50,855 bases of DNA, taken from the NCBI GenBank assembly GCA_026390695.1, contig JAPLFL010000053.1:1-50855 (forward strand), written 5' to 3'. Each line of letters starts with the position of its first letter. The stretch's first letter is position 1. Below the pieces are notes generated by a model. That model was not told the origin of the DNA, searched no databases, and saw only the letters and a program-made list of their open reading frames with translations. Shown here in pieces: positions 1 to 50,855 of the stretch. The position numbers and the translations under genes are program-made. Source of the stretch: Candidatus Kapaibacterium sp. (lineage in GTDB: Bacteria > Bacteroidota > Ignavibacteria > Kapaibacteriales > UBA2268).

Positions 1-139
1 ACACCAATGCAAATGCTGAATCTTTTAACGCGAAGGTAAAACTATTTAGAGCTAATCTCAGAGGGGTGATTGATACTAAGTTTTTCCTCTTTAGATTAGC
101 TAAACTTTTTGCTTAATCCCCAAAAATTTGACATGACCC
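1..139 (+). mobile_element. Right end of an insertion sequence (ISL3/ISAon1-like), cut by the window edge
   Basis: The window opens inside a transposase gene whose stop codon is at 114-116. After a short non-coding tail the sequence reads AATTTGACATGACCC at 125-139. Read on the other strand this starts GGGTCATGTC, a form I associate with ends of ISL3/ISAon1-type elements of Bacteroidota. That association is from memory of the family; the exact end and any target duplication cannot be checked because the left end is outside the window. Confidence 0.6.
3..116 (+). CDS. Transposase, C-terminal 37 residues (partial)
   Basis: Open reading frame entering from the left edge and ending at TAA 114-116. 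The visible tail contains AESFNAKVKLFRANLRGV followed by FFLFRLAKLFA. The pattern ESFNAK-x(2)-FR-x(3)-RGV-x(4)-FFLFRL is typical of the end of DDE transposases of the ISL3 / ISAon1 type that are common in Bacteroidota. It would act by cut-and-paste on the ends of its own element. Only the tail is visible, so whether the enzyme is intact is unknown. Confidence 0.7.
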   Translation, partial: TNANAESFNAKVKLFRANLRGVIDTKFFLFRLAKLFA

Positions 140-188
140 AGGATATGTTTAAAAGTGCCCCAATTAATAACTAATTCAAGGAGAAAAT

Positions 189-974
189 ATGAAATTACAA
201 AATGCTTTAATGATTTTTATTCTAATCATGGTCATTGGAACTATTGAGAGCTTTGGACAAGCAGTAAAGATTAATCAATCTTATATTAAGGGAGATGTTG
301 AATTACAGTTTTGGCAGTACAAAAAAATACTGAATCCAAAAGATACTAATATCCAATTCAATATTATTTATCCTGAAATTATAAATAATAATGACATCTC
401 TGTACGTATTTTATTGAATAGTAAGTTAATCGATAATGAACTTGAACAGAAATTCAAGGAATTTGCTGATGAGTATAAAACGAGTATTGCGGATAACCCT
501 CCAAGTGATGAATATCCTCTCGATTATCATTGGATTGAAAATTGGACTGTTCAATACAACAGTAATGGGTTGTTATCATTAGTAAATTCTATTTCAGAAG
601 CAACTGGTGGAGCACATGGAAATTATAAAGAGACTTCTTTTAATTTCGATTTAAGTAATGGAAGGGGAATAATTATAACCGATATAATTAGTAATCAGAA
701 AGATCCAAGATTTATTAAATTATTGATGAGTAAATTAGCTGCTTCAGTAGAAATGCAAGCAGCTGACTTAAAAGATGATTTCCCACCTCTTAAAAGTGAT
801 TTTAAACTTACTGAAAATTTCTATTTTACCAGTATGGCTGTGGTTTTTATATATTCTTCTGGTGATTTTGTCAGTATGGGATCTGGACCGAATCCAGAAG
901 CAGTCTTCCCTTTTGATGAAATAAAACCATTCTTAAAAAAAGGATGTATTCTTGAAAAATTGTTTAAGAAATAG
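189..974 (+). CDS. Secreted DUF4163/DUF3298 (RsiV-like) protein
   Basis: 261 residues with an N-terminal signal peptide (hydrophobic run about residues 7-22 ending SFGQ). The C-terminal half carries the DUF3298 hallmarks: GGAHGNY near residue 138 followed by a beta-rich strand ending in TDII, and near the end FIYSSGDFVSMGSGP with AVFPFDEIKPFLK. The middle resembles DUF4163. The fold is known from RsiV anti-sigma factors and PdaC-type exported proteins; in Bacteroidota it mostly occurs in exported proteins of unknown role, so no enzymatic activity is claimed. A good ribosome binding site, AAGGAG at 178-183, supports the start. It is followed after 12 nt by another small exported gene, so the two may be co-transcribed. 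Confidence 0.75.
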   Translation: MKLQNALMIFILIMVIGTIESFGQAVKINQSYIKGDVELQFWQYKKILNPKDTNIQFNIIYPEIINNNDISVRILLNSKLIDNELEQKFKEFADEYKTSIADNPPSDEYPLDYHWIENWTVQYNSNGLLSLVNSISEATGGAHGNYKETSFNFDLSNGRGIIITDIISNQKDPRFIKLLMSKLAASVEMQAADLKDDFPPLKSDFKLTENFYFTSMAVVFIYSSGDFVSMGSGPNPEAVFPFDEIKPFLKKGCILEKLFKK

Positions 975-986
975 GAATAGAAAAAA

Positions 987-1393
987 ATGAAAATCAAATT
1001 AATTATTGCTACACTTATCTTCGGATTATTTCTGAACATCGCAGAAACTACATCAAAAGATAAGAAATCGGAAAAGCCTCAGCCCGTTTCTTCCCTCAAC
1101 GAAGTGAATATGAGGCAATCAAATTCACCGGCTACTGTTGAATGTTCTCTTCAATTTAATGCCCCATTTAACGGTTCTGGTGGATGTCCAGACTACAACT
1201 GCTACCGATTAACCAGTAAAGATAAAAGCGCTGGAATGTTCGGTTTTGCGGTTAAAAAATCGGAAGCAAATCAGAAATTAATGAAGATATTGGGAAAAAT
1301 CCTGATGCTTTAGTAAAAATCCAAATTGCATACAGGTCAAAATGCAATAGTGAACCAAGTATGAAAGAATTTATTATTTTAAAAGTGTTTTAA
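987..1393 (+). pseudogene. Small secreted cysteine-containing protein, broken by an apparent -1 frameshift
   Basis: The first frame runs 108 residues (987-1313): a signal peptide (residues 1-21), a lysine-rich linker and GGCPDYNCY. From 1256 the -1 frame is open and gives a coherent tail, EINEDIGKNPDALVKIQIAY and then RSKCNSEPSMKEFIILKVF, ending at TAA 1391-1393. The switch lies at or just after a run of six A (1254-1259). Joined, the product would be about 135 residues with a further Cys, a better match to a small exported cystine-bridged protein. The cause may be mutation, assembly error or, less likely, programmed slippage at GTT AAA AAA TCG. Family not recognised. Confidence 0.5.
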
Positions 1394-1411
1394 TTATTAA
1401 AAGGAAATCAA

Positions 1412-1963
1412 ATGAAAAACAAACTAATCTATCTCGCACTTGCAATAGCTCTACTTTTTACGGGTATTGAAGCAGTTGCAAAAGAGAAGAAAGTAGCTTC
1501 ATATCCTGAAGTTGAAAAACAAATTAAGGAAATAAAAGAAAAATATTCCAAAATTCAAAAAGAGAAAAAAACATATCAAAAACGAGTATATAATGGAACT
1601 GGAGACGATGGAGAGAATATTACATACAATGTTTATGTGAATGAAACTGAGCTAAAAATTATTGATGTTGAAGTGTCAGGTCCTGGTGATGCTGGAAGTA
1701 GAACAGAAATCTATTATGATAAATTTAAAAACTTCTTCGTATTGGAAAGTTCAGAAAGCAGTACTGCTCTGGCAAATGGAAAATTCAAAACGGACAAATC
1801 TGAGAATAGATATTATTTTACAAATGGGAAAATGATTCGCTGGATCAATGAAAAGACAAAAGAAGTCGATCCGAAAAGTGATGAATTCATTAGAGCAGCA
1901 GCTGAAATTAAGGAAAAAATAATGAAAATTTCTAAAGATATTAACAAATTAAAAGGAAATTAA
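1412..1963 (+). CDS. Secreted lysine-rich protein of unknown function
   Basis: 183 residues. A clear signal peptide (hydrophobic residues 5-20, likely cut after AVA near residue 23) is followed by a charged, probably coiled-coil stretch (residues 30-58, KQIKEIKEKYSKIQKEKK). A beta-rich middle (TYNVYVNETELKIIDVEV, IYYDKFKNFFVLE) and a lysine-rich helical tail complete it. It probably sits in the periplasm or at the surface. The start is supported by AAGGAAATCA just upstream. It lies downstream of two other small exported genes and upstream of a decayed one, so the group looks like a run of related small exported proteins. No family recognised. Confidence 0.7.
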   Translation: MKNKLIYLALAIALLFTGIEAVAKEKKVASYPEVEKQIKEIKEKYSKIQKEKKTYQKRVYNGTGDDGENITYNVYVNETELKIIDVEVSGPGDAGSRTEIYYDKFKNFFVLESSESSTALANGKFKTDKSENRYYFTNGKMIRWINEKTKEVDPKSDEFIRAAAEIKEKIMKISKDINKLKGN

Positions 1964-1964
1964 A

Positions 1965-2197
1965 ATGAATATAAATTTAGTTATATTCGCTCTCTAAATT
2001 GCTCTGCTTTTTCTATAAAACTTACATGAAGACTATATGCTGTTTGTAAAGATTACTGTGATTTAATAATTGCAAAAGTTAATGGACAAATCCAGTTAGT
2101 AGGGACTATCTGGACTCCTGCTTATGACGAGTTAAAGTATAATGAATTTAATAGCCAATACTATTCTGAAGGATCTGGTATTGGCTATTATAAATAA
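1965..2197 (+). pseudogene. Remnant of another small exported protein
   Basis: An ATG at 1965 starts MNINLVIFAL and stops at once (TAA 1995); further in-phase stops follow. From 2030 another frame is open with no start codon and reads a plausible protein tail (YCDLIIAKVNGQIQLVGTIW and then TPAYDELKYNEFNSQYY) ending at TAA 2195-2197. The signal-peptide-like head and coherent tail in different frames suggest a decayed member of the neighbouring small exported genes. Confidence 0.4.
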
Positions 2198-2271
2198 ATT
2201 TGATTAATACCAATAAAACCCGAAATTTGTTTTCTCATTATCTGATTTTTTTTAAATAATTCTAATTACTC

Positions 2272-3753
2272 ATGCACCACCTCCTCACCAAATCAACATT
2301 CCTTCGGGGCTGTCAATGCGTCAAATCTTTGTATTTGAATAAATATCTGCCCGAACTGAAAAACCAAATGAGTGATAGTCTTGAATCTAAATTCGAGAAA
2401 GGTCATACTGTAGGACTTTTGGCTCAACAGCTTTTTCCAAATGGAATTGATCTTCAAAAGAAATATCAATTTGATTATGATAAGAGCATTGAAGAGGTCC
2501 GAGAGCTGCTAAATCAAACTAATGCCATTATTTATGAAGCACCGTTTTTGTATAACGAAGTTTTGTCTGTTCTTGATATTCTTGTTTGTGAAAATGGCAA
2601 AATAACGGCTTATGAAGTGAAAAGCATAACTGAGATTAAAGAGCATATTATTTTGGAATGTGCTCTGCAATATTGGGTTATGAAGAATTCAAGCATCGAA
2701 ATATCAGATTTCAATATAGTGTATGTCAATAATAAGTATGTCAAGCAGGGCGAACTTGATATAAATGAATTATTTAAAATTGAATCGGTTCTTGAGAGGA
2801 TATTGCCTTTGCAAGATGATATTTCAAGTAAAGTGGAAGAATTAAAGGAAATTCTTAATAATCAAGTTGTTCCTGAAATTGATATTAATTCGAATTGTGA
2901 TCATCCCAACCCCTGTGATTTTCATAATCATTGCTGGCAGCATATTCCCAAATATTCAATATTTAATATTGCCTATTTAAAAACACCCAAGAAATTTGAA
3001 TTATATAAAAATGGAATAGTTAAATTTAACGATATTCCCAAAGATTATCCATTGAATGAAAATCAGTGGCAACAAGTAGATTGTGAGTTGAATAAAACTT
3101 CAATTATCAATAAACCTAAATTAAAGGAATTTTTGGATAGTTTGAATTATCCTTTATATTTCATGGATTTTGAATCCTTCCAACCTGTAATACCAATGTT
3201 TGATAATTCCAGACCTTACCAGCAAATTACTTCCCAATATTCTTTGCATTACTTGGAATCAAAGGATTCGGAATTAAAGCATTTTGAATATCTTGCTGAA
3301 GCAAATTATCAGATTGATCCAAGAATTGGCTTTATCGAACAACTTATAGATGAAACACTGCCTGATGGAGATATTTTAATATTCAATATCAGTTTCGAGA
3401 AGCCAAGATTAAATGAAATTGCAAAAGATTTTCCGCAATATGCAGAAGCTATAGGAAAAATAATCTCAAGGTTGAAAGACCTTATTATTCCATTTAGGGA
3501 ACACTATTACTTTACTCCAGAAATGCTTGGAAAGTTTTCAATAAAGAATGTTCTTTCTGCATTGATACCTGAATTGAGCTATAAGGAACTTGAAATCTCC
3601 AATGGTGGAATGGCTATGACTATCTATCCTTCACTTTATTTGGAGACTGATCAGGAAAAAATCAATACAGTCAGGCACAACCTCCTAAAATATTGTGAAA
3701 TGGACACTTTCGCAATGGTGAGGATATTGAAAGTGTTGGAGGGGATTAATTAG
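2272..3753 (+). CDS. DUF2779 protein: Cas4-like PD-(D/E)xK nuclease fused to a DEDD exonuclease-like domain
   Basis: 493 residues, soluble. The N-terminal half looks like a Cas4/RecB-type nuclease: C14 and C16, then D102 (SVLDILV) and E115-x-K117 (YEVKS), and a later cysteine group C209, C215, C221 that with the N-terminal cysteines could bind an iron-sulfur cluster as in Cas4 and AddB. The C-terminal half (from about 290) is DUF2779 with DEDD-exonuclease-like acids: D299-F-E301 (YFMDFESF), a later FNISFEK, and CEMDTFAM near the end. Likely DNA processing in the cytoplasm. It converges on the type III restriction gene with only 16 nt between the stop codons. No cas genes or CRISPR repeats are nearby, so a free-standing defence or repair role is inferred. 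No clear ribosome binding site is seen. Confidence 0.8.
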   Translation: MHHLLTKSTFLRGCQCVKSLYLNKYLPELKNQMSDSLESKFEKGHTVGLLAQQLFPNGIDLQKKYQFDYDKSIEEVRELLNQTNAIIYEAPFLYNEVLSVLDILVCENGKITAYEVKSITEIKEHIILECALQYWVMKNSSIEISDFNIVYVNNKYVKQGELDINELFKIESVLERILPLQDDISSKVEELKEILNNQVVPEIDINSNCDHPNPCDFHNHCWQHIPKYSIFNIAYLKTPKKFELYKNGIVKFNDIPKDYPLNENQWQQVDCELNKTSIINKPKLKEFLDSLNYPLYFMDFESFQPVIPMFDNSRPYQQITSQYSLHYLESKDSELKHFEYLAEANYQIDPRIGFIEQLIDETLPDGDILIFNISFEKPRLNEIAKDFPQYAEAIGKIISRLKDLIIPFREHYYFTPEMLGKFSIKNVLSALIPELSYKELEISNGGMAMTIYPSLYLETDQEKINTVRHNLLKYCEMDTFAMVRILKVLEGIN

Positions 3754-3769
3754 TGGAATTTGCAGGTAC

Positions 3770-6697
3770 TTACTCTGCATATATTCTATTAATTAAATCA
3801 ACCATCTGATCATTATGGAACTGTGTTTTGAACTTAATCTTCACTTTGCCATCAAAGAATTTCTCTGCATGTTTTATTTTGTAATTTTCCTCGTTTCTAA
3901 GCAACTCTTCACTTTCAACATTTTTAGTTTCAACAATAAAATGAAGTATTTGCTCCCCATCTTTGAATTTTAAAACATAAGCAAAATCTGGTGAATAGCT
4001 TTTACCACCTGCAACTGGAATCCTGATAGAATTTTTTGGTATTTTAGTAAAAACAATAACATCCTCTATATTGGCTTTAATATTTTCTTTTTCTAATTCA
4101 GAATCATAATACAATGAATCAAAAAGGTATTCTTCTTTTACTTTTTCACTTGAAATTAATACACCAACATCAGAAGCATAAATTTCTTTAAGAACATTAC
4201 CCTTTTCGTCGGTCAGCTTTGTAGGGTGAATGCTATTGGAAACCTTTTGATACTCAATACTAAACTTATCAAAGGCTTTTGACATCAAATAATTATCAAA
4301 TTCATGTTTGATTATTCTTATTGTTGATGCATTCAGATATTGATTTATATTCTTTCCCGAAACTATGATTGATTTATGCAGTGTTTTAATATTTATGCTT
4401 AAAACTTTTGAAAGTTCTTTCAAAAAATCACTGTATTTCATTGTAGAAATTGGGGTTAATGTGCGATTAACTGCCGATTCTTCCTCATTAACAATTGCTT
4501 TATTATCCTCTATTTTAACTTTTGCAATGCGTTCTCTGACTCCTTCAATAACAAAATGATTATTTTTATCTTTTAAATAATCTGTAAATAGTTTTTGGAA
4601 AACTTCTTCATTATCAAATTTGTATTCCAAAATAACCTTTTCATTCAGTTTTTCCCATAGGACTTTTAATTCTTCATATTTTTCGGTTCTAATAATTACT
4701 TTTTTCCTTGTATCCGATGCTTTTCGGATTTTATTTGAATTTACTCCTTCAAAAATTCGAGGATAATTATTTTTAATAATATCAAAACCACCATCTAAAA
4801 ACTTATGTGATGCTCGTATTACTTTTTTATCTACAAGTTTATCAATCAAATCATCTTCATTAGTTGTATATAACTCGCAGATTTTCTTAATCATATTTTC
4901 ATTAAGTTTCTCTGGCACTTCTTCAATAGAGATTGCACCAGATTTCTCATTAATTTCATTAACTAACTTATCAACAAAATCACTTTCTGTGAAATCAACA
5001 AAATAGTTTAGATAAAACTGTTCGTCTTTAACTCGGTTTCCATATTCATTCACTGGCAAACGTAAGCCACGACCAACTTCTTGTAATTTTGAGATTTCGC
5101 TTCCACTACTCCGAAGCTTGCAAATTTGGAATACATTAGGGTTGTCCCATCCTTCCCTTAACGTCCACTTTGAAAAAATAAAGCGTCTTGGATTTTCCAA
5201 ATCAAGCATTGATTGTTTGTCATGCAAGATTTCGTTAATTTCTTTTTCAATAACTTCATCTTTCTCGGTATTATCTTTTGAAAAATAACCTCCATGTGTT
5301 AAAGAAAGGTTTTGTAAAGTTTTTTCAAGATAAGATTTGTAAAAAATATTTGTTTCAGTATTTAACGAAGATAATATTTCTGCTTTAACAAGCATCTCAA
5401 CTGTTTTCCTTATGCAACCTTCTTTGTTCCTATACTCTTCAATGTTATCGATAAAGAAAAGAGTAAGCGGTTTTATTTTTACATCTCTTGTAAGAAATTT
5501 TTTTTCAATTTCAAAATGATGTTTGATTGCATTTTGGATCATCATTTCTTGTAGAGTTTGAGCATACGAAAATGGGTTAAGTTTATCTCCCTTTTTCATC
5601 TCCAAACCATTGGATAAAACAACCGTGCTTTTATTGAGATTCTCAATGGATAGATCAGTCATTTCAGTATGTACTCTCTTCATACTTTCATTTTTTGCAA
5701 CTAATACTACCTTTCTCTTATTGTTTTCTGTTAGTTCAAAGCTGGCTTCTGTTCCATTCGAATCAATAAACTTTACTAATGTGTTGTTACCTCTGTCAAA
5801 TTTAGTTATATGTCCAATAACTCCCTTTACAAGATTTCTATTGAATGAATCAACTGCAGTAAGTTGATAGATTAAATTTTGATAGTCTTTAACAATTATT
5901 TTTTCATTTCTTTTTGTGGGATCATTTTTCTGTTTTATTTCTTTATCAGGGAAAGTTGCACCATAACGTAAAATAATTTGCGGTTCCATTTTTAAGATAT
6001 TTACCCAAGTTTTATTATCCTTAGCAAATTTGTGTGGTTCGTCAATAATTACAAATGGTTTTATAGCAGCAATTGCATCAAAAGGTACCGAATATTTATC
6101 AAATAATGCTTTATGGAATCCAGTTTGCATAGTTTCTGAATTGATCATTCCTGCATTTATAACCATTACCTGAATACTGTTTTTCTCAAAATTGCCTGAT
6201 TCAACAAAACTTGTAACTGCAAGCGGAATATAAGATTTTTTGCTTCTGTTATTGTTCTGACTTTCAACAATATGTAAATGAATTGATTTGCCATACTGTT
6301 CTTTGAAGTGCTCACGGCTACTGTCCGATTTCAGAAAATCAACTGTTCCTGCTTTGATGGACAGTGTTGGAACAACAATAATGAATTTGAATATTCCGAA
6401 TTGTTTGTTTAGCTCGAATATGGTTTTCGTATAGGTATAGGTTTTACCTGTTCCAGTTTCCATCATAATATCAATAATGTTACTGTTGCTCGCAGTTTTT
6501 CCATCAATCCCATTTTCATCTTGTACCTTTGAAATATTCTTTAGGTATAGCTTATTTGTTATATCAAACTCTGGATTTATATGGTTTTTATCTACATCAA
6601 ATATCGGCACATAATCAATATTCTCGAAAACAGCAAGAGTATTTTCCACTGCTTGTGATTGGTGATTCAAGTCTTTTTCAAAATTAAATCCCTGCAT
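3770..6697 (-). CDS. res: Type III restriction enzyme, Res subunit (helicase-nuclease)
   Basis: 975 residues, close to the usual Res length. Superfamily 2 helicase motifs are in order: Walker A GTGKT at 82-86, Walker B DEPH at 219-222, REGWDNP near 514-520 and motif VI VGRGLRLP at 541-548. The C-terminal endonuclease motif is P903-D904 followed by E923-x-K925 (IVETKN). Known role: with Mod it recognises an asymmetric unmethylated site, uses ATP to communicate along DNA and cuts when two inverted sites meet. It starts one base after the mod stop codon, so the two are almost certainly translated from one message, methylase first. All catalytic residues I can check are present, so the enzyme looks functional. 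Confidence 0.93.
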   Translation of the reverse strand: MQGFNFEKDLNHQSQAVENTLAVFENIDYVPIFDVDKNHINPEFDITNKLYLKNISKVQDENGIDGKTASNSNIIDIMMETGTGKTYTYTKTIFELNKQFGIFKFIIVVPTLSIKAGTVDFLKSDSSREHFKEQYGKSIHLHIVESQNNNRSKKSYIPLAVTSFVESGNFEKNSIQVMVINAGMINSETMQTGFHKALFDKYSVPFDAIAAIKPFVIIDEPHKFAKDNKTWVNILKMEPQIILRYGATFPDKEIKQKNDPTKRNEKIIVKDYQNLIYQLTAVDSFNRNLVKGVIGHITKFDRGNNTLVKFIDSNGTEASFELTENNKRKVVLVAKNESMKRVHTEMTDLSIENLNKSTVVLSNGLEMKKGDKLNPFSYAQTLQEMMIQNAIKHHFEIEKKFLTRDVKIKPLTLFFIDNIEEYRNKEGCIRKTVEMLVKAEILSSLNTETNIFYKSYLEKTLQNLSLTHGGYFSKDNTEKDEVIEKEINEILHDKQSMLDLENPRRFIFSKWTLREGWDNPNVFQICKLRSSGSEISKLQEVGRGLRLPVNEYGNRVKDEQFYLNYFVDFTESDFVDKLVNEINEKSGAISIEEVPEKLNENMIKKICELYTTNEDDLIDKLVDKKVIRASHKFLDGGFDIIKNNYPRIFEGVNSNKIRKASDTRKKVIIRTEKYEELKVLWEKLNEKVILEYKFDNEEVFQKLFTDYLKDKNNHFVIEGVRERIAKVKIEDNKAIVNEEESAVNRTLTPISTMKYSDFLKELSKVLSINIKTLHKSIIVSGKNINQYLNASTIRIIKHEFDNYLMSKAFDKFSIEYQKVSNSIHPTKLTDEKGNVLKEIYASDVGVLISSEKVKEEYLFDSLYYDSELEKENIKANIEDVIVFTKIPKNSIRIPVAGGKSYSPDFAYVLKFKDGEQILHFIVETKNVESEELLRNEENYKIKHAEKFFDGKVKIKFKTQFHNDQMVDLINRIYAE

Positions 6698-6698
6698 T

Positions 6699-8768
6699 TT
6701 AATGCCTTATAATAAAATCAATTTGAATATTCTTTTTGTTTGCATAAGACTTTACACTTTCTGATAGTTCACGCAAATTTTTACTATCGAAATGGTATCC
6801 AAATGATATTATGGAAGTAGGATTAAATCCCTCGTCAGAATCAATTTTTTCCAGTAATACTTTTAGGTTATCAGTAGTAAAACCTTTTCTCATTAGATAT
6901 AGTTTGTTATTGCCATAATGCGAAATGTAATTCCCCAAATCAATTTCCTGTAAGTTCTTAGTTAATGGAATTCCATCATAAGTTTTCCAAGTGGTAAGCA
7001 ATGCTTTTATATCTTCATTTGTTAGTTTACCAACATCGAATAAGGTCAGCGAATCATCAAATTGTTCTGCTTCAAAGTTATAATCTGCCCATATTGGCAT
7101 GGTTTCAAAAATCTTAAATCCGAGATCTTGATTCTTTAATGCATCTATTTCTTTTTGGAGTTGTTCTTTCTTTTCGGTATTATTTTCCAAATTTAATAAG
7201 CCATCATAAGATTTAATCTCTTTTTCCTTCTCATGAATTTTAGTTTGTATTTTCTCTTTAGTTTTTTTTGCTGCTCTTATTAAACGTTCTTTGGTAATTT
7301 CAAAGATGGTAGGTTCTGCTTTTAATTCATTTTTCACAAAATCATAAGATGCTTTATTTTTCTTGGGATCAATTGGTTCAGGAAGTTGAACTAAAATGTA
7401 TTTTCGGTTGCCACCGTCTTCGGTATTGAGTTGCATTACAGCATCACCTGTAGTGCCAGAGCCTGCGAAGAAGTCTATAATAATATCTTTTTCATCTGAT
7501 CCTATTTGAATTGATTTCTTTAATAATTGTAATGGCTTAGGATGATCAAAATAAGATTCATTTAAGATTTCCCTTAACTCTCTCGTTCCATTTTCTGTTC
7601 TCATTTCTGTTTCATCCCAAACCGATTTAGCTTTTGAAGTAGATTTTCTATTTTTTTCATATATGTTCCAATTACCATCACTTTTTATCTTTGATACTAC
7701 TTGACTTAAATCTAAATTGTCTTTAACAATATTTTTATTAACCAAATCCTTACCCCATCGCCAGACACTTTCTTTACCTATACTATTATAGGGTTTAACT
7801 TTGATTCTGTAATTTTCATCTTGATTTAAACTAACTGCGCAATAGCCATCTTCACTAATATTTGGATTTACATAAAAAGCATAAAATAAATTTTCCCTAT
7901 TTCCACTATGGAATTTAGGATTTCTATTCCTTAAATCTCTTAAATTAAATCCTCCTTTGCTATCACTAAAACTAAAGGCTACTTTTTTTGGCAGTTCATT
8001 TAGAAGAAGTTCTTCTGATTTAGAATATATAATTAGATATTCATTTGTTATTGCAATTTGTTTATAATCTCTACCACCTGGATTTGAAATAATAATTACT
8101 TGCGCTTCAAAATTCTCTTCTCCAAAAATCTCGTCCAACAATAATCTCAATTGTGCTACTTCGTTATCATCAATGGATACAAAGATTACTCCATCATCTC
8201 GAAGTAATTGTTTGGCAATATAAAGGCGTGGATACATGAAAGTAAGCCATGCTGAATGTGAATTGCTTTCGCTTTTGGTGAATTTGAAAATACGTTCTGC
8301 TTTTTCTGCATCTATTCCAGCTAACTGTTGTAGTTCCTCAACTGTAAATGAGCGGTCATCTTGATATATGAATCCATCACCCCCAGTATTATAGGGTGGG
8401 TCAATGTAGATCATTTTTACTTTTTCATAATAGGCTCCCACGAGGTGCTTCAAGACTTCCAAATTGTCTCCTTTTATCAGAAGATTTTCAGATTTCTGGT
8501 TCTCTTCTTTTTGGTTATGGGTTTCGTCTTCTTTTAATAAAGTGGTTGCTGAATCACTTGCTAAAAGGCGGGCATACGATTTCCCCAGCCAATCCAATCC
8601 ATAACTTTCTTTAGAAAAGTTGATGTCTTTATTAGAAAGTTCTTGTTTAAACTTTTCAAATTGGAAGTTGCCTTCTTTATCAAAACATTGTGAAAAGTGC
8701 TTTTTTAATACTTCCAAATCATTATTCTGCAATTTAATATCGTTAGTAATTTTCTGAGTCTCTTCCAT
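6699..8768 (-). CDS. mod: Type III DNA-methyltransferase, Mod subunit (N6-adenine, beta class)
   Basis: 689 residues. Catalytic motif IV DPPYNTG is at 123-129 and the S-adenosylmethionine motif I FAGSGTTG at 434-441. This order (IV before I) defines the beta class used by type III systems. The region between them (about 130-400) holds the target recognition domain. The protein methylates adenine in the recognition site, protects the host and supplies sequence specificity to Res. A lysine/glutamate-rich coiled-coil stretch lies near residues 500-560. No simple sequence repeat that would make it phase variable was seen in the reading frame. Only 1 nt separates it from res. A terminator-like hairpin lies 75 nt upstream, so transcription probably begins between 8769 and 8842. 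Confidence 0.93.
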   Translation of the reverse strand: MEETQKITNDIKLQNNDLEVLKKHFSQCFDKEGNFQFEKFKQELSNKDINFSKESYGLDWLGKSYARLLASDSATTLLKEDETHNQKEENQKSENLLIKGDNLEVLKHLVGAYYEKVKMIYIDPPYNTGGDGFIYQDDRSFTVEELQQLAGIDAEKAERIFKFTKSESNSHSAWLTFMYPRLYIAKQLLRDDGVIFVSIDDNEVAQLRLLLDEIFGEENFEAQVIIISNPGGRDYKQIAITNEYLIIYSKSEELLLNELPKKVAFSFSDSKGGFNLRDLRNRNPKFHSGNRENLFYAFYVNPNISEDGYCAVSLNQDENYRIKVKPYNSIGKESVWRWGKDLVNKNIVKDNLDLSQVVSKIKSDGNWNIYEKNRKSTSKAKSVWDETEMRTENGTRELREILNESYFDHPKPLQLLKKSIQIGSDEKDIIIDFFAGSGTTGDAVMQLNTEDGGNRKYILVQLPEPIDPKKNKASYDFVKNELKAEPTIFEITKERLIRAAKKTKEKIQTKIHEKEKEIKSYDGLLNLENNTEKKEQLQKEIDALKNQDLGFKIFETMPIWADYNFEAEQFDDSLTLFDVGKLTNEDIKALLTTWKTYDGIPLTKNLQEIDLGNYISHYGNNKLYLMRKGFTTDNLKVLLEKIDSDEGFNPTSIISFGYHFDSKNLRELSESVKSYANKKNIQIDFIIRH

Positions 8769-8842
8769 GTTAAACTTTTTTATATGTTAAAAATCAGGTA
8801 ACTGCTTTTATTGCTCACCCTTCTTCTTATTTTTGAACATAT

Positions 8843-8875
8843 AAAAAAAGGGCATTTCCATTGAATTTTGCCCTT
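8843..8875 (-). terminator. Intrinsic terminator (minus strand) upstream of mod
   Basis: On the minus strand AAGGGCA pairs perfectly with TGCCCTT across a loop of 14 nt, and the stem is followed by a run of T. It would stop leftward transcription from the toxin-antitoxin locus before it enters mod. The plus strand has no T run after the stem. Confidence 0.6.
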
Positions 8876-8906
8876 ATAAGAGGTATCGACCAAGAAACCC
8901 ACACTG

Positions 8907-8990
8907 ATGGCAAAAAGGAAATGCCCCGATTGCTCGGAGCATGCCTTCACTGCCGTTCTCAGTGTTAAAAATTGGTCGATTTCCTTATAA
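8907..8990 (+). CDS. Possible 27-residue zinc-ribbon-like mini-ORF
   Basis: ATG at 8907 opens MAKRKCPDCSEHAFTAVL and the frame ends at TAA 8988. The CPDC knuckle and basic start resemble half of a small zinc ribbon, but the second Cys pair is missing, so this is probably a fragment of a gene rather than a working protein. Its 3' half is the first copy of a direct repeat seen again near 9780, where it is more decayed. No clear ribosome binding site. Confidence 0.25.
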   Translation: MAKRKCPDCSEHAFTAVLSVKNWSISL

Positions 8991-9020
8991 GAACGATAGT
9001 AAGACAAGTCTTACATATTT
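8942..9020 (+). repeat. Direct repeat, copy 1 (right of mod, left of the PIN locus)
   Basis: Shares GCCTTCACTGCCGTTCT with a second copy at about 9780, then AAATTGGTCGATT, then GAACGA-AG--AAGT-TTA-ATATTT with scattered changes. The two copies flank the PIN/antitoxin locus in the same orientation. Confidence 0.65.
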
Positions 9021-9086
9021 AAATTATTTAATATCCTACGTCATAATATTTTCTTATTTAGTAAAGAAGATTAATATTCAGACCAT

Positions 9087-9272
9087 TCAAGCAGCTGTTA
9101 AATGTCTGTCCTTATTTATACTTTTATAGAACTTTTGTAAAATTTTATCATCCTTTGTGTTTTCATTTACTTGATCCATCAGTTTTCGAATATCAAAAGA
9201 GGCTTCTTCTGACATTTGAGACCTTATATCACGCTGTAACTCAACACAATTAATATTTGCTGAATTATTCAT
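9087..9272 (-). CDS. Short putative antitoxin paired with a PIN-domain gene
   Basis: 61 residues, soluble and charged, with INCVELQRDIRSQMSEE near the start. The pattern (F/I)-x-CVE-(L/M)-(K/Q)-R is what I recall from small proteins encoded beside PIN toxins in Bacteroidota and cyanobacteria. Its start overlaps the end of the PIN reading frame by 8 nt, so the two are translationally coupled, with the toxin gene first. That order is the reverse of the classical vapBC order. Antitoxin function is inferred only from size, coupling and the motif. Confidence 0.5.
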   Translation of the reverse strand: MNNSANINCVELQRDIRSQMSEEASFDIRKLMDQVNENTKDDKILQKFYKSINKDRHLTAA

Positions 9273-9725
9273 AATTAATTAACTCCTTCGGGGAACGAAT
9301 CTCAATTAACTTATACCCCATAAATAAATTGATAGAATTAAATTCGTGGATTTTTTTCAAATTTACTATATGATGAAAATTCCAACTTACAAGAACATCT
9401 ACATTATAAATAGAAGCAACAGCGATATGTAACGCATCGTTAAGAGATTTTTTAGTTAAAGCACCTTGTATTATATATCTTTCAGCTAACTGTATAACTT
9501 CTTCAGAAATTTCTAATATTTCAATATTTTCTACTGGAATTGAATCTAATAAATCCATCAAATGTGTTGGCCATTTTTAATTTCTTGAATAGTTATCCTT
9601 GAAAATACAGCTATAGCTCTACCATTATAGAATTCCTCAAACAAATTGTTCGACCATTCTGCAAAGACTTGATCAAAGCATCCACCGATAACTGAAGTGT
9701 CAATATATATTCTCTGTCTGTGCAT
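9265..9725 (-). pseudogene. PIN-domain (VapC-like) toxin broken by a single-base frameshift
   Basis: The head starts at ATG 9725 and reads MHRQRIYIDTSVIGGCFD, with the first PIN acid in YIDTS, continuing to ITIQEIKN. The tail is in the next frame: HLMDLLDSIPVENIEILEI, LNDALHIAVAS and VSWNFHHIVNLK, all standard PIN pieces. The break is at a run of A in 'attaaaaatgg' read on the minus strand; one added A restores EIKKWPTHLMDLLDSIP and gives exactly 154 codons. PIN toxins cut RNA. As it stands the gene cannot make a complete PIN fold. A real mutation that silenced the toxin, or a homopolymer miscall, would both explain this. Confidence 0.75.
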
Positions 9726-9779
9726 ATACTCAATAAAATTTTTAAATTAATCCGAAACCTTCTTCCTCAATTGAGTGGC

Positions 9780-9855
9780 CTTCACTGCCGTTCTAAATAT
9801 TTTTAAATTGGTCGATTCAAAACTGAACGAAAGCCAAGTTTTATATATTTTATCC
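9780..9855 (+). repeat. Direct repeat, copy 2 (right of the PIN locus)
   Basis: Second, more diverged copy of the 8942-9020 repeat, in the same orientation. Together the two copies bracket the PIN/antitoxin locus, which suggests that the locus was inserted into, or duplicated with, this sequence. Confidence 0.6.
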
Positions 9856-9982
9856 TATTTATATATTACATATTCTTAATGATTGAATTATTTCAAAATT
9901 GATTATATAAAATCAATCTATATGCAAATTACATTTTTTTTAATCAATGACAAAATAAAAAATGTATCTTTATAAAATTATC

Positions 9983-11017
9983 TCATTTTAATAGAGAATA
10001 TAGTCCCACAGCCATCTCCAATATCTCACTACTCATCTCAACTTCATCAATCCATTTCTTTGGAATGGCTTCTATTCCAATATAAGTACCAAGGATATTC
10101 CCTGTAATCGCTCCAGTACTGTCAGAATCGCCACTGTGATTTACAGATAATATAAGTGCCTTCTGGAAATCCTCCTGATAATCCAATGCACAATATAAAG
10201 CTATTGATAATGCTTCCTCTGCTATCCAGCCACCACCCAGCATTTCAACAATCTGATAGTTTGGTGTTAATCCCAATTTATAAAAATCAACTGCTTTTTC
10301 AACCGCTTCCAGTGTTTGTTCGTGATATTCATATTTTTTGAGAATCTTTATCGATTTCTTAATAGAATTTAAGATTGAATCCCCATGAGAAATATATGAT
10401 ATAATCTGTGCTAAACAACCCGATGCTAAGTAACCAGTTGGATGACCATGAGTTAATGCTCCAATCTTACAGCCGAGTTCAAAATTATCTATATTTTCTA
10501 TAAAGCCAGCAGGAGCAATTCTCATCACAGTTCCACAACCTTTGCTATTATTGATTTGATCATCCATAGTTCCAAATTTACCAGATTGAAGTGAACTCAG
10601 GCAAGTGCCACCAGGAGCTCTATTAGCAAATAGATTCTCAAATTTCATCAATCTGCTGTCATACTTGTCTTTATCATTTGCTGAAAATGGCACTGATTGG
10701 GTAATATACCAATTTTTATATGATTTCCAAATTTCAATTACTAAATCATCAATGTTTACGAAAGAATGATCCGAATTGAAGTAATTTAATATCCCTTCGC
10801 ATGAAAACAAGCTCATTTGAGTATCATCCGTGAAGATTCCAGCTGTCCCATATTTATTAACAAAATCGGTTATTCCTTCTTTCCCATAACGGGCAAGAAC
10901 CTGATTAATACTATCAAATTCAATCGTTGCACCCAGTGCATCTCCAATAGCACCCCCGATTAAACATCCTTGTATTTTTGATAGCCTTTGTTGATCTTTT
11001 TTTCTATCCATTATCAT
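9983..11017 (-). CDS. ADP-ribosylglycohydrolase family protein (DraG-like)
   Basis: 344 residues, all-alpha, cytoplasmic. The dinuclear-metal signature of the family is present: GGAIGDALGA near 21-30, FTDDTQM at 62-68, the glycine-rich GCGTVMRIAPAGF in the middle, THGHPTG, and HSGDSDSTGAITGN from residue 294. The family removes ADP-ribose from proteins, nucleic acids or small adducts. The substrate cannot be told from sequence. It is the downstream member of a leftward group with the 183-residue repeat protein and the WYL regulator (gaps of 92 and 109 nt), so a regulated stress or defence role connected with ADP-ribose signalling is inferred. The start could also be the ATG six bases further in. 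Confidence 0.9.
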   Translation of the reverse strand: MIMDRKKDQQRLSKIQGCLIGGAIGDALGATIEFDSINQVLARYGKEGITDFVNKYGTAGIFTDDTQMSLFSCEGILNYFNSDHSFVNIDDLVIEIWKSYKNWYITQSVPFSANDKDKYDSRLMKFENLFANRAPGGTCLSSLQSGKFGTMDDQINNSKGCGTVMRIAPAGFIENIDNFELGCKIGALTHGHPTGYLASGCLAQIISYISHGDSILNSIKKSIKILKKYEYHEQTLEAVEKAVDFYKLGLTPNYQIVEMLGGGWIAEEALSIALYCALDYQEDFQKALILSVNHSGDSDSTGAITGNILGTYIGIEAIPKKWIDEVEMSSEILEMAVGLYSLLK

Positions 11018-11109
11018 TTTAAGTTAATTATGATAAATTTATTATATTATTCAATTATAAATCAAAAGTGGCTACTGATTAGATTAGCAGCAACGTCTGT
11101 AGTCCACTT

Positions 11110-11661
11110 TTATCTTCTTCGGCTTCTGTAGGGATTAATATCACCATTTAAATTCGTTTTTGCTTCATTAGCAACATCAGCATCTAAATCTTTTGCCAGA
11201 ATCCTTTGAAGTTTCATATTCGTTCCAGTTCTTTTAGCCAAGTTATATCTAACCTGCGGATCCTTATTTTTGACGGCCAGTTCTATGATTCTATTAAAAG
11301 TTTCTTCTTCATTTTCCAGTTTACCAAGCAAATCAATTAGATTAGAAATTGCTTCATTGAAATTAGTTGCAAATACTCTTTCAACATTATCCAATGTGAT
11401 ATACTTATACACTGTTTCGGTATTGAGAACACTCTCCAGAACTGCATTACTGGCATCATTAAGCAATAGTTTGATAGTGTCTGGTCTTAGATTATCATGA
11501 TGAGCAATTCTCGTCCGAATCCTCTCAGAGCTTGATTTAGCAAATTCGTGGAATAGATCAGACATCTCTGGTATATCTGGCAACACTCTTACAATATCAT
11601 CGATTTTATCAAACCCGGCAATTTGGGCTTCCACACCGTTTACTTTTAAATTGATTCCCAT
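11110..11661 (-). CDS. Small helical-repeat (HEAT/LRV-like) protein of unknown function
   Basis: 183 residues, soluble. After a short beta-like N-terminus, it contains loosely repeated helical units of about 22-25 residues: RIRTRIAHHDNLRPDTIKLL, NAVLESVLNTET, DPQVRYNLAKRTGTNMKLQ and ADVANEAKTNL. The spacing and the RxxIAxHxNLRPxxIxLL form recall leucine-rich-variant or HEAT-like repeats, which bind proteins. It ends in a basic tail (YRSRRR). It lies between an ADP-ribosylglycohydrolase and a WYL regulator on the same strand. It may be the partner or target of the hydrolase; that is inference from order alone. Confidence 0.55.
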   Translation of the reverse strand: MGINLKVNGVEAQIAGFDKIDDIVRVLPDIPEMSDLFHEFAKSSSERIRTRIAHHDNLRPDTIKLLLNDASNAVLESVLNTETVYKYITLDNVERVFATNFNEAISNLIDLLGKLENEEETFNRIIELAVKNKDPQVRYNLAKRTGTNMKLQRILAKDLDADVANEAKTNLNGDINPYRSRRR

Positions 11662-11770
11662 TTATATTTCTCCATATTAATAATAAAAAATATTTATAAT
11701 ACAAAATTAAATCAATGGCCGCCTTAATGTGACGGTCTAAGGAAATGTGAATAATTTTATTTTTGAATTT

Positions 11771-12757
11771 TTATGTATTAGTTTTCAAAGCCTCATTCAC
11801 AGCATCTTTCAACCTCTGAGGACTGATAATTTCAATTTTATGATTAGCACTTAATATCCATTCTACTAATTCGGAAACAATTGGTACAGTCATAGTCAGT
11901 TTTAGTGATCCATCTTTTTGTGTTCTTAATTTCTGTGAAATATGCCATATCCGATGTTCATAGAATTTAGCTGCTTCTGGAGGTATTCTAAGCTCTATAT
12001 CGACTGGATCTCCGTAATGAGCACCAAAATTATGCTTTTCGAAATCTTCCTCATCAAATTTGGGTATTCGATTATGAGGTTCATAAGATTCTTCAAGATT
12101 AGAAATTTTTTGAATTGCATAATTTCGTAAAATCTTTTTGATAGGATAATATGCAATTAAATAGAATATGCCGGAATAATGGAAAATTCCGTGTGGAAAT
12201 ACAGTATAGTTCTTTATTCTGTCATCTTTATATCTTAAATAATCAAATTTAATCCATGTTTTTTCATTAGCATATTTGATAAGATCAATTAAGATGTTCG
12301 GATGTGAACTATAGTCATATTGACCGAAGTTCTCTTCAGTTATAAGTAATTCATCATGAATTCCTTCACCTGGAGCAAGTTCTTCAAGTTTTTTTGTAAT
12401 TGCTTTTATATCGTCTTCAATTACAGTACCTTTGAAGTTCTTGAGGTATCCTTTAAGCATATAAAAAGATAGGAGCTCTTCTTCTTTTAACTTTAAATTA
12501 GTGGTTGATAACTTGGCAAAACCTGATAAACTCCATTTTTTAGCATGTCCTTCATGGTCAAATTGTAAGGATTCATCCATCTTTCTAATAATTGAAATGT
12601 CTCTTTGAATACTTCTTTCAGAGGTATTAATGAATCCTTCATCTTTAAGAATATTAATTAGATCATTTACTGTGAAGTTATTTCCTGATAAGAATTTTTT
12701 ATAAATAAACAGTACCCGTTTTGCTTGTTCGGCTTTTTCATTTTCGGAGCTTTTCAT
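11771..12757 (-). CDS. WYL-domain transcriptional regulator
   Basis: 328 residues. The N-terminal part (about 1-75) is a winged helix-turn-helix of the DeoR-like type, with SERSIQRDISIIRKMDE as the recognition region. The middle (about 150-235) is a WYL domain with WIKFDYLRY, then FPHGIFHYSGIFYLIAYYP. A WCX-like C-terminal extension follows (IELRIPPEAAKFYEHRIWH). WYL proteins sense ligands such as nucleotides or single-stranded nucleic acid and often sit in defence islands. Here it heads a leftward group with the repeat protein and the ADP-ribosylglycohydrolase and has its own recognisable promoter. It probably regulates this group. Confidence 0.88.
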   Translation of the reverse strand: MKSSENEKAEQAKRVLFIYKKFLSGNNFTVNDLINILKDEGFINTSERSIQRDISIIRKMDESLQFDHEGHAKKWSLSGFAKLSTTNLKLKEEELLSFYMLKGYLKNFKGTVIEDDIKAITKKLEELAPGEGIHDELLITEENFGQYDYSSHPNILIDLIKYANEKTWIKFDYLRYKDDRIKNYTVFPHGIFHYSGIFYLIAYYPIKKILRNYAIQKISNLEESYEPHNRIPKFDEEDFEKHNFGAHYGDPVDIELRIPPEAAKFYEHRIWHISQKLRTQKDGSLKLTMTVPIVSELVEWILSANHKIEIISPQRLKDAVNEALKTNT

Positions 12758-12788
12758 TTAACCCAATCTTGAGATTTTTGCAAAATTA

Positions 12789-12819
12789 CAAATATAATAT
12801 TTTTAATTGATAAAGTCAA
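12789..12819 (-). promoter_or_regulatory. Bacteroidota-type promoter for the WYL regulator
   Basis: On the minus strand, TTG (12817-12819) is followed after 20 nt by TATATTTG (12789-12796). This matches the TTTG-N(19-20)-TAnnTTTG consensus of the Bacteroidota primary sigma factor. It would start transcription about 25 nt before the ATG at 12757. Confidence 0.5.
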
Positions 12820-13306
12820 TTATAAAATTTCAGAATCTTATTGTATTGTGAGAAAAACGTTGACTAAATTCTTTTTGAAAAGAAATTCATAGGAATTAAT
12901 AGGGAATGTATAGAAGTAATGTAGATATATTCTTCAAAAAAGATAAATCTTTGAATTGGCATTTAATAATTGTTTTTTATCGATTTTCAGTTGTCAAAGA
13001 ACACATCATTCCGTTTCTATCTTGTATAACAATAATTTTCATAAAATTTGTAATTAAAAAATAAATATTTTATTGTCATTGATAAACTGCACTGGGTGCA
13101 ATATTCAAAAGGTACAAATTTTTTTAGGTCAATTTAGTAATCATTATACTTTTAAAATATTTTAGAATATCATCTGAAAAATCGACTGGCTGCACAATTA
13201 TTTCAAATACAGGAGACGTATTGAAAATTCTGTGCCAAAACATAACTGATGTAATATCAGGTAGTTAATAAAAAGCCAACATTGAGTAATGAAATAATAT
13301 TACAAA
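12820..13306. other. Gene-free stretch
   Basis: AT-rich, with no frame that codes a convincing protein on either strand, no array and no long palindrome. It separates the WYL group from the secreted-protein group. Confidence 0.4.
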
Positions 13307-13668
13307 TTATTGTAAGAATTTTTCATATCGATAATTCCCTATTTCTATTAATTTTCGGATTCCCATTTTATCTCCGAATTGAAATCTGATTATTTGTCGA
13401 TCAATAAAATATTGCCTAATGAATTTCGTTAATAAAGATTTTGAAACATTGATTAATGAATAACCAAGAAAAACCATCACAACAAACCAAGGATGTTTGG
13501 CATGATGATACTTCAAATTGGAAATGGGGAGTTTTTTATTACAATAAATCAGACCCAAGGCTATTCCCACCAAAAAGAATCAGGTGGACTGGCTGGAAGT
13601 TGAGGCTGTGTAGTGCTGCAAGCAGATAAAAAAAGAATCATGATAAAAGGAGTAACTAACGATTTCAT
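13307..13668 (-). pseudogene. Small lipoprotein, broken by a single-base frameshift
   Basis: ATG at 13668, preceded by AGAGG, opens a textbook lipoprotein signal: MKSLVTPFIMILFLSAC, cut before Cys 17, then STTQPQLPASPPDS. The frame stops soon after at a TAG. In the next frame the sequence continues as an 88-residue open stretch ending IGNYRYEKFLQ at 13307. The break is at a run of five T; one added T gives a 120-residue product. The tail has a hydrophobic stretch and a basic end. Family not recognised. Either the gene is dead or the base call is wrong. Confidence 0.45.
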
Positions 13669-13821
13669 TCGAACCTCTATAAATGTTAAAAAATATTCCA
13701 TAATTTTTTGCTATTTTTAATATCCAAATTTATTCCATCCTAAAATGTTATCATTGATCAATTACATCTTCAATAAATTAGCTTTCATAAATTGGTAATT
13801 ATTATGTCATGAATTTAATTT

Positions 13822-16365
13822 TTATTTGATAAAATAAGAAAAATAAGAGCAATTGCTTACAGCTTCGTCATAAAATTTAGTATTTGAATAATCCGTTTTT
13901 AACTTTGCAAACCATGTTCTGTTGTTCTTTTTTTCTTCCTTTTTAAAGTCATGATTCGTTTTATTGACATAAAAATAATGTTCATTCTGCTCGCATTTAG
14001 CAAGCATGAAGCTGATTTTTGCTTTAAATTCTCTGCTTGTTGTTTGTTTCATAGCTTTGGTATAATATTTAATGGCATTCTTTTGACTATAAAATCCTAA
14101 AGAATTAATTTGATAAATATCATAAAATTTTTTATCAAATGGTTGACTTTGTTTATCCTTCAAATCTTCAGTTTCATTATCCGTAAAGAATTGAGATAAA
14201 GTGTGAGTAAAAGCAAGTGCTTTCCAACATGGTCCGAAATAAGTTGTATTATAATGTGCATTGCCGAGTTGATAACATGCATCAGCTACTTTGATTTTAT
14301 CTTGATTTTGTGTAACAAGCTGTTCAAGCTCTAACATTTTTTGAGCAAAAGTTAATTTATTATATCTGTTTCTACTATATTTTGCAAAGTTAAAATTATA
14401 TTGACCTTCTAAATAACCATAGAATGGATCAGCAGGAATATTGAAATGATCAGAGTACTTCATATAGGAATTCTTTAATTTACTAAAGTATTCTGCTGCT
14501 TCAGAGTACTTACCCTGACTTAATAAATTTGTTCCTTTCATTTCATACAATTGGCACTTAGCATCGTTTTTAGCTATGAGAATCTGACTTTGCAGTTCAT
14601 TAGGTTTATATCGTTCTCCATCCCATGTCAGTTGCCAAGCATAAATATCAAAACATTTAAGTGATGATTTACGGATAAGAAATTCTTCAAAATCATTTTT
14701 GTCTGGTTTATCATAGAATGCTAAAAGTGAATTTACTATAATATCTTTTGGATTCGGATAAAGTTCATAAAGACAATGAGAACATAAAAATGATTTCCCG
14801 AAATCACCCTGCTTGTAGTAGGTATATGCAAATTTATCGAGAATATACTTCATTGTCATATCTGTACCTGACTCATTATTAGAGTTGAATGAAATTATAT
14901 CTTCATACATATCGTAAATTACATTTTCAAGACTGTCAGTAATTGTTTTAGCATTTCTGGCAATTAATGCAAGTATAATCACTTTTAACTGTTTTATTTC
15001 TGATGAATCAAGATTTGGTATGTTTTCACAATCTAAAACTTTTTTTTCGGCATGTTTATAATCACCATTAATAAATTCGAGATATGCATTAGCAATTGGC
15101 CATAAACCATGTCTTTTTGTTAATTTATCTGAGATAACGTTTCCAATAAACGTTTTTAATCTCTTCAAATTATTCAAGTTGTATTCTTTATTTTTTACAA
15201 TTTGAAATTCATATTCTTGCCAAGTTGGGCGATAATTTAATTTCATTAATCCGAATTCAAGTTTTGTAATTTCTCTTGAAAGAAGTAGCGCAAGAAACTC
15301 TGAATTTGGATCTGTTCTGTATATGCTATCCATCTCTGAGATTCCATCATTCTTATTATCGATCCCACGAATAGCATAGCAAGCTGATTTTTCATTGGGA
15401 TTCTTGCATAAACTCATAACTGAATCCCAAATTTTCTGTTCATCAATATGAAAACTTTGATAAGCAGAGAGGCGTTTACTTCTACAATTAGCAAAAATCT
15501 GTGAATAGGAATAATTAGCTTCAGCGCTTTTTTTATAATATCCAAGTGCTGCGGCTTTATGACCAAGTGCCCAATAGTAAATCAATGATCCAATCTGACT
15601 TTCAGGTGTATATTTATCAAATAAATTAATACATTTGGTACAAAATCTGCTATAATGAGCAAGCCTGACCATTTGATAAGTATATCTCATTTTTATAAAA
15701 TCATGTCTTGCTCTTTTAATAAAAACTTCACCTTCATTGATTAGCTCTGGCCATTTGGTTGAATCAACCGGTTCTTTCTCTAACCAGCAATCAGCATAGA
15801 AATCTTCACTTTTACTTGTCCCATTTAGTGCAAGATCACATTTTTTAGCAAATTTTAAATATTCAATATATTCACTTTTATCACTATCAGGAAGACTAAA
15901 GAATTTCCTACATGTGATTTCACTTTTATTTACCTTGTTAGTTTTATTCTCTAAAAAATATAATATTTCATCAAGTTCTGTTAAATTTGATTTATAAATC
16001 AAGTATTCTAATTCTTTGTAAATACCCTTTTTTAAAATTGTGAGATACACTTTCTGATAATCTTTATCCTTCATCGTTTTGTAATAATCATCATTTTGAA
16101 CTGTATTTAATAATCCTGTGTTGGTTGCCCAATCCAAAATATTGTCAACTTTTTTTATTGAATCCTGATCATAGGTTATGTATAGAAAAGGTGTTGATGA
16201 ATAATAGAATGGTGCAAAATTCTCGCTATTTATTGTATTTTGGCTGAAGAGCAAATAGTAGCTATCATCCTCTGTTGGATTTAAACCACAACCAGTGGAT
16301 TTATCACTTTTAGATAAAATTAATACGAGGCTAACGAAAATGATTAGCAATAGCTTGGATTTCAT
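13822..16365 (-). CDS. Large exported helical-repeat protein (conserved Bacteroidota family, unknown function)
   Basis: The best start is the ATG at 16365 (MKSKLLLIIFVSLVLIL), giving about 847 residues with a signal peptide; an in-frame ATG at 16419 would put an unlikely segment before it. AAAAAAGG lies upstream. The mature protein begins with GCGLNPTEDDSYYLLFSQ and is mostly alpha-helical. TPR/Sel1-like stretches occur near the end (EMKGTNLLSQGKYSEAAEYF, ACYQLGNAHYN). It overlaps the upstream lipoprotein gene by 35 nt, so the two are coupled. I recall similar two-gene pairs in Bacteroidota (a 'GCG...YYLLFSQ' protein beside a 'YVRFFDVDW' lipoprotein) but no known function. Probably periplasmic or surface-exposed. 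Confidence 0.6.
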   Translation of the reverse strand: MKSKLLLIIFVSLVLILSKSDKSTGCGLNPTEDDSYYLLFSQNTINSENFAPFYYSSTPFLYITYDQDSIKKVDNILDWATNTGLLNTVQNDDYYKTMKDKDYQKVYLTILKKGIYKELEYLIYKSNLTELDEILYFLENKTNKVNKSEITCRKFFSLPDSDKSEYIEYLKFAKKCDLALNGTSKSEDFYADCWLEKEPVDSTKWPELINEGEVFIKRARHDFIKMRYTYQMVRLAHYSRFCTKCINLFDKYTPESQIGSLIYYWALGHKAAALGYYKKSAEANYSYSQIFANCRSKRLSAYQSFHIDEQKIWDSVMSLCKNPNEKSACYAIRGIDNKNDGISEMDSIYRTDPNSEFLALLLSREITKLEFGLMKLNYRPTWQEYEFQIVKNKEYNLNNLKRLKTFIGNVISDKLTKRHGLWPIANAYLEFINGDYKHAEKKVLDCENIPNLDSSEIKQLKVIILALIARNAKTITDSLENVIYDMYEDIISFNSNNESGTDMTMKYILDKFAYTYYKQGDFGKSFLCSHCLYELYPNPKDIIVNSLLAFYDKPDKNDFEEFLIRKSSLKCFDIYAWQLTWDGERYKPNELQSQILIAKNDAKCQLYEMKGTNLLSQGKYSEAAEYFSKLKNSYMKYSDHFNIPADPFYGYLEGQYNFNFAKYSRNRYNKLTFAQKMLELEQLVTQNQDKIKVADACYQLGNAHYNTTYFGPCWKALAFTHTLSQFFTDNETEDLKDKQSQPFDKKFYDIYQINSLGFYSQKNAIKYYTKAMKQTTSREFKAKISFMLAKCEQNEHYFYVNKTNHDFKKEEKKNNRTWFAKLKTDYSNTKFYDEAVSNCSYFSYFIK

Positions 16366-17377
16366 AGGAATTGAACCTTTTTTGAGTATTTGAATCAAGA
16401 TGAAAAAATGTAATTTCAATTTCTTTACTTTTTATTTTTGATGCAATTAGTGCTGCAGTTTGGTTTAAATCAGGAATCGTTACACGCTCAAGACGAATTA
16501 TATCGTTTGCAATTAAAAAGTTTCCAGCAAAATAGAAATTTCTGATTGCTTTGAAATGAGACTCATCGATCTGCTGAAAATTAGTAGGATCTGATAAACT
16601 ACTTTCATTTACATTATTGAGCAAATACATTGCATTTGAATATCTAAAAACCACTCCTTGAGAGAATAACGGCAAAGCAACATTTAGTTGTTTAGGAAAT
16701 TTATTTGCTGAATTAATATATTTCTTTATCGTTTCTATGTCCAGAACTGAATTCTTGGTGTCCTCACTATTGACACGATCAGCATTATATACCATGAGTG
16801 TGGCTTTATCGATTTCCAGGGAATTAATATCCTTGTAATCTGACAATTGGTGCAATCTTAGTGTGACAGATAATTTTATTTCAGGATGACAAATATAAAA
16901 AACATGAAGAAATTCAAAATATAATTCTTTTGTATATTCAGACCAGTCGCAGTCGAATTGAACTTCGTCCAAATATTTGGTATTGGAAATTAATAGTAAC
17001 CGAGTATGAATTTTCTGCACCAGCTCAGGGATTCGAGCTTCTATAATATTAGCAAAAACTCTGTTTGTAATAAAAACAGTTGGAATTATTTTGAGATTTG
17101 TTATAGGTTCAAATTTCTGTATAACGGCTACTGGTATAGGTATTCTAACATCACTATCCCAATCGACATCGAAAAATCTGACATAAATTTGTTTTGTTTG
17201 TAATTCATGAAGATAATTTAATTCCTTATCATTCAGACTGAATGTAGTTCTCCAGTAATAGAAAGAAATTTCTGTTTATCGAATATCTTGTCTGCAAGAA
17301 ATAGCGAAAAGTATTAAAATTGTGAGGACATAGAGCAGCCCTTGCTTGTGGAACAAAACTTTGTCTATGATTATCAT
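16331..17377 (-). pseudogene. Lipoprotein of the 'YVRFFDVDW' family interrupted by one in-frame TAA
   Basis: The frame can be read from ATG 17377 through a lipoprotein signal (LLYVLTILILFAISC, Cys about residue 30), then RQDIR, a TAA at 17276-17278 (codon 34), and then without break to 16331. The part after the stop reads TEISFYYWRTTFSLND and IYVRFFDVDWDSDVRIPIPV, a conserved family signature in Bacteroidota, then NLKIIPTVFITNRVF. The first ATG after the stop is far inside the domain, so a protein starting there would lack both signal and N-terminal domain. It overlaps the next gene by 35 nt. One nonsense change, or readthrough, would explain it. Function of the family is unknown. Confidence 0.6.
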
Positions 17378-18221
17378 TATAAAATAAATTTAACTTAACA
17401 TATGCTACACACCAAAATTAAGGATTTAATCCATTACTTTCTAACAATATTTTAATTTTCTGTTGTTCATTATAATTATTTTTGATTTATATCAATAAAG
17501 GAGCAATTATCGAGTATATCATAGATAAAAAATTTGTTGAATCCAAATTATTAGGTTAAAATGTAAATTCGGTAAATTGAGCAACAGATGGGGATATTTT
17601 GATGTCTGGAGAGTTCAGATAGAATTCAAAAGGAGGATTACATTCATTTGAAAGGCAATAATTCAAATTACTATTTTCCTTTATCGGAAATTTATAGTAT
17701 TCCAATTTTGAGTGATTGATTGATTGGTAGGGTTAATAATTTTATATATTATTGAGAGAAAGTTATAAAAATCAGTGGGGAATGGCTGCCTATCACAATA
17801 ATCTCTGATTCGGAATTTCTGGGATTATTTTTTCAATGTACATTGTCTCCCTGTATAGAATGGATAGGAGCCTTTTTGCACAATATACAGATTAAAGTAT
17901 TAATAAATCCTAAAGTATAATGGATAAATTAATTTACACATAAGAAAATATCTTAGCAAGATTAGTTGAAATATTAATAATATAAAAACAGCCGTTGATT
18001 GCAAAATATTCTGTATTTTTGTAATTGAAGAATATAAAGAAATTTTAAAAATTTGATCATTTTGAAAAACGGTTAAACAAATGAAATATAAAATCTCACT
18101 GAAATGAATAAAAAAATAAAAGGAAAAATCCTTATAATTTTTTAGAGATTTATTCAATATGTCATAATATATGTCATAAACCCATTTCAACTGATTTCAT
18201 AAGTAACTGTAAATCTTATAA
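17378..18221. other. Gene-free stretch
   Basis: About 840 nt, very AT-rich, with short open frames of biased composition only (for example an F/I/Y-rich frame at 17900-18190 with no family and no ribosome binding site). No array or long palindrome seen. Confidence 0.4.
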
Positions 18222-18710
18222 TTATTGTCTTTTAGGTATAGTCCTCTCGGGACCGCAAGAAATTTCGTCGTAATTCATTATATTACATAAATTTACAGCA
18301 CTATTGAGAAACATGTCCTTGACAGTTGCTTTGACTCATTCAAATATGCAATAAGAAAATATTGAAGAATCTTCAGTAATTGCTGTTTTATCAAATCTAA
18401 AGCCTCACCAACCGGTAAATTTATCATCTGCAGTAAAACGAATAGAGTCTGTTAGATTACCAATTGCTATAACCCTGCCCTGAACCAAAACCTTGTAATG
18501 CCCCTGAAATTCTACTCTAACCCCTGGACTAATTGAAAGAGTTAATCCCGATGGGACAAATATATGACCGCTTATTTTATATGGTGACCCGGTTACTGTC
18601 CAATTTCCGCTTACATTACCTGATGGTATTATCGTTTCAGCGAATGATTGAAGATTGTTGACAAGTACAAATAAAATGCAAAAGCATGATATTTTGATTA
18701 TTGATTTCAT
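18222..18710 (-). pseudogene. Secreted beta-helix protein, truncated and carrying two in-frame TGA codons
   Basis: A signal peptide (MKSIIKISCFCILFVLVNN to SFAE) is followed by IPSGNVSGNWTVTGSPYKI and SISPGVRVEFQGHYKVLVQG, then IRFTADDKFTGW, the usual start of a right-handed beta-helix surface protein. The usual next residues are GG-x-RFD; here they read stop-GFRFD, consistent with GGA changed to TGA (18405-18407). The frame continues as DKTAITEDSSIFSYCIFE, a second TGA, then VKATVKDM, and ends at TAA 18222-18224. Only the first quarter or so of a normal protein remains. The downstream part, usually ending in a T9SS signal, is gone. Confidence 0.65.
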
Positions 18711-18725
18711 TTTGAACCTCCGTTT

Positions 18726-18794
18726 TTAATTATTTTTTGAAAAATTTGCTATAAAAGACAGTGAAAAGATTATTAGAATGTATATATGTTTCAT
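18726..18794 (-). pseudogene. Orphan signal-peptide fragment
   Basis: A 22-residue frame, MKHIYILIIFSLSFIANFS then KNN, preceded by AAAGGG. It looks like the head of an exported protein whose body is missing. It lies directly upstream of the broken beta-helix gene and downstream of the 21-bp array. Confidence 0.3.
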
Positions 18795-18865
18795 TTGAAA
18801 CCCTTTAAAATTAAAAAAATTGTTTATTTTGATTCTTTGAAGAACATTAAAAAGAAGTAAAATGC

Positions 18866-19054
18866 TTTCAAAGATAAATTTCCATCTTACGAAGATAATT
18901 TGAAGTCTTACAAAGATAATTTTCTGTCTTACAAAGATAATTCGTAGCCTTACGAAGATAATTTGAAGCCTTACGAAGATAATTTGAAGCCTTACGAAGA
19001 TAATTTGAAGTCTTACGAAGATAATTCTAAGCATTACAAAGATAAATTTTTCTG
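18866..19054. repeat. 21-bp tandem array 1a (9 units)
   Basis: Nine adjoining units of exactly 21 bp built on TTAC(G/A)AAGATAATTTGAAG, the central ones nearly identical and the outer ones diverged. Because 21 is a multiple of three, several frames stay open through the array and create false ORFs (for instance a repeated IIFVRLQ on the minus strand). There are no unique spacers, so it is not a CRISPR array. Confidence 0.9.
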
Positions 19055-19084
19055 AAAAATTATGCTTTTTATCACTTAAAATGG

Positions 19085-19231
19085 TCTTTTCACGAATAAA
19101 AATCTATTTCGTATGAATTTTATTATATTTCGTAATGATTAAAATCTATTTTGTATAAAAATAAATCTATTTCGTGAAGGAAATAATCTATTTTGTATGA
19201 ATTAGAATCTATTTTGTAAGTGTTCGATTAT
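19085..19231. repeat. 21-bp tandem array 1b (7 units)
   Basis: Seven units of exactly 21 bp built on ATTT(C/T)GTATGAATT-GAATCT, more diverged than array 1a. Read on the opposite strand, the units share TACGAA and about two thirds of positions with array 1a, so the two arrays may be ancient inverted relatives. Confidence 0.8.
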
Positions 19232-19356
19232 ATAAATCATCAATAAATTTTATTATCGAATGGAAAAAATATATCAAAGAACTTATTTTAATGTAAAATG
19301 TATAATGAAAAATGCAGAATGATTGAAATCGAGGCTGTTTCTAAAAACTCATCCCC

Positions 19357-19428
19357 TGTCATTCCTGCGGATGCAGGAATCCCCTAAAGTGGCAATGGAA
19401 GGAGATTCCTGCATTCGCAAAAATGACA
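19357..19428. repeat. MITE-like palindromic element, copy 1
   Basis: TGTCATTCCTGCGGATGCAG at the left pairs with its inverted counterpart at the right end (ATTCCTGCATTCGC then AATGACA), 22 of 25 bases matching, around a central loop. A second copy lies at 33713. It sits about 47 nt beyond the 3' end of the LamG gene. Elements with this TCATTCCTGC...GCAGGAATGA form occur in many bacteria; it encodes nothing. Confidence 0.75.
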
Positions 19429-19474
19429 GAACAATGATCTATTGTTTTTTTGATTCAGCCTCAATATATTCAAT

Positions 19475-22400
19475 TTATTTATTAATAATCAATTCTAATG
19501 ATGCCGATCGTATCGGTGATATTAGCCTTATATAATATACTCCGCTTAATAATGAGGAAGTATTTATATCTATTGTATGTAATCCCTGACTTTTAAAGCC
19601 TTCATTGAATGATTGGACTTCATTTCCTAAGTTATCATATATTGCAAGTCTTATATCCGACTGTGCGCCGATAATATATGTTAATGAAATTTGATCTTGT
19701 CCGGGGTTGGGTACACTTTTTAATAGTTCAAATTCATTTCCGTCGAATCCGTGAGTAATTGAGCCGATTGAAACTGAACTTATTACATCGGAGGAATCAT
19801 ATCCTAATGGATCGCCTCGGTCATTAAAGAGTGCAAGTTTGAGTTTCAACTTGTTTTTACCAATTGTATCGGGTATATATACAAGAGTAATTCCTTTGGA
19901 GATTTGTCCCTTTAATAATTTCAAAGGATCTTTGAGTGTGAATAGTGCTCGATGTTGGTTCATCATTGCATTCGACAGTTGGCATGAACTCATATCGGCA
20001 TCGCCGTCGCCCCAACTTAATTCGCCCGAAAGAATTGCCTTTAGAATTCCGGTATTATTGAGAACTTCCACAGAAACGAACTTCACAGCGTCTAAAAGTT
20101 TGTCATTTCCGACAAGATTAATGGTGATAGCACGTAATGAATCGGTAGGTTTATTATATGAACCAAGACCGCTTATGCTCAGAACTGGTTTTGGACTTAA
20201 TGTATCATGGTAAACGCAGGAATCGCCATTGCAGTGGATTGTTGTAATAGTTACAACGTATGGACCGGGGCAATTCCAGTTCAAACCATAATAGAATGAT
20301 ATATTATTATGAGCGCCGCCGCCACCCGCAGTGATTTGAGTATATCCTAAAGGGAAAGCTGCATTGTTCAAAACGCCGTCAATGTGACAATCGCCACCTG
20401 TTACAGAGCCATAACATGGCGCAGGACTTATTGATACCATTACTGAACATATATTTGAAGCTGCATAAGGATTCTTTATTATTGTGTAATGATGACCAAA
20501 GAACTGGCTCTGGATGTCTATATCGGGTCCGACTCGGAGTGAATCACAGCCGCAGGAATTAGTATTAGAATGAGGAATCGTATCGTTTTTGCACTTATAT
20601 TCCATCACAATACGGCAACTATCAGCTTTATGGGTTGAATCTGAAGCATGATAAGTTTCCCAATTAAGTACAATCAGACTGTTTGGATTAGTTGGGGTAG
20701 CCTTTAAGCAGATATGGATGGTGCTTGCAGTGCATTTCGGCGAAAATGTAATCATACCGCCGACTATAGAACTGGTGGGCTGATTTACAGTAAGCGAATT
20801 AATGGTCCCATTGAAAATATTTAGCTTCATAGAATTGATTCCAATCGGACTTTTATTTGCGATATCGAAGCAATAGGTGCAATTTGAAGTATCTAAACTT
20901 GAATTCATCAAAGAATCACAAGGCAAAGTAATTTGATTACCATTTCCCTGATAATTTTGTTGAAAACGGCAAGTATCGCCAAGATTTGGAGGAACATAAG
21001 TATGAATTGTTGCCAGATTGAGAGAAACATTTCCACTTGTATTCCCGGAATTGATAATTGTCTTTAAGCAAATATGAATAATGTTCGATGTACATGCAGG
21101 AACGAAGGCTATAAATCCTTGTGATAAATTAAGTCCACTAAGATAAGAAGAGCAGGTAGTGCAAGTCATCGAAGCAATAACTGCACCTGTCATATTAAAG
21201 TCGATTGAATAGATACTGCTTGACTTTTTATTTATAATGTCGAAACAATAAATGGAAGAATCTTTATTGAAACTGATATTAGCTATTGAATCACAAATGG
21301 TGTTCGTAGGAACAGTATCCAAAGTCTTGCATTTTCCTGCAGGCCCGGCACGATAAATGTCCATTAGCTTTGTTGTATCAATAGCTCCTTTGAAAATTTC
21401 AAGCTCATCTATTGAACCGGAAAATTCATTTGATCCATTCACGAAGTCGCGACCTATAGTAACGTTAGCATTATTACTGATAGAGTTAGTTAATGACGCA
21501 CTAATAGGAACTATTGTTTGTGCCGTATTAGTTAATAGCTTTACTGTATTGGCGCCTCTGTTGACAGTAGCAGCAACAAAAGTCCAGGTATTAATTGGGA
21601 TGCTTGTGACTGAAAGGAAGTTTTGGAAATTAGGTGCAGGACTATTTCCATAACCTAATTGAAATCCTAATTTATTCGATCCGTCAACAAAAAAAGCATA
21701 ACCCTGAACATGAGTAGCATCAGTTGCAACTCTTTTTACAATGATTGTTCTTAAACCATTATCACCTAATGAATCAAGCTTAATCCAGCAATCAATAGAA
21801 AAATTACTTGTATTAAAATCCAAATCTAAAGCATTTTGAGTTACATTTATATAACTATTCGGATTGAATGGGAAATGAAAAGATCCACCAACATAGTTTG
21901 AAGAATTGGATGTTATCCCGGAACCAACAATTGTTCCATAATCATTATAATTTGTTGGAAAATAACTGGCGGCCACACTTGTTAAATCAATTGCAGTCGA
22001 ACCATTTGTAGGGTTTGTTTCATCAAATGGCCACCAAGCAATTAATTCAGCCGGAGCAGGTGTACAGTTTGAGCCCGAACTGCCAATATTCTTACATTTA
22101 CCATCTGGGCCGGCATTATAAATACTCCTGAGCGTTGCACTGTCCAAATCTCGGTTAAATATTTCGAGTTCGTCAATATATCCTTTAAAAGGATCATAAC
22201 CAAAAGTACTCTGACTTAACTGACCAATACTAACTCCTACAGAATTACCAAATGAGCGTGATGACCAGCCATTGAGCACGAATGTTTGAATAGTATTGTT
22301 AAGATATAATCGCACAAGACCATTTGTTCTGTCCACAACCGCTGCAACAAACGAATATACTCCAAGCGGAACTATAGCAGCCATTGTAAAATTAGAATAA

Positions 22401-22933
22401 CCTGAACCATAAGCCAATTGTAGGGTTAAATGAGTACCACTAAGATACAGTACATACCCTTGAGAATTAGAATTGGTATCTATATTTCGTTTTGAAATTA
22501 TACAATATCTCGCAGATGATGAATCGGTAGGCTTAATCCAAGCATCTATTGTAAAGTTTGAATATGGGAAGTCCAAATCGGTTACATTTGATACCTGCAC
22601 ATAATTATTATCTAAGCCCGGAAAATAATAAGATGTAGCGACTTCACCAGAATTATTGTTTGTAACTCCGTTAATTTTGGTACCACTATTATTAGTGTTT
22701 GTCGGTGAATAACTCGTTGCAACACTTGTTAAGTCAGTTGCAGTAGTTCCGCTTGTTTCGTCAAAAGACCACCAAGCTACCATACCAGATGGTGCTGTGA
22801 CGCATGCAGCAATGCTTTTGTTTTGAGAAGACAAAGCAAAGAGGAAAATAAAAACAGAAAATGCTAATAGAGAAAGCCTTGCTTTCTCTTTGGAAGCTAT
22901 ATTCTGTAATTGACTGAGAAAAATGTAATACAT
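19475..22933 (-). CDS. Large T9SS-exported protein with two LamG domains
   Basis: 1152 residues. A signal-anchor-like N-terminus (hydrophobic residues about 21-36) precedes two LamG/concanavalin-like domains. Each opens with AWW(S/P)FDET and closes with GYIDELEIFNRDLDS or GSIDELEIFKGAIDTT followed by GP-GKCK (about residues 45-285 and 290-530). Several cysteine-rich beta domains follow. The C-terminal 80 residues are a type A T9SS sorting domain: SVPNPGQDQISLTYII, then DIRLAIYDNLGNEVQSF and LLSGVYYIRLIS. It is thus expected outside the outer membrane, possibly binding glycans. It is the last gene of a leftward operon, 45 nt after the giant TANFOR-like gene. Confidence 0.9.
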   Translation of the reverse strand: MYYIFLSQLQNIASKEKARLSLLAFSVFIFLFALSSQNKSIAACVTAPSGMVAWWSFDETSGTTATDLTSVATSYSPTNTNNSGTKINGVTNNNSGEVATSYYFPGLDNNYVQVSNVTDLDFPYSNFTIDAWIKPTDSSSARYCIISKRNIDTNSNSQGYVLYLSGTHLTLQLAYGSGYSNFTMAAIVPLGVYSFVAAVVDRTNGLVRLYLNNTIQTFVLNGWSSRSFGNSVGVSIGQLSQSTFGYDPFKGYIDELEIFNRDLDSATLRSIYNAGPDGKCKNIGSSGSNCTPAPAELIAWWPFDETNPTNGSTAIDLTSVAASYFPTNYNDYGTIVGSGITSNSSNYVGGSFHFPFNPNSYINVTQNALDLDFNTSNFSIDCWIKLDSLGDNGLRTIIVKRVATDATHVQGYAFFVDGSNKLGFQLGYGNSPAPNFQNFLSVTSIPINTWTFVAATVNRGANTVKLLTNTAQTIVPISASLTNSISNNANVTIGRDFVNGSNEFSGSIDELEIFKGAIDTTKLMDIYRAGPAGKCKTLDTVPTNTICDSIANISFNKDSSIYCFDIINKKSSSIYSIDFNMTGAVIASMTCTTCSSYLSGLNLSQGFIAFVPACTSNIIHICLKTIINSGNTSGNVSLNLATIHTYVPPNLGDTCRFQQNYQGNGNQITLPCDSLMNSSLDTSNCTYCFDIANKSPIGINSMKLNIFNGTINSLTVNQPTSSIVGGMITFSPKCTASTIHICLKATPTNPNSLIVLNWETYHASDSTHKADSCRIVMEYKCKNDTIPHSNTNSCGCDSLRVGPDIDIQSQFFGHHYTIIKNPYAASNICSVMVSISPAPCYGSVTGGDCHIDGVLNNAAFPLGYTQITAGGGGAHNNISFYYGLNWNCPGPYVVTITTIHCNGDSCVYHDTLSPKPVLSISGLGSYNKPTDSLRAITINLVGNDKLLDAVKFVSVEVLNNTGILKAILSGELSWGDGDADMSSCQLSNAMMNQHRALFTLKDPLKLLKGQISKGITLVYIPDTIGKNKLKLKLALFNDRGDPLGYDSSDVISSVSIGSITHGFDGNEFELLKSVPNPGQDQISLTYIIGAQSDIRLAIYDNLGNEVQSFNEGFKSQGLHTIDINTSSLLSGVYYIRLISPIRSASLELIINK

Positions 22934-22978
22934 ATAAACCTTTAAAAAAAATGAAAAAACTTTTAATTTTAATTCTAT

Positions 22979-25900
22979 TTAAAAACTCCTAATTGCTCGC
23001 ACTTTGAAGTAGTAAAAATCCTTGACAATAAATGATGAAGGAGTTGCAGAGTTGAAATCCTTCTGCCATGCGTCACTTAAATCTGCCTCAGTTGAACTCC
23101 AATAAGAACCAGAAAATCCTCCAATGATGTTTCTTTGGGCATATAATAACATCAATTCATCTATAGAGGGCAAATACCAATCACTGTAGCCGCCCAAGGT
23201 CAATTGATCGCATAATTTTGCAGCATAATTACCATTAGCGTATATTGCAACAATGGCACTTGTGTTTGATTGACCAGTCCCAACAGAAGTTCCAGTAGCA
23301 TTTGTTAAAATAAAATTATTACTGCTATTGTAATAACACCAAGGTATTCCGGAACCTTGATCAACTGTGGCCGCAATTAAGCCATGCTGGCCGGTTCCAT
23401 CTATATAAAATATTTTGCCTCCTCCATAGAATTTGCCTATATAAAATTGAGGCTCCACTGCATTAACAGTTATAACACAAGGAGTACAATTATTATCAGC
23501 GCAAAATGGGGTAATATTAACTGTATGAGTTCCCGGAGCAAAACTAAATACGTAATTTGGTGAAGCAGCTGTTGTAGTTGCTGCTCCTTGATACATGCCG
23601 CCAGTCCACTGATATGTTAAAGCACAAGCGGAAATTTCTGGATTGCATGTAAAGCTCGGAGGACTGAAAGTATAATAAGTATTCGGCCAAAGTGTGATAG
23701 TGCCATTGCAACTTATTGAATCATTCGTGCTTTCAGCTAAATTCGGAGTAGATGATTGGCCTTGTAAATATTTGTATTTTACTTTATTTGTTTTCCATTC
23801 ACCACATGTACATGCCAGAGTTGGCTTTTGGCCGGTCTTATCTGATTCTTTTTGAATAGTGCCGCACAATGGCAGCTGGAAGCAAATTATTGTATCACAA
23901 ATATTATGGTTAATCGAAAAACTAACCTTTATACAAATGCTTGTTCCATAACCAGTTATATTCCCATCAATTACGGTTGATGTAAATGGATTTGCCGAGG
24001 TAGGAGTGTAGCTATTAATCGTAAGGCTCGAAGACATTGATGAAAGACTAATTGTGCCGGCAGTCGGCTCATTATTATCAATTGTAACTTTGAAATCATA
24101 ATTGTTGCTATTTATTAAGTTATGACATTTGACTGAATAGTGAGAAACTTTCAATTTCGGGCATGGAGGCTTAATTGTATTATTGACATAAATTTTGCAT
24201 GAATCGCATTTTTTATTGCCACAATATACATACATTGAAACGGTATAATAGCCCTGAGCAGTGAAATTTGCTGCTGTGACTGAATTAGTATTTCCCGTCT
24301 GCGTTCCCTGAGGCCCAGAAATAATCCAGTTATATGTTGAACTGCAAGTGCTTGGATTGCAGATATATTCCGGGAAAACTATATTTACATTGCTGTAAGT
24401 AATAGTCGGATTAAATTCATCTCCACAAACTAATGCTTTGCTCGGAGCACCATGATGTGTGATATCGGTGAACAGTATCTGATTAGTCTTCCATCTGCCG
24501 CAATCACAGGTGGATTTATTAGTGGCTGTAGTTGTTTGCTGATTATTTAATGTAGGTCGCCCTGTAACGGCATTCTGTACACTCGGCTTCCAAGTAATAT
24601 TTGAATCATTTGGATTTCCGATAGCTGCAACAGTTTCAATTTTGGGGATGAATTCGCTGTGGGTGCTATCTTTGGGAGGATTTTTTTCTATTTGTCCTGA
24701 ATAAGGAACTTGAACTGGAATTGTTGAATCTTTGGGTCCACTCCAGATGTGAACCTGAGTTGTTGAATCTTTTTTACCATCCGAGCCCTTGTCCCATATA
24801 ATTCCAGGGATTTCTTTTCCATTTTTAAATTTATAACTAAGACTATTCCCATTAACAATTTCATAACGCCCAGCGAGAACTGTCATAGATTCATAACCAA
24901 GAGCATTCGCTGTTTCTTTATCAAATGGAATATCATATTTTTGATTTATTTTGTATTCTTTTAGAATAAATTTATCCTTGAAAATTAACTTCAGGACATC
25001 ACCTTGGATATTAAAGGATTGAATGTCCTTTGGTATTCCAGTTTTTGCTAAAGCATCATAAGTTCTATCCGAGCCATCTTTAACACGAATAATAATACCA
25101 CTGCAAATACAATCATAATCTCCGCTACATGTGCAGTCAGCATAAGGTTTATCCGGTCTCCCCAGTTCGATATGAGCTCTCAATACAACAGTTGTATGTG
25201 GAATAATGGTTGATGTTTGTGAATTGCCACCAATAGTTAAACCTTCTTCTCGTCCCTTCTGTAAAACACTTCCTCTGATAGCTCCTATATCGGTAGTTTT
25301 TCCATTATTAGGGTCAGGCAAACGCATTCTTGGAACAGCAAAATATTTCAAAGAATCTATCGGCAGACTATCTTTCCTGCTTGGCTGACCATCAGTATTA
25401 GCAACCTGTGGCGGAGTTACGTTTAAAACAACATGAATAACACTTGATTTTTCAGTTACTTCAACATTTGTAAACAATGCCTTTGCATAAACTTCTTTTC
25501 CACCGATAGTCATTTTAGTAAGGCTGGGGTAAGTATCTGTAATCTGATTACCTTTTTTTGGTATCCAATTTATATAAAATACGTTGCTATCCTTATCACT
25601 ACTGCTGCCAACTCCTGGTTTTATAGATTCAAAATTCAAAACGCCTCCTTCAGAACCTGAAGCAGTTGTCATTTCTATTTTATACTCAGCACTTATCCCA
25701 TTGCCTTTTGCTGCTTTCAGTGCGGCAAGGGCTTCTTCAGTAGCAGTTAGTATAATATCCAGTCTACCTAAATCTGACTTGAAGGCACCTGGTTGCACAA
25801 CATTAAATGTATAATTTCCATTTCCATCATTTGTGCTGGGTTGAATTATAATTCCGCCAGGATGGCGTTTGACAATAATATTTAGACCAGGAATTGGCGC

Positions 25901-28900
25901 AGATCTGGAGGTTCCATTAAAACCAGGAACATGAGCAATATCTTTAGTTTGGTTGATTGTCCCTTGTGTGGCAAGAGCTGGTAAACATTCACAATCGGAC
26001 AAACTAAACCTTACACAACCGCCACCGTCCATCCTGCAAGCAAAATAACAATCGGCACAAGCAAAACTCAAGGTATCCATATCCCCGGCAATGATAACGC
26101 TGTAAGCGCCCGGATACTGCGAGTTATCAGTCTTGGTCCTCGGGTTTTGAGAGGCATCACCACCTATATAACCGGTCGAATACTTCGTATTATCGGGTTT
26201 AGTCCCCTTTTTATTAGCATTAATATCCCAAACATATACTTCTCCTGCTTTCAGAGCAGCTCCGGTAAGGGCAATCGAAGTTTCAGCAATATCAGTTTTA
26301 TCCCAAATCGGAGCATTTTCTTTTAGAGCATTTGCCGGATCCATATATTGATCAGTATTCACTTTAACAAGGCGAAGATGATAAAGGACATCCTTAGGGT
26401 CAGATGCGGCTGTCCAGCTAAAAGTCGGAGTAAGGCTTTTCTGTGGCTTCTTGTGGGTTGGAGAAATCATAGTTATTTTATACGCATCAGAACCTGAATT
26501 AATGCCAATTATACTACTCCTGATGTACTGCCGCTTTCTCAGTGGCGGAGTTACGTTTAAAACTACATGAATATAAGCCGATTTTTCAGTTACTTCTACA
26601 TTTGTAAACAACGCCTTTGTATAAACTTCTTTTCCGCCGATTGTCATTTTAGTAGTACCGAACTGTGAGTCAGTTATATGAAGTCCTTTTTTGGGTATCC
26701 AATTTATATAGAATACATTGCTATCCTTATCATTACTGTTGCCTGCACCTGGTTTTATAGATTCAAAATTCAAAACGCCTCCTTCAGATCCTGAAGCAGT
26801 TGTCATTTCGATTTTATACTCTGCACTTACCCCATCCCCTTTTGCAGCCTTCAGTGCGGCAAGAGCTTCTTCTGTTGCTGTAAACATAATATCGCAATTC
26901 CCAATTCCGCTATGGCTATCAACATTAAACGTATAATTCCCATTTCCATCATTTGTGGTTGGTTGAATAATTTCAGAACCGTTCCGTTTTATAATAATAC
27001 TTATACCTGGTACTGGTGTTGCTCTGGAATTCCAATCATTCGGGTTAGGTAATGGTGTAGGCGTTGGTGCAGGAGGCATCATTGCAATTACATCTGCACT
27101 TATTTGATGCTTACAAGGCGGACCACTAATTGGACCTGATAAAGGTGTATATTGAGTTACGAAACTCAGCATGCTATTAGCTGTAATGCTTGATGTAAAA
27201 TAAAATGTAAAATTAGAATTTCCGATCGGAACGAAATATGTTGCTGCCGGAGTGACGAGTGTAGCAGAGCTTGAGCTTGGAGCTATCATTTGTATATAAC
27301 CCGGACATCCAGCCATATTGTTTATATAAACAGTGATACTGTAAATCGGAACACCACTGGAATTTAAGCCAATATAACTCGCAGTGGATGTTGAGTTCGT
27401 TATTGAATAAGAGCAAGAGCAGTTATTACACGGGTATCCGGTAACAGTAAAAGTTGAAGTTGTATTACAAGCGCCGTTAGTTGTTGTAACTGTATAGACC
27501 CCTGGCCCGTTCGGCGGATATTCCGTAATTGATGATGTATTGCCTCCCGGAACAGGCACGCCATTTCGTGACCAAGTTAAACTTGTTCCTGTCGAAGTCA
27601 GTGTGATAGCTGTTGTATCGCATATATTGCTTGGGCCGCTGATTACCGGATAAACAATATTATTTGAATTTGAAACATACCAAGGATCTGAGATATTGCA
27701 ACCCCCATTTGCATCCATTACTTTAACCCTGTAGCAACCACTTGATGTAATTATATTGGATATATTCGATGATGTAGCTGTCCCGAAATTGGTATAAGAG
27801 CTGCTTGGACAATTCGTTAAATTACATGAAGCTATTGCATTGCAAGTTCCGCAGCTAGAGCAAATCATCCATTGATATGTTACCGGATTAGCAGAGTAAT
27901 TTGTTGTTGACATAAGCTTTAAATTGCCATTACACGGTATTATATGAGTTAATGGAGGTATTGAAATAATATTTGGTTTTACGGGGCCATCCAAATTAAA
28001 AGGCCCTTTGAATGATTTTAAACATCCGTTTGCATCCTTTATATAAACAGTATATGAAGCTGAAGCAGGTAGATTTGAGTATAGATGTGAATATCCTGCA
28101 ACAGTGGTGTATGTCCCGTTATTCAAGCTAAAAGTAAATGGCGGTGCAGCTCCAGTTACATTTGTAATATTGATACTTCCATTTGATCCGCATGTAGGTC
28201 TGGTAACTGTTACTGTGGCATTTATTAGACTGGTATTTGGGAAAACTTTGAAAGTGTAATAATTATTAACAAACCCAGAATTCATACAATTAAACGTACC
28301 GGATGGAAAAGTTACTTTACAGGATACATAATACATTTGAGACCCAGAAGTAAACTCCAAAGATGTCAATGAAGAACTCCCCGGAGCATCAGTGAAATTA
28401 GACCCATTCCCAAAAGTGTACCAAACTCCAAGAGCAGGTGATGTTCCGGTTGTTGGGTCAAAACATGAATTTGTGAATGTATATGATGATGCTGTTGTAG
28501 GCAATGAAGGCGTTACTACACTTTTTTGTATATACCAAGTAATAGTTGTACTTGCCGGGAAATAAGTATTTGGAATATGTGAGCATCCAGTAGAGCCAGT
28601 AAATTTTAATTTGAATGCCTTAACGCTACAACACTGAGTATAGTCACCCGTTGGCGAGCATACTTCTACATTTAATGGGCTGTTTGGAGGAACAACAATA
28701 AGGGTAACCGGTAGAGTGCAAGATACATTGCCATTCGAAACTGTACAAGTATATGGATACGAGCCAACGGTTGTAGGAGTAAAAGTCGGACTCCAAGTAT
28801 AAACTATTGGGCCTGTACAAGGGCCGGAGAAATTGTATGAAAAATTAGGTAGAGGCTGACCTATACAAGCTGTAACGGTTAATGGATTTATTCCAATAGC

Positions 28901-30853
28901 AATTAATGTACACATACAAGGCTGAGGGCCAATGGGTCCTATACAGCATGCACCAAACGATTCCACAGGACTCGATCCAATCAGCATTTTGCTGTTTCCT
29001 ACTGCATCAACAATCCATGCATATAATTTTGCTGTGTCCATTGGAGGAGCATCTGGTGGATAATACCATGTCTGTCCTTTGATCCCTTTAGCTATATAAA
29101 ATGTTTTAGAAGTATCAAGAAGTAATGATTGATTTTTACGATCAATTTCATAAATTTTAATGGTATAAGATTCAATATCATTTGTATTGCTTGCTCTGAA
29201 TTGAAATTCCTGATGTTTATCTTTGAAAGGGTTTGCCTCGGTGGGAGAAATTAAGTTGATAGTTAAGATATTTGAATTATTAAAATTATCAGAACTATAA
29301 TTAAAAGTAAATATTTCGCTATTCGAACCACCGCTGCTAACCTGCCAAGCATAAACCTTCACACCTTGCTGATTAATCCCAAAATAGGGGTCTATCGAAT
29401 TCGTTGGAATTCTAAGATTCTCATAAACCGGTTTGTTCTGTTTCATAGCTATTTCCGGCGTCTGATCATCAATTATCTCTACAATTTTAATAGAATAACT
29501 TTCTGCTTTATCTAAAGCTGTCCATTTGAATGACTGCTTTTGGCTTAGGTCTATTTCAGAATTATTATCGGGGAAGAGAAGAGTTATTTTTGGTCCCTGA
29601 ACATATATTCTATTAGCGCTCCTTGTGGAATCCTTGGGAACTGTATCTTTCCCGCTGCCAGAAACACTACTTTTTGATAATGTAAATCCAAACGGTGCAC
29701 TTGTTCTTGAACCGTAGCTTATTGTCCAAGCGTATTGTTTCCCTGCTTCAAGTTTTGGAGCATTTGCCGGATATTGATACTTTGTACCGGTAATTGAAGC
29801 AACATCCCATAAAGGACGATTTTTAAGTGCATCAGATGCAGATTGTCCAGCTCCAATTTCATAAAGAGAAAAATGTAAAATGCTACCCGCAGGCTGGGTT
29901 GTCCCTTTCTTGTAATCCCATATAAAATTAATATGAGTATCAGGATCAATCACCGCTCCGTTTTCCGGCTGCTGGAGGAGAATACCAGAATCAGTTAGAC
30001 CATCATTCCCACTTGTATCAGGCACACAACATGAAAAGAACGTTAGTGGCTCCGCCCAGCCCTTGCCTGTTTCACAAATCGGGTTCCCTTGGTCGTCAAG
30101 GGCCTGCACACTCCAGACATATAATGTATTTTGTGGAGAATATATTATTGGATTTTCAATATCAGAAGGCCAAATCAAAAATGTATTTGTTGTTGTTCTG
30201 TCCAGAATCGGAAAATTCGCTTGGATAGCTATTGCAGGGGTTTGTCCTTTTAATACTTCAAATACACAGACACGATAAGTTACTGTATATGATGGCTTGG
30301 GAGAAACTGCTGCCCAGCGGAATGTCGGGCGATTCAATTTACTTAGAGTGCTTTCATTGAGTGGCTGTAGCAGTACCGGACATTGATAGCTTGTCATGGT
30401 GAAGAACTTGCAAACTTCCTGTGATAATAGTGCGCTTGTATTGGGATCGATCAGTGTAGCACAAAATTCATAATCCCCAGCTTGTAGCATACCTGTCTGG
30501 ATAGCAATTTTATCGGCATTACCACTGATTTTCATTGCTGACATTGGCATCAAGGTTTCTGCAAAGTATTGAGAGGCACCGGGAGGAACTGAAATAGTTC
30601 TCATCTTCCCGGGTTCGGTATTAGCTTGCAAGATACCATCACGAGTAATCTTACAGTCAAACTTTACATCTACAGAATTTTTCCCTGTATTAATAATCGT
30701 TGCTATCAGCGTGCCTCTTTTGTTTGGCCAGTTTGATATGTATGGATCAGGATGCTTATCCATAACTAAATTTAGCTTTAATTGGGCAAGTGATGGAAGT
30801 GAACTTATTATCGCAAATAAGGCAATAAGCGCAGCTCTTTGTAATGTTTTCAT
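22979..30853 (-). CDS. Giant TANFOR-like / Ig-like exported protein with C-terminal DUF1566
   Basis: 2624 residues with a signal peptide (about 1-23). The N-terminal part (QLKLNLVMDKHPDPYISNWP ... ADKIAIQTGMLQAGDYEFCA) and the following FN3-like units with 'FRWAAVSPKPSYTV...YRVCVFEVLKGQTP' and 'SYSIKIVEIIDDQTPEIAM' resemble TANFOR-domain proteins of Bacteroidota. Cysteine-rich PKD/Ig and SprB-like units follow (TCGSNGSINITNVTGAAPPF). An approximately 140-residue unit is duplicated (about 1304-1438 and 1674-1818). The last 160 residues are DUF1566 (GGYSDWYLPSIDELMLLYAQ ... YFKVRAIRSF). No T9SS tail is seen, so it may stay attached to the beta-barrel encoded just upstream (30 nt gap). Role in adhesion or envelope structure is inferred. 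Confidence 0.8.
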   Translation of the reverse strand: MKTLQRAALIALFAIISSLPSLAQLKLNLVMDKHPDPYISNWPNKRGTLIATIINTGKNSVDVKFDCKITRDGILQANTEPGKMRTISVPPGASQYFAETLMPMSAMKISGNADKIAIQTGMLQAGDYEFCATLIDPNTSALLSQEVCKFFTMTSYQCPVLLQPLNESTLSKLNRPTFRWAAVSPKPSYTVTYRVCVFEVLKGQTPAIAIQANFPILDRTTTNTFLIWPSDIENPIIYSPQNTLYVWSVQALDDQGNPICETGKGWAEPLTFFSCCVPDTSGNDGLTDSGILLQQPENGAVIDPDTHINFIWDYKKGTTQPAGSILHFSLYEIGAGQSASDALKNRPLWDVASITGTKYQYPANAPKLEAGKQYAWTISYGSRTSAPFGFTLSKSSVSGSGKDTVPKDSTRSANRIYVQGPKITLLFPDNNSEIDLSQKQSFKWTALDKAESYSIKIVEIIDDQTPEIAMKQNKPVYENLRIPTNSIDPYFGINQQGVKVYAWQVSSGGSNSEIFTFNYSSDNFNNSNILTINLISPTEANPFKDKHQEFQFRASNTNDIESYTIKIYEIDRKNQSLLLDTSKTFYIAKGIKGQTWYYPPDAPPMDTAKLYAWIVDAVGNSKMLIGSSPVESFGACCIGPIGPQPCMCTLIAIGINPLTVTACIGQPLPNFSYNFSGPCTGPIVYTWSPTFTPTTVGSYPYTCTVSNGNVSCTLPVTLIVVPPNSPLNVEVCSPTGDYTQCCSVKAFKLKFTGSTGCSHIPNTYFPASTTITWYIQKSVVTPSLPTTASSYTFTNSCFDPTTGTSPALGVWYTFGNGSNFTDAPGSSSLTSLEFTSGSQMYYVSCKVTFPSGTFNCMNSGFVNNYYTFKVFPNTSLINATVTVTRPTCGSNGSINITNVTGAAPPFTFSLNNGTYTTVAGYSHLYSNLPASASYTVYIKDANGCLKSFKGPFNLDGPVKPNIISIPPLTHIIPCNGNLKLMSTTNYSANPVTYQWMICSSCGTCNAIASCNLTNCPSSSYTNFGTATSSNISNIITSSGCYRVKVMDANGGCNISDPWYVSNSNNIVYPVISGPSNICDTTAITLTSTGTSLTWSRNGVPVPGGNTSSITEYPPNGPGVYTVTTTNGACNTTSTFTVTGYPCNNCSCSYSITNSTSTASYIGLNSSGVPIYSITVYINNMAGCPGYIQMIAPSSSSATLVTPAATYFVPIGNSNFTFYFTSSITANSMLSFVTQYTPLSGPISGPPCKHQISADVIAMMPPAPTPTPLPNPNDWNSRATPVPGISIIIKRNGSEIIQPTTNDGNGNYTFNVDSHSGIGNCDIMFTATEEALAALKAAKGDGVSAEYKIEMTTASGSEGGVLNFESIKPGAGNSNDKDSNVFYINWIPKKGLHITDSQFGTTKMTIGGKEVYTKALFTNVEVTEKSAYIHVVLNVTPPLRKRQYIRSSIIGINSGSDAYKITMISPTHKKPQKSLTPTFSWTAASDPKDVLYHLRLVKVNTDQYMDPANALKENAPIWDKTDIAETSIALTGAALKAGEVYVWDINANKKGTKPDNTKYSTGYIGGDASQNPRTKTDNSQYPGAYSVIIAGDMDTLSFACADCYFACRMDGGGCVRFSLSDCECLPALATQGTINQTKDIAHVPGFNGTSRSAPIPGLNIIVKRHPGGIIIQPSTNDGNGNYTFNVVQPGAFKSDLGRLDIILTATEEALAALKAAKGNGISAEYKIEMTTASGSEGGVLNFESIKPGVGSSSDKDSNVFYINWIPKKGNQITDTYPSLTKMTIGGKEVYAKALFTNVEVTEKSSVIHVVLNVTPPQVANTDGQPSRKDSLPIDSLKYFAVPRMRLPDPNNGKTTDIGAIRGSVLQKGREEGLTIGGNSQTSTIIPHTTVVLRAHIELGRPDKPYADCTCSGDYDCICSGIIIRVKDGSDRTYDALAKTGIPKDIQSFNIQGDVLKLIFKDKFILKEYKINQKYDIPFDKETANALGYESMTVLAGRYEIVNGNSLSYKFKNGKEIPGIIWDKGSDGKKDSTTQVHIWSGPKDSTIPVQVPYSGQIEKNPPKDSTHSEFIPKIETVAAIGNPNDSNITWKPSVQNAVTGRPTLNNQQTTTATNKSTCDCGRWKTNQILFTDITHHGAPSKALVCGDEFNPTITYSNVNIVFPEYICNPSTCSSTYNWIISGPQGTQTGNTNSVTAANFTAQGYYTVSMYVYCGNKKCDSCKIYVNNTIKPPCPKLKVSHYSVKCHNLINSNNYDFKVTIDNNEPTAGTISLSSMSSSLTINSYTPTSANPFTSTVIDGNITGYGTSICIKVSFSINHNICDTIICFQLPLCGTIQKESDKTGQKPTLACTCGEWKTNKVKYKYLQGQSSTPNLAESTNDSISCNGTITLWPNTYYTFSPPSFTCNPEISACALTYQWTGGMYQGAATTTAASPNYVFSFAPGTHTVNITPFCADNNCTPCVITVNAVEPQFYIGKFYGGGKIFYIDGTGQHGLIAATVDQGSGIPWCYYNSSNNFILTNATGTSVGTGQSNTSAIVAIYANGNYAAKLCDQLTLGGYSDWYLPSIDELMLLYAQRNIIGGFSGSYWSSTEADLSDAWQKDFNSATPSSFIVKDFYYFKVRAIRSF
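25400..25830 (-). repeat. Internal gene duplication, copy B
   Basis: Codes ALAALKAAKGNGISAEYKIE ... GGVLNFESIKPGVG ... VFYINWIPKKG ... KMTIGGKEVYAKALFTNVEV ... HVVLNVTPP. Very close to copy A at 26540-26950 at both protein and DNA level, marking a recent duplication inside the giant gene. Confidence 0.85.
26540..26950 (-). repeat. Internal gene duplication, copy A
   Basis: Codes ALAALKAAKGDGVSAEYKIE ... GGVLNFESIKPGAG ... VFYINWIPKKG ... KMTIGGKEVYTKALFTNVEV ... HVVLNVTPP. The partner is 25400-25830. Between the two copies lies an FN3-like unit with a cysteine-rich tail. Confidence 0.85.
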
Positions 30854-30883
30854 AATTTTTCTCTTTATTTATTTTATTAATTT

Positions 30884-32662
30884 TTAAAATTGAGTCATAA
30901 CAGCTAATTGAACTAAAGTCTCTTTAAATGTACTGCCATAAAGCAGTGGATTGCCGTAGCTGTAATTATTGTTGCCAATACTTGCTCTTAGTTCAAGGGT
31001 TTTCATAGGCCGAAATTGCAAACTAAATTTATATAATAGTTGCGCATCTGTTCCTGAAGCTCGGTTTGAGCTGCCCGAAGCAGTTAAATTAAATGTCGGA
31101 ATAAGTTTTCTTTCAAAAAAAGAATAGCCAAAGGTTGAGCCAATGCTGCGAATGTAGAGAGTCCCTGTTGATAATCTATTTTCCATATAACTTGCTAAAA
31201 AATTTACTGACAGTGGAATTGAATCAGGCATTATGGAGTATGAAGCAAGCAGTGTACGTGTGTTGTTCGAGCTTTCAGCGCCACTGACAAGGTTATAATC
31301 CTTGAATTCATCTATTGCAAAGCCGGCTGTGATAATATGAGTCATATTGAATTTGTGCAAAGTCACGGTTGGGTCAATACTGAGCGCTTGGCTCACATTC
31401 TGCACTCTGAGTGTATCTAATGCTATATTATTTCTAATACCAAAATTTGAATATTGAGCAGAGATATTTAATTCATCAATAATATCTGCATTCATATTGA
31501 CTGAGCCAATCATTTGGGTACTTGTTTCTGTCTTTGTTTTTGATATATTATTTATCCGCTCACCAATAGAGCCACTAAGCGAGAATTTATTATTAAATAA
31601 ACGAAGATATGGAGCTGCTTTTAGCTCAATTCTATCGGATTGCATAAAAGTAAATCCAACGGGCTTGAATCCCGCTCCGATATAAAGCCCTGATAGAGAA
31701 ATTCCGTAAGTTTTTTGTAGAATTTTAATAGCTGCTGAACCTGCGAAATCTGCTCTCGTAGATGTTCGGGTTGTCTGAATTGAATTTAGCGGATTGCCCG
31801 AAATTTGCATTTCAGCTGAACTCAAATCACGTGTAAAGCTCGATAGTGAGACTTCACCATTAATCGAAACACCTTCAATAATTGTAAATTTACCATCAAC
31901 AGAAGCAACATATCCTTCTTCGGCTCTGAGACGTGTTGTATCAGCCGGAATTATTACTGTACTGCTGTCAATAAGTGCTGAATGCTCTGCCGTTATACCC
32001 GTTATATTGCTTTTAATTGAATTTGCTGCATCTTTAGCGCGAATGACATTGAAACCAATAAATGAACTTTTTTCACTACCAAAAGCTACCCTTGCCATAT
32101 ATATATCGCGCCGATAGGAGCCGTGAATGTTCTTGGCAGTATCAGTTTCAATTGCTCTTTGGTTGCTACCGGCAGAAGCAGCTAATTGAAAGTTCCCCGG
32201 CTTGAGGTTAAAGCCTAAGCCCAATAGTTGCTGGTCGCCGGCACTGAGTTGAGAATAATTTGGTGATTGATTACCAACAAAAAACTCTGCCCAACCGATT
32301 TTTGGAGCAAAAGATAATGCATTTGCAGGATTTTGCAAGTATTGCATTAGAGTTGGTGCAACAAGAGCCATGCTTGTTGGATTAGCCTCCGGGCTCGACA
32401 ATATAAAATTAAAAGGAATTGATAGATAATCTCCAAATTTTAATGTCGGCGAAAACATCAATCTATATAATGAAGGTGGTCGGCGACCTTTCTGAGCGCT
32501 ATCAGGTGATGCCGAAAAGCTATAAAAGTCTGCATTCATAGAAACAGAACCACTAATCTGAAAGAATGATGGTTTTGGAGCAGATTCCTGAGATAAACTA
32601 TTGATTGTTGAAAGAGTAATAATAGTTATCAGTAAAAAAATAACCGAGTAAGTATGCTTCAT
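30884..32662 (-). CDS. Outer-membrane beta-barrel protein paired with the TANFOR-like protein
   Basis: About 592 residues from the preferred start MKHTYSVIFLLITIITL (an ATG 12 nt further upstream is possible). The signal peptide is cut near SLSQ. The rest is a run of alternating amphipathic strands typical of an outer-membrane barrel, and the protein ends in Phe (LAVMTQF), as outer-membrane barrels do. N-terminal features (ISGSVSMNADFYSFSAS, RRPPSLYRLMFSPTLKFGDY, IGWAEFFVGNQSPNYSQLSA) resemble the barrel proteins I recall beside TANFOR genes in Flavobacteria. It heads the operon with the giant protein (30 nt later) and the LamG protein. Likely an outer-membrane anchor or port for the giant partner. 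Confidence 0.75.
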   Translation of the reverse strand: MKHTYSVIFLLITIITLSTINSLSQESAPKPSFFQISGSVSMNADFYSFSASPDSAQKGRRPPSLYRLMFSPTLKFGDYLSIPFNFILSSPEANPTSMALVAPTLMQYLQNPANALSFAPKIGWAEFFVGNQSPNYSQLSAGDQQLLGLGFNLKPGNFQLAASAGSNQRAIETDTAKNIHGSYRRDIYMARVAFGSEKSSFIGFNVIRAKDAANSIKSNITGITAEHSALIDSSTVIIPADTTRLRAEEGYVASVDGKFTIIEGVSINGEVSLSSFTRDLSSAEMQISGNPLNSIQTTRTSTRADFAGSAAIKILQKTYGISLSGLYIGAGFKPVGFTFMQSDRIELKAAPYLRLFNNKFSLSGSIGERINNISKTKTETSTQMIGSVNMNADIIDELNISAQYSNFGIRNNIALDTLRVQNVSQALSIDPTVTLHKFNMTHIITAGFAIDEFKDYNLVSGAESSNNTRTLLASYSIMPDSIPLSVNFLASYMENRLSTGTLYIRSIGSTFGYSFFERKLIPTFNLTASGSSNRASGTDAQLLYKFSLQFRPMKTLELRASIGNNNYSYGNPLLYGSTFKETLVQLAVMTQF

Positions 32663-32726
32663 ATTAAATTCCATATATAGAGAATGATAATTTGTTATTA
32701 TTTATTAATATTTTATATATAATGTT

Positions 32727-32734
32727 CAAATGTA
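32727..32734 (-). promoter_or_regulatory. Possible -7 element for the barrel/TANFOR/LamG operon
   Basis: On the minus strand TACATTTG fits TAnnTTTG. It would place the start of transcription about 58 nt before the ATG at 32662. No clear TTTG is seen 19-20 nt upstream, so this is tentative. The 21-bp array begins 115 nt further upstream. Confidence 0.3.
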
Positions 32735-32848
32735 AATAGATTCTATATTTATCTAATAATTTATATTTATGGATTAAATAGAAAAGGAACTTATAATTAT
32801 ATAATAAATGATGTATAAGATAAGTAAATATGTTATTAGTGTGCTCTC

Positions 32849-33153
32849 GGAAGTAGTTAGGGAACCTATTGCACTCGTGAGGATAGTCTAAGAAGTAGTA
32901 CGGATAAGTTTTGCAGGAGTACGGATAGTCTTGGAAGTAGTACAGATAAGTTTTTCCGATCGGCAAAGACCACTTGCACGTCGGCAAAACTAACTTGCAC
33001 GTCGGCAAAACTAACTTGCACGTCACTTGCACGTCGGCAAAACTAACTTGCACGTCGGCAAAACTAACTTGCACGTCTGCAAAACTAACTTGCACATCGG
33101 CAAAACTAACTTGCACATCGGCAAAACTAACTTGCACGTCGGCAAAAGGTACT
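32849..33153. repeat. 21-bp tandem array 2 (about 14 units plus an 11-bp partial)
   Basis: Two sequence families share one register. Units at 32849-32953 alternate GAAGTAGTACGGATAAGTTT and GCAGGAGTACGGATAGTCTT types; a hybrid unit follows at 32954-32974. Eight nearly identical units built on TGCACGTCGGCAAAACTAAC then run to 33153, interrupted by a truncated 11-bp unit at 33017-33027. All full units are exactly 21 bp. The array lies upstream of the barrel operon and right at the end of the degenerate receiver gene. No spacers, so not CRISPR; long ORFs through it are artefacts. Confidence 0.92.
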
Positions 33154-33200
33154 TCAACGAGTATTTTAATAAAATCAATATATCCCTGATTAATTTCATT

Positions 33201-33536
33201 TTATATTTTATTAAAAAAATTAGAATCAATGTTCTTCAGAACATATCCTTTGATCTTAGAAACCTTAGCATCCTGAATACAATATAGTTCATCATTATTA
33301 TAAACCAGAATTTCAAAATCCCATTTGGCTAATCGTTCAAGTAAATCGCGTCCTTTGGAATCTTTCATTGATAAATTTACAACCACAATCTGTGGTTTCT
33401 CTTTATGTATCTGTTCAATTGCTTGATCTATATTAGAAATAGTAAAAAAACTGACTTCGGAATATAATTCAGCGATTTTTTTTGCAATGTTAATATTGGT
33501 ATTATCATTATTATTGATTATTAAAACTTTTAGCAT
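33201..33536 (-). CDS. Degenerate receiver-domain protein lacking the phosphate-accepting Asp
   Basis: 111 residues with the alternating beta/alpha layout of a response-regulator receiver: MLKVLIINNND, QIVVVNLSMKDSKGRDLLER, FEILVYNN, IKGYVLK. The position of the phosphorylated Asp is Asn 54 (VVVN), and the usual acidic pair at the end of strand 1 is mostly Asn. The conserved Lys (GYVLK) is kept. So it folds like a receiver but should not be phosphorylated in the normal way. The last helix is short, and the gene ends 48 nt from the 21-bp array, so its end may have been eroded. It may act as a dominant, phosphate-independent partner of the neighbouring two-component system. Confidence 0.6.
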   Translation of the reverse strand: MLKVLIINNNDNTNINIAKKIAELYSEVSFFTISNIDQAIEQIHKEKPQIVVVNLSMKDSKGRDLLERLAKWDFEILVYNNDELYCIQDAKVSKIKGYVLKNIDSNFFNKI

Positions 33537-33881
33537 TTTTTCCTTATTAATTTAAAAAATGCAAATTAGGAGTTTATTGAAGGAAATAAAAGTTATAAAG
33601 AGTGAGCGCTGGATTTGAAAGAGTGTGCGTGGAGAAATGGATAAGGAAAAGGATAAGGTAAATGAAATATGAGAAACTAATTACACCATGTAACGAATAT
33701 AAACCAATACATTGTCATTCCTACGGATGCAGGAATCTCCTTCGAACAGAACTTTGAGGATTCCTGCATGCGCAGGAATGACAGTTTCAACAATTTATCT
33801 TATACTACATAATTCAAAATATAAAAAATAAAGAATTTCATATATGTTAAATGATGATGAGAGTAGTTCCCCCAGAGAAAT
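33537..33881. other. Gene-free stretch holding a MITE-like element
   Basis: No convincing gene on either strand. The only structure seen is the palindromic element at 33713-33783. Confidence 0.4.
33713..33783. repeat. MITE-like palindromic element, copy 2
   Basis: Same ends as the copy at 19357: TGTCATTCCTACGGATGCAG at the left, ATTCCTGCATGCGCAG then GAATGACA at the right, almost perfectly inverted, with a different central loop. Like copy 1, it lies shortly beyond the 3' end of a leftward gene (98 nt after the LytTR regulator). Confidence 0.75.
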
Positions 33882-34646
33882 TTATAACTTTGCGAATTGC
33901 TTGAGAAACAAATCTTTTTGGCGGGTTGAAACATCTAATTCTGTACCATCCTTCATCAGTACGGAGCCTCCTTTACCTTTGATATAACTTTGTACAAACT
34001 TCATATTTATCAGATGGGATTTGTGGATGCGGAAAAAATCTAATCCTTCGAGCAGTTCCTCGTATTCTTTAAGTGTGTGACAGACTAATAATTCAGTTTT
34101 ATTTTTGAGGAAGAAGCGGGTATAATTGCTTTCGGCCAAACATCTGACAATGTCGTTCACTTCAATGAAAACATAACCCGAATCAGTTGCTAAAGCGATT
34201 TTATCAGGCTTTGCTTTATCTATTTGAGTATGTGCTAAGGATATTCTACTTTTTCCGTTAGCAATATTTTCATGTTTTTCCTTCACTTTATCGAGAGCAA
34301 GAGCTAATTCCTCGGGATCAAAAGGCTTCAGTAAATAATCGAGAGCAGAAAATTTGATAGCTTTGATTGCATAATAATTATAAGCGGTTGCAAAAATTAT
34401 AGAAAATTTAATCTCAGTGAAATGTTCAAGTATTTCAAATCCGGAACGATCAAATAATTCTATATCCAGAAACACAACATCCGGTTCGGTAGCTTCTATA
34501 ATAGCTATTCCGGATTTCACAGAGTCGGCTTCTCCAATAATTATGAAATCATCGCTTGCTTCTTTGATGAATTTTTTCAGGAGATCACGTCCATGTTTTT
34601 CATCATCTATTATGATGACTTTATACTTTATTTCGTTATTATCCAT
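33882..34646 (-). CDS. LytTR-family response regulator
   Basis: 254 residues from the preferred ATG at 34646 (MDNNEIKYKVIIIDDEKHGR); a longer frame starts further upstream but adds an unlikely 27-residue head inside the kinase gene. Receiver domain about 1-125 with acidic pair DD (14-15), phospho-acceptor D61 (VVFLDIELFD) and conserved Lys (DYLLKPF). C-terminal LytTR DNA-binding domain about 155-254 (RCLAESNYTRFFLKN, RIHKSHLINMKFV). It overlaps the kinase stop by 8 nt, so the pair is co-translated. The target genes are unknown; the surface-protein operons on both sides are the obvious candidates. Confidence 0.9.
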   Translation of the reverse strand: MDNNEIKYKVIIIDDEKHGRDLLKKFIKEASDDFIIIGEADSVKSGIAIIEATEPDVVFLDIELFDRSGFEILEHFTEIKFSIIFATAYNYYAIKAIKFSALDYLLKPFDPEELALALDKVKEKHENIANGKSRISLAHTQIDKAKPDKIALATDSGYVFIEVNDIVRCLAESNYTRFFLKNKTELLVCHTLKEYEELLEGLDFFRIHKSHLINMKFVQSYIKGKGGSVLMKDGTELDVSTRQKDLFLKQFAKL

Positions 34647-37600
34647 TTTGAGTTTTATATTTAAAAATAATAATACTAACCTGAGTGCCACAGGCTTTTC
34701 CTTTATCATCAATCGAATCTTTGACAAATACTTCAGAGTTTATCAAACCTAATCTTTCTCTAGAAATATCCATACCGAAAGATTTATTTATTTGAATATC
34801 TTCGGATTTATTCTCTTCGGATATTTTACGCCCAACACCATTATCAATGATGTCAATAAGTAGATTTTCGCCTGATTCAACTATAGAAATATCTATCTTA
34901 CCATGTTCAATCTGATGAATTTGTCCGTGTTTAATAGAATTTTCTATGTAAGGCTGAAGAAAAAGTGCTGGAACAGAGATTTCCTTGGGATTTATTTTAT
35001 CATCAACTACAATTGAATAAGTAAACTTATTATCAAATCTTAGCAATTCAAGTTCGAAATATAGATTTATATGTTCAATCTCTTCTTCTAATGATATTGT
35101 GGATGCTCTCAGCCTGTCGATAACTTTCCGCAATAGTTTCGAGAATTTCAAAAGATATTTCATAGCTTTTTGTTTATCATCGTAAACTATAAGATTAAAT
35201 ATTGAATTCAGAGAATTGAAAATAAAATGCGGATTCATTTGCGATTGTAATGCCTGAAGTTTCAGGGAAATCATCCTTCTTTTGACAGATTCTTCATTAT
35301 ATCTTCGTTTTAATAAATTTTTAACATAAAAGAATATTGATAGCAAAATTAAAATTATAATAAGTGCTTTAAACCATAAAGTCATCCAAAATGGAGGAGA
35401 AATTATTAGATTAATTGATATTCCATTTTCATTCCAAACACCATCATTATTGCTTGCTTTTATTCTAAGAATATAATTACCCGGGTCAATGCCAGCTAAA
35501 ATAATGATATTCTGATTGCCAAGATAAATCCAGTCTTTATGCAAGCCTTCAACTTTATATGCATATTGATTACGAAGCGGAGCCACGTAATCAAGAGCAG
35601 AAAACTGAACTTTTATATAATCTGTATGCCAATCTGTTTTTATTGTATCTTGATCTTTCAACAAATAAGAAACAAGGCTATCCTTGAAGAACAGCTTGGA
35701 GATTACTATTTGAGGGATATTCTTGTTTAAAACTAATTCCATAGGTAAAAAAATCGATACTCCATCTGATCCGCCGAACACTAATTTATTATCCACAGTA
35801 ACGCCGGCTGAATGATAAGCATACTCATTGCCTTGGAAGCCATCTTTTTCAGTAAAACGAGTGAACTTCCTTTCAATCTGGTCATATTTTATTAGTCCTT
35901 TCATTGAACCAAGCCACAAATTATTATCGGAATCGCATACCATGCTTACAATTCCGTCATCGGGCAAACCATTAGTAGTTGTTAATGATGAAAAATTATC
36001 TTTTTGAGGATTATACATACTAATACCTGAACCATAAGCACCAAACCAAATATTTCCATCAATATCTTCGCAGATCGACCAAACATTATTACCACAAATA
36101 GAATTTGAGTCATTTGGATTATGCAAGTAAACTTTAAAACCGTCATTCTCAGGTAAATATCTGTTCAAGCCGTTCTGAGTGCCAATCCAGATATTATTTT
36201 TTTTGTCTTTAAAGATTGTATTAATTCTTAAATCGCAGATCGAAGACTTAATTGTGTCATTATGGATATAGGACTTATACGATTTATAACTGGGTTCGTA
36301 CTTATATAGGCCTCCGATCGTCCCTAACCACAATGACTTGCCATCTTTTACCATGCCCCATATATATATAGAATTACCGGATAATTTTGAAATTTTATTA
36401 AGGCCAAGTTTATTTGTTATATCTCTATATTTTCCATTTTTTTTATTCAATATTAAAACGCCATTGTTTGTACCGATCATAAGATTATTGTCTTCGTCAT
36501 CGGTCATTACATTGATTGCATTTTTTCTATTATCAGTCTCATTTCCCTTATAGAAATACTTTGTCCAACAATTATTAGTCTTATCGTATTTATCTAAACC
36601 ATTATAAGTACCAACCCATATACAGTTATCATTATCCACATAAACCGATCTGATGGTATTCATTGATAAAGAATTTGGATCAGTTTCAATATTTTTATAA
36701 GTAAATACTCTTTTTGTTTTGGGAATAATCTTTATGAGACCATTATTATAATAATCCCATATAATATGATTTTTTGAACTAAAAATTTGCTTTGTATTGA
36801 GAAAATAACTCCCGTAATAGACAGGTGAATATGAATGGATTCTATTAGTTTTGTCAAAGCCGAGATAGCCTGAATCGTTGAATTGATAAAGACCGTTAAA
36901 CAATTTCTTTTGTTTATCTGATAATTCATTATGTAATTTAATTGTTGCAAATAGATGATCGTTATAGTAAAAAGGATTAATATCAAACCCATTTTTGTAC
37001 CATTTGTCATCAATCTTGAAATTAGTTTCTTCATAACTAAGGTCTTTTAACACTAATTTAACCACTCTAAAGCGTTCTTTATCATTACTAATCTGAATCA
37101 GAGGATTAGCGGCTTTATCAGAGCCTAAAAATTTGACATAAGCATAATCTTTATAATTATTGATTCCTATATAAGTTTCATTTCTGGGATTGATTAAATA
37201 TAATTTGTCTCCTTTTGTAAAGTCTTCATAAATTAAAATATTCTTGTTTTTTTGATAATTTTTAGTTTTTACTATTAAGTCCCCGTTTTCACCAACAAAA
37301 TAATCATGATAATATAAATTATTCTCTATCGCGGAGTCAATATAATGCTTATCTGTTTGAAATAATTCAAACTTGTCGCTTTTAAAATTATATTGTTGAA
37401 TATACAATGCTCCCAATTCTCTTGTATTGAATTTATTGCAAATTACCAGAATATAAAGTTGTCCATCACAATCAGCCAGCATTTTTAAAGATGAAATATA
37501 GTTAATGAATTTCCCTTCAGTAAGATTGTAACTTTTACTTTTACCTGTTCTCGGGTCTAACCGATTAATTCCTTTGACTGAACTTAAAATCCAAATAAAT

Positions 37601-37887
37601 CCATTTTTATCTTCCGCGATATCGAAGATACTATTGTTAGATATTGAATTTGTATCGTTATTTATATGTTTAAAAACAACAAATTCTTTGCCATCATACC
37701 TGTTTAAACCATTTTTTGTACCAAACCACATAAAGCCATGGCTGTCTTCCATGCCGCAAGTGATAATACTCTGAGATAGCCCTTCATCTTTTTTAATAAG
37801 TTCAACATTGAAATTTTGACAGAAAACGCTGTAAACATATATTAGTACAATGGAGAGAAAGAATTTGTTGAATTTTTTACCTTTCAT
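34639..37887 (-). CDS. Sensor histidine kinase with Reg_prop propeller, Y_Y_Y domain and LytS-type kinase
   Basis: 1082 residues. Signal peptide at the N-terminus, then a periplasmic beta-propeller of two-component regulator (Reg_prop) repeats, for instance GMEDSHGFMWFGTKNGLNRY, NCIWVGTYNGLDKYD, KNNIWIGTQNGLNRY and GNIWFGAYGSGISMY. A Y_Y_Y domain (about 740-825) leads to one transmembrane helix (about 838-857). The cytoplasmic part is a His_kinase of the LytS type: MNPHFIFNSLNS with H887, then an ATPase with PALFLQPYIENSIKHG and DNGVG. Such sensors in Bacteroidota often bind carbohydrates, but the ligand is not known. No receiver domain is fused; the partner LytTR regulator follows directly. 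Confidence 0.9.
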   Translation of the reverse strand: MKGKKFNKFFLSIVLIYVYSVFCQNFNVELIKKDEGLSQSIITCGMEDSHGFMWFGTKNGLNRYDGKEFVVFKHINNDTNSISNNSIFDIAEDKNGFIWILSSVKGINRLDPRTGKSKSYNLTEGKFINYISSLKMLADCDGQLYILVICNKFNTRELGALYIQQYNFKSDKFELFQTDKHYIDSAIENNLYYHDYFVGENGDLIVKTKNYQKNKNILIYEDFTKGDKLYLINPRNETYIGINNYKDYAYVKFLGSDKAANPLIQISNDKERFRVVKLVLKDLSYEETNFKIDDKWYKNGFDINPFYYNDHLFATIKLHNELSDKQKKLFNGLYQFNDSGYLGFDKTNRIHSYSPVYYGSYFLNTKQIFSSKNHIIWDYYNNGLIKIIPKTKRVFTYKNIETDPNSLSMNTIRSVYVDNDNCIWVGTYNGLDKYDKTNNCWTKYFYKGNETDNRKNAINVMTDDEDNNLMIGTNNGVLILNKKNGKYRDITNKLGLNKISKLSGNSIYIWGMVKDGKSLWLGTIGGLYKYEPSYKSYKSYIHNDTIKSSICDLRINTIFKDKKNNIWIGTQNGLNRYLPENDGFKVYLHNPNDSNSICGNNVWSICEDIDGNIWFGAYGSGISMYNPQKDNFSSLTTTNGLPDDGIVSMVCDSDNNLWLGSMKGLIKYDQIERKFTRFTEKDGFQGNEYAYHSAGVTVDNKLVFGGSDGVSIFLPMELVLNKNIPQIVISKLFFKDSLVSYLLKDQDTIKTDWHTDYIKVQFSALDYVAPLRNQYAYKVEGLHKDWIYLGNQNIIILAGIDPGNYILRIKASNNDGVWNENGISINLIISPPFWMTLWFKALIIILILLSIFFYVKNLLKRRYNEESVKRRMISLKLQALQSQMNPHFIFNSLNSIFNLIVYDDKQKAMKYLLKFSKLLRKVIDRLRASTISLEEEIEHINLYFELELLRFDNKFTYSIVVDDKINPKEISVPALFLQPYIENSIKHGQIHQIEHGKIDISIVESGENLLIDIIDNGVGRKISEENKSEDIQINKSFGMDISRERLGLINSEVFVKDSIDDKGKACGTQVSIIIFKYKTQNG

Positions 37888-38073
37888 ACTTCAGGTCAAA
37901 CATATACTATATATTAGAAAAATGAATTTATTAAAGTGCAAGTTAACTAAAATATTATATAAATTCTAATAATTATTAAAATATAATTAGGGGAGGCTAA
38001 TTTCTGAATTATTTTGCTTGTACTATTTATTGTTGTAAATTTTCTTTTTTGTTTTCATTTGTTTCAATCTATA

Positions 38074-40845
38074 CTAATAGTCAGTACACAACACAAAAGC
38101 ACCCCAATAATATGGATTCGGATATTTCTCTTTGATTTTCAATTGGGCTTCGCGCAGTGCCTCTATTTTGCTTTTGCCGCCCAAATAACCCTTGTAAAAT
38201 TCAAACATGAGTTCTTGGGTGGTTTGATCATTTACGTTCCATAAACTCATTAAAAGGCTCTTGGCTCCTGAGATATAAAATGCTCTGGTCAATCCATAAA
38301 CACCTTCACCATTTTTGATCTCACCTAAACCTGTTTCACAAGCACTCAGAACTACTAAATCAGTATTGTGAAAATCAGAGTTCATTACTTCATAAGAAGT
38401 CAAAATGCCATTGTTTTCAGAATTATCAATTGATGAATTTGTAATTGCATCCTTTGAACCGGCTAGGAGTAAGCCTGATTTTATCATCGGGTTGGTTTTC
38501 GGTAAATAAATCTGACCACCTTTTCTGCCTGAATTTTCTGCTTTGTTATCACTTAAAAAGAAACCATGTGTTGCGATATGTAATATATTTGCCTTCGATG
38601 TTTTCAATAAATTAGATTTTGTTGCTTCGGCGCCTGTGAAACTGCTGACAATAATTTTATTTTCTGTCATTAATTTTCCAAGATCATCAATTTCTTTCTT
38701 TGCTCCCGGTAAATCTTCAATCTTTAAACTCTTGAGTTCCTTTAATATGCTTGCACTTCCAATATTTCTCTCTTTTGAATTTGTTGATTTTGAACTCGCA
38801 AATGCCGGTGCTCCTAATAAAACAGCAGTCTCAGTTTTTGTTGAACTTTTTTCTTGCCTTTTTAAAATATCAGCAGTGGATAAAACAAGATTAATCTTCT
38901 TAGAATCGAGCAGATATTTCCCGTTCATACTATGAAGGGTATTCATCGAAATTCTATGATATACTCCATCAACAGCAATATAAATCGTTTTTTTGTTGGG
39001 AATTTTCTCTTCAATTTTTGACCAATAATCCAAATATGAACTATTATCATCAACTTTTCTTTTAATTGCGCTTAAATAATTATTTATTGATACCGATTCA
39101 AATTGTTCTGCCGCATCAAGAACTAAAAGGGTAGGAGCATCTTTTGTTTCTTTGGTCAATATCAAAGCAATATAAAAATACTGATCTTTATTGCCCTTTC
39201 TAAATGCTTCAAAACGAATGATTTCAATTGCTACCTCATCTTCAGCTAATTTCCCTTGAATATCCTGCCATTTGGGAGTGGAAAAGAAGTCGCCACTTTC
39301 GCCATTTGTTCCGGATGATAATTTCTTTTCAATTTCCTTAACCGCCTTTTCTAATTCTTCAATATCATTATTCGATGCAGATAATTCCGATTTGGACATC
39401 ATATAAAGTCGGCATAATTGTTGTCTTTTATGCTTCCAATCATCAAAAATAGTTATAAGTTCATTATTATTTGTAGATTCGATTTTTCTTCGGATTTCTG
39501 ATGAGCTATTTAATAATATCGAACGAAACGCTAAAGTAAAATTGTACAAATCACAAGTAATTTTCGGGGATTCTTTTACTCTATCAAGAATATAGGATGC
39601 AAACATTCCGTATCTCAATTTGACCTTATCAATATAATCTTCCTTTTCATCTTCGCTTAAAAATGGAAAAAACTGTTTTACCAATTTCAAATTCAAGTCC
39701 AAAGCTTTGCGGAAGTTATCATCGGCAAGGCGGTAATCTCCGGCATCAGCTTGAATACCTGCAAGATTGAATAAAGCTCCGGAATAATCAGGATTATTCT
39801 CACCAAAAAATATTTCCCGGAGTGCAACTACTTCTGATAAATATTTTTGAGCAATATCATATTTCCCATTAAACCAATTGATTATGCCAAGTGCATTAAG
39901 ACAATATGCATAAAGTGAATTAGTTTTGCCAAGATGTTTTTCAATCAATGGCTTAAGCTTCATAAAACCTGCTAAGGCTTCCTCCATTTTTCCTTGTGTC
40001 CAAAGTAAAACGGCAAAATCATAAAGTGGACTTATGAACTCAGTCCGATTTTCAGGAATCTTATCTTTTATTTTATTAAAGCGATTGATAATATCCTTCA
40101 CCTGATCGGATTGGCTAAGAGCACTATTCACAAGTCCAAGTTTTAGAAGGGCATAGATTGTGCTCGGATGAGTTTCGCCAAGTTTATCTTTAAAAATAAA
40201 ATATGATTCCGATATTAACTTCTCAGCTTCAATGAAATCTGCTAAAGAATAATACAGAGTTCCGAGATTAAATATTGTATTTGCATAAGTAACATTTTTT
40301 TGTTCTTTATTTTTCAAACTTTCTTTGAACATTTTTTCTGATTGCTCAAATTCTCCGAAAGTCTGCAACAATCTTCCAGAATTATTTAAAGCATGAGAAT
40401 ATGTTAAAGAATTAATTCCGGAAATTTTTCGTTTAATTTCAATTGCTTCAGCAATATTCTGACGCGCTTCTTCATAGCGACCAAGATATTGGTTTACTAC
40501 TGATAAATTATTTAAAGTCAAGGCATAAGATGGATGTTCTACTCCAAATGCACTTTTCAGTATATTTTTTCTTGTTATTAAATATTGATATGCCTTGTCA
40601 TAATCTCCCATACTCATACTGATAGACGACATAAGTCCTAATGACACAGCATGTTTTGCAGGACTTTCATGAACTCCGATTTTTAGAGATTCATCAGCGT
40701 AAAAAACTGCCGAATCCAATTTATCAGCTTTTAAAAAGCCTTTGCTCTTAACAAATAAATCTTGCCAAGTATCCGCATTTGCAGCAGTTCTAAAATTTAT
40801 TAATACTATTACAATTAATATAAATCTCAAATATATTTTATTCAT
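38074..40845 (-). CDS. Exported TPR-CHAT protease (caspase/separase-like)
   Basis: 923 residues with a signal peptide (about 1-25, ending ANA). TPR repeats fill about residues 30-390 (HPSYALTLNNLSVVNQYLGR, HALNNSGRLLQTFGEFEQSE, GALFNLAGIQADAGDY), then a helical linker, and a C-terminal CHAT domain. Its catalytic dyad is H760 (HIATHGFF) and C836 (SACETGLG), with YWGAF near the end. CHAT domains are clan CD cysteine peptidases, like caspase and separase. Because of the signal peptide this one should work in the periplasm or at the surface. It lies 39 nt after the OmpA-family gene and is the last gene of the adhesin operon, so it may process the adhesin or cell-envelope partners (inference). Confidence 0.88.
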   Translation of the reverse strand: MNKIYLRFILIVIVLINFRTAANADTWQDLFVKSKGFLKADKLDSAVFYADESLKIGVHESPAKHAVSLGLMSSISMSMGDYDKAYQYLITRKNILKSAFGVEHPSYALTLNNLSVVNQYLGRYEEARQNIAEAIEIKRKISGINSLTYSHALNNSGRLLQTFGEFEQSEKMFKESLKNKEQKNVTYANTIFNLGTLYYSLADFIEAEKLISESYFIFKDKLGETHPSTIYALLKLGLVNSALSQSDQVKDIINRFNKIKDKIPENRTEFISPLYDFAVLLWTQGKMEEALAGFMKLKPLIEKHLGKTNSLYAYCLNALGIINWFNGKYDIAQKYLSEVVALREIFFGENNPDYSGALFNLAGIQADAGDYRLADDNFRKALDLNLKLVKQFFPFLSEDEKEDYIDKVKLRYGMFASYILDRVKESPKITCDLYNFTLAFRSILLNSSSEIRRKIESTNNNELITIFDDWKHKRQQLCRLYMMSKSELSASNNDIEELEKAVKEIEKKLSSGTNGESGDFFSTPKWQDIQGKLAEDEVAIEIIRFEAFRKGNKDQYFYIALILTKETKDAPTLLVLDAAEQFESVSINNYLSAIKRKVDDNSSYLDYWSKIEEKIPNKKTIYIAVDGVYHRISMNTLHSMNGKYLLDSKKINLVLSTADILKRQEKSSTKTETAVLLGAPAFASSKSTNSKERNIGSASILKELKSLKIEDLPGAKKEIDDLGKLMTENKIIVSSFTGAEATKSNLLKTSKANILHIATHGFFLSDNKAENSGRKGGQIYLPKTNPMIKSGLLLAGSKDAITNSSIDNSENNGILTSYEVMNSDFHNTDLVVLSACETGLGEIKNGEGVYGLTRAFYISGAKSLLMSLWNVNDQTTQELMFEFYKGYLGGKSKIEALREAQLKIKEKYPNPYYWGAFVLCTDY

Positions 40846-40883
40846 CTTAAATTCTTTCTCTTAAATTCGTAATTAAATGAACT

Positions 40884-43127
40884 TTACCACTTAATCGGTG
40901 TTTCAACTTCCACTTCTACAGTTCGGCAATAAAAACGTCCTTCAGGTAAATCATTATCGTATAATAAATCAGAACCGCCAAGATAATTAATATATACGTT
41001 TTTGCTATTCATAAGATTTTTGACTGCTTTAGCACGATCTTCAGATAGTTGCAAATTCTTCTGTTGGTCACCTACTCTATCGGTATAACCGGTTACATTA
41101 AATTTCGAGCTTGCCTGAGATTTGCTTTTAATAAAATCACAAATTTTTTGGTTTGCAGATGAAAGCTCAGATGAATTAAACTGGAATAATATTAGGCTGT
41201 ATTTATCAACAATTTTATCACCTTGGCGATTAGCCTTCTTCTTGCGTATAGTAACTTGCTCGGTCGGCAATGCTTTATCGCCAGAGCTAATAAGTTTTCC
41301 GTAGGAGTCCCAAAATTCAAGTTTATATTTAATATCAGATTCAAAGCGAGGCATTTTATCTTTATTTCTATCAATTTTCCAATCAACTATGCGTGGAAGT
41401 GTATCTTCTTTTTCAAATACTTCAAGTATTTTGCCGCCTTGCTCTGCTGTAATACGCCATTTCTTAATTGCAGATTCAGTTTTTGCTGCATTGTAAAAGC
41501 GTATTATAGGAGGTGATGCTTTTAATAGAGTATCTTTTGTATAAACCGGTTCAAGAATTTCGTAAGTATCCGATGAAATTTCTACTCTGCGGTTTTCTTC
41601 AACTCCATCTGGAACTTTTATGTTTGATGGCGTTTCTGGTAAATTTCTTGTCTGAATATTAATTCTGCTCTTTTCTATATTCCAAACAGATGTAAGATAA
41701 TCAAAAATAATCTCTGCTCGCTTTTTTGATAATTCTTTATTTCCCTTTTCTTTATCGTTATCAGAATTACATCCGGTAACTGTGATTTTGGAATTTGGAA
41801 AATCTTTCATTCTTTTTGCGACAATGTTCAGTACATTATAATATGTCGCTAATGTACCGGATTTACTTAATTTATCAACAGAAAAACCATTTGTTTCATC
41901 ATTATTAAGTTTGATATATTTACTTTGAAGTTCAGATGAATTTTTCTCGAAGAAGACATAATTTAGTAATGGACGAAGGTTATTTGATAAAAATTCTTCA
42001 ACTCTCAAAGTTGCTTTGTTATCTTCGATATTGTCATCAACTCCCACTGCACGAATATAGGCTTGTGATGCTGCTTCAATAGTATTATCGATAAATTCAT
42101 TATCTTTGCGGTTGTATGTTCCATAAATAATATTATCGGAATTGCCAATAATTTCATATTCTTCATCAAAAGCAAAAATTTTATCATTTTCATCTTCTTT
42201 TTGTGGAATAATCTGCTTAATCTCTGTATATTTTGAAGTTGAGTACATTAAACATAGTCCAAATTTCAAGGAATTAGCTTTCCATGACAAATTATTTACG
42301 ATATTTGTAAGTGAATAGTAATAATTTATTTCTGGGTAAAGGAGCATTGATTTTGAAGCGTTTAGAGGCAATTCATAGCTTAAGCCGCCTTCTACTCCTA
42401 AAATCAGTGGGTTTACTTCTGGTATGGTTCCAGTTGATTGATGCTGTACACGTAATTTCGTATCTTTGCCGTTTGAATCAATAAAGGTTCCCGAATTAAT
42501 TGGCTGAGTTATCTTTTCTTCTTGTGTGTAATTTTTAGTTAAAAGATAGCCAATATTTATGGCAGCGTTTATATGCAATTTATCAAAAATATTGAATGAT
42601 ATTCCCGGTTTAATTGAAATCAATGCCAGTTTCGCATCCATTGTATGTGAAAATTCACCATCGACTGCCATTGAATCAATCGCAACTTTTGTTGGCTCAA
42701 TTGCTGAAAGTAGTCCATTTAATCCGCTATATTCTAACTTAGCATTTACCGAGAAATTTGTGAATATTGGATAATCAAAGACAAATCCGAAAGTTAGTCC
42801 AGTTCCATCTCCGGTTTTAAAATCGGGACAGCAGTTTGGTATTCCGGGCAGTCTTTGGAAATTTGCAATATGTGAATTTAGATTATAATTTACATATCCG
42901 CCATATCCAGTACCAAGAATAACTTTCTCGAAAGAATCGGCTGAATAAGAATTTATTGGAAAAAGAGCACATGTTAAAATGAATATTATCACTTTATAAT
43001 CAAAGAACCTCACCCCGACCCTCTCCAAAGGAGAGGGAGTAAAGACGTTCTTATTCCCTCTCCTTTGGAGAGGGTTAGGGTGAGGTTCCAAAGTATTTTG
43101 CAGTTTGTTATAATTTTTCTTCCTCAC
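40884..43127 (-). CDS. OmpA-family outer-membrane protein with two OmpA-like domains
   Basis: Up to 747 residues. The signal peptide is VIIFILTCALFPINSYSA, preceded in frame by about 45 residues encoded mostly by a palindromic repeat (43005-43088). The annotated start is a GTG overlapping the upstream stop; GTG codons just after the repeat are at least as likely, with GGAG of the repeat serving as ribosome binding site. An N-terminal beta-barrel region (TGYGGYVNYNLNSHIANFQR, GLTFGFVFDYPIF) is followed by an OmpA-like domain (KITVTGCNSDNDKEKGNKEL, EENRRVEIS) and a second, C-terminal one (NVTGYTDRVGDQQKNLQLSE, YCRTVEVEVE). OmpA domains bind peptidoglycan. It sits between the giant adhesin and the CHAT protease genes. 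Confidence 0.85.
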   Translation of the reverse strand: MRKKNYNKLQNTLEPHPNPLQRRGNKNVFTPSPLERVGVRFFDYKVIIFILTCALFPINSYSADSFEKVILGTGYGGYVNYNLNSHIANFQRLPGIPNCCPDFKTGDGTGLTFGFVFDYPIFTNFSVNAKLEYSGLNGLLSAIEPTKVAIDSMAVDGEFSHTMDAKLALISIKPGISFNIFDKLHINAAINIGYLLTKNYTQEEKITQPINSGTFIDSNGKDTKLRVQHQSTGTIPEVNPLILGVEGGLSYELPLNASKSMLLYPEINYYYSLTNIVNNLSWKANSLKFGLCLMYSTSKYTEIKQIIPQKEDENDKIFAFDEEYEIIGNSDNIIYGTYNRKDNEFIDNTIEAASQAYIRAVGVDDNIEDNKATLRVEEFLSNNLRPLLNYVFFEKNSSELQSKYIKLNNDETNGFSVDKLSKSGTLATYYNVLNIVAKRMKDFPNSKITVTGCNSDNDKEKGNKELSKKRAEIIFDYLTSVWNIEKSRINIQTRNLPETPSNIKVPDGVEENRRVEISSDTYEILEPVYTKDTLLKASPPIIRFYNAAKTESAIKKWRITAEQGGKILEVFEKEDTLPRIVDWKIDRNKDKMPRFESDIKYKLEFWDSYGKLISSGDKALPTEQVTIRKKKANRQGDKIVDKYSLILFQFNSSELSSANQKICDFIKSKSQASSKFNVTGYTDRVGDQQKNLQLSEDRAKAVKNLMNSKNVYINYLGGSDLLYDNDLPEGRFYCRTVEVEVETPIKW
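43005..43088. repeat. 84-bp palindromic element lying over the start of the OmpA-family gene
   Basis: GAACCTCAC at the left and GTGAGGTTC at the right are inverted, and inside them CCCTCTCCAAAGGAGAGGG and CCCTCTCCTTTGGAGAGGG each form hairpins. In the gene's frame it reads as PHPNPLQRRGN and SPLERVGVRF, strings I recognise as translations of this widespread repeat and not as part of a signal peptide. It therefore inserted at the head of the gene. Confidence 0.8.
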
Positions 43128-46100
43128 TTCACCACCTCAATCTTCTTAGTTAAAATCATAGTTTCTGTTTTCAGAACAAGGAAGTATGTTCCACTATGTA
43201 AATCACTTATATTGATTTGCTCACTTCCCGTTCCAGCTTTTTTAGCTTGATTGAAAACTACTTTTACTTCCTGTCCTGCATTATCAACAAGTGCCATTTT
43301 AGTCATTCCATCTTCAATCAACTCATAATCAATCTCAATTTTATCATTTCCTGGATTTGGTTTTCCGATCATCAATTTTGCTGTGGTTCCTGCACTTAAT
43401 AAACGCGGATGCCCACCCTCGCGGCAGAGACCGGTTAGAGTAAACAGACCATTCTTTACAGTTACTTTTACGTTTGTATCGCCGATGGCGGTAGGATTTG
43501 TTGCTTTTAATTCAGATAAAGTATCATTTCCTAAGGTAGCAATAAAATCAAAGGCTTTGAAATAATTGGCATTTTCAGCTAATGCAGGAAGTGCCAACGT
43601 AACTGTATTAATTGAGTCACTTAGCTTGCCATTCGGTGTTTTATCAAAAGGTACAAGCAGTGTTTTATTAAATGATAAATCAAATTTATAACCTTTAACA
43701 TTATCAATATTATGGGCAGTATCCAAATAAATCTTCAATAGCACTCCTCCACCCGGATCGGACTCCGTACTATCTACATGAAATATTGCAAATCCTTTAA
43801 TTGCGGGAGTTCCAACATTTGCAAAAAGCGAGATTTGCGTGCCATTGCCGCAATTAGGTTCGGTGAATTTATATTTTGCAGAGTCAATTGTACCATTTTT
43901 AGCTCCAGCATAACGGAAAGTTAGAATACCTGATGAATTCGGTGGTATAGGATTCGGGTCAATGCTTAATATCTTGAATTTAATATCAATTGTAATAGGA
44001 AATGCAAAAAATATAGGAATTGAACCGGTATTTGTAATCCCTAAATCTTGAGTACTTGATAAATTCTCAGGCAAATTTCTGTAATATACTTTACTTGAAT
44101 CCAGCACAAAACCACTGCTATCTTTACTGCCGGTTAAAGTTACATTAAATTTTGCATTATTGCTTGCATTGCTGTTTATAGTCAAATTGGCTGTTTTTTG
44201 GCCTGTTGTTTTTGGAACAAAATTGATTAATAATTGCACTTTTCCCATAGAATCAATTTTTGTGTTGGAATAATCCTTCACAGCAGCAAATTCATCTTTG
44301 TTCGTTCCACCAAAATCTATGGAACTGATCATTAATGGCGCAACTCCATAATTCTGGACAAGTAAAGTGTCTGTAGAAATTGAAGTGCAGATAATATTAT
44401 TATATTTAATTGACGTATTTGCAACTATTGCAGGATTTTTGCCTCCGCTGGGATAATAATGTCCCGCTGCTGCACGCGCTTTGCATCCATTGGCATCGGT
44501 AACTTCACAGTCGTAAATGCCTTCCTTCGTTGGCTTGTAGCTCGCGGCGGTCGCTCCGGGGATGAGTGTGTCCTGATAAAACCATTGATTTCCACTTGGC
44601 GCATCGCTGTAAAGTGTTGAATCTTTTTCGCTTATATTTGGTTTTGCCGGCAATGGATGTACTGTAAATGATTTCCATACAGAATCTGAACAGCCTTCAG
44701 GAGTGGTGTAGCTATAAGTGATAGTATGCGAACCTGCTCCGGCTGAGAGAGGATCGAATTTCGTTCCGTTTATCCCTTTAGCTCCGCTGTAATTGCCTCC
44801 GACGGGGAAACCGCTTGTCAGGTCGAACGCTCCGGCATCCATGCAAATATCGAGGAATCCGCCAATACTCACTTTTGGCATTGGATTGACCGTTACGGTA
44901 AGTTCGGTGGAATCAAGAAATCCCTTCGATTTATCTTCTTGAATTAGCTTGACTTTGCCCGCACCCTTGCTTGTCCAGTTGACCGTAATTTGGTCGCCTG
45001 TATTTTGCCCGATTATTTGGCCAAAGGAATTTACCGACCATTTGCTCGTTGCACCGTTTGGCGTAGTGGTTTTGTAATCAGCTGATCGTCCTTCGCAAAG
45101 GCTTTGTGTGCCAGTAATACTGAGTCCGGGTTTGTTGCTGAGTGTTACAGAAAGTGAATCTTGACTTGAGCAGTCAAATTCATTGGTTTGAGTTAGAATA
45201 ACTTTGCCGCTTGTGCCCGCTCCCCAGAGAACATCAACTGAGCTTGAATTATCTTTGCCTTGGACTGCTCCGCCCGATGCAGTCCATTTGTATGTGTTAT
45301 TTGTGGCTAAGGCAGCAGTATATGTTTGTAGAGCTTGATTCAGCGCTGTAATTGGCCCGCTGATTTTTGGTTTTGGCAACTGGTGAATAGTCACGCTAAT
45401 TGATGCCGTATCTTTCAGATTGCCGCTTATAGTTTGGATTAATGTTACAGAACCCTGACCTGCTGCGCCCCATTTAACATTGAATAATGTATCTGTGGTT
45501 GAACCTATCGGATTGCCGCCCTGCGCGCTCCATTCATTTGTTCGATTGGCAGCAGGAGCGACGGAAAACTTCGACGAAGAAAATTCGCAAATATTTGCTG
45601 AGTAATTATTTATAACGATATTAGAATTATTTATTGTAATATCAAGAGTTATTGAATCTCTGCAACCCGCTGCATTTGTTACATATAGAGTTATCTTTTC
45701 AGTTCCGGCAGCGCCCCACTGGATATTTACAATCTGTGCACTTGACGAACCCATTATCGTTCCACCGCTGCTAACTATCCACTGCCATGTCGTTGCGTCA
45801 GTTGGGCCGCTGTAACTCTGCGTTGAGCCTTTCGGAACGGACGATAATCCTGAAATTGATTTATTTGGTAATGCACTTACAGCAACAGATAAGCTGCTTG
45901 AATCAGAGCAATTTGTACTTACATTTGTCCTTTTCGCTTTAACGCTGCCAGTGCCAACACTTGCCCACTTCACTTTCACCGACGGGCCTGAGCTCGGGCT
46001 GACTGTTCCGCCAACTGCAGACCATGAAAGTGTAGTTCCTACAATATCAGTAGCGGTATATGTATATTCATTAGCAACGCAGGCTGGATTGGGGCCGGCA

Positions 46101-48535
46101 ATATCGGGTTTAACGGGAAGTGGATTGATTGTAATTAATTTATAATCGGAATTGACGCAGCCGGTGTTTTGATTCGTTACAGTGCATTGGATTGTCGCAC
46201 TGCTGGTGTTTACCCAATTTACATTAACTGAATTTACGTTTGATGGGCTGCTGAATGTGCCACTTGTCGGAGGAATTATTGTCCATTGATAAGTATGATT
46301 TGCGACAGAGCCTACGGAATAAGCTGAAATATTATTCGGGCAAACTGTTAGCGTCCCTGTGATTGATGGCGCGGGAAGAGGATTCACCGTAATTACGACA
46401 AACGTTGTGCTCTCGCAGCCGGTAATGGAATTGTCTTGTTTTAATGTCAGAGTTGCCGAGCCGGCCGTGGGCCATGTTATGTTCACAGTTTGATTTGTAT
46501 TAGAGCCTTGAATCGTGCCATTAGTCGCAGTCCAAATATCTTCCACCGGACTTGCTGAATTTGAGGAATATGAATAAGTATTTGTTGCGCAAACGGAATT
46601 CGGGCCACTTAAGGCAGGATGCGGGACAGGATTGAGCGTAATCACCTGAAAAGTAGAATCTTTGCAGCCTGTCGCGGTTATTGTTTCAACAACTTTTATT
46701 GTAGCACTCGGTGCGCTTCCCCAAAGAACATCGACATTATTATTGGTCGAGCTGCCCTGAATTGTGCTATTAGTAGCATACCATTTGTATGTGTGGCCAC
46801 TGATGTTCGGGGTGGAATAATCATCCTGAACTTTTTCGCAAAGAGTGAATGTTCCGCTAATTGCGGGAGTGGGGAGTGGGTTTATCGTAACTGCTTGAAA
46901 AACAGTATCGGTGCAGCCGGTGGCATTAATGGTTTCGATTAGCGAAACAGTTCCGCTCGATTGGCTTCCCCAAACAATTCCGACGTTTGTTGTATTATCA
47001 ACGCCTTGGATAGTGCCATTGAAAGCTAACCATTTATAGGTTCTGCCGGCAATGGATGTACCGCTAAATGTTTGATAAGCATTTGCACATACGCTGCTTG
47101 GTCCGGTAATTGAGAAAGTCGGCAGTGCATTTATGGTGATATTTGCGCCATTGTCTGAACCTGTAACTGCTGGGTCGGACGAAACAACGCGAACTCTATA
47201 TGCTGTGCCTGCGGGTGTATTTCTTGGGATAGTTCCGCTTATAGTTCCTGCACTTGTGCCAACTAATGTGCCAACAGCAGTAGGAGAAGAGAAATTGCCG
47301 CTTGCATCCGAAAGCTGGGCAGTAAATGTATAGCTGGAGTTGAAAGTGCCCGTGATTGTGAAGGGGATGGAGATGGAGGAGCCAGAACAGTAAGTTGTTG
47401 GAGTGATGGAGGAAGTTGTTATAGAAGTTAAATTAAATTTAAAGATAAGTCCAAGATTATTTGCACCTGCTCGTTGAGTCATTCCATATAAAACATTATT
47501 TATAGAAAGTAAAGTACCTAATGGAATATGACCATCGGGAAAACGATAAAGGTAAGAAAAACCTGATCCATCAAGGTTCATTTTAAAGAGATCAGAATTT
47601 GAATAAGTCAAACCATATAAAGTTGTATCCACTTTTATTAATCCGTTATAAGCTCTAAAAAGTGGATAATCATGTAACACAGTATAATTCGATCCATCTT
47701 TATTTATTCTAAAAATTACTCCAAGATTTGTTGTGCCATAATCAGTCATCCCATACAGTATATTTCCATCATTTAGCAATCTACAATAAGGCCATTCTCC
47801 TTGAGGAGCATTAAAATCATATATTTTTGTATAACCAGTACCATCAGTGCTTATTTTAAATATAGTACCGACTCCATTAGAACCACCTTCCGAAGTCGTA
47901 CCAAACAATGAATTTCCATCATAAATTAAGTCTGAATAAGGGTGCGCTCCGTCTGGATTAGATGTAAATTCATGAAGTTTTGTAAAACCAGAACCATCTG
48001 TGTTTATTTTAAATATGGTTCCCCATGTCCCGGTTCCACCATCATAAGCTAAACCATAAAGAACATTATTAATCAGAATTACATTTCCATGAGGATGTCT
48101 TCCGGAATTTGTATATTCAAAATCAAGAATTTTAGAATATCCAGACCCATCATTATTTATTTTAAAAATTACTCCACAATTATTTATCCCACCTTGCTCA
48201 GTCATTCCATATAATAATGAGCCGCTTATAACAATATTATTACCACTTGGATTTGCACCATTTGAACTACTAAAATCAAAAAGTTTTGTAAAACCAGATC
48301 CATCAGGATGAATTTTAAAAAGCGTACCGACTCCATTTGCACCACCATTATAGCAATCTCCATAAAGATAGGTTCCATCATATACCAATCCTCCAAAATC
48401 AGGATAATATCCGCTTGAATTTGAAAAATTATAAAGTACTGAATATTGTTGAGCATTAGCAGTGATAGCCAAACCTGCGAGATAGCAAAGTAAAAAGATT
48501 ATTTTCATCATAATTATATCGGCATTTTTATTCAT
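43124..48535 (-). CDS. Giant T9SS adhesin: GloVer repeats, PKD-like domains, choice-of-anchor D and sorting domain
   Basis: 1803 residues. Signal peptide MKIIFLLCYLAGLAITANA (the in-frame ATGs 24-27 nt after the first ATG may be the true start). Residues about 25-370 are seven or eight repeats of the GloVer type (TIGR03803): GANGVGTLFKIHPDGSGFTK and variants with YDGTYLYG. About ten PKD/Ig-like domains follow (SGTFTLCEKVQDD ... GHTYKWYATNSTIQG). Then come a choice-of-anchor D domain (PLMISSIDFGGTNKDEF), a cohesin-like domain (GFAIFHVDSTESDPGGG) and a type A T9SS sorting domain (GKPNPGNDKIEIDYELIEDG, SGTYFLVLKTE, ending KKIEVVK). It should be displayed on the cell surface. First gene of the operon with OmpA-family and CHAT genes. 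Confidence 0.9.
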   Translation of the reverse strand: MNKNADIIMMKIIFLLCYLAGLAITANAQQYSVLYNFSNSSGYYPDFGGLVYDGTYLYGDCYNGGANGVGTLFKIHPDGSGFTKLFDFSSSNGANPSGNNIVISGSLLYGMTEQGGINNCGVIFKINNDGSGYSKILDFEYTNSGRHPHGNVILINNVLYGLAYDGGTGTWGTIFKINTDGSGFTKLHEFTSNPDGAHPYSDLIYDGNSLFGTTSEGGSNGVGTIFKISTDGTGYTKIYDFNAPQGEWPYCRLLNDGNILYGMTDYGTTNLGVIFRINKDGSNYTVLHDYPLFRAYNGLIKVDTTLYGLTYSNSDLFKMNLDGSGFSYLYRFPDGHIPLGTLLSINNVLYGMTQRAGANNLGLIFKFNLTSITTSSITPTTYCSGSSISIPFTITGTFNSSYTFTAQLSDASGNFSSPTAVGTLVGTSAGTISGTIPRNTPAGTAYRVRVVSSDPAVTGSDNGANITINALPTFSITGPSSVCANAYQTFSGTSIAGRTYKWLAFNGTIQGVDNTTNVGIVWGSQSSGTVSLIETINATGCTDTVFQAVTINPLPTPAISGTFTLCEKVQDDYSTPNISGHTYKWYATNSTIQGSSTNNNVDVLWGSAPSATIKVVETITATGCKDSTFQVITLNPVPHPALSGPNSVCATNTYSYSSNSASPVEDIWTATNGTIQGSNTNQTVNITWPTAGSATLTLKQDNSITGCESTTFVVITVNPLPAPSITGTLTVCPNNISAYSVGSVANHTYQWTIIPPTSGTFSSPSNVNSVNVNWVNTSSATIQCTVTNQNTGCVNSDYKLITINPLPVKPDIAGPNPACVANEYTYTATDIVGTTLSWSAVGGTVSPSSGPSVKVKWASVGTGSVKAKRTNVSTNCSDSSSLSVAVSALPNKSISGLSSVPKGSTQSYSGPTDATTWQWIVSSGGTIMGSSSAQIVNIQWGAAGTEKITLYVTNAAGCRDSITLDITINNSNIVINNYSANICEFSSSKFSVAPAANRTNEWSAQGGNPIGSTTDTLFNVKWGAAGQGSVTLIQTISGNLKDTASISVTIHQLPKPKISGPITALNQALQTYTAALATNNTYKWTASGGAVQGKDNSSSVDVLWGAGTSGKVILTQTNEFDCSSQDSLSVTLSNKPGLSITGTQSLCEGRSADYKTTTPNGATSKWSVNSFGQIIGQNTGDQITVNWTSKGAGKVKLIQEDKSKGFLDSTELTVTVNPMPKVSIGGFLDICMDAGAFDLTSGFPVGGNYSGAKGINGTKFDPLSAGAGSHTITYSYTTPEGCSDSVWKSFTVHPLPAKPNISEKDSTLYSDAPSGNQWFYQDTLIPGATAASYKPTKEGIYDCEVTDANGCKARAAAGHYYPSGGKNPAIVANTSIKYNNIICTSISTDTLLVQNYGVAPLMISSIDFGGTNKDEFAAVKDYSNTKIDSMGKVQLLINFVPKTTGQKTANLTINSNASNNAKFNVTLTGSKDSSGFVLDSSKVYYRNLPENLSSTQDLGITNTGSIPIFFAFPITIDIKFKILSIDPNPIPPNSSGILTFRYAGAKNGTIDSAKYKFTEPNCGNGTQISLFANVGTPAIKGFAIFHVDSTESDPGGGVLLKIYLDTAHNIDNVKGYKFDLSFNKTLLVPFDKTPNGKLSDSINTVTLALPALAENANYFKAFDFIATLGNDTLSELKATNPTAIGDTNVKVTVKNGLFTLTGLCREGGHPRLLSAGTTAKLMIGKPNPGNDKIEIDYELIEDGMTKMALVDNAGQEVKVVFNQAKKAGTGSEQINISDLHSGTYFLVLKTETMILTKKIEVVK

Positions 48536-48581
48536 GTTGTTTCAAAAAATTCCACTAAGATATAAATTTTCAAAAACACAA

Positions 48582-48613
48582 CAAAATTACAATAATTTTA
48601 GATATAAACCAAA
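48582..48613 (-). promoter_or_regulatory. Bacteroidota-type promoter for the giant adhesin operon
   Basis: On the minus strand TTTG (48610-48613) is followed after exactly 20 nt by TAATTTTG (48582-48589). This fits TTTG-N(19-20)-TAnnTTTG. Transcription would begin near 48575, about 40 nt before the first ATG at 48535. Confidence 0.55.
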
Positions 48614-48637
48614 TATTTGTATATAATAATTTTCTCC

Positions 48638-48670
48638 ACTCATCCGATGACTGATAGTCATCGGATGAGT
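48638..48670. repeat. Perfect 15-bp inverted repeat with a 3-nt loop
   Basis: ACTCATCCGATGACT, GAT, AGTCATCGGATGAGT: all 15 pairs match. No T run follows on either strand, so it is not a standard intrinsic terminator. It lies between the divergent end of the VapC gene and the adhesin promoter. Confidence 0.85.
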
Positions 48671-48690
48671 TATTACTTCATTGCTCACGT

Positions 48691-48712
48691 CGGATTCACC
48701 GGCACATCCACC
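48691..48712 (+). repeat. Short dispersed repeat, copy 1
   Basis: CGGATTCACCGG-ACATCCAC is shared with 49468-49489 in the same orientation. The two copies flank the VapBC locus. Confidence 0.6.
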
Positions 48713-48774
48713 ATCACTACTGCGCTCGCTGCACTTTCACCGGTATCATTCTTGGCTTATTGTTAGTACTCTCA

Positions 48775-49161
48775 TTATGGTTTCCTATATGGAATTAAAA
48801 TATTATCAAACATTTGAAAATGCTTATGGTTTAAGCTAACAATCTTACTCTTTGTAATAATTGACGTTGCGGCAATCAAAGAATCAGCCAAACCAATTCC
48901 GAAACTCTTCCCGAATTCTTTACGAATCAAGCCACCTTTTTCAGCAATTTCACTATTTATCGGAATAAAATCAAATGCCTTAATAAACTCACCAATGCTC
49001 ACTTTTTCTTTTTGATTACGAATTCCGGAATATAACTCAGCAACAGTAATTGCCGAAATCAACATTTCATTATTGCTTGATTCCAAAAATTCAACAGCAT
49101 GCGGCTCCGTGCGAAGATAGTCGATAATAACATCGGTATCAATCAAATATCTTTCAGCCAT
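48775..49161 (-). CDS. PIN-domain toxin, VapC type
   Basis: 128 residues from the preferred ATG at 49161 (MAERYLIDTDVIIDYL); a longer frame starting 51 nt upstream lies inside the antitoxin gene. The acidic residues of PIN ribonucleases are all present: D8 (LIDTD), E42 (VAELYSG), D93 (GLADSLIAA), with VSLNHKHF near the end. VapC toxins cut tRNA or rRNA when the antitoxin is lost. The start overlaps the antitoxin stop by 8 nt, the normal antitoxin-first order. Unlike the PIN gene at 9265 it is intact. Confidence 0.9.
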   Translation of the reverse strand: MAERYLIDTDVIIDYLRTEPHAVEFLESSNNEMLISAITVAELYSGIRNQKEKVSIGEFIKAFDFIPINSEIAEKGGLIRKEFGKSFGIGLADSLIAATSIITKSKIVSLNHKHFQMFDNILIPYRKP

Positions 49162-49393
49162 TGAATTCTCTTTCCCAAGAATTTCTAAGCTCATTTGAAT
49201 CAGGAATATCAACTCTATCAGCCCAAATTCCTTTACCTTTTTTCAAAAACTCCTTTTTGTTGATTACTTTGTCAAACTGATAATTAAGAATAGCCAAGTT
49301 AGCAACTTCATTTTCTTTTTTTCCAAGTTTGGCAGATAATAAAGCCAGCTTTTTGTATGCTGTTTTTGATATTGATATTTGAGTTTGCAACAT
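49154..49393 (-). CDS. VapB-like antitoxin
   Basis: 79 residues. The N-terminus (MLQTQISISKTAYKKLALLS) fits a small ribbon- or helix-type DNA-binding and dimer domain; the acidic/aromatic C-terminus (GIWADRVDIPDSNELRNSWE) would bind and block the PIN toxin. It starts behind a strong ribosome binding site (GGAGG, 49397-49401 on the minus strand) and overlaps the toxin gene by 8 nt. Exact antitoxin fold not determined. Confidence 0.75.
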   Translation of the reverse strand: MLQTQISISKTAYKKLALLSAKLGKKENEVANLAILNYQFDKVINKKEFLKKGKGIWADRVDIPDSNELRNSWEREFNG

Positions 49394-49467
49394 ATTTCCT
49401 CCAAAAAAAGACTTAATAACGGTTCAATTTTTAAAATATTGTAGATAAAATGTAATATTCCTTACGC

Positions 49468-49489
49468 CGGATTCACCGGAACATCCACA
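49468..49489 (+). repeat. Short dispersed repeat, copy 2
   Basis: CGGATTCACCGGAACATCCA matches 48691-48712. It lies upstream of the antitoxin gene, so the VapBC locus is bracketed by two direct copies. Confidence 0.6.
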
Positions 49490-49659
49490 AACATCGCCGA
49501 AAATTATTTAATAGTCAAGTCGCGCGTCATAGTAATGCACAGATTTGACGTAAACATGCAAAGTTCTGCATAAGTAAAGTTATAATTTCTTTGATAATTT
49601 GAAGTAATCATGTAAACACCTATAATTTATAAGACATAAAACAATTATTTTATATAATC

Positions 49660-49848
49660 AAATCCGCCTCTTATTGAGACAAATCCGATGTTTAAAGAAG
49701 TAAATCCGATTCTTATTGAGACAAATCCGCTCTTTAAAGCAGTAAATCCGCCTCTTATTGAGACAAATCCGATGTTTAAAGCAGTAAATCCGCTCTTTAA
49801 AGCAGTAAATCCGCCTCTTATTGAAGTACATCCGGTCTTTATTGAATA
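49660..49848. repeat. 21-bp tandem array 3 (9 units, two alternating types)
   Basis: Nine adjoining units of exactly 21 bp. All but the last begin AAATCCG, and they then fall into a CCTCTTATTGAGAC type and an (A/C)T(G/C)TTTAAAG(C/A)AGT type that mostly alternate. No sequence relation to arrays 1 and 2 is evident, only the same period. Frames through it stay open and give false ORFs with repeated SIRGGFTALKS-like strings. Confidence 0.92.
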
Positions 49849-49883
49849 TAAATTTTGTTTCAAAGAACGGGTTTTGGTTTCAA

Positions 49884-50638
49884 AACTCCGAAGGAGTTGT
49901 ATATTAATAACTCTGCAATCCCTTAATGACCCAAAGCTACGTAGTAGCGACATCTTTCCAAGGTAGGAAGCAAAGAAATATATCACTCCTTCGGAGTTAT
50001 TTTCGTTAAATGGATTCCGTGGTTATTAAGATTTCGCTACTTCGTTGCTGAAGAATCCATCATATTCAATTCCTTATCGCGGAGCGATTACATAATGGTA
50101 GAAACCGATTCCCCCCCGACACGTTTTTATCTCGTAGAGATTATATATTTCTTATGGTTGACGAAATATTTAATTCCTACGGAATAAGAAGGGCGTGGGA
50201 AGGGTCTCCATTGCTACCAATATTTATTCACTACGTGAAATTTGGAAGAAGATTTGTTTTCAAAGAACGGTTTTTAATGTAAAATGCAGAATTAAGAATG
50301 CAAAATTAAAGAAAAAATCATATTAATCAAAATCATTTTTGGTTTAAATATCACGGTGTGATTAAATATTGGTAGAAAATTCGTCCCGCCGCTGTCTTTT
50401 TATCTCGTAGAGATTATATATTTGTTCCAGAACCACGTAGTGGTGAAATATTTATAGAACAATATTTCCCAGATATGCTTCAACTCCGTAGGAGTGACAT
50501 ATTTCCAAAGATTGCTGCGATAATATATGTCACCACTACGTGGTTTTGGTGGTCAGACCTGTTCCGTTTCTATAAATATTTCACCTCTACGAGGTTGAAG
50601 AAATATCCATTTCTACCAATATTCATTCACTACGTGAA
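49884..50638. repeat. Cluster of about 15 hairpins with covarying arms
   Basis: Each is a 13-bp unit of 5-bp arm, 3-nt centre and 5-bp arm. Examples: ACTCC-GTA-GGAGT (50483), ACCAC-GTA-GTGGT (50432), ATCTC-GTA-GAGAT (50129, 50402), GCTAC-GTA-GTAGC (49936), ATTCC-TAC-GGAAT (50173), TTCAC-TAC-GTGAA (50227, 50626), ACCAC-TAC-GTGGT (50532), ACCTC-TAC-GAGGT (50583), ACTCC-TTC-GGAGT (49985), ATCAC-GGT-GTGAT (50350). Arms differ but stay complementary. Flanks are AT-rich (ATATATTT-like). No gene is credible in this stretch. Confidence 0.85.
50214..50269 (+). repeat. 56-bp direct repeat, copy 1 (contains one hairpin)
   Basis: Begins CTACCAATATTTATTCACTA and ends TTTGTTTTCAAAGAACG. It differs from the copy at 50613 at one position. 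Confidence 0.9.
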
Positions 50639-50668
50639 ATTTGGAAGAAGATTTGTTTTCAAAGAACG
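50613..50668 (+). repeat. 56-bp direct repeat, copy 2 (contains one hairpin)
   Basis: Near-perfect copy of 50214-50269. Part of its right end (TTTTGTTTCAAAGAACGG-like) also occurs at 49853-49870, directly after 21-bp array 3, linking the array to the hairpin cluster. Confidence 0.9.
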
Positions 50669-50855
50669 TGAGTTTTATGTTAAAGAAGATTAATTTAACA
50701 TAAAACTCATCTATAAATACAAAATTAATAATTTATTATCACTACTGTCCGGTAAACCAAAAAAGAGAGAAAAATCAATTGATAAATGATTGAAAAATAT
50801 AAATTCAATTTTGAAATTCAAAAAGTACCCCCCTCTGTTTTTTAGGAATAGTCGA
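50669..50855. other. AT-rich window end, no gene seen
   Basis: No convincing frame. ACTGTCCGGTAAACC at about 50743 resembles ends of some insertion sequences, but nothing else supports one within the window. Confidence 0.3.

Follow-up and report, generated by a model that had tools for sequence, protein, structure and literature searches.

The closest described counterparts of the hairpins reported here belong to two groups of mobile sequences with Y1/HUH transposases. In REP/REPIN systems the gene for the transposase, called RAYT or TnpA_REP, is flanked by inverted short palindromes with short loops, and many gene-less copies are dispersed elsewhere. In the IS200/IS605 family (IS608, ISDra2; TnpA subclass 1.1) the hairpins are subterminal, and in IS608 both end hairpins have the same strand orientation. 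REP stems carry GT[AG]G at the foot and show complementary changes among members, which have been represented with IUPAC codes (PMC3733652), and RAYT enzymes have motifs of the Y..NP type (PMC6006769). Another group of enzymes, TnpA_Y1 subclass 1.2, is characterized by the signature Y---Q--HH, a low copy number, and occurrence in Bacteroidetes; no REP-type sequence is given for this subclass in its description, according to which typical IS200 ends are generally missing (PMC6006769). Finally, CGTC-tagged REPs, which include TGTC variants with short tails, are also reported in Bacteroidetes and Chlorobi, and no dedicated transposase was known for them (PMC3733652).

Here we describe a cluster of hairpins within the window, that is, the whole stretch of 50,855 nucleotides of Candidatus Kapaibacterium sp. 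DNA (contig JAPLFL010000053.1) that was analysed. This cluster probably consists of the ends of a transposase module that have been copied without the gene (REPIN/MITE-like), in the manner of REP/RAYT systems. As in those systems, a Y1/HUH gene is flanked by inverted short palindromes with short loops, gene-less copies lie elsewhere, and the stems show complementary changes. In contrast to REPs, however, GT[AG]G is not present at the 5' foot (among 268 non-redundant units, positions -4 to -2 are nearly uninformative and -1 is mostly A), and there is instead a one-sided tail of 13-15 nt; the units commonly recur about every 50 nt; and whereas REPs have many dispersed copies, no full unit with tail was found in a 400-kb sample of each of three genomes, unlike the chosen cluster loci. 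The enzyme has Y---Q--HH rather than Y..NP. It shares its fold and its best solved relatives by sequence with the IS200/IS605 family, as well as the subterminal hairpins, but here most hairpins stand in inverted orientation about the gene, frequently several on each side, and the tyrosine motif differs. The tail begins with GACA, the complement of the TGTC of the CGTC-tagged REPs when these are compared by description, but the stems of those REPs measure 8-9 bp and their loops 4-5 nt (PMC3733652), compared with 5 bp and 3-4 nt here. In signature, low copy number, and presence in Bacteroidetes the enzyme agrees with subclass 1.2. We read the lack of terminal structures reported for that subclass as a gap of the earlier automatic search, not as excluding these enzymes from it, because that search sought GT[AG]G (PMC6006769). 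In the literature, searched largely outside subscription journals, no report was found of hairpins with the Y---Q--HH enzyme class or of the tail motif. The best reading is a REP/RAYT-like system in a transposase subclass for which we found no earlier report of linked hairpins. In this reading the arms stay paired because it is the folded stem that the enzyme recognises.

The initial annotation of this DNA noted at least a dozen 13-bp units of a 5-3-5 plan, and a palindrome scan agrees with it. Fifteen perfect palindromes with 5-bp arms and a 3-nt loop begin within 49884-50638; 14 of these are members of the family, which together with a fifteenth hairpin having one mismatch spans 49885-50638. 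(The remaining palindrome, TTTTAATGTAAAA at 50272, is a perfect 5-3-5 yet falls outside the family.) When the 14 perfect hairpins are oriented by their tails, the loops are GTA in 10, GAA in 2, GGA in 1, and GGT in 1, and the core C-GNA-G is present in 13. The arms do vary from copy to copy, as had been claimed, and nine different ones occur, but most are held to the pattern R-Y-Y-N-C (12/14; the exception, TTCAC, is seen twice). Two further features had not been noted: a one-sided tail common to the units, approximately KAMATATTTrTAGmAA in the Kapaibacterium genome, and ordered composites of the form X+Y+X'-Y'- and P+Q+R-S-. Pure chance is ruled out as the origin of the cluster, since about 0.02 C-GNA-G hairpins are expected per 755 bp, judging from a 400-kb sample of the same genome, versus the 13 observed.

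The first composite, X+Y+X'-Y'- (49875..50060, plus strand), is gene-less and REPIN-like and has been aligned with nine other copies. Both the palindrome scan and the composite alignment place in it hairpin X (ACTCC-GAA-GGAGT, 49885..49897, plus), hairpin Y (GCTAC-GTA-GTAGC, 49936..49948, plus), and hairpin X' (ACTCC-GAA-GGAGT, 49985..49997, minus), and the alignment adds Y' (50036..50048, minus), which is the unit with one mismatch. It is followed by four hairpins found by the palindrome scan: P (ATCGC-GGA-GCGAT, 50076..50088, plus), Q (ATCTC-GTA-GAGAT, 50129..50141, plus), R (ATTCC-GTA-GGAAT, 50173..50185, minus), and S (TTCAC-GTA-GTGAA, 50227..50239, minus). Inside a composite the units start 44-54 nt apart, with successive spacings of 51/49/51 for X+Y+X'-Y'- and 53/44/54 for P+Q+R-S-. 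In a second array the scan finds another P (ATCAC-GGT-GTGAT, 50350..50362, plus), which has the sole non-GNA loop, and another Q (ATCTC-GTA-GAGAT, 50402..50414, plus). There follows a second X+Y+X'-Y'- composite (50422..50607, plus), likewise aligned with other copies, whose hairpins X (ACCAC-GTA-GTGGT, 50432..50444, plus), Y (ACTCC-GTA-GGAGT, 50483..50495, plus), X' (ACCAC-GTA-GTGGT, 50532..50544, minus), and Y' (ACCTC-GTA-GAGGT, 50583..50595, minus) are supported by both scan and alignment. The array ends with a second S (TTCAC-GTA-GTGAA, 50626..50638, minus; palindrome scan). The sequence TTTCAAAGAACG is present three times in the window, at intervals of 399-400 bp. In a closely similar array on contig C123, a 151-bp segment carrying P, Q, and R (50056..50206, to which no strand is assigned) is missing between Y' and S; TCCAT borders this segment at 50056-50060 and 50207-50211, and a single TCCAT is found in C123. 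This suggests either a mobile unit of three hairpins or a deletion between short repeats.

Directly past the cluster, at 50669-50709, lies an inverted repeat of 16 bp that is perfect and encloses a loop of 9 nt (TGAGTTTTATGTTAAA). The cluster is adjoined at 49649-49841 by tandem repeats of 21/42 bp (AAATCCG...), through which a minus-strand frame encoding seven-residue repeats remains open. These repeats are duplicated along with the hairpin cluster on contig C123 (L009 5546-5742). Other arrays with a 21/42-bp period and unrelated units are located at 18865-19050, 19094-19220, and 32869-33147; a period of 21 is recurrent on this contig. The window also contains genes for a CHAT-TPR protein (38074-40845), for a protein of 1803 amino acids with a type IX secretion sorting domain (43124-48535), and for a PIN-domain (VapC-like) protein (48775-49212).

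That pairing is kept while the arms change, as the initial annotation held, was confirmed with ten X-Y-X'-Y' copies aligned through their spacers, all from the Kapaibacterium genome: the two of the window and eight from other contigs. Of 200 cells, 98.0% are paired, versus 83.6% after shuffling, and none of 500 shuffles is as high. Changes on both sides occur at 11 of the 20 pairs (shuffled mean 6.5; 1/500 reaches 11), while controls in which the partner was slid give 0-1. Several arm changes are block swaps of a hairpin together with the neighbouring spacer, as between copies C92a and C92b, and the cell counts therefore overstate the number of independent events. Modules are exchanged between copies, in addition to compensated changes.

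The family is clustered and of low copy number, consistent with its weak excess over shuffled sequence. A genome-wide excess had been proposed as a check, and there is hardly any: 400 kb of large contigs of the Kapaibacterium genome contain 11 C-GNA-G hairpins, and ten shuffles contain 6-10 (mean 7.8). (It should be noted that this sample consists of large contigs, and the clusters are often at contig ends.) The 400-kb samples of two relatives have 6 (shuffles 4-10) and 16 (shuffles 7-16). A dispersed genome-wide repeat is thus not supported, there being a trace of excess at most and no full unit in 400 kb. At least two units are present on each of 12 contigs of the Kapaibacterium genome, the window counted, and clusters are located at or near the ends of contigs C16, C19, C34, C92, C94, C97, and C123. 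The assembly therefore probably breaks at these places, and intact copies may be missing from it. Since an identical pair of units is found at the ends of C16, C19, and C97, some of the clusters may be one repeat seen repeatedly.

The Pfam model Y1_Tnp detects four genes in the Kapaibacterium genome. One of these, located on contig C19, is flanked by hairpins on either side, but this copy is broken: its HUH is replaced by EYFY, and the stretch around a conserved W is lost. The copy on contig C52 contains stop codons, and because both copies are broken, present activity in this genome is doubtful. (Past the broken C52 transposase, on the other strand, lies an open frame of seven-residue repeats, LNYLSDS, at L028 2031-2327.) No Y1 gene was found beside clusters other than those of C19 and C52, and the remaining two Y1 loci of the genome have no such hairpin. 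Among the matches listed at E 1e-5, the C19 gene has homologues in 21 of 54 family genomes, the Kapaibacterium genome included. At all 19 loci with a best segment of at least 42% identity (L033-L046, L053-L057), one or more perfect C-GNN-G hairpins lie in the flanking sequence analysed, which extends up to 1.5 kb, compared with 1 of 7 weaker homologues (27-36% identity).

A survey of named genomes gave at least 573 homologous stretches, and the best 80 loci were analysed; here, as in the family, phylum, and held-out searches (up to 30 matches each), the loci are the best-scoring matches and are biased to close relatives of the query. The best 80 of at least 573 range from Flavobacterium and Chryseobacterium to records labelled Ignavibacteria, Verrucomicrobia, Poribacteria, Planctomycetota, and Desulfonema magnum, and the last four labels extend beyond what is described for subclass 1.2. 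Among these 80 loci there are 5.6 5-3-5 palindromes per kb within 500 nt of the gene, versus 1.7 per kb beyond 1.5 kb, and 188 of the 432 near palindromes have GTA or TAC loops. The tail points towards the gene in 161 of the 214 C-GNA-G hairpins within 500 nt and in the opposite direction in 53; the hairpins of these best 80 are thus mostly inverted around the gene, unlike the single orientation of the IS608 type. At 23 of the 80 there is no C-GNA-G hairpin within 500 nt, and 22 of these 23 have R-Y-Y-N-C stems with other loops (ATA, AGC, AGA, GTTA, and GTCA, among others). When loops of 3-4 nt are considered together, R-Y-Y-N-C stems are found within 250 nt of the gene at 78 of the best 80 of at least 573 loci. 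The family is thus linked to an encoded protein, as the initial annotation had advised looking for, namely a Y1/HUH transposase, and nearly all close members of subclass 1.2 sampled here carry hairpins, unlike the published description.

In these same 80 loci, R-Y-Y-N-C stems number 295 in 39.2 kb near the genes (7.5 per kb) versus 4 in 33.5 kb at a distance of 3 kb (0.12 per kb), and the class accounts for 282 of the 381 stems of five bp close to the genes versus 4 of 82 far away. Fifteen different R-Y-Y-N-C arms occur around the 80 genes. Freely varying arms are rejected, given that the arms near the transposase genes are mostly R-Y-Y-N-C. Because this stem class was chosen on the first loci, it was re-tested on held-out loci: hairpins are present at 29 of 30 loci in one set (28 of 29 without one duplicate; 6.4 vs 0.14 per kb) and at 21 of 21 in another (80 in 10.3 kb near the gene vs 0 in 9.5 kb), in each case among the matches listed. 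Overall, the near-gene density of 6-8 per kb stands against a background of 0-0.14 per kb measured 1-3 kb away. At the 75 of the best 80 loci used for tests of both sides (those with short flanks were left out), R-Y-Y-N-C hairpins lie on both sides of the gene in 52, with at least two per side in 28. An identical inverted hairpin is present on both sides in 28 of the 75, compared with a mean of 4.2 and a maximum of 12 in 500 sets of mis-paired flanks. Of 147 same-loop spacings in the best 80 of at least 573, 91 are 47-57 nt.

Among Y1 genes drawn mostly by the Pfam model, hairpins are seen at 13 of 23 with Y---Q--HH versus 0 of 9 without the motif. (Of these nine, L028, L237, and L257 are related to the clade but broken or divergent, and six are clearly different Y1 genes with no hairpins.) As hairpins are absent at 10 of the 23, the trait marks only part of the subclass. 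Presence and absence were compared at one orthologous intergenic site in one genus, for which 61 genomes were searched and 17 stretches compared. Where the gene is present, in 7 stretches, the left flank is always followed by 3-8 R-Y-Y-N-C hairpins, while none of the 10 without the gene has hairpins in the gap between the flanks; a single R-Y-Y-N-C match lies 226 nt past the left flank in one gene-less stretch. In 5 of the 10 gene-less stretches 0-30 nt separate the placed flanks, and for several of the 17 the placement of the right flank is unreliable. At this site, hairpins and gene are therefore gained or lost jointly, as a block.

A profile of the unit was obtained from 531 units reduced to 268 that are non-redundant. 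The tail, G-A-M-M-Y-R-T-T-W-R-T-A-R, is broadly common to the GNA, GNNA, and ANN loop classes, the foot on the opposite strand is the complement of G-A-M-M, and flanking positions outside the tail are mostly near-unconserved. In a coupling analysis of 181 units, the strongest coupling is between the two foot bases (A with G, or A-T/T-A), and no clear guide for guide-cleavage pairing was seen within the tail. DNA folding energies do not distinguish the loops. C-GNA-G triloops form unusually stable minihairpins in DNA (Yoshizawa 1997, as cited in PMC6479982), and this favours the GNA strand as the strand that would fold. Together with the linkage to a transposase of the IS200/IS605 type, these triloops make DNA, rather than RNA, the favoured acting form. 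At one locus, L302, the tail is tandemly repeated upstream of the transposase, where ATATTTATAG-like copies follow a single hairpin at intervals of about 12-14 nt, as if copying of the tail were possible without the hairpin.

In the enzyme, Y115, Q119, H122, and H123 (Y---Q--HH) are invariant in 21 aligned homologues chosen from the family search, and H55, H57, and Y115 are invariant in an alignment of 16 rows, corresponding to HUH and one tyrosine. A model of a homologue (pLDDT 85) matches IS608 TnpA (2a6m) with a Z of 12.4 and the RAYT-REP complex (4er8) with a Z of 10.3, and the fold search found nothing closer than IS200/IS605 and RAYT. A quick tree was made from 124 of 127 proteins (length >120), of which 120 and 107 entered the counts of changes. 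This tree requires 55 changes of arm type, compared with a mean of 80.3 and a minimum of 71 in 1000 shuffles, and 28 changes of loop class (shuffled 38.2; minimum 31). Among the protein columns, residue 77 shares the most mutual information with arm base 1 (0.58; median 0.07), followed by residues 81, 66, 78, and 74. Residues 77, 81, 78, and 74 are contained within helix 68-85, which follows the HUH, and 66 is outside it.

These data led to a simple rule, in which A, S, G, T, or Q at residue 77 corresponds to G at arm base 1 and any other residue to A. The rule is right at 103 of 120 training loci and at 20 of 20 held-out loci, where the arm of the nearest relative and a constant guess of G are each right at 16 of 20. 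(Of 21 held-out loci, one whose nearest 150 nt contain no hairpin was left out; the protein of L269 also occurs in the training set, and without this locus the rule gives 19/19.) The enzyme of contig C19, with R77, has A-type hairpins, as the rule predicts. The four A-type held-out loci may be one lineage, and the association between arm and enzyme could partly reflect shared descent. Among 52 disjoint close pairs, column 77 ranks fourth of 156, with 4 pairs concordant, 0 discordant, and 11 uninformative; supported independent pairs on the tree are too few for a phylogeny-controlled test. It is a tentative proposal that a small or polar residue at 77 goes with G at arm base 1 and N, R, or K with A. 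It is likewise conceivable, though rather doubtful, that the helix after HUH reads the base pairs at the hairpin foot, so that each enzyme would have its own arm sequence and could switch targets through a few residues. In the TnpAREP of E. coli, the bulge of the REP is contacted by K82, a residue of the DNA-binding helix (PMC8266576). A similar code relating residue 73 to arm base 2 is not claimed: the two are strongly correlated in mutual information, but the held-out result of 17/20 equals that of the nearest neighbour (17/20), and close pairs give no support.

How such a system might work can be pictured as follows. The autonomous form, found in other genomes, comprises a 150-residue Y1/HUH TnpA (Y---Q--HH, subclass 1.2) with hairpins on both sides, commonly about 50 nt apart and with tails mostly facing the gene. 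When DNA becomes single-stranded, for example as the lagging-strand template, each unit would fold into a 5-bp hairpin with a C-GNA-G (or GNNA or ANN) loop. The cognate TnpA would bind the hairpin and its one-sided tail, in the manner of IS200/IS605 and RAYT enzymes with their own substrates, and by nicking and joining could spread or maintain the units. If the enzyme requires a paired stem with particular foot bases, possibly read by a residue of the helix after HUH, then arms would change in compensated fashion and along with the enzyme. Action on single-stranded DNA is inferred, and so are binding, cleavage, and mobility. That the folded form is what is recognised is suggested only indirectly, by relatives of the linked enzyme that act on folded single-stranded DNA.

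Kept pairing can also arise in other ways. Covariation would be expected as well of a structured RNA, in which case the hairpins would be transcribed as terminators, stabilisers, or regulatory motifs and would lie around transposase genes by chance, and REPs elsewhere are plausibly transcribed (PMC3733652). This is quite unlikely here: an Rfam search of the window gave no RNA family at gathering score, most loops obey the C-GNA-G rule of very stable DNA minihairpins (PMC6479982), the tail mostly points at the transposase from both sides, and among the sampled Y1 genes only the Y---Q--HH class carries such hairpins. Ordinary descent with module shuffling, whereby palindromes are duplicated or exchanged as blocks and the fold is not recognised, would account for the arm changes that come with their neighbouring spacers, and the arm type does track the enzyme tree like any linked sequence. 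We nevertheless consider it unlikely, given the 15 different R-Y-Y-N-C arms around the best 80 of at least 573 genes and the enrichment of that class near them, the mostly near-unconserved positions outside the tail, and the held-out success of residue 77 compared with the nearest relative or a constant G.

A last alternative, proposed in the initial annotation, is that one arm is rewritten from the other by quasi-palindrome strand switching, independently of a transposase. Compensated arms would be expected from this process too. Such rewriting is not needed, however, because 4 of the 200 cells in the ten-copy alignment lack pairing and the larger changes resemble an exchange of entire modules. 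As unpaired changes persist, and as linkage to one enzyme class, the tail, and the correlation with a protein residue would be left unexplained, it is very improbable. The earlier interpretation is thus supported in part: the kept pairing and a linked protein are borne out, a genome-wide excess is hardly seen, and templated rewriting is not needed.

If the REP/RAYT-like reading is correct, a REP-like class of repeats with a different recognition signature is added to those described, and a widespread, uncharacterised Y1 subclass gains a likely DNA partner. The natural series of matched hairpins and enzymes would also allow a direct test of how TnpA-type enzymes choose single-stranded substrates. 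If the proposed code also holds, each arm varies in step with its partner arm and with the enzyme, and the result is many enzyme-hairpin pairs that are insulated from one another. The clade profile matches 90 of 198 genomes of the phylum sample at E 1e-25. In a phage collection 7 records match, all with less than 60% identity, and among plasmids there are 48 records, the best of which is a Bernardetia plasmid at 53.9%.
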